From a virus: DNA of 22,597 nucleotides. The notes beneath the pieces were generated by a model. It had not been told where the DNA came from. It searched no databases and saw only the letters and a list, made by a program, of their open reading frames with translations. A program made the translations under genes and the position numbers. Positions 1 to 22,597 of the stretch are shown here, piece by piece. Location of the stretch: positions 1 to 22,597 of IMG/VR virus record IMGVR_UViG_3300037882_004970; one strand, 5' to 3'. Positions within the stretch are counted from its first letter, which is position 1. Every line of letters begins with the position of its first letter.

Positions 1-1
1 C

Positions 2-367
2 AAGGCGGCTGTGGAGGCCCACACTGCCGAGCTGCAGGCTCGTCTCAGCGAGGCCGAGCGGCGCGCGGATGAGGCTGAGGCCAAGGTCGCGGCTCGCCCC
101 GTCGATCCCGAGGAGCCGACCGTGTATGCACGCCTGCTCCCCTATCGCCCGGCTTACGGGCAGATGAAGCGGCGCCACTCCATCACCTCGCCCGACGGTC
201 GCAAGACCTTCCGGTTCGAGCAGCGTGTGGGCGACAAGGGGTCCGACTGGGTGGAGGTCCCCGCCACCATCGGAAAGCGTCTCGCTGAGACCTACAATCC
301 CACCCCCAAGGGCGCCGCCCGAGGGGCCAACGCCTTCGAGGTTGTCGCGGAACTTCCGCGGGGCTAA
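2..367 (+). CDS. C-terminal end of an unidentified phage protein with a coiled coil (5' truncated)
   Basis: The reading frame is open to the left edge of the window, so the real start probably lies upstream; a GTG at position 11 is the first internal candidate start. The first ~30 visible residues are rich in Ala, Glu and Arg with heptad-like spacing and probably form a coiled coil. A short Pro/Asp/Glu linker follows, then a compact C-terminal part that includes a stretch around YARLLPYRP and a basic, aromatic segment. The gene ends three bases before the connector gene, at the head side of a tail operon. It could therefore be a scaffold, a capsid-associated protein or a small neck protein, but I do not recognise the family and assign no function. 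Confidence 0.6.
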   Translation, partial: KAAVEAHTAELQARLSEAERRADEAEAKVAARPVDPEEPTVYARLLPYRPAYGQMKRRHSITSPDGRKTFRFEQRVGDKGSDWVEVPATIGKRLAETYNPTPKGAARGANAFEVVAELPRG

Positions 368-370
368 TCA

Positions 371-1438
371 ATGCAGATCGCCCGGGGTGAGGAGAGCGCG
401 GTCGGCAATCCGCGTCTCAAGATCAGCATCTCCCTGGGCGATTCGCTGCTCACCCCAGCCGCCCTCGAATTCTCCATATTCGACACCTCCACCGCAGCCC
501 TCAGGGCTGAGCCTCTCCAGATCTTCCCGAACAACGGCTATCAGCAGGTCGACCTCGACGACGACGAGATCACCACTGGCGTTTTCGCCATCGCCTGGAC
601 TGCCCCTGACGATGCGGCCATTGGTACCCACCGCCTTCGAGTCCGGGCGACCTTCTCCGTTGGCGCTGAGCCTGTGGAGTGGGACGTCAGCTTCGAGGTG
701 GTCGATGTTGCAGTGGCTGCACCAGTGCAGACATATGGCTACACGACCATTGAGCGCGTGAGGGCCGAGGGGATCACCGAGGCCATGGCTTCGGACGGTC
801 GCCTATCAGAACTCATCGAGGAGGCTAGCATCGAGATCGACAAGATCTGCCGATGGTGGTTTCAAGCCAGGGCGAAGTCGGTCACGCTTGATGGGAACGG
901 CCGAACCCGCCTTGACCTGCCGGCGCCGCCCATCGAGATCTACGAGGTCGTCATCGAAGGGGTCCGCCTCGACCCAGGCTCGTGGCATCTGGTCGGCATC
1001 TGCCCTCGAGGCCCGTCAGACCCCCGCAAGCCGCTCGCGGCTATTGAAAGGAAGGCTGGTTCGGCGACGAGGTTCTATGACCTCGGTGTCCCTCGACTCG
1101 TCTGGCCGAAGGGTCAGGGGAACATCGTGATCCGAGGTGTCTTTGGCTACACCGAGGACAATGGCACAGCCTTTGGTCGTGTTCCGCTTGCCATCGTGCG
1201 GGCGTGCAACCTCATGGTCATCCGCATGCAGTGGCCCCAGTCTTTCGAGGAGGCCATCGACGCCCGCAACGCGGGTCGGACGAAGCGGATGAAGACGCAT
1301 GAGCAGGAGATTGAGTATTTCCCGTCTGGCGGTGGCGCTGCAGGCGGCAATGCCCCTGCGACGGCCTTCGACTCCGACCCTGAGATCTCAAGGATCCTCG
1401 CAGCCTACATCCGCCCTCTCGACCTCGGGTTCGGCTGA
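371..1438 (+). CDS. Head-tail connector/adaptor protein with an N-terminal Ig-like domain
   Basis: The 355-residue product appears to have two parts. Residues ~15-115 look like an all-beta Ig-type sandwich, alternating hydrophobic residues and ending in a strand containing VEWDVSFEVV. From about residue 118 the pattern fits the phage head-tail adaptor family (HK97 gp6/SPP1 gp15-like): YTTIERVRAEGI, helices with LSELIEEASIEIDKICRWWF, then beta strands that include LDLPAPPIEIYEVVIEGV. Adaptors of this type usually have about 100-200 residues, so the N-terminal domain is an extra. Such proteins form a ring under the portal. The TGA stop overlaps the next ATG (TGATG). Family assignment rests on motif pattern and position, so it is moderately sure; the beta domain is inferred. 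Confidence 0.6.
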   Translation: MQIARGEESAVGNPRLKISISLGDSLLTPAALEFSIFDTSTAALRAEPLQIFPNNGYQQVDLDDDEITTGVFAIAWTAPDDAAIGTHRLRVRATFSVGAEPVEWDVSFEVVDVAVAAPVQTYGYTTIERVRAEGITEAMASDGRLSELIEEASIEIDKICRWWFQARAKSVTLDGNGRTRLDLPAPPIEIYEVVIEGVRLDPGSWHLVGICPRGPSDPRKPLAAIERKAGSATRFYDLGVPRLVWPKGQGNIVIRGVFGYTEDNGTAFGRVPLAIVRACNLMVIRMQWPQSFEEAIDARNAGRTKRMKTHEQEIEYFPSGGGAAGGNAPATAFDSDPEISRILAAYIRPLDLGFG

Positions 1439-1941
1439 TGCCTCGAGGCCGCCTCATCTTCCCATTCGTGCTGGTCATCGCCCGCCTTGATGTTGAGGCG
1501 ATGGTCGACGATCCGGGCCCCGGGTACGACGACGACTTCAGGGAGCCCGTGGCTGAGATCGGGGGCAACAGCTCCATCCCAGTGCGACGCGAGATGGCCG
1601 TCATCCGCCTCAGGGCCCAGATCGAACCCGGCGCCTTCGAGGCGATGCAGATGACCGGCAATGGCAATGTGCCGATCGGTAGCATCCCCATCTACATCCA
1701 CATGGGTGAGCTTGAGCGAGCTGGGCTCATTGACGAAAACGGTCGCCACACCATTCGTGCGGGAGATCGGCTTGTAAGGATCGAGAACATTCGCCACGAA
1801 GTGGTGATGACGATCCCCGACCCTCCAGGCCTCTACTTCGAGACCATCACCTCCACCAGCTTCGGGCTTGGATCTCATCGCCCGAACCTGATCCATGCGA
1901 CCCTCGTCGACCGACCCCAGGGCGCTGAGGTGACCGTATGA
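1438..1941 (+). CDS. Head-closure (stopper) protein candidate
   Basis: This 167-residue protein begins with ATG at 1438, overlapping the stop of the connector gene. The N-terminus is basic and hydrophobic. The rest looks like a small beta-barrel, with a segment HTIRAGDRLVRIENIRHEVV that resembles the 'position a value, then read back the field' strands of head-closure proteins of the SPP1 gp16/HK97 gp7 type. These close the portal channel below the adaptor. No catalytic motif is visible. The position between the adaptor and the tail-completion gene is exactly where a stopper is expected. The assignment depends more on synteny than on sequence; a generic neck protein is the alternative. Confidence 0.45.
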   Translation: MPRGRLIFPFVLVIARLDVEAMVDDPGPGYDDDFREPVAEIGGNSSIPVRREMAVIRLRAQIEPGAFEAMQMTGNGNVPIGSIPIYIHMGELERAGLIDENGRHTIRAGDRLVRIENIRHEVVMTIPDPPGLYFETITSTSFGLGSHRPNLIHATLVDRPQGAEVTV

Positions 1942-2516
1942 TGCGCAAGACCGGTCAGTGGAATGCGGCACGGCGAGTGCTCGTTGGTGGCGGTAGGCGC
2001 CTGGGCTCGGCCATCCACATCGCCGTGCGGCGGGAGGCCGAGCGGCTCCGAAAGGAGATCGTGCTGGGCATCACGAGCCAGTCTCCAGGCGGCCAGGCCT
2101 TCAAGCCACTGACCCGGCTCACGATCGCGGAGAGGCGTCTGAAGGGCTTCAAAGGAACGAAAGCGCTGATGCGGCGCGGTGATCTGCGCAACAGCATCGC
2201 CGTCGTCGCTCGTGGTGACGAGGCATTCGTGGGCGTACCGCGCTCGTCTGGGAAGATGAACATCGCCAAGATCCACGAGTTCGGAACCGATCCGTTCGTC
2301 GTGCCCATCACGCCCAGGATGCGAGCGTTCCTGGCAGTGCTGTACAGGAAGGCCCTTGGTCGAAAGAAAGCTTCCAAGTCAGCAGGCAGTGGCCCTGGCT
2401 ACGTCATCATCCAGATCCCGGCGAGGCCGTTCCTTCGGCCAGCCTTCGACGTCTGGAGGGTTGGCGTGCAGCGTCGCCTTCTTGAAGGCGTGGCCGTCAG
2501 GATGGGGTGGCTCTGA
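1938..2516 (+). CDS. Tail-completion / virion morphogenesis protein (gpG/gpS-like)
   Basis: The 192-residue product carries the features of the Mu gpG/P2 gpS virion-morphogenesis family. It has a basic helical N-terminus, then a segment GDLRNSIAVVARGDEAFVGV, the motif KIHEFGTDPFVVPITPRMRAFL, and a C-terminal ARPFLRPAF. In the family the phrase 'IH.FG....IP.RPFL' is diagnostic. Such proteins sit at the neck and complete the tail so it can join the head. Translation starts at 1938 (ATGA overlap with the previous gene) or at the second ATG at 1941. The basic C-terminal loop around KKASKSAGSGPG looks like an insertion. Confident at family level. Confidence 0.72.
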   Translation: MMRKTGQWNAARRVLVGGGRRLGSAIHIAVRREAERLRKEIVLGITSQSPGGQAFKPLTRLTIAERRLKGFKGTKALMRRGDLRNSIAVVARGDEAFVGVPRSSGKMNIAKIHEFGTDPFVVPITPRMRAFLAVLYRKALGRKKASKSAGSGPGYVIIQIPARPFLRPAFDVWRVGVQRRLLEGVAVRMGWL

Positions 2517-3388
2517 TGGCAGTACCCGTCATCAACAGCATCAGCCCGAACACCGGCTCGAGCCGTGGCGGGGAGTTGATACGACTCGTCGGCGCAGGCA
2601 TGGCGAGCCGAGTCAGCGTCTCGTTCGGCGGTGTCCAGGCGGAAGTCGTCGGCGTAATGGTCGACGGCTCGATGGCCATGGTGCGAGCGCCTCGAGTCGG
2701 CGCTGGCGTGGTCGACGTTACGCTCTCAAACCTTGATGCTGGCGGTGTCCCGGTGCCAGGCGAGGCTGTTACCGTTCAGAACAGCTACGCATTCTCACGC
2801 CCAGACTTCCTTGAGGAAAGCCCGCTGGCCCAGTTGACGCGCCACCTGCTCCGCCTCATCAAGCATGAGGTGGTCACCTCCACCAGCTCAGACCTGACGG
2901 CAGTCGACTACGACGAGTCGCCAGACAATGACGTTCGGATCCTGGAGATGTCGGAGGTGCCCGGCGTCGTCCTTGCCGGACCTCGCGACGTGAAGCGGAA
3001 CAACTTCTACCGCCGCGTCGACCCGCGGCCGCTGGCCATCAACGGACTGCCTGGTCAGTCGCGGCTATTCGGGCCTTCGCTCACGGTCGATGCCAGCTTC
3101 ATCGCCTACTGCGCAACCAGGGGCAAGGTTCAGACCCTCAACCTGATCAATGAGGTACTGAGGGCTGTCCACCTGAACGGATACCTGAGGATCCCCCTCA
3201 CGCCCGGCGGGCAAGAGATCGGTCGCTGGAAGCTGAACATCGGCGAAATAAAAATGCCACCGCCCAAAGACGGCATTCATGTTGCGTCGGTAGACCTTAC
3301 GGTTGTAGGGTTCAATATTGATGAGGGTTTTGAGCTGGCCCAGACCCGCCAGGTCGAGACCCCGATGGCCCTCGTGGAGGTTTTGTAA
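2516..3388 (+). CDS. IPT/TIG-domain protein, probable tail terminator
   Basis: The ATG at 2516 overlaps the previous TGA (TGATG), which is preferred to an in-frame GTG at 2507; this gives 290 residues. Residues ~3-95 are a clear IPT/TIG Ig-like domain: PVINSISPNTGSSRGGE, a glycine-rich turn, VSFGGVQAEVV and VVDVTLSN. The C-terminal ~190 residues contain helices (LAQLTRHLLRLIKHEVV) followed by strands (SLTVDASFIAYC). They sit directly before the sheath, where contractile phages encode the tail terminator that caps sheath and tube. I infer terminator function from position and the alpha/beta pattern. The attached TIG domain is unusual. It could instead be a neck decoration protein. Confidence 0.5.
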   Translation: MAVPVINSISPNTGSSRGGELIRLVGAGMASRVSVSFGGVQAEVVGVMVDGSMAMVRAPRVGAGVVDVTLSNLDAGGVPVPGEAVTVQNSYAFSRPDFLEESPLAQLTRHLLRLIKHEVVTSTSSDLTAVDYDESPDNDVRILEMSEVPGVVLAGPRDVKRNNFYRRVDPRPLAINGLPGQSRLFGPSLTVDASFIAYCATRGKVQTLNLINEVLRAVHLNGYLRIPLTPGGQEIGRWKLNIGEIKMPPPKDGIHVASVDLTVVGFNIDEGFELAQTRQVETPMALVEVL

Positions 3389-5575
3389 ATGTCTGGGCTC
3401 CTCTCACCCGGCGTCAATTTCCAGGAGACAGCGCCCTCCACCGGCAGCGTGCAAGCGGCGGCTTCGGCCGTCCCGGCGTTCGTCGGCGTGTCGGAGCGTG
3501 GACCGATCGGTGAGCCGATCCTCCTGACCGGCTTCGCCGAGTACCGCCGGATCTTCGGCGGGTTCATCTCCGGCACCCACAAGCACCTCCCCTTGGCCGT
3601 CAAGGCCTTCTTCGATGAGGGTGGCGGCGCGTGCTACGTCTGCCGAGTCACTCACTACTCGGACGTCACCGATCCTGCGACTTCGACGGCCGTCAAGTCG
3701 TCCGTCGTGCTGGTCAACGGCGGCAATCCGAGCCCTGCCGTCCTCGAGGGGGCCGACTACCCACTCTACTTCTCCACCAGCACAACGCTACTCGTATCGG
3801 TCGACGGTGGTGGGAACGACTCTGCGGCCTTCACTGGCACGGCCGAACGGCAGGTGAGCAGCGGCGTCTTTCCGCTCAACCTCAACGACAACCAGACCCT
3901 CACCATCCAGGTCGACGCGCGGCCGCTGCAGACCATCACCTTCGTCGAGGGCGCGCTGGTCGTCGACATCGACGCCATCACCGCCGCCGAGGCGGCTGGC
4001 GTCATCAACTCGCAGCTCGTCGGCGCGCGTGCCTGGGTGCTCGGCGGCAACGTGGTGATCGAGAGTGACACCAAGGGGACCAGCTCGGTCCTCTCGGTGA
4101 CTGGCGGTACCGCGGCTGCCACCTTCGTGTTCGCAGAGACGGTGGCTGGCGCCGGCAACGTCGCCACCCTCGCAGCCGTGACTGCTGTCGAGGCCAAGGC
4201 CATCATCGAAGCCGGCATCAACGACGGCGACGGTGTTGTGGTCGACGCGACGGCTGACCACCTGGTCATCACCAGCGTGGCCACCGGCGATGACGCGACG
4301 CTTCAGCCCGACGCCTCCATCCTGACCGCCTTCGGCTTCGATGCTGGAGAGGTGACCGGTGCTGATGACGGCGAACTTGACGCTGCCCGCGTCGAGGAGC
4401 GCTATGCCTCCGGCCTCTCGTGGACGGCGACCGTCAAGGCGGCTACCAGCGGCGACGCTGGCCTGTTCGACCTCGTCATGAAGGACGCCAACGGCGTCGT
4501 CATCGAGACGTGGCGCAACCTGTCCAACGATCCCGAGGCCGAGGGCTACGCCCCCAACGTCCTGATTGCCGGCGGTAGCATCTTCACCTACGTGGATCTC
4601 GAGGCGGATGGCGCCCCGCGACCCGACAACGGTGTCTACACCCTGGCCGGTGGGAACACCGGTCTCAGCGGCATTGTCGACGCCGACTTCATCGGCGGAT
4701 CTGGCGCGGGTCGGACCGGCTTGCGGGCCCTTGACGCGGTGCTGGACCTGACCCTGCTCGCGGTCCCTGGTCGCACCTCCGCGGCCATCTGGAACGGTGT
4801 CTCGACCTACTGTGAGACGACCCGCGAGGGCTTCGTCTTCGGCATCCTCGACATCCCCGCCAACCAGACCGCTGCCCAGGCGATCACCCACGCCGACTCC
4901 ACCGCCGCGAGCGAGTTCACGGCGACCTACTGGCCGTGGGTCAAGGTTGCCAATCCGTCCACGGCCGTGTTCGGTGCGAACAACATCGTCCCGACCATCG
5001 ACATCCCGCCGTCCGGCCCGATGATGGGCGTCTACTGCCGCAACGATCGAGTTCCCGGCGGGGTGTACAAGAGCCCCGCGAATTACGAGCGGGCCAAGCT
5101 GTCCGTCATCGGACTGGTCAACACCGACGTCAACCAGGAGTCGGTGCGGGACCTGATTCACCCCAAGCGGATCAACTCGATCATCTCGTCGACCGGTCGC
5201 GGCATCTACGCCTTCGGCGGCCGCACCCGGAAGGGGACCGGCAGCTTCCCCTATATCGCGGAGCGGCGCGGCGCCATCCTGATCAAGCGGTCCATCAAGG
5301 ACGGTATCGCCTTCGTCATTGAGGAGAACAACGACGCCACCACCCGGCGTCGCGTCACCCGCAACGTCGAGGCGTTCCTGCTCACCCAGATGCGTCTCGG
5401 TGCATTCCGCTCCCAGGTTCCCAGCGAGGCCTTCACCGTCGTCTGTGACGAGACCAACAACCCGCTCGACGTCATCCTGCGCGGCCAGCTCATCGTCAAC
5501 GTCGGCATCGCCACGCAGAAGCCGGTCGAGTTCGTTTTCGTGAACATCGCCCAGGATACCCGCGGTCTGGCGTAA
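3389..5575 (+). CDS. Contractile tail sheath protein
   Basis: The N-terminus (SPGVNFQET, then VPAFVGVSERGPIGEPILLT and a phenylalanine-rich FFDEGGGACYVCRV) and the C-terminus (RINSIISSTGRGIYAFGGRT, VEAFLLTQMRLGAFRS, LIVNVGIATQKPVEFVFVNI) are the hallmark conserved ends of the phage tail sheath family. The sheath contracts around the tube and drives it through the envelope. At 728 residues it is longer than the usual 400-500. The excess lies in a central region, residues ~105-440, that carries two tandem repeat units (see the separate entry) and should face outward. A GGAGG at 3376-3380 lies 8 bases before the ATG. Very confident. Confidence 0.95.
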   Translation: MSGLLSPGVNFQETAPSTGSVQAAASAVPAFVGVSERGPIGEPILLTGFAEYRRIFGGFISGTHKHLPLAVKAFFDEGGGACYVCRVTHYSDVTDPATSTAVKSSVVLVNGGNPSPAVLEGADYPLYFSTSTTLLVSVDGGGNDSAAFTGTAERQVSSGVFPLNLNDNQTLTIQVDARPLQTITFVEGALVVDIDAITAAEAAGVINSQLVGARAWVLGGNVVIESDTKGTSSVLSVTGGTAAATFVFAETVAGAGNVATLAAVTAVEAKAIIEAGINDGDGVVVDATADHLVITSVATGDDATLQPDASILTAFGFDAGEVTGADDGELDAARVEERYASGLSWTATVKAATSGDAGLFDLVMKDANGVVIETWRNLSNDPEAEGYAPNVLIAGGSIFTYVDLEADGAPRPDNGVYTLAGGNTGLSGIVDADFIGGSGAGRTGLRALDAVLDLTLLAVPGRTSAAIWNGVSTYCETTREGFVFGILDIPANQTAAQAITHADSTAASEFTATYWPWVKVANPSTAVFGANNIVPTIDIPPSGPMMGVYCRNDRVPGGVYKSPANYERAKLSVIGLVNTDVNQESVRDLIHPKRINSIISSTGRGIYAFGGRTRKGTGSFPYIAERRGAILIKRSIKDGIAFVIEENNDATTRRRVTRNVEAFLLTQMRLGAFRSQVPSEAFTVVCDETNNPLDVILRGQLIVNVGIATQKPVEFVFVNIAQDTRGLA
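3971..4378 (+). repeat. Two tandem flagellin_IN-like protein repeats inside the sheath insertion
   Basis: At protein level, residues ~195-258 and ~262-330 of the sheath share one pattern. Each has a short helix (TAAEAAGVIN in the first, TAVEAKAIIEAG in the second), a strand that includes VVIES or LVITS, a glycine turn, and a closing strand. This resembles the flagellar hook IN motif (helix followed by 'l.ItS..tG') found in surface-exposed domains. The DNA is too diverged to be a recent duplication. The match is by eye. Confidence 0.5.
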
Positions 5576-5599
5576 GCCGTGACCACGAAAGGATGTTAG

Positions 5600-6058
5600 A
5601 TGCCTCTCAGCGAATCGTTGGACTTCTTCGAGAAGTTCAACTTCATCGTCGAAATCGCCGGCATTCGTCGGGCTGGCTTCACGACCGTCTCCGATCTGTC
5701 GATGAACTTCGGCAAGACCGTCCTGCGTGAGGGTGGTCGCACCCTGCCTCACAAGAAGCCGGGCCTCACCGACGCCGAGGACATCACCCTCGAGCGCGGC
5801 GTTGTGATGGACGCCGACTTCCACACCTGGGCCAAGCAGGTGATGGACGCGGCATCCGGCAACGGCATCACCGCGCTTGGTTACAAGCGGACCATCGACA
5901 TCATCGTGATCGACCGTGACGGCTCGGAACGAGCGAAGTACACGGTGTACGGAGCCTTTCCCATCAAGATCAAGGCGGGCGAGTGGGACGCCACCTCCGA
6001 AGAGGCCGTCATGGAGGAGCTCGTCCTCGCGTGCGACTACTTCGAGGCCAGCCTGTAA
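5600..6058 (+). CDS. Tail tube protein (T4 gp19-like)
   Basis: The 152-residue product matches the T4 gp19-like tail tube family in length and pattern. It has FNFIVEIAGIRRAGFTTVSDLS near the N-terminus, TLERGVVMDADFHTWAKQV in the middle, and the closing block IDIIVIDRDGSERAKYTVYGAFPIKI followed by an acidic MEELVLACDYFEA. The protein polymerises into the rigid tube inside the sheath. It has its own ribosome-binding site (AAAGGA at 5588-5593, 6 bases before ATG) and a 24-base gap from the sheath, in contrast with the overlapping junctions elsewhere. This fits the need for high, independent expression. Very confident. Confidence 0.94.
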   Translation: MPLSESLDFFEKFNFIVEIAGIRRAGFTTVSDLSMNFGKTVLREGGRTLPHKKPGLTDAEDITLERGVVMDADFHTWAKQVMDAASGNGITALGYKRTIDIIVIDRDGSERAKYTVYGAFPIKIKAGEWDATSEEAVMEELVLACDYFEASL

Positions 6059-6087
6059 TTCCACCGGCCCAGGAGGCCTATTCCACC

Positions 6088-6825
6088 ATGTCGAGTACCC
6101 GTACCGTCACCTGCCCGTCGGGCATGATCGCTGAAGTTCGGGCGATGAAGGTGTCAGAGCAACGGCTTCTGACTGACCAGTCGCTCATGCGCTCTGGCCG
6201 GTTTACCAGCCGGCTGCTCGCCGAAGTCGTGTCCGTGTCTGACCCCGGGCCATACTCGAGCATCATGCACGGCGACAAGCTCGACTGGTCGAAGGCCCTA
6301 CAGGGCGACCGGTACGTGCTGATGGTCGAGGCCCGGAAGGCCACCCATGGGTCGAACATGGAGTGGAAGCACCGCTGCCCCTCGTGCAGGGCGACCTCCA
6401 TCACCAGGTTCAACCTCGACGACCTGGAGATCAAGAAGATCCCCGAGGAAAGCCTGCGCAAGTTCGTGGCCAAGGAGATCTTCTCCGGCGAGGTGGCCGG
6501 CGTCACGTTCACGTTCGGCCTTCAGACCGGGCATCACGAAGAGCTGGCTGCCGATCTGCGCAAGCGCAAGGGGGCTGCCGAGGTCGAGAGCGCGCCCATG
6601 ACCTCCGCCTTCACGATCCGCCTGAGCGTGGATGGGTGGAGCAAGGCCAAGCTCGAAGCCTGGATCGAGGACCTCTCCTGGGGAGACGCGCTCGAGATTC
6701 AGCGCATCCTCGACGCAGCCGACTTCGGCGTGGACACCTCCATTGAGGTGAGCTGCCGCGAGTGCCTCGCCGTTCAGGAGATGGAGCTCCCTTTCGGCAA
6801 GGAGTTCTGGCTCCCGAGGACGTAG
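6088..6825 (+). CDS. Tail assembly chaperone with zinc ribbon (short, zero-frame product)
   Basis: AGGAGG at 6071-6076 lies 11 bases upstream of the ATG at 6088, giving 245 residues. Two CxxC pairs, Cys97/Cys100 (HRCPSC) and Cys223/Cys226 (VSCREC), can form one zinc ribbon. The C-terminus VQEMELPFGKEFW is typical of zinc-ribbon chaperone/baseplate proteins encoded between tube and tape measure, related in style to the T4 gp26/gp28 group. The protein should bind the tape measure during tail assembly. Near its end the gene carries a slippery heptamer (6789-6795), and the -1 frame continues for a further ~74 codons, so a longer fusion is expected, as for lambda G/GT. The function is inferred from position and that frameshift. 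Confidence 0.75.
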   Translation: MSSTRTVTCPSGMIAEVRAMKVSEQRLLTDQSLMRSGRFTSRLLAEVVSVSDPGPYSSIMHGDKLDWSKALQGDRYVLMVEARKATHGSNMEWKHRCPSCRATSITRFNLDDLEIKKIPEESLRKFVAKEIFSGEVAGVTFTFGLQTGHHEELAADLRKRKGAAEVESAPMTSAFTIRLSVDGWSKAKLEAWIEDLSWGDALEIQRILDAADFGVDTSIEVSCRECLAVQEMELPFGKEFWLPRT

Positions 6826-7019
6826 CCTCAATCTGGCCGGCCATTACCGAAGAGGAGTGGAGGGAGCGGCTCTTTCGGATATGCTGGCATCGTCATGGTG
6901 GATCAGGCCTGTCGTGCGACTTGGCCACCGCCTTGAACATGAATCCAGCCGACCTTGAGTGGTTTCTTGACCGAAGCGTCGAGGAGATCAAGGCGGAGGT
7001 CAAGGCGGCCAAGGGGTAG
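6762..7019 (+). CDS. Frameshift extension of the tail assembly chaperone (GT-type fusion with 6088-6825)
   Basis: This frame is -1 relative to the chaperone gene and overlaps its last ~60 bases. It opens no later than a GTG at 6762, but that GTG has no convincing ribosome-binding site and no ATG occurs before the late NMNPADLEW region. The best reading is a -1 shift at 6789-6795, giving a ~310-residue fusion: 236 chaperone residues plus 74 from here. The extension contains PAITEEEWRERLFRICWHRH and DLEWFLDRSVEEIKAEV, which resemble T-type extensions that recruit the tape measure. It ends three bases before the tape-measure ATG, with AAGGGG at 7011-7016 serving that gene. Real coding is likely; the mode of expression is inference. 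Confidence 0.7.
   Translation: MPRRSGDGAPFRQGVLAPEDVASIWPAITEEEWRERLFRICWHRHGGSGLSCDLATALNMNPADLEWFLDRSVEEIKAEVKAAKG
6776..6795 (+). promoter_or_regulatory. Programmed -1 frameshift signal: SD-like element plus slippery heptamer
   Basis: The heptamer CCCTTTC at 6789-6795 sits in the zero frame as C CCT TTC, which fits the X XXY YYZ rule; both tRNAs can re-pair at CCC and TTT. An AGGAG at 6776-6780, 8 bases upstream, resembles the internal Shine-Dalgarno stimulator known from dnaX. Downstream only weak 4-bp hairpins are visible (6801-6814 and 6816-6829). The zero frame stops at 6823-6825. Confidence 0.62.
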
Positions 7020-7022
7020 TAG

Positions 7023-9458
7023 ATGGCCTTCAACAGCTACGGTCTCGGCTTCGTCTTCAGCGCGAGGGATCTCGCCTCAGGCGTCTTCGACCGCATCTCT
7101 CGCGGATTTACCAAGCTCGACCTCGTCAGTGAGCAGGTGGCCCAGAACCTGGGTCAGCGCTTCACGCAGATGAAGCGTGGGTTTGCAGGCCTCGCGGCCG
7201 GCGCGGCCCTCTTGTTCCTCGCCACCCTCCCAACCGACAAATTTGCAGAGTTCGAGCTGGCGATCGCCAAGACTGGTGCGGTTGCGAACGCTTCAGCGAA
7301 GGACATGAAGGTCCTGACGGCTGCCGCTGGGTCATTGACCAACCTCGGCGTCAAGCCTGTTGAAGGCGCGAAGGCTCTTGAGATGTTGGCCTCACAGGGC
7401 TTCAACGCTCAGGACTCGATCGCCGGGCTCAAGCCGTCGCTGATGCTTGCCATCGGCGGCATGATCGAGGCTGAGGAAGCCACCAAGGCGATGACGTCGA
7501 CGCTCAACGTCTTCGGTCTCGGCATCGACCAGGCCGGCATCGTGTCTGACAAGCTCTTGAAGATTTCAAACGTCACCACGCTCAGGGCTGCCGATCTTGA
7601 GCTGGCCATGGGCACCGTCGGCCGCGGCGCCTCGGCGGCGAAGCAGGGCCTTGACGAGACACTCATTGCAATGGGCCTTGTGAAGGGCACCGGCGTTGAC
7701 GCGAGCGTGGCCGCCTCGTCGGTGTCGGCAGCCCTGGTGGAGATGGCCGCGAAGGCTGATGCGTTCAAGAAGATTGGCGTCAATGTAGTCGACGCTCAAG
7801 GCAAGTTCAGGCCGTTCCTGGACGTCATCCTGGATACCAACAACGCCCTGGCTGGAAAGAACCTCGACGACGCCAAGCGGGTCGATGCCATCAAGGACCT
7901 GTTCGGTCGTTTTGGTATGACTGCATTCTCGGCCGCCGTGTCGCAACTGGGCGGCAAGAACATCAAGGATGGGGCCGGCAACATCCTCAACATGGCAGAC
8001 GCCGTGGCCCATCTACGAAAGGAGATGGCCGGCGCTGGCGGCACCGCCCAGGCATTCGTTGATCGCATCATGAACACGTTCCAGAAGCAGAAGGATCGGA
8101 TGGCTGCGATCTGGGACAAGCTGGTCATCGAGTTCGGCCGGCCGTTCGCGGAGGTCCTCGGGCCGATCATCGGCAAGGTGGCCATGTTCTTCGAGTGGCT
8201 CACCAACATCATCCAGGCGACGCCGGCCCCCATCAAGCGGTTCATTGCAGGAGCTGTCGTACTTGCAGGCACGCTCTTGTTCGTCGGGTCGGCCATCTTC
8301 CTGCTGGTCAAGGGCTTCGCCTTCCTGCAGATAGCCGCCAAGGCGGGGCTGATCTCCATGATCCCGGCTTTGATCGTTGGGGCGAAGATCGCTGCGATCA
8401 TCGGGCTCGTAGCGGCCACGGCCAACGCCATGGGCTACACCATGGACGATGTCGCCAAGGGCGTAGGCTCGTTCGTCAAGAAGGTCTCCCTCTTTGGCCG
8501 AGCGCTCTTCGCGGTGTTCAGCCAGGGCGGCTGGACGGGCGAGCTGCGCAAAGAGCTCAACAAGACCGAGAACCAGGGGCTGAAGCAGTTCGTCATCACG
8601 CTCTACAGGATTGGCAGTCGGATCATCGCCTTCTTCAAGGGTGTCTGGGGGGCGTTCAAGGAGGTGGTCGGGCCGGCCGGCCCGGAACTCAGGAAGGCTC
8701 TGGCCGGACTCAACGAGACGCTGGATCGCGTTGGCATGGGCGCTAACAAGATGGGGGCGTCCTTCGTGGACGCCCTGCCCGGCATGGAGGGATACCAGAG
8801 CATCGGTGCGGCCATCGGCGCGACCCTCGGCGCGGTCATACGTGTCATGATGTGGGTGGCCACCAAGGTCGTCCAGGTGGCTGACCTGTTCATCATGGTT
8901 GGCGAGTTCATCGGGGTGGCCTTCGGGGCCATCTACGAAACGATTGACAGCATCGGCAGCGCTATTGGCGGAGCCTTCCGTCGAGCCAGTGCGGCCATGA
9001 TGGACTTCTTCGAGAAGGCCAAGTCAGGCGAGCTGTTCCTGGCACCGATGAAGCGGTTCGCTGACTCGCTCAACATCTCGCTGTCGAACCTGTACGACAC
9101 CATGATCCGCATCCTGAGGGAGCTGCCTGACTGGGCGCTGCCTGAGAATGTGAAGAACATCAAGCACACCCTGCGGACGACGGGGGAGATGGTGTCAGAC
9201 TCGAAGAGTCGTGCTCAGTTCGCGTCCCTTGGCCCCGTTGATCAGAAGGTGGTGACCGACCAGTCGGCATCTGCGGCCGCGCCCCTCATGGGCATCATGC
9301 AGGCGATGCAGCAGAAGCTAGATGAAGACAGGGGGGTGAAGAGCCAGGCCCAGGTCATCCAGCTCGTCATCGACGGCGCGAAGATTGCCGAAGTCGTCGC
9401 CAACCAGCAGGCCGCCCAGGCTACCCGGAGCTTCAAGCCGGTGACGGTGGCAAAATGA
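7023..9458 (+). CDS. Tail tape measure protein
   Basis: The 811-residue product begins with FNSYGLGFVFSARDLASGVFDRI and shows the TP901-type tape-measure core at residues ~70-330: FAEFELAIAKTGAVANAS, repeated short helices with LAMGTVGRGASAAKQGLDET, and ALVEMAAKADAF. Hydrophobic stretches lie near residues 53-70, 407-472 and ~593-640, as expected of a protein that is ejected into the cell envelope. Tape measures set tail length at about 0.15 nm per residue, which would predict a tail near 120 nm. The start has AAGGGG 6 bases upstream. The gene directly follows the chaperone pair, which supports the call. Its stop overlaps the next ATG (ATGA). Very confident. Confidence 0.93.
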   Translation: MAFNSYGLGFVFSARDLASGVFDRISRGFTKLDLVSEQVAQNLGQRFTQMKRGFAGLAAGAALLFLATLPTDKFAEFELAIAKTGAVANASAKDMKVLTAAAGSLTNLGVKPVEGAKALEMLASQGFNAQDSIAGLKPSLMLAIGGMIEAEEATKAMTSTLNVFGLGIDQAGIVSDKLLKISNVTTLRAADLELAMGTVGRGASAAKQGLDETLIAMGLVKGTGVDASVAASSVSAALVEMAAKADAFKKIGVNVVDAQGKFRPFLDVILDTNNALAGKNLDDAKRVDAIKDLFGRFGMTAFSAAVSQLGGKNIKDGAGNILNMADAVAHLRKEMAGAGGTAQAFVDRIMNTFQKQKDRMAAIWDKLVIEFGRPFAEVLGPIIGKVAMFFEWLTNIIQATPAPIKRFIAGAVVLAGTLLFVGSAIFLLVKGFAFLQIAAKAGLISMIPALIVGAKIAAIIGLVAATANAMGYTMDDVAKGVGSFVKKVSLFGRALFAVFSQGGWTGELRKELNKTENQGLKQFVITLYRIGSRIIAFFKGVWGAFKEVVGPAGPELRKALAGLNETLDRVGMGANKMGASFVDALPGMEGYQSIGAAIGATLGAVIRVMMWVATKVVQVADLFIMVGEFIGVAFGAIYETIDSIGSAIGGAFRRASAAMMDFFEKAKSGELFLAPMKRFADSLNISLSNLYDTMIRILRELPDWALPENVKNIKHTLRTTGEMVSDSKSRAQFASLGPVDQKVVTDQSASAAAPLMGIMQAMQQKLDEDRGVKSQAQVIQLVIDGAKIAEVVANQQAAQATRSFKPVTVAK

Positions 9459-9958
9459 AGTCACTTCCAGAGCCAGTCCGCGTCTCCCTCATCAACCTGT
9501 CGAACGAGCAGGAGATGGTGGTCATGGCCAATCCAGAGGAGTTTGAAGAAGCCAGGCAGGTGAACTACCACCGACACCCGGTCATCGGGTTCTCCTCCCA
9601 GCACCACCACTTCCTCGGGACCGACAACGCCAAGTTCACGACGAAGTTCTGGCACGATCTTGACGTGCTTCGCGAACGGACGCAGTTGGCTGGGACCTTC
9701 ATTGAGTATCTCGACTTCTGGAGGCACCTGACCGTTCCGAGGGTCGTCGGCGGGCAGGTTGAGGGGTCGCCACCGATGCTGCTCCTGGTCTGGCCTGGGA
9801 CCATCCAGCTCATCTGCCGACTGATCTCGTTTCGCAACGTGTCGACTGAGTTCAACCTGGACGGGTCCACGAGGCGGTATGACACGTCGGTCGAGCTGGA
9901 GGCTGTAGACTTCGACCGTGTCAGCTCCCAAAGTTACCGTGACGGGTGGATGCGATGA
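9455..9958 (+). CDS. Tube-to-hub adaptor (CIS_tube / gpU-like baseplate protein)
   Basis: The 167-residue protein fits the contractile-injection-system tube-adaptor domain. It has an N-terminal segment SLINLSNEQEMVVMANPEEF, a middle block with TTKFWHDLDVL, then PPMLLLVWPGTIQLICRLIS followed by NVSTEFNLDGSTRRYDTSVE. In the family the pattern 'PP.l.f.WG....G.v......y..F..dG.p.R' marks the strand pair that contacts the tube. It should link the tube to the hub. In many systems this domain and a LysM domain form one polypeptide; here the LysM part is encoded by the next, overlapping gene. It could equally be called a P2 gpU-like protein. Confidence 0.65.
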   Translation: MKSLPEPVRVSLINLSNEQEMVVMANPEEFEEARQVNYHRHPVIGFSSQHHHFLGTDNAKFTTKFWHDLDVLRERTQLAGTFIEYLDFWRHLTVPRVVGGQVEGSPPMLLLVWPGTIQLICRLISFRNVSTEFNLDGSTRRYDTSVELEAVDFDRVSSQSYRDGWMR

Positions 9959-10278
9959 TCGCCAGCGGAGCGAGTCGGTACATCAACTGCCAGGTCATTC
10001 AGCACAGCGACATGACCCGAGAGCTGACCACCAGGACGCCGTTCAGGTTCGCCAACCTGCCTGGGAATCGCACGCACGTGGTCAGCGAAGGCGACTCGCT
10101 TTGGTACCTGGCCAGCGTCTACTTCGCCCCACTGCCCAGGAGCGCCGGCTACTGGTGGGCCATCGCAGACTTCCAGCCAGAGCCGATCACCGATCCGACC
10201 ATTGAGCTTGAGGTCGGCCGCGTCATCTACATCCCCTCTTCCGAGACGCTCGAAAACCGCATCTTGCGAGCTCGCTGA
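9955..10278 (+). CDS. LysM-domain baseplate protein (gpX/gp53-like)
   Basis: The ATG at 9955 overlaps the preceding stop (ATGA) and is chosen over an in-frame GTG at 9946; it gives 107 residues. Residues ~42-96 form a LysM-like domain: THVVSEGDSLWYLASVYF, YWWAIADFQ, then a Pro/Asp loop and the closing strand VGRVIYIPS. In phage tails this fold occurs in P2 gpX and T4 gp53, where it is a structural element at the hub or wedge rather than a free peptidoglycan binder. The ~40 residues before it (RYINCQVIQHSDMTREL) probably dock it on its neighbours. Confident on the fold, less on the exact place. Confidence 0.8.
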   Translation: MIASGASRYINCQVIQHSDMTRELTTRTPFRFANLPGNRTHVVSEGDSLWYLASVYFAPLPRSAGYWWAIADFQPEPITDPTIELEVGRVIYIPSSETLENRILRAR

Positions 10279-11681
10279 TGACGACACTTCGCGACGCTCC
10301 GACCATCCGCGTCTTTGTGATCAACGAGGAGAACGGGCCCCCGATCCGCCCAGTCGACCTGGGAGATCGCGTCATCTCGTTCACCTATGAGGACACCGAG
10401 CACGGCTGCGACAAGGTCAACATCGAGCTCGACAACTACGACCTCGACCTCTTCGAGCGAGGCGAAGACGTTCTTGGCGGGCGTATGCTGGAGGTGTCCT
10501 GGGGGTACCCTGGTGCCATGTCGCCCCCCAGGCGGGTCGTGATAAAGAACATCAAGGGCAGCACTCAGCTCACCGTCGAAGGGAACGGGCTCGGCATACT
10601 TCACCACCGCATCGAGAAGATCCGGTCGTGGGACGGGATGGTCAGGTCGGAGGTCGTCAGGGAGATCGCACGAGAGCTTGGCTACCAGGGGATCGCCGTC
10701 GACGTCGAGGACACCACGGAGATCATCGAGACGATCAACCAGATGGGGGAGACGGATGCCCGCTTTCTGAAGCGGCTGGCCTCTCGAGAAGGGTTCCTGT
10801 TCTGGATGGACGATCTGGGCCTCCACTGGAGGTCTGAGAACTTCGACGCGAGGCCTACCCACATCTTCCACTGGCAGACGGCTCCTGACATCGGCACGGC
10901 CCAGATTCTGACCTGGAACATCGAGTCTGACCTCCTTCGCCGCATTGGGCGCGTGAAGGTCAAGGGGCGTGACCCCATCAAGAAGAAGGACTTCGAGTGC
11001 CAGGTCGCCGGCACAGATGGCAACGCTTCAGGTGCAGATCGGTTGATGCAGGCCTTCATCGGCCAGCAGGAGGCGGGCTCTGAAGTTCAGCCGCTGCTGG
11101 ACGCGGCAGAGGCTGACTTCAGGACCGTCACCAAGGACGCCAGTGGCCGAGACAGGGTGACTCTCGGGTTCATCAAGGAGGTGGTCTCGCCGGAGACCGG
11201 CAAGACCAAGGACGAGATCACGAACGCCACCGAGGCCGTGCGCCACACCGCGGCCAAGTCGGCTGCCGATGGGAACCGCGAGGCGGCGGCAAGGTACCGA
11301 CTGGCGGAGAGGGCGACGGTCAAGCTCACCGCGACGACAGTTGGCGCTCCGACGCTGAGGGCCAAGGGTACGGTCGAGATGAGGGGCATCTCGACGATGT
11401 TCAGCGGCCTCTACTTTGTGGAGTCGGTGATTCACAGGATTGACGGAAACGGATATACCTGCGACCTCAAGATGTGCAGTGACGCCAAGGGCGCACGAGC
11501 AAAGGCTGCTGCCAGGCCTCAGACAGGCAAGAAGAACCAGAAGAAGTGCCCAGAGCCGGCGGGCCGAGCTGCCGAGCCGACGCTGATCGAGCTTGTTGGA
11601 AGGGAGTCCGGTCGCACCAGGCTCAAGATGGTGCCAGCCGGCACTCGGATCACCAACGACATCGAGGAGAACCAGTTCTGA
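10278..11681 (+). CDS. Baseplate hub protein (gpD / T4 gp27-like, late control D family)
   Basis: The 467-residue protein follows the gpD/gp27 pattern. The first barrel has ISFTYEDTEHGCDKVNIELDNYDLDLFE. The centre has VVREIARELGY and the block MGETDARFLKRLASREGFLFWMDDLGLHW, a signature of the late-control D family. The final barrel holds FSGLYFVESVIHRIDGNGYTCDLKM. The protein trimerises between tube and spike. After about residue 400 there is a basic, low-complexity extension with KTGKK-like clusters and a final segment LIELVGRESGRTRLK not usual for the family. The gene starts at a TGATG overlap and precedes the spike gene, as expected. Very confident. Confidence 0.88.
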   Translation: MTTLRDAPTIRVFVINEENGPPIRPVDLGDRVISFTYEDTEHGCDKVNIELDNYDLDLFERGEDVLGGRMLEVSWGYPGAMSPPRRVVIKNIKGSTQLTVEGNGLGILHHRIEKIRSWDGMVRSEVVREIARELGYQGIAVDVEDTTEIIETINQMGETDARFLKRLASREGFLFWMDDLGLHWRSENFDARPTHIFHWQTAPDIGTAQILTWNIESDLLRRIGRVKVKGRDPIKKKDFECQVAGTDGNASGADRLMQAFIGQQEAGSEVQPLLDAAEADFRTVTKDASGRDRVTLGFIKEVVSPETGKTKDEITNATEAVRHTAAKSAADGNREAAARYRLAERATVKLTATTVGAPTLRAKGTVEMRGISTMFSGLYFVESVIHRIDGNGYTCDLKMCSDAKGARAKAAARPQTGKKNQKKCPEPAGRAAEPTLIELVGRESGRTRLKMVPAGTRITNDIEENQF

Positions 11682-12265
11682 TGAGCCACTTTGAAGATGG
11701 GGGCCTGGACCCGACTGGTGGAATGAGCCTTCCCTCTGTCGTAATGGGGGTTGTCGTTGACAACGATGACCCGCAGCGCCTCGGCCGGGTGCGCATCCGA
11801 ATTCCAGGGCTCCACGAGCCGCGGGGCCCGTGGGCCAGGCCTCTGACCATTGGCGGGGGGGCGAAGGACCGCGGCCTGTTCTCGGTGCCGGCCGTAGGGG
11901 CCGATGTGGCCGTCTGGTTCGACAAGGGGGACCCGGAAGCGCCGGTGTACCTGGCTGGCCACTGGGGCAAGCCTGACGGCGTCTCCGAGGTCCCAGCGGA
12001 GGCTCAGACGGCGCGGCCTGACGTGACCGTCCTCTCGACGCCCGAATTCCGCATCGAGCTGAACGAGTCGGCTGGCGGGAAGAGGCTCCGCCTCTTCTGC
12101 GTCTCGACCGGCGACGTCATCCACATTGACTCAGCCACGAGGCAGGTGATGATCCACGGTACGACCCGGGTCGTGATCAGCGCTGACGGCGAGGTCTCCA
12201 TCGACGCCGCAAACATCACCATCGGAGGCCGAGAGGTCCGCCTCGGCATTGAGGACAAGATCTGA
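11681..12265 (+). CDS. Baseplate spike protein (gpV / gp5 OB-fold)
   Basis: The ATG at 11681 overlaps the hub stop; frame upstream of it is only the antisense-like shadow of gpD, so the start is firm, giving 194 residues. Residues ~18-95 match the gpV/gp5/VgrG OB-fold: MGVVVDNDDPQRLGRVRIRIPGL, then WARPLTIGGG, GLFSVPAVGADVAVWFDKGDP and PVYLAGHWG. The C-terminal ~80 residues are short repeated strands (VIHIDSATRQVMIHGTTRVV, EVSIDAANITIGG), consistent with a small beta-helical needle. No lysozyme domain is inserted, unlike T4 gp5. The trimer forms the puncturing tip. Very confident. Confidence 0.9.
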   Translation: MSHFEDGGLDPTGGMSLPSVVMGVVVDNDDPQRLGRVRIRIPGLHEPRGPWARPLTIGGGAKDRGLFSVPAVGADVAVWFDKGDPEAPVYLAGHWGKPDGVSEVPAEAQTARPDVTVLSTPEFRIELNESAGGKRLRLFCVSTGDVIHIDSATRQVMIHGTTRVVISADGEVSIDAANITIGGREVRLGIEDKI

Positions 12266-12975
12266 TGCCGCCCGTCTTCCCCCTGCCGGTCGACCCATAC
12301 GTCTGCTTCGACATCTCGGAGCTGGACCTGTGTCGGGTCGTGATGCCCGGCGGCTTCGAGATGGGTGGGATCAACCTGCTCGACCAGATGCAGCCGGCCA
12401 TCGCCCCACTTGTGCCGCTGTTCAACATCATCGAAGCGATCGTCTACATCAAGAAGGTCTTCGAGGCGGTCATTACCGCACTGGGCCCCCCGCCCGATCC
12501 GACTGCGCTGATCGATGCAATCCCCGGCCTGTCTGAGGCGATTGCCAAGCTGGCCAAGTTGGCGCCGCAGATCTCGATACCGCTGATGGCCATCAACCTC
12601 CTTGACTGCATCATCGGCGAGCTTCAGCGGCTCAAGTCGTTCGTCTCTGGCCTGCTGCTGCAGCTCGCCCGCATCGCCGCCGTGCTTGAGAAGGCCGCCG
12701 AGCTGAACGACCCTCAGCTCAACCTCATCGCCCTGTGCTCACAGGCCCGCCTCGAGGGCAACCTCGACGACAGGATGAAGGCCCTCTTCGTCGTCGGTCG
12801 CCTCCTGGGCGCACTGCGCTCGCTGCTTGACCTCATTGGAATCGGTGGAGAGCTGATCCCGGACATCGAGGAGATCACCAACGCCGGTATCGATGAGGTC
12901 ATGGGGCCCATCGACAGCAGCCTGGAGAGGCTCATCACGTTGCGGGACAGGATCCCGGCGCCGGAGGAGACGTGA
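12265..12975 (+). CDS. Unknown hydrophobic helical protein within the baseplate operon
   Basis: The 236-residue product has a Pro-rich start (PPVFPLPVDPYVCF) and then appears almost entirely helical. Long amphipathic or hydrophobic helices include IAPLVPLFNIIEAIVYIKKVFEAV, LAPQISIPLMAINLLDC and FVSGLLLQLARIAAVLEKAAEL. Near the C-terminus are LVGRLLGALRSLLDLIGIGG-type segments and an acidic end. No signal peptide and no motif I recognise is present; it is not a PAAR tip. It starts at a TGATG overlap with the spike and shares GTGA with gp25, so it is a regular member of the baseplate operon. It may pack in the hub or at the membrane-facing tip, but that is speculation. Confidence 0.75.
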   Translation: MPPVFPLPVDPYVCFDISELDLCRVVMPGGFEMGGINLLDQMQPAIAPLVPLFNIIEAIVYIKKVFEAVITALGPPPDPTALIDAIPGLSEAIAKLAKLAPQISIPLMAINLLDCIIGELQRLKSFVSGLLLQLARIAAVLEKAAELNDPQLNLIALCSQARLEGNLDDRMKALFVVGRLLGALRSLLDLIGIGGELIPDIEEITNAGIDEVMGPIDSSLERLITLRDRIPAPEET

Positions 12976-13349
12976 CCCAGCAGCTCCCGATGACCCCCTT
13001 CCGCAGGGCTGGCAGTGACTACGTCTCGGCCAGCGGTCGGGAGCTGGTCATGGACAAGATCCGTCAGTTTTGCATGACCGAGCCAGGCGAGCTGCCGTGG
13101 CGACCGACGTTCGGGGCCGGCCTTGGCTCGCTTGCTCACATGAGCAACGACTCTGCGACGGCCGCTCTCGCAAGGGCCAGGATCACGCAGGGTCTTCGTC
13201 GGTGGCTTGGCCCAGGAATCAATGTGGCGTCAGTCACCCCCATCAGGGATGTTGCTGCAGGATCCCTGACGCTGAACGTCGTTGTGACGATAGACAACGA
13301 GCAGGCCAGTTTGCTGATTGAGATGTCGCCACCTGGCGGTGTAGGCTGA
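12972..13349 (+). CDS. Baseplate wedge protein (gpW / T4 gp25-like)
   Basis: GTG at 12972 overlaps the previous stop (GTGA) and has GGAGG at 12963-12967, supporting this start; 125 residues is the normal size. The central motif MTEPGELPWRPTFGAGLGSL corresponds to the 'GER...P.fG..l' core of the gp25 family. Flanking strands and the C-terminal AAGSLTLNVVVTIDNE, a two-strand unit, also fit. The protein forms the wedge core together with gpJ (gp6) and gpI (gp7/gp53 region), and in contractile systems it seeds sheath assembly at the baseplate. The following gene is gpJ, matching the P2 W-J order. Confident. Confidence 0.85.
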   Translation: MTQQLPMTPFRRAGSDYVSASGRELVMDKIRQFCMTEPGELPWRPTFGAGLGSLAHMSNDSATAALARARITQGLRRWLGPGINVASVTPIRDVAAGSLTLNVVVTIDNEQASLLIEMSPPGGVG

Positions 13350-13353
13350 CAAG

Positions 13354-14835
13354 ATGGCGATCATCCCGCGTCCACTCGACTACACCGACCGAGACTTCGA
13401 GTCAGCTCGAAGGCGTCTCTTCGACCTGGTTCGCTCGGTGCGGCCTGATTGGACCGACGAGTCGATCGCCAACATCGGCAACGTGATCATCGAGCTTGGC
13501 GCCCACATCGTAGACGTCCTCTGCTTCTGCATGGACTCCGAGGCCTTGGAGGCCTTTATCGCCTCAGCCACTCGTCGAGAGAGCATGATCGCCCTCGGCC
13601 GACTCGCCAACTACCGCCTCAGGACAGCCTCGGCAGCGACGGTCGGGGTGACGGTCACCCTCGACTCAGCCGCCCTCGACGACATCGAAATCCCGGCAGG
13701 CACCTTCGTTCGCAATGCCGATCCGGTCGACGTTGTAAGGTTCCAGCTCCTGGAGGATCTGGTCATCAACTCTGGCGAGACGTCTGGTTCGGCCGATGCT
13801 GAGCACTCCGAGAATCGACAGGTGGTGCTGGAAACGACCGGCACCGTGAACCTCGACGTGCAGCTCTCCGAGGGCCCGTACCTTGATGAGGGGATCGTTG
13901 TCAGCACCGTCGGTCAGGGCGTCTTCGAGGAGGTCACGAGCCTGATCTCGTCAGCCGCCGACGATGCCCACTACTCCGTCCTGGTCGATGCCAACGACAA
14001 GGCCACCGTCCGGTTCGGCGACAACGTCAACGGGATCGCGCCGACAGGCACTCTGACCATCACCTACAAGATTGGAGGCGGCGCCCGTGGGAACGTGGAG
14101 GCCAACAAGCTCAAGATCTTGGAGTCGTCCATCGTCGATGGGGGTGGTCGAGTTTACCGTGGGACGGTAACCAACCCAACAGCGGCCTCTGGTGGCGAGG
14201 AGCGCGAGGGTGTCGAAGAAGCCCGGATGTCCATCCCCGAGGCGATCCGAGCTGCCGGCGACCGCAGCGTCACCAAGGACGACTTTGAAATCAATGCTCG
14301 TCGCGTCCAGGGCGTCGCTCGAGCGCTGATGGCGAGCTCTGACGACGACGGGTCGGTACAGGAGAACACCGGTCACCTCTACATCGTCCCCGCCGGCGGC
14401 GGCATTGCCGCCAACGAGCTTCTGGCCGATGTTGTCGAGATGGTGACGGTGACCAAGCCGACGATGCCCACCTTCCAGGTGCTCGCATTTACGGCTGACT
14501 ACCGAAGCATCGACGTCTACGTCAGGGTCCACTTCTCCGGGCCTCCGTCTGCAACCGCCACCCTGATCCGGGCTGCTCTGACGGCCTTCTTCGAGCCGAC
14601 AAACGAAGATGGCTCCATCAACACCAACGTAGACTTCGGACTGAACCTGTCTGGTCAGGTGTTTGCCTGGGATCGTGTCCATCAGGCCATCCGCAGCGTA
14701 GCTGGCGTTCGACGGATCGCGCCGTCCGACCTCCGCCTGGACGACGCCCTGAGCGACGTGAACCTCTTGCCACGAGAGTTCCCAACGCTCGGTGAAGTGA
14801 CCATCATCAACGCCGCCAACAATCAGGCTGTCTGA
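13354..14835 (+). CDS. Baseplate J-like wedge protein (gpJ / T4 gp6-like)
   Basis: The 493-residue product starts with YTDRDFESARRRLFDLV and the helical block IIELGAHIVDVLCFCMDSEALEAF followed by ATRRESMIALGRLANYRL, a strong signature of the Baseplate_J family. Residues ~85-300 hold beta domains with the family-typical VRFGDNVNGIAPTGTLTITY. Later come AGDRSVTKDDFEINARRVQG and the alternating helix/strand C-terminus (TATLIRAALTAFF). The protein dimerises to build the wedge ring that holds the baseplate closed and expands on firing. It ends two bases before the accessory gene cluster. Very confident. Confidence 0.93.
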   Translation: MAIIPRPLDYTDRDFESARRRLFDLVRSVRPDWTDESIANIGNVIIELGAHIVDVLCFCMDSEALEAFIASATRRESMIALGRLANYRLRTASAATVGVTVTLDSAALDDIEIPAGTFVRNADPVDVVRFQLLEDLVINSGETSGSADAEHSENRQVVLETTGTVNLDVQLSEGPYLDEGIVVSTVGQGVFEEVTSLISSAADDAHYSVLVDANDKATVRFGDNVNGIAPTGTLTITYKIGGGARGNVEANKLKILESSIVDGGGRVYRGTVTNPTAASGGEEREGVEEARMSIPEAIRAAGDRSVTKDDFEINARRVQGVARALMASSDDDGSVQENTGHLYIVPAGGGIAANELLADVVEMVTVTKPTMPTFQVLAFTADYRSIDVYVRVHFSGPPSATATLIRAALTAFFEPTNEDGSINTNVDFGLNLSGQVFAWDRVHQAIRSVAGVRRIAPSDLRLDDALSDVNLLPREFPTLGEVTIINAANNQAV

Positions 14836-14837
14836 AC

Positions 14838-15323
14838 ATGCCTGTCGTAAACGGTGACTTCGAGATCCCTGGAGAGCACGGCGGCATTCCGTCAGGCTGG
14901 ACGATCCGAGCTCTGTGCCAAACCAGGCAGCATGCAGCCTTTGCCGGGATACCCCGACTCGGTCTCGAGCTGTTTGCGTGGAGCCTCGACCCTGATGCGG
15001 TCATCCATCTTGAGTCGGCCACCTTCGACGCCCTACCCGAGACGGTTGAGGACTTCTTCGAGGGCTGGCTACTCCCCCGGACGGTCTATCTGAAGGAGAT
15101 GACCCTGGCCATCGGTGGAGATCCGTTTGCCGACAGCTTCGTGTGGGGGTTCACCATCATCGACGACTGGGGCGACGTCCCGGACGTAGAAGCCGCGGCT
15201 GATGAGGGCTTCGAGATCGACAACTACGTGACTGAATGGGGCGACGTCGATGATGATGCCGCCAGTTTCGACGGCCCGGTTTCGGTTGAGGACTTCTCAG
15301 CCGTAGACTGGCCTGAGCTGTAG
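14838..15323 (+). CDS. Unknown acidic baseplate/fibre-associated protein with EDF..GW-like repeats
   Basis: This 161-residue protein starts VVNGDFEIPGEHGGIPSGWT, which resembles the 'NGDFE...PSGW' opening of carbohydrate-binding beta-sandwich modules. The C-terminal half is very acidic and contains degenerate repeats built around VEDFFEGWLL, FEIDNYVTEW and VEDFSAVDW. Phage adhesin-related proteins carry similar Trp/Asp-rich repeats. It is the first of five genes between gpJ and gpI. I infer a virion-surface role, perhaps receptor contact or fibre attachment, but do not recognise a named family. The start ATG follows gpJ after two bases. Confidence 0.6.
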   Translation: MPVVNGDFEIPGEHGGIPSGWTIRALCQTRQHAAFAGIPRLGLELFAWSLDPDAVIHLESATFDALPETVEDFFEGWLLPRTVYLKEMTLAIGGDPFADSFVWGFTIIDDWGDVPDVEAAADEGFEIDNYVTEWGDVDDDAASFDGPVSVEDFSAVDWPEL

Positions 15324-15331
15324 GAGCAGAG

Positions 15332-16021
15332 ATGGCTGAGTCAGATTGGACCGTCGCAGAGGACAGCCCCGACATCAACACCATCAAGCGCGGTAACACC
15401 GCTGGGATCGACGATCCTCCCGGCGGCGATGGGTTTGTTTACGGATTCAACAGCCGCGTCGTCGTGGAGGGCGCGTCGGCAATCTTCTACAACGGTGAGG
15501 ACTTTGCGCCGTATGAAGAGGGCGCCTCCATCCGGGCTGCCATCCAGAAGGGGGCGAGCGGTGGTGTTGCGGGCTACACCCCGCTCTTGTTCCTGGGGCT
15601 CCAAGGGAACAGCGTCAATGACGACGCCTACATGCTGTGCCTCCAGAACAACAATCCTGCAAGGCTACTGCTCGTCAAGGGCCCGCTCTCGACAGGGCCT
15701 GCCGGCACTGTGCTGAGGACGTCTGATGCCACGTTCGCGATCGGCGAGTGGATGCACCTCCGCCTGGACGCCATCGTGAACGGGAATGGGGATGTAGTGC
15801 TGGCCGTTCGCAAGAACAACCTCGCTACGAACGAGCTCAACGAGGCCCCAGTATGGGAGGCGGTTGCCGGCATGGGCGACTTCGTCGACGACCAGCTCGC
15901 TGTCAACAGCGGGTCAGACCCTCTTGTAGGCGGCCGGGCCGGCGTCGGCATGTGGACCACCGAAGTCACTCGACGGGCCTACATGACCCACGTCGAGCTG
16001 ATCAGGCAGGTGCCGGCATGA
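15332..16021 (+). CDS. Putative lectin-like (concanavalin A-type) tail protein
   Basis: AGGAG at 15322-15326 lies 5 bases before the ATG. The 229-residue product has the strand order of a LamG/concanavalin-type jelly roll: DGFVYGFNSRVVVEGASAIFY, SIRAAIQKG, YTPLLFLGLQG, YMLCLQNNNPARLLLVKG, then FAIGEWMHLRLDAIVNGNGD followed by VVLAVRKNN, and a final MTHVELIRQV. The phrase 'gW.hlrl......gdv.l.....' is common in such lectin modules. A role in binding host surface glycans is likely but not shown. Its stop overlaps the collagen-like gene (ATGA), so the two are probably co-translated and may act together. Confidence 0.6.
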   Translation: MAESDWTVAEDSPDINTIKRGNTAGIDDPPGGDGFVYGFNSRVVVEGASAIFYNGEDFAPYEEGASIRAAIQKGASGGVAGYTPLLFLGLQGNSVNDDAYMLCLQNNNPARLLLVKGPLSTGPAGTVLRTSDATFAIGEWMHLRLDAIVNGNGDVVLAVRKNNLATNELNEAPVWEAVAGMGDFVDDQLAVNSGSDPLVGGRAGVGMWTTEVTRRAYMTHVELIRQVPA

Positions 16022-16611
16022 TTGGCTCTCGACTCGTTGGTGGCAGCGTTGGGCCACCAGGGCCTGCCGGTGCAGACGGTATCGACGGCACCGACGGCAC
16101 CGACGGCACTGATGGTGCCGATGGTGCTGGTGTGGCCACAGGCGGCACCGCGGGGCAGATGCTCACAAAGGTGGATGGTGTAGATTTCAACACGGCGTGG
16201 GTGACTGCGCTCGGCGAAATACGGACCTTCACGATCACCAGCGACAGCATCGGCTCGACGTCGAATCAGGACATCAACCTGGGCGTGCTCCACCCCACAT
16301 TTCCAAGCCCCCGTGGGGTTGTGATTGCGGCATCGGTCGTCCGCACCGTCGGCTCGAGCACCGGTTGCATGGTTGCTATCTTCAACGGCGATCCAGCAAA
16401 CGGCAGCGCGCCAGCAGTCATATTCGGAGCCAACACCACCACAGGCATCAATGCGGCCTCCATTGTCTACGGGCCGCAGTCTGGCAGCACGAATGCCGGC
16501 ATCAACCAGGTCGTGCCGTACCAGACGCCAAGCGGTGCCAGGCTGCGGATTCGCAACTCTGGCACCGGCGCTTCGACTTGGCAGGTTGTCCTCACGGTCG
16601 CCGGCTACTGA
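16018..16611 (+). CDS. Collagen-like tail fibre protein
   Basis: ATG at 16018 overlaps the previous stop and gives 197 residues; an in-frame opening further upstream is a shadow of the lectin-like gene. Residues 12-38 are uninterrupted Gly-X-Y triplets (GPPGPAGADGIDG and so on), which form a collagen-type triple helix in phage fibres. Then comes GGTAGQMLTKVDGVDFNTAW, a phage-fibre signature found after collagen shafts. Residues ~75-197 are a beta-rich head with ASVVRTVGSSTGCMVAIFNG and ARLRIRNSGTGASTWQVVL. It is probably a trimeric short fibre with a distal binding head. Confident on the collagen segment, moderately on fibre function. Confidence 0.8.
   Translation: MIGSRLVGGSVGPPGPAGADGIDGTDGTDGTDGADGAGVATGGTAGQMLTKVDGVDFNTAWVTALGEIRTFTITSDSIGSTSNQDINLGVLHPTFPSPRGVVIAASVVRTVGSSTGCMVAIFNGDPANGSAPAVIFGANTTTGINAASIVYGPQSGSTNAGINQVVPYQTPSGARLRIRNSGTGASTWQVVLTVAGY
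16051..16125 (+). repeat. Collagen-like Gly-X-Y repeat tract
   Basis: Eight consecutive Gly-X-Y triplets are encoded, with near-identical nine-base units GACGGCACC repeated in the centre (Gly-Thr-Asp). The repeated DNA makes the triplet number likely to vary by slippage between related phages. Confidence 0.85.
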
Positions 16612-16623
16612 AGGAGGTTGACG

Positions 16624-17115
16624 ATGTCAGTGAGGCACTTTTTCGCACGCGGTGCTGACGACTCAGGGGTCGTAGGCTGCACCCCTGCGTTCATCAGTCG
16701 GATCCACGCGGACGGTACCGCAGCGCCAGCCGCGCCGGCGATCACATCGATCGGCAACGGCTTCTACGGGTTCGAGGAGATCCCGACGCAGGATCTGCTG
16801 TACCAGGTTGACCTCGACCCGGGCAACGCCAACGGTGTGGTCAACAGGTTCCATGAGGATGTCCTGTCGCCTGACGACGACGCCGTCACCCTGGTGAGGA
16901 TGCAGATCATCCAAGCGGCGGTCACCCACGGCAACATGCGGATCAAGAGCCCGACCTTCGAGGGTAGGAAGCTGGCCACAGCTACGCTGTGTTTCTATGC
17001 AACGCCTGAGGCGGCCGCCGCCGGCGTCAACGGGACTGAGATCTACAAGACGGTCGTGACTGCGAGCTACAGCATCGACACGCTGCTCAGCGGCATGGTG
17101 GGGACCGAGGAGTGA
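16624..17115 (+). CDS. Unknown small structural protein of the accessory cluster
   Basis: A strong AGGAGG at 16612-16617, six bases before ATG 16624, decides the start over a TTG at 16618; the product has 163 residues. The N-terminal half looks like beta strands in a small module: RHFFARGADDSGVVGCTPAF, and FYGFEEIPTQDLLYQVDLD. This pattern, short polarised strands with a 'YxFxxxP' turn, resembles fibre accessory or tail-chaperone-like proteins encoded next to fibres. The C-terminal half has VTLVRMQIIQAAVTHGNMRI and YSIDTLLSGMV. No enzyme motif is visible. I cannot name the family; position suggests virion surface or fibre assembly. Confidence 0.6.
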   Translation: MSVRHFFARGADDSGVVGCTPAFISRIHADGTAAPAAPAITSIGNGFYGFEEIPTQDLLYQVDLDPGNANGVVNRFHEDVLSPDDDAVTLVRMQIIQAAVTHGNMRIKSPTFEGRKLATATLCFYATPEAAAAGVNGTEIYKTVVTASYSIDTLLSGMVGTEE

Positions 17116-17121
17116 TCCTGG

Positions 17122-17595
17122 GTGAGTAGCGGCCTCCCCATAGGTTCGTTCGGACTGCTCCCCTTCCTGGACCTCATGTCCCATGGAAGCCGGGGGCTGC
17201 TCGCGATCGACGAAGCTGAGAGCGGTTTGACGCCGTTCGATGCCCGACTCGGCCGCGACCAGGGCCGGCTCGCCCATGGCAGCGGGCATGCTGTTTGGAT
17301 CGGCTCAGCGCAAGATGGTCGCAAATACGAGATGTCGGCCGGCGATCTGGTTGACATCGTCCGCGTGGCCGACGTCACCGGAGATCTGCTCGTAAAGTTC
17401 TCCATCCGGTTCACCTCGCCTCGAGGCATGACCGGCGGCCACATTTGGCGAGTGTGCCTCCTCCTTGATGGAGAGGTCGTCACCTCTGCGGCGGGGTGGC
17501 CTGGGTACGAGCGTGTCCTCGACCTGGCCATTGATGTGAGCCACGTCTCTGGTGAGCATGAGGTCGGCGTCCGGCTCATCCTGGAGGCACCGTGA
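17122..17595 (+). CDS. Unknown beta-rich protein of the accessory cluster
   Basis: The start is GTG at 17122, with GAGGAG at 17107-17112, nine bases upstream; the product has 157 residues. The N-terminus SSGLPIGSFGLLPFLDLMSHG is hydrophobic but lacks the Lys/Arg of a signal peptide. The rest reads as a beta sandwich: GHAVWIGSAQDG, VVDIVRVADVTGD-like strands, LLVKFSIRFTSPRG, HIWRVCLLLDGEVV, ending HEVGVRLILEAP. Such small jelly-roll proteins often decorate phage baseplates, but no family is recognised. Its stop overlaps the gpI start (GTGA), so it belongs to the same translational chain. Confidence 0.6.
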   Translation: MSSGLPIGSFGLLPFLDLMSHGSRGLLAIDEAESGLTPFDARLGRDQGRLAHGSGHAVWIGSAQDGRKYEMSAGDLVDIVRVADVTGDLLVKFSIRFTSPRGMTGGHIWRVCLLLDGEVVTSAAGWPGYERVLDLAIDVSHVSGEHEVGVRLILEAP

Positions 17596-18920
17596 CCGAA
17601 TTCACGCTCCCGATCGTCCTCATTGACGATGCCCACGGGGAGAGTCCTGATAGCAGGCTCATCGTCATCAACACGGATCCTGGTGACGATGAGGTGGGCG
17701 CTCCGCGTGGCGGGGCCATAACCTTCGATATTATTGACACGGTCACTCCTGAGGACGGCGTCAAGGCTGACACCATCGAGGTCACCATTGAGGGTGCCCT
17801 GGCGTGGTCCAACGAGGCCGCTCAGGCCGGATTCTCTGGATCAGCTTCGGCGCTTGATGGTGGCGGCATTCGCCTGACCATCACCCGTGCGGCCAACTTC
17901 GACTCATCGCAGGTCGTCAACGTCACTGTGGCGGCCGCCTCGATCGATGGTGATGCCGATGTTGAGTCGTCATGGTCGTTCACCATCGAGGACTACAGCG
18001 CCCCTGAGCTGATCGGGGCGATTGCGGCAGGCCACCGACAGGTCAACCTGATCTTTGACGAGCCTGTGCAGATCCCTGATGGCTCGACCTTTGAGATCAG
18101 CTCCACCTCGGCGCCTGCCGTCGAGGTCGCCGTCGTATCTAGCGCCGTCGACGGGGCGACGATCATCCTCACGCTCGACAGGGATCTCAGCCCTGGGGCA
18201 TCATATGAAGTCACGGTCAACGGCGTCACAGATCTCGTGGAGAACGAGATCGCAGCCGACTCCACAGCGAGCTTCGCCGGCTTCACATGCAGGCAGCCCA
18301 GCGGTCGCCGGTTCCGCTTGTGGGAGATGATCCCCCGCTACAACAGGCTGGCCGACGACACCGGTGACCTGAAGATCCTCATCGACGCATGGCAAGAGCT
18401 GGTCGACCTCACCCTGTGCGACATCGACAACTTCAGCGATATTTACGACATCGAGCGAACCTCCGAGGCTGGCGTCGACCTCCTGCTGTTCCAGCTCGGC
18501 TGCCCCTTTGAGACAGCCCTGCTGCCCGTCGTCAAAAAGCGCAGGCTGGTGGGCGCCCTGACGGGCATCTACCAGAGCAAGGGCACGATCCGCGGAATGG
18601 TCAACGCCATCCGCTTCTTCCTCGGCATCGAGGTTGAGATTCGCCCCATCGGCCACGGCCTCATGCGGCTCGGCATCAGCGAGCTTGGCGACAACTGGGT
18701 GCTCGGCACCAGCGACCGACGGCTGATCTATTCCTTTGTCGTAGAGAGTCCTGTTATCCTCTCCGACGAGGACCGAGAGTCCATGCGCTCGATCGTCATG
18801 TACATGAAGCCTGTGCGAGAGCACCTGGCTGCGATCATCGAGCCGGCTGACGAGCCTGAAGACGACCACTGGATCCTCGGGCTCAGCGAGCTGGGCGTTG
18901 GGACCATCTTGGAGAGCTGA
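17592..18920 (+). CDS. Baseplate wedge protein gpI-like with two N-terminal Ig-like domains
   Basis: GTG at 17592 overlaps the previous stop and has GGAGG at 17583-17587. Residues ~240-400 match the P2 gpI tail family: IPRYNRLADDTGDLKILIDA, DNFSDIYDIERTSEAGVDLL, LGCPFETALLPVVKKRRLVG and YQSKGTIRGMVNAIRFFLGI. This part should join gpJ and carry the fibres. In front lie two beta domains. Residues ~135-232 are a clear SbsA-type Ig-like domain (VNLIFDEPVQIPDG, then LDRDLSPGASYEVTVNGVTD). Residues ~5-133 look like another Ig/cadherin-like module. P2 gpI is only about 180 residues, so more than half of the 442 is additional. Confident. Confidence 0.85.
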   Translation: MTEFTLPIVLIDDAHGESPDSRLIVINTDPGDDEVGAPRGGAITFDIIDTVTPEDGVKADTIEVTIEGALAWSNEAAQAGFSGSASALDGGGIRLTITRAANFDSSQVVNVTVAAASIDGDADVESSWSFTIEDYSAPELIGAIAAGHRQVNLIFDEPVQIPDGSTFEISSTSAPAVEVAVVSSAVDGATIILTLDRDLSPGASYEVTVNGVTDLVENEIAADSTASFAGFTCRQPSGRRFRLWEMIPRYNRLADDTGDLKILIDAWQELVDLTLCDIDNFSDIYDIERTSEAGVDLLLFQLGCPFETALLPVVKKRRLVGALTGIYQSKGTIRGMVNAIRFFLGIEVEIRPIGHGLMRLGISELGDNWVLGTSDRRLIYSFVVESPVILSDEDRESMRSIVMYMKPVREHLAAIIEPADEPEDDHWILGLSELGVGTILES

Positions 18921-20080
18921 TGAACCGCCGGGATTTTTTCCACCTGCAGGCAGTAACCGAAGGCGAACTCGACAGCGCCTTCGATGGTGCCGAAGACGCC
19001 ATCCGCGATTTCGCCGCTGACATCGGAGCCTTCGGCATCTTCAGCGGAATGGTCGCACAGGAACACGAGCCTGTCGCGAACATGACCCTGGACGTCACCT
19101 CTGGAACCGCTTACGACCGAGCCGGCCGCCGCATTCGCATCGGCTCGGAGCAGAACATCAGCCTCGCCCTGGATGAGGACGGGATCAGCACCACTGTCCC
19201 TGGGGCCGGTGATGAGCGGTGGATCAGCCTCTTCGTCGAGTTCGACCGCGAGCTGGACGACGAGCGTACCGACGGCTCGAACCAGCAGGTCTTCTTCATC
19301 CGCAATGAGAGCTACAGGTTCGTGGTGCGCCAGGGCGCCACGGCCGACATCGGCCTCGCCACCCGACCCGGCCTTGACGACGACCTTGTTCTGCTGTGCG
19401 ACGTGCGCATCGAGAACGCGCAGGCCTCCATCGAAGCGGCTGACATCAGCACGAGCCGGCGGCAGGTGGCGACCGTCTACACGGCCGATCTTGTCGGCTT
19501 CAACGAGGCTGAGTTTGAGGTCATCGACTCTGGCGATGACGTCCAGGCGGCGATGGCTGTCATCGACGCGCACCTGAACAACACTGGGAACAAGCACCCG
19601 GCCACCGCGATCACCACCGCCGCGACAGGGTGGCTGACCGCCGCGACCGTTCAGGCCATGTTCGCCGAGATCGTCGCCGACCTCGCAGATACCGGGGCGG
19701 CGACGTCTGGCTGTGATCGCATCGGCATCGCCGACCTCCCCAATTCGGGATCGTGGACGCCGGGTGCGGGCACGCTGATGACCTACATCGCGTCGCTGAA
19801 CACCCAGATCATTCGCACCCGCGCCAAGATGGCCTCGAAAGAGAACACCCACAGCGTGACCAATCAGGGCACTGGAACCACCGAGGTGATCACGCTGGGC
19901 GCTGACGAGCCCGCATTCCTGTCCATCCGTCTTGATGGCCCCAACCCCGTGCCCGGTGTCGAGCACCTGCTCGTCGTTGGCCCTCCGTATCTCGACGGGG
20001 CAAGCTGGAAAGTCGGCGTCCGAAATGGTACAGGCATTGATCAGGACTACACGGTCGGAGCGTGGTACATCATCCCATGA
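18920..20080 (+). CDS. Tail fibre-like protein (probable receptor-binding or fibre base)
   Basis: The 386-residue product starts at a TGATG overlap with gpI, where P2 encodes fibre gpH. Its N-terminus RRDFFHLQAVTEGELDSAFDGAEDA leads to a beta module with NMTLDVTSGTAYDRAGRRIRI. That phrase ('l.V..G.ayd..GrrI') is typical of phage fibre-attachment and distal-wedge proteins. A central helical segment (VQAAMAVIDAHLNN, VQAMFAEIVADLAD) is followed by a C-terminal beta domain ending in VGVRNGTGIDQDYTVGAWYI. No collagen or chaperone segment is visible. It probably links the wedge to the host surface. The role is inferred from position and motif style; the exact fibre type is open. Confidence 0.65.
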   Translation: MNRRDFFHLQAVTEGELDSAFDGAEDAIRDFAADIGAFGIFSGMVAQEHEPVANMTLDVTSGTAYDRAGRRIRIGSEQNISLALDEDGISTTVPGAGDERWISLFVEFDRELDDERTDGSNQQVFFIRNESYRFVVRQGATADIGLATRPGLDDDLVLLCDVRIENAQASIEAADISTSRRQVATVYTADLVGFNEAEFEVIDSGDDVQAAMAVIDAHLNNTGNKHPATAITTAATGWLTAATVQAMFAEIVADLADTGAATSGCDRIGIADLPNSGSWTPGAGTLMTYIASLNTQIIRTRAKMASKENTHSVTNQGTGTTEVITLGADEPAFLSIRLDGPNPVPGVEHLLVVGPPYLDGASWKVGVRNGTGIDQDYTVGAWYIIP

Positions 20081-20958
20081 CCAAGAAGATCATCAGGGCG
20101 GCGACCCCGCCCACGCAGCCGACGCCTGACGACCTCCGCCGCGAGGAGCGTGCCCTCGGGCTCAGCTTCCTTGACAGCCTGCCGGACGAAGTTCCGGGCG
20201 GGTTTGACTACGAAGCCATCGTCGAGAAGGTCATCGCAATCGCGATGGCCGAGCTGGCGAACGGCGTCAACGAGCCGCCCCGCTGGGCGAACCGAAACCA
20301 GCCGCACAAGGACGGGTGGTGGCGAATTGACAAGTACATCCGCATGCCGGACAGCCAGGTCGGGCTGACGGCTGATCGAGAGGTCAACGCCCATCTCAAG
20401 AAACTCGCCGACCAGATGGGGCTGAGCCTCGAGGACCTGTTCCCTGGGTCGAAGGCAGGCCTCTGCCTCGGCTCGGCCGAGGTGCGGAGCCGTCAAGGCG
20501 TGCCGTGGCCCGCCCATGTGCCGTACTACTACAACAACGAGTTCTCTTGGTGCGGCGCGTTCGTAGCCTGGTGCCTTGGCATGGCCGGCCTCCCCTTGAG
20601 GCTTCGTCGAGCCCTGATGTCCTGCTACAAGATGCTCATCCGCCTCGGTCACTGGAACGAAGTCCAGCGGTTCAAGCCCGACAACTTCATTGCAGATGTC
20701 AGCATTGATCCTCGCACCGCCCGGCGTGGTGACCTGCTCACCGTCGGCCGGAAAAAGGACGTCCGTCGAGGGAGCCACATCGTGATGGTGGTCAGCCGGC
20801 TCAGCGACAATGAGGTCGAGACCGTCGAGGGCAACGCCGGCTTCGAGGGGCGCGAGGGTGTGATCCACCGGACCCGCGTTTTCGAGTCGCCCGGATCCGA
20901 CGACTGGATCATCAAGAAGGGCTACCGCCTCAGCGATTCTGGCCTCTGGGTCCCTTGA
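20077..20958 (+). CDS. CHAP/NlpC-P60-like cysteine peptidoglycan hydrolase (probable endolysin)
   Basis: ATG at 20077 overlaps the fibre stop (ATGA), giving 293 residues. The catalytic part lies at residues ~150-255: Cys159 in SWCGAFVAWC, His234 in GSHIVMVVS, and a third polar residue near Glu251/Asn253 in VEGNAG, the arrangement of CHAP/TIGR02594-type amidases or endopeptidases. RRGDLLTV before the His is the typical 'rGDl' strand. The N-terminal ~130 residues (VEKVIAIAMAELANGVNEPP, WWRIDKYIRM) look like part of the same fold family, with an insertion holding LGSAEVRSRQG. No signal peptide is seen, so a holin would be needed if it lyses the host. A virion-associated hydrolase is the alternative. 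Confidence 0.78.
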   Translation: MTKKIIRAATPPTQPTPDDLRREERALGLSFLDSLPDEVPGGFDYEAIVEKVIAIAMAELANGVNEPPRWANRNQPHKDGWWRIDKYIRMPDSQVGLTADREVNAHLKKLADQMGLSLEDLFPGSKAGLCLGSAEVRSRQGVPWPAHVPYYYNNEFSWCGAFVAWCLGMAGLPLRLRRALMSCYKMLIRLGHWNEVQRFKPDNFIADVSIDPRTARRGDLLTVGRKKDVRRGSHIVMVVSRLSDNEVETVEGNAGFEGREGVIHRTRVFESPGSDDWIIKKGYRLSDSGLWVP

Positions 20959-20983
20959 CTTACGGGCCCGGCGCCCGTAATGT
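20955..20983 (+). promoter_or_regulatory. Promoter with an operator-like inverted repeat in its spacer
   Basis: TTGACT at 20955-20960 is a close match to a sigma70-type -35. A -10-like TAATGT at 20978-20983 follows after 17 bases; TGTAAA at 20981-20986 is a longer-spaced alternative. The spacer is filled by a perfect 8-bp inverted repeat, TTACGGGC at 20960-20967 and GCCCGTAA at 20973-20980, with a 5-base centre. No T tract follows, so a terminator is less likely. It reads as a regulated promoter for the exported-protein gene at 21017; its -35 lies across the hydrolase stop codon. Confidence 0.5.
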
Positions 20984-21016
20984 AAAAGGGCGCTGAATTT
21001 CGCGCTGGAGGTGTCC

Positions 21017-21421
21017 ATGAAAATCGCTCTCGCTCTCCTGCTCCTCTTCACCACCACCGGCTTCGCGAAGGGCGAAGTCGGCATGCCAGCGTTCTGCTCC
21101 CTCGGGAGCGTTGGTGGAATCGTGAGCCAGAACGCCGGGGCTGCCCGGCTCGCAAACGTCGCCGAGCAGCCCGTCGGCGCGCTGATGTCCATCAGCCAGG
21201 TCCGCCGTGACGGCCTTGGCCCCATCGGGCAGATGGTCATCTCCGGCATCATGACCACCCGCCCCTTCGCAAAGACGGCGGACATCACGGTGGCCATCGT
21301 GCCGATGATGGACGGCACGTACGACATTCGGGCTCTGTGGGTGACGAAGCAGCCGGATCGGAACCCTGATGAGGTATGGGTGCAGGTCCAGCTTTTCGGA
21401 GTCGGCGAGTCCTGCCTTTGA
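21017..21421 (+). CDS. Small exported protein of unknown function (moron candidate)
   Basis: GGAGG at 21007-21011 lies 5 bases before ATG 21017, giving 134 residues; a GTG at 21011 is rejected. Residues 1-17 form a signal peptide: MKIALALLLLFTTTGFA, with likely cleavage after Ala17. The mature part (~117 residues) contains two cysteines, near residue 27 (AFCSLG) and at the end (GESCL), which could form a disulfide. It has beta-like strands (ADITVAIVPMMDGTYDIRALWV, EVWVQVQLFG). The gene has its own promoter-like region and lies alone between the late operon and the opposite-strand operon. It may alter the host envelope or exclude other phages, but I recognise no family. Confidence 0.72.
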   Translation: MKIALALLLLFTTTGFAKGEVGMPAFCSLGSVGGIVSQNAGAARLANVAEQPVGALMSISQVRRDGLGPIGQMVISGIMTTRPFAKTADITVAIVPMMDGTYDIRALWVTKQPDRNPDEVWVQVQLFGVGESCL

Positions 21422-21667
21422 CTATTGAACCTGGGTCAGGCCAAGCAGCCACCCGGCAGCCCCTGCCAGGGCCAGCAGACCCAGGGCAATCCACAGCGAG
21501 ACCACGTGTCGGCGTAGACGCCTGAGCTGCTTCAGCATCGCTCGGCGCTCTTCCGCCATCTCCTCTCGAGCAGCCCGCTGCTCAATAAGAGCCTGGCTGA
21601 GCAGGCCTGCAATCACGCTGTACTCATTCTGTGGGATAACCACATGGACGGCGGTCGGCTGCGTCAT
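21422..21667 (-). CDS. Small tail-anchored membrane protein (holin or envelope-cassette member)
   Basis: ATG at 21667 overlaps the stop of the 38-codon gene (ATGA), so it is preferred to an in-frame GTG at 21682; the product has 81 residues. Residues ~25-53 are a charged helix, probably a coiled coil, ending in the basic cluster KQLRRLRRH. Residues ~55-77 are one transmembrane segment rich in Leu, Ala and Gly, followed by only four residues. By the positive-inside rule the N-terminus lies in the cytoplasm. Its stop abuts the stop of the exported-protein gene without a gap. A single C-terminal anchor is unusual for a holin but possible. Confidence 0.65.
   Translation of the reverse strand: MTQPTAVHVVIPQNEYSVIAGLLSQALIEQRAAREEMAEERRAMLKQLRRLRRHVVSLWIALGLLALAGAAGWLLGLTQVQ
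21431..21484. other. Inverted repeat with an inner hairpin at the convergent gene ends
   Basis: CTGGGTC at 21431-21437 pairs exactly with GACCCAG at 21478-21484. Inside lies a second hairpin, GGCAG and CTGCC at 21455-21467 with a CCC loop. The structure sits just beyond the + strand gene stop and inside the end of the minus-strand gene. No T tract follows. It could slow converging polymerases or be simple GC-rich coding sequence. Confidence 0.25.
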
Positions 21668-21780
21668 GGGAACACCGAGCACCCTTCTGGCAGGAATCCG
21701 TGGTGGCCCAGAAGCCCAGACAGCGCGAACAGGCCGCTAAAAACCAAGCACATAAGCAGGCCCAGGCGCCCCAGTGTCAC
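21664..21780 (-). CDS. 38-residue hydrophobic membrane peptide
   Basis: This short frame fills the space between two larger minus-strand genes. It starts with GTG at 21780, overlapping the TGA of the coiled-coil gene (GTGA), and stops with TGA at 21666-21664, overlapping the next ATG (ATGA). Exact double coupling is strong evidence that it is translated. The product has one hydrophobic stretch at residues ~5-25 (LGLLMCLVFSGLFALSGLLG), then a short polar tail with two His and one Cys. It should be a single-span membrane peptide. Possible roles are a small holin/antiholin or a partner of its neighbours. No family is recognised. Confidence 0.6.
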   Translation of the reverse strand: MTLGRLGLLMCLVFSGLFALSGLLGHHGFLPEGCSVFP

Positions 21781-22289
21781 GGGGTGCTCGCCGGTGCTGC
21801 GGTCGTGTAGATGATGATGGGCTGAGGCGCAGCGACCGGCGCTGCGACGGCCGCTGGCAAAGGTGCCGCAGGCGGGCTTTTCACCACCGCCCAGACAGCC
21901 GTCCCCACAGATCCAAGCATCCCCAGCACGAAGACGCTCAGCAGGACCGGTATCCAGCTATTGCGAGCCTGCTGGGTCTCGACCTTCCCAATCCGCTTGT
22001 CAATCTCCTTCAGCTCTCCAGCGTGCTCTTCAAGCAGCTTGTCTCTATTTGCGTTCGACGGGCCCTCGCCAGCCAACTGCTCCTTGATGGCGCCTAGCTG
22101 CCTGCCCATATCCCGAAATCGATCTTCGACATTGTTCTCGTGCTTCGAGAGCTGATCGCCCAGCTTTTTCTCGTGGGCGGCGAGCTGCTCACCGAGACGC
22201 CTTTCGTGGCGCTCGAGCACGTTGCGGACCTGTTCAAGGATGGTGGAGGAGCTTGGGTCAATCATTGAAATCTCTGGTTGGCTGGTCAT
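21777..22289 (-). CDS. Coiled-coil membrane protein with Pro/Ala-rich tail
   Basis: ATG at 22289 overlaps the lipoprotein stop (ATGA), giving 170 residues. Residues ~17-110 are helical coiled coil. Within it, residues 28-60 are three 11-residue repeats (HERRLGEQLAA, HEKKLGDQLSK, HENNVEDRFRD), and 61-71 continue the phase. Residues ~112-136 form one transmembrane segment (WIPVLLSVFVLGMLGSVGTAV). The last ~34 residues are Pro/Ala-rich (SPPAAPLPAAVAAPVAAPQP), like linkers that span the periplasm. If the N-terminus is cytoplasmic, the tail is periplasmic. Inner-membrane spanins normally have an N-terminal membrane segment and a periplasmic coiled coil, so this is not a standard one. Function unknown. 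Confidence 0.75.
   Translation of the reverse strand: MTSQPEISMIDPSSSTILEQVRNVLERHERRLGEQLAAHEKKLGDQLSKHENNVEDRFRDMGRQLGAIKEQLAGEGPSNANRDKLLEEHAGELKEIDKRIGKVETQQARNSWIPVLLSVFVLGMLGSVGTAVWAVVKSPPAAPLPAAVAAPVAAPQPIIIYTTAAPASTP
22077..22208 (-). repeat. Hendecad (11-residue) coiled-coil repeats
   Basis: Four consecutive 33-base units encode residues 28-71 of the coiled-coil membrane protein. His starts the first three units at residues 28, 39 and 50, and a Leu-Gly or equivalent falls at positions 5-6 of each. An 11-residue period predicts a straight or right-handed coiled coil rather than the usual heptad type. Confidence 0.6.
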
Positions 22290-22489
22290 GAGCAGGCCCA
22301 CATCCTGGCGATCGTCGCCACGGTACCTTTGTGGCCTGAGGCCTCAAGGTACACGCACAGCTCGCGCTTGATGACCCGCACCACGCGGTCAGATCGGCTC
22401 TCTTTGGACGGTTCTGGTGTCGGCTCGGAAGGCTGGACGCCTGAGCAGCCGAGGGCGAGGATGGAGGCCAGTAAAAACTTCATGGCCAT
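22286..22489 (-). CDS. Small lipoprotein (o-spanin-like candidate)
   Basis: The 67-residue product starts at ATG 22489 (a second ATG lies two codons on; no clear ribosome-binding site decides). Residues 1-15 are a lipoprotein signal with the lipobox LALGC, Cys15 being the lipidated residue. A Pro/Glu/Ser-rich linker follows (SEPTPEPSKES), as in Rz1-type outer-membrane spanins. The C-terminal ~35 residues are a helix-like domain with Cys45 and Cys66 (RVIKRELCVYLEASG ... MWAC), which could form a disulfide. Its stop overlaps the start of the coiled-coil membrane protein (ATGA). Spanin function fits size, linker and neighbours, but a non-lytic envelope lipoprotein is equally possible. Confidence 0.7.
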   Translation of the reverse strand: MAMKFLLASILALGCSGVQPSEPTPEPSKESRSDRVVRVIKRELCVYLEASGHKGTVATIARMWACS

Positions 22490-22528
22490 GATGGTATCAG
22501 GGATGCTGGCCGTGTGGCCAGATGTGCC

Positions 22529-22597
22529 TCAGAAGGGAATGGGGTCATCATCGGCGGGCGGGGAACCGCCGCCCTGGCCGCGGCCCCCGCCCTGACC
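22529..22597 (-). CDS. ssb: C-terminal end of single-stranded DNA-binding protein (partial)
   Basis: Reading the minus strand from the right edge in this frame gives 22 residues then TGA at 22531-22529. They comprise a Gly/Gln/Arg-rich linker (GQGGGRGQGGG), then SPPADDDPIPF. That ending is the acidic tip of bacterial-type SSB, where the final Asp residues and Pro-Phe bind replication and repair partners; the extra Pro before IPF is a small variation on the usual DDDIPF. The OB-fold lies beyond the window. The gene runs in the same direction as the lipoprotein gene, 39 bases downstream, and probably shares its transcript. I see no promoter in that gap. Confidence 0.8.
   Translation of the reverse strand, partial: GQGGGRGQGGGSPPADDDPIPF

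Follow-up and report, generated by a model that had tools for sequence, protein, structure and literature searches.

The window, i.e. the whole stretch of DNA analysed here, is a virus record of 22,597 bases that carries a contractile tail operon on its plus strand. This operon includes the genes for the sheath (3389-5575), the tape measure protein (7023-9458, recognized by a PHROG profile), a baseplate J-like protein (13354-14835) and a fibre (18920-20080), and the same strand also encodes a CHAP-type cysteine hydrolase of 293 amino acids without a signal peptide (20077-20958). The hydrolase matches the Pfam CHAP family at 7.3e-5, just under the curated cutoff, TIGR02594 at 6.9e-5, below the cutoff, and a PHROG endolysin at 0.0012; it is probably an endolysin. 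A further plus-strand gene (21017-21421) encodes a protein of 134 residues that has a signal peptide at its N-terminus and, in the mature part, two cysteines; it is a predicted secreted orphan between the CHAP gene and the cassette described in the following. Searches of Pfam, PHROGs and NCBIfam matched it to no family, and its single-sequence AlphaFold prediction (pLDDT 40) gives no usable model. A search of genome contigs with the baseplate J protein found no host genome.

A minus-strand cassette behind ssb

Convergent with this last gene, four genes occupy the minus strand from 22489 to 21422, the stop codon of the last one (21422) abutting that of the 134-residue protein (21421). In order, P1 (22286-22489) encodes a predicted lipoprotein of 67 amino acids, P2 (21777-22289) a 170-residue protein with a hendecad coiled coil followed by one transmembrane (TM) segment, P3 (21664-21780, GTG start) a single-TM peptide of 38 residues and P4 (21422-21667) a tail-anchored coil of 81 residues. 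All four are open reading frames, supported for P2 by AlphaFold, TM and charge predictions and for P4 by its TM segment, and the junctions P1/P2, P2/P3 and P3/P4 are 4-nt overlaps (ATGA, GTGA and ATGA). These coordinates and frames agree with a sequence-only reading of the same DNA, which had also taken all four products for envelope proteins, a view that the membrane genes kept in this slot by relatives (see below) support. Between 20000 and 22597, the signal peptide of the 134-residue protein is the sole other TM candidate found.

Upstream of P1 on the minus strand, the contig end cuts through ssb, leaving a C-terminal fragment (22529-22597) that reads GQGGGRGQGGGSPPADDDPIPF up to its stop codon. 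Its translation ends in GGGSPPADDDPIPF, with the acidic tip DDDPIPF, and its Gly/Gln-rich linker and tip are the same as in the ssb of the related contig L097 (which ends in SSPIPDDDPIPF) and similar to those of L098, whose ssb matches TIGR00621 at 5.5e-35. The ATG of P1 lies 39 nt past the ssb stop codon. Because ssb is directly upstream on the same strand, the cassette can be taken, from gene order, as the last part of a replication operon that converges with the tail/CHAP operon. The sequence-only reading had described it as lying opposite a lysis/tail operon, which is right as to the strand and lacked the ssb C-terminus upstream. No promoter or terminator pattern was found in 20900-22597, and a hairpin between ssb and P1 is no better than in shuffles.

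When codon usage is scored against the tail genes of the same window, the annotated frames of P2 (+0.13) and P4 (+0.06) come out on top, all remaining frames being negative, and that of P1 is marginal (-0.01). The score of P3 is negative (-0.24), yet the best among its frames; its TM segment has a hydropathy of 2.29, and 0.175% of composition shuffles yield an open frame with an equally hydrophobic TM segment. Of the four genes, P3 is the one we are least sure of. This bears on the idea that the cassette consists of unrelated small membrane genes (morons), gathered at the operon end without a shared function and with P3 perhaps not a gene at all. Overlaps of the same 4-nt type are indeed common in this genome, occurring at 6 of the 23 junctions of the plus-strand operon in the window, and the relatives described below hold no conserved association of these genes. 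Against this stand four consecutive overlapping genes that each carry a membrane or lipid signal, as well as the recurrence of membrane clusters at the same place in relatives, and we consider such a set of unrelated genes distinctly unlikely. Being ordinary in this genome, the overlaps are likewise no sign of a dedicated P1-P4 complex.

Predicted localization and topology

P1 starts with a signal sequence that ends in the lipobox ALGC (MAMKFLLASILALG before C-S, i.e. MAMKFLLASILALGC-S) and continues with a serine at position +2, a Pro-rich linker and two further cysteines. It is the only lipobox frame found in all six frames of the 22.6-kb window; the same scan of related contigs yielded 36 in 2.05 Mb, i.e. 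about 0.018 per kb. In enterobacteria, a serine at +2 of a lipoprotein predicts the outer membrane, and by this enterobacterial rule P1 would be an outer-membrane lipoprotein. Neither Pfam, PHROGs, NCBIfam nor PADLOC holds a convincing family match for P1 (the best in NCBIfam is sub-cutoff at 0.13), and tblastn found no homologue in the INPHARED phages. Two further explanations of this gene were rejected: membership in a lipoprotein family of the relatives L054, L036 and L052, which has two cysteines at similar spacing but scores no better than shuffles, and a single frameshifted P1-P2 protein, for which no slippery site was seen on reading the sequence. The P2 frame also lacks any start ahead of 22301, which adds only four residues.

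In P2, residues 16-75 follow a hendecad period of 11/3 that none of 5,000 shuffles reached; no fit was obtained with a plain heptad. AlphaFold, run on the single sequence, models a helix over residues 15-74 with a block of pLDDT 90-96 over residues 21-70, which bears out the earlier description of a hendecad coil ahead of the TM segment. The model continues with a helix at 79-110, a low-confidence TM helix at 112-136 and a disordered Pro/Ala tail; by sequence, the TM segment spans 115-133 and precedes an Ala/Pro-rich C-terminal tail. Family matches of P2 in Pfam, PHROGs, NCBIfam and PADLOC are of the coiled-coil type only, and a search against solved structures returned chance-level matches. 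A match to MbeB_N (22.7 bits, cutoff 22) was taken as one of coiled coils or charged helices. P4 consists of a charged helix (RAAREEMAEERRAMLKQLRRLRRH) and a C-terminal TM segment (55-73); its weak match to phrog_3121 was also put down to the charged helix, since this profile matches the unrelated control genomes of B. subtilis, M. jannaschii and H. volcanii as well.

The charges around these TM segments are unevenly distributed, with KRIGKVETQQARNSW before and one lysine after that of P2, and KQLRRLRRH before and none after that of P4. By the positive-inside rule, P2 and P4 would be oriented N-in/C-out, with their coils in the cytoplasm. The only positive charge of P3 precedes its TM segment, which would leave a short outside tail with one cysteine. 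Among the four products, only P1 could then reach the outer membrane, so that the sequences do not suggest a coil-built bridge across the periplasm. The single membrane-spanning complex that the sequence-only reading had envisaged is thus not supported, given the predicted cytoplasmic coils, the single product able to reach the outer membrane and the commonness of the overlaps.

Coils that face the cytoplasm, encoded by genes that are likely co-transcribed with ssb, could also be pictured as anchoring phage DNA replication to the membrane, in the manner of p16.7 and p1 of phi29, which organize replication at the membrane. P2 and P4 would then be inner-membrane coils made together with SSB, and P1 would be a passenger. 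Such an anchor leaves the lipoprotein unexplained, however; no DNA-binding domain was found in the cassette proteins, and the ssb-linked relatives L097 and L098 have no such proteins, so that we hold it to be highly improbable.

The post-tail slot in relatives

P1-P4 are orphan genes, as far as homologues are detectable by sequence. Searches of all four in Pfam, PHROGs, NCBIfam and PADLOC gave only generic coil, charged-helix or chance-level matches; tblastn of the INPHARED phages with P1, P2, P4 and the CHAP protein found no relative, nor did scans of viral contigs with P2 alone or the CHAP protein alone. Furthermore, there was no convincing match for P2 and P4 in 50 related records, or for any of the four in 142 loci. 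The check for this gene order in related phages, which the sequence-only reading had proposed, thereby came out negative. As no homologues were found, we instead used the fibre gene and the baseplate J protein to collect relatives.

Sequence downstream of the fibre gene is long enough for this comparison in 48 relatives. In 24 of them, the first 6 kb past that gene contain two or more small genes for TM proteins or lipoproteins, nearly always on the tail strand. Several genes in this slot match profile models: those of L054 (4.7e-8) and L100 (2.7e-7) match PHROG holins, one of L064 weakly matches an Rz-like spanin (9e-4), and L028 and L050 have an Amidase_2 endolysin (3e-10) and a papain-type peptidase (2.3e-7), respectively. 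The holin-like gene of L054 shares a 4-nt overlap with one for a small lipoprotein. Proteins with the layout of P2 and P4, i.e. a coil and a C-terminal TM segment, are found in the same slot of L113, L141 and L051. The one of L113 (112 amino acids) aligns with XhlA along nearly the whole model at E = 0.03 and has weak matches to phage hemolysin/holin families. In L141, a lipoprotein, a helical protein with a C-terminal TM segment, a TM protein and a tail-anchored coil follow each other, so that the gene types are ordered as in P1-P4 without sequence homology. Homology of P2 to the proteins of L113, L141 and L051 was not accepted (15-33 of 2,000 segment shuffles); what the comparison suggests is a shared layout.

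The closest synteny is found in L097 and L098, where the plus-strand tail genes are followed on the minus strand by ssb and genes for a UvrD-like helicase, an SbcC-like ATPase and a Rad52-like protein, the latter three named by eye from their sequences. When the helicase and the Rad52-like protein were used as queries, these two contigs were the only close members. Between ssb and the tail-side gene of L097 there is no gene at all, so the slot need not be occupied. In L098, it holds a plus-strand membrane cassette of three genes, encoding a protein of 86 amino acids with one TM segment, one of 114 with an N-terminal TM segment and a coil, and one of 170 with the lipobox AVSC and a C-terminal TM segment (L098:12695-13207). 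This last gene is directly convergent with ssb, and its product has, by sequence, the layout by which unimolecular spanins are defined (PMC6139136). No endolysin was recognized beside this cassette.

The survey also brought up genes of separate interest. L111 has a minus-strand lipoprotein gene right after the fibre gene (L111:11402-11662), another envelope gene opposite a tail operon, and small Cys-rich lipoproteins are encoded in the post-tail regions of L104 (15786-16058), L134 (15262-15570) and L130 (13157-13528). A post-tail protein family comprises L024:17945-18382, L063:19777-20268, L064:18429-18776, L068:20209-20745, L105:14986-15453, L111:14316-14885 and L129:15620-16030. Most of its members have a signal sequence; a motif like GxxGVWF, which in two of them reads APxAGML, and a periplasmic coil are followed by a conserved C-terminal TM segment with the pattern WW..P.LW. 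An N-out/C-in topology like that of this family has been proposed for possible unrecognized i-spanins (PMC6139136), and the family may be a new spanin type. Lastly, part of the 413-residue protein encoded after the fibre gene of L097 (9724-10965) resembles the sheath family phrog_15814 (2.3e-17), so that a sheath domain has apparently been put to use in a protein other than the sheath.

A candidate lysis module on the replication strand

The reading we favour, and to which we give an even chance of being correct, is that P1-P4 make up a quickly evolving membrane module of the lysis type that has its place on the replication strand, downstream of ssb, instead of after the tail genes. Lysis had been among the roles offered by the sequence-only reading, and it gains support from the lysis-type membrane genes that relatives keep in the slot, from the unimolecular-spanin-type cassette that L098, the nearest in synteny, holds in exactly this place, and from the recurrence of coils anchored by a C-terminal TM segment. 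Starting from what the sequences show, namely the genes, the topology that sequence rules assign to their products, ssb as a neighbour and a membrane/lysis slot in relatives, we infer a lysis function, a division of labour and interactions among P1-P4 as follows. The CHAP hydrolase would accumulate in the cytoplasm and, for want of a signal peptide, would need a holin; the TM candidates near its gene are P3, P4 and P2, encoded on the opposite strand. P3, with P4 and/or P2, may assemble in the inner membrane and time its opening, the N-in/C-out coils of P2 and P4 having the C-terminally anchored layout of XhlA/gp24.1-type holin components or of antiholins. P1, an outer-membrane lipoprotein of o-spanin size by prediction, might aid the disruption of the outer membrane once the wall has been cut.

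There are precedents for such proteins. XhlA and SPP1 gp24.1 (PF10779), components of two-protein holins, have a short N-terminal coil and one C-terminal TM segment, work with a second holin and are encoded near an endolysin gene, as the cassette lies near that of the probable endolysin; moreover, the SPP1 lysis genes 25 and 26 are transcribed early (PMC6316719). P4 agrees with XhlA in both layout and size (under about 100 amino acids), whereas P2 has the same layout but is longer and ends in a Pro/Ala-rich tail. Neither matches PF10779 in a Pfam scan to E=1, XhlA has been described for Bacillus phages, and its partner XhlB, with two TM segments, has no counterpart here: P3 has one, and no two-TM protein is encoded near the cassette. 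Another parallel, drawn by description, is F352_034 of the Campylobacter phage F352, a putative antiholin of 61 amino acids whose function is predicted and whose small size, C-terminal TM segment and N-in/C-out topology recall the cassette proteins; the lysis genes of this phage are not clustered (PMC7692668).

The main gap in the lysis reading is the missing i-spanin. Like the lipoproteins of the two-component spanins (Rz/Rz1, PseT.3/PseT.2 and LysB/LysC), P1 is small and predicted to reach the outer membrane by its signal (ALGC, serine at +2), has a Pro-rich stretch and extra cysteines, and belongs to a set of coupled genes close to that of a probable endolysin. However, no coil with an N-terminal TM segment is encoded on the minus strand, as the sequence-only reading had recognized in setting this layout apart from the canonical pair; P2 and P4 have the wrong predicted topology for an i-spanin, and the sole candidate on the plus strand, the 134-residue protein at 21017-21421, has a signal-peptide-like N-terminus and no evidence of a coil. 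Taken together, P1 and P2 recapitulate the lipoprotein, coil and C-terminal TM segment of the unimolecular spanin T1 gp11, but gp11 is one protein, whereas these are two in different frames, P1 without a C-terminal TM segment and P2 without a lipobox or a signal sequence that would export its coil. No spanin could be found in 91 of the 677 phages of Kongari et al. (PMC6139136), who considered inner-membrane partners of other topology possible. That P1 and P2, with P3/P4, act as a non-canonical system, disrupting the outer membrane with a C-terminally anchored inner-membrane partner and switched on from the replication operon, strikes us as very doubtful.

Other observations also count against lysis. 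None of the four proteins shows homology to the holin, spanin or XhlA models of Pfam, PHROGs and NCBIfam, the slot of L097 is empty, the cassette of L098 lacks a recognized endolysin, P1 resembles the L054-type lipoproteins no more than shuffles do, and the module of the relatives is on the tail strand, here on the opposite one. Furthermore, co-transcription with ssb would suggest early or middle expression of the cassette, which would also fit the main rival to the lysis reading, an early envelope-modifying cassette for superinfection exclusion. P1 would then mask or block an outer-membrane receptor, as the small lipoproteins Llp of T5 and Cor of N15 and phi80 do, and P2-P4 would act on DNA entry at the inner membrane. 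P1 is similar in size to these exclusion lipoproteins, is likewise predicted to reach the outer membrane and is possibly early, and orphan, quickly replaced genes would suit an arms race. Still, P1 has no sequence match to Llp or Cor, which are not accompanied by three inner-membrane genes, and the exclusion systems known to us use one or two proteins. Searches of Pfam, PHROGs and PADLOC with the cassette proteins gave no exclusion or defence family, and what relatives keep in the slot is of the lysis type. We regard exclusion as rather unlikely; the control of DNA entry, which had been raised from the sequence as well, found no support.

The genes of the cassette, which the relatives do not share, are orphans in a slot whose kind of content is already known; unusual are their strand and the missing i-spanin. 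If the lysis reading is true, this uncultured group of contractile-tail phages would contain an orphan lysis module on the replication strand, a placement that would uncouple the timing of lysis from tail expression and whose nearest precedent is SPP1. It would also provide material for understanding how the outer membrane is opened by phages in which no spanin is recognizable, 13% of those surveyed from Gram-negative hosts (PMC6139136).
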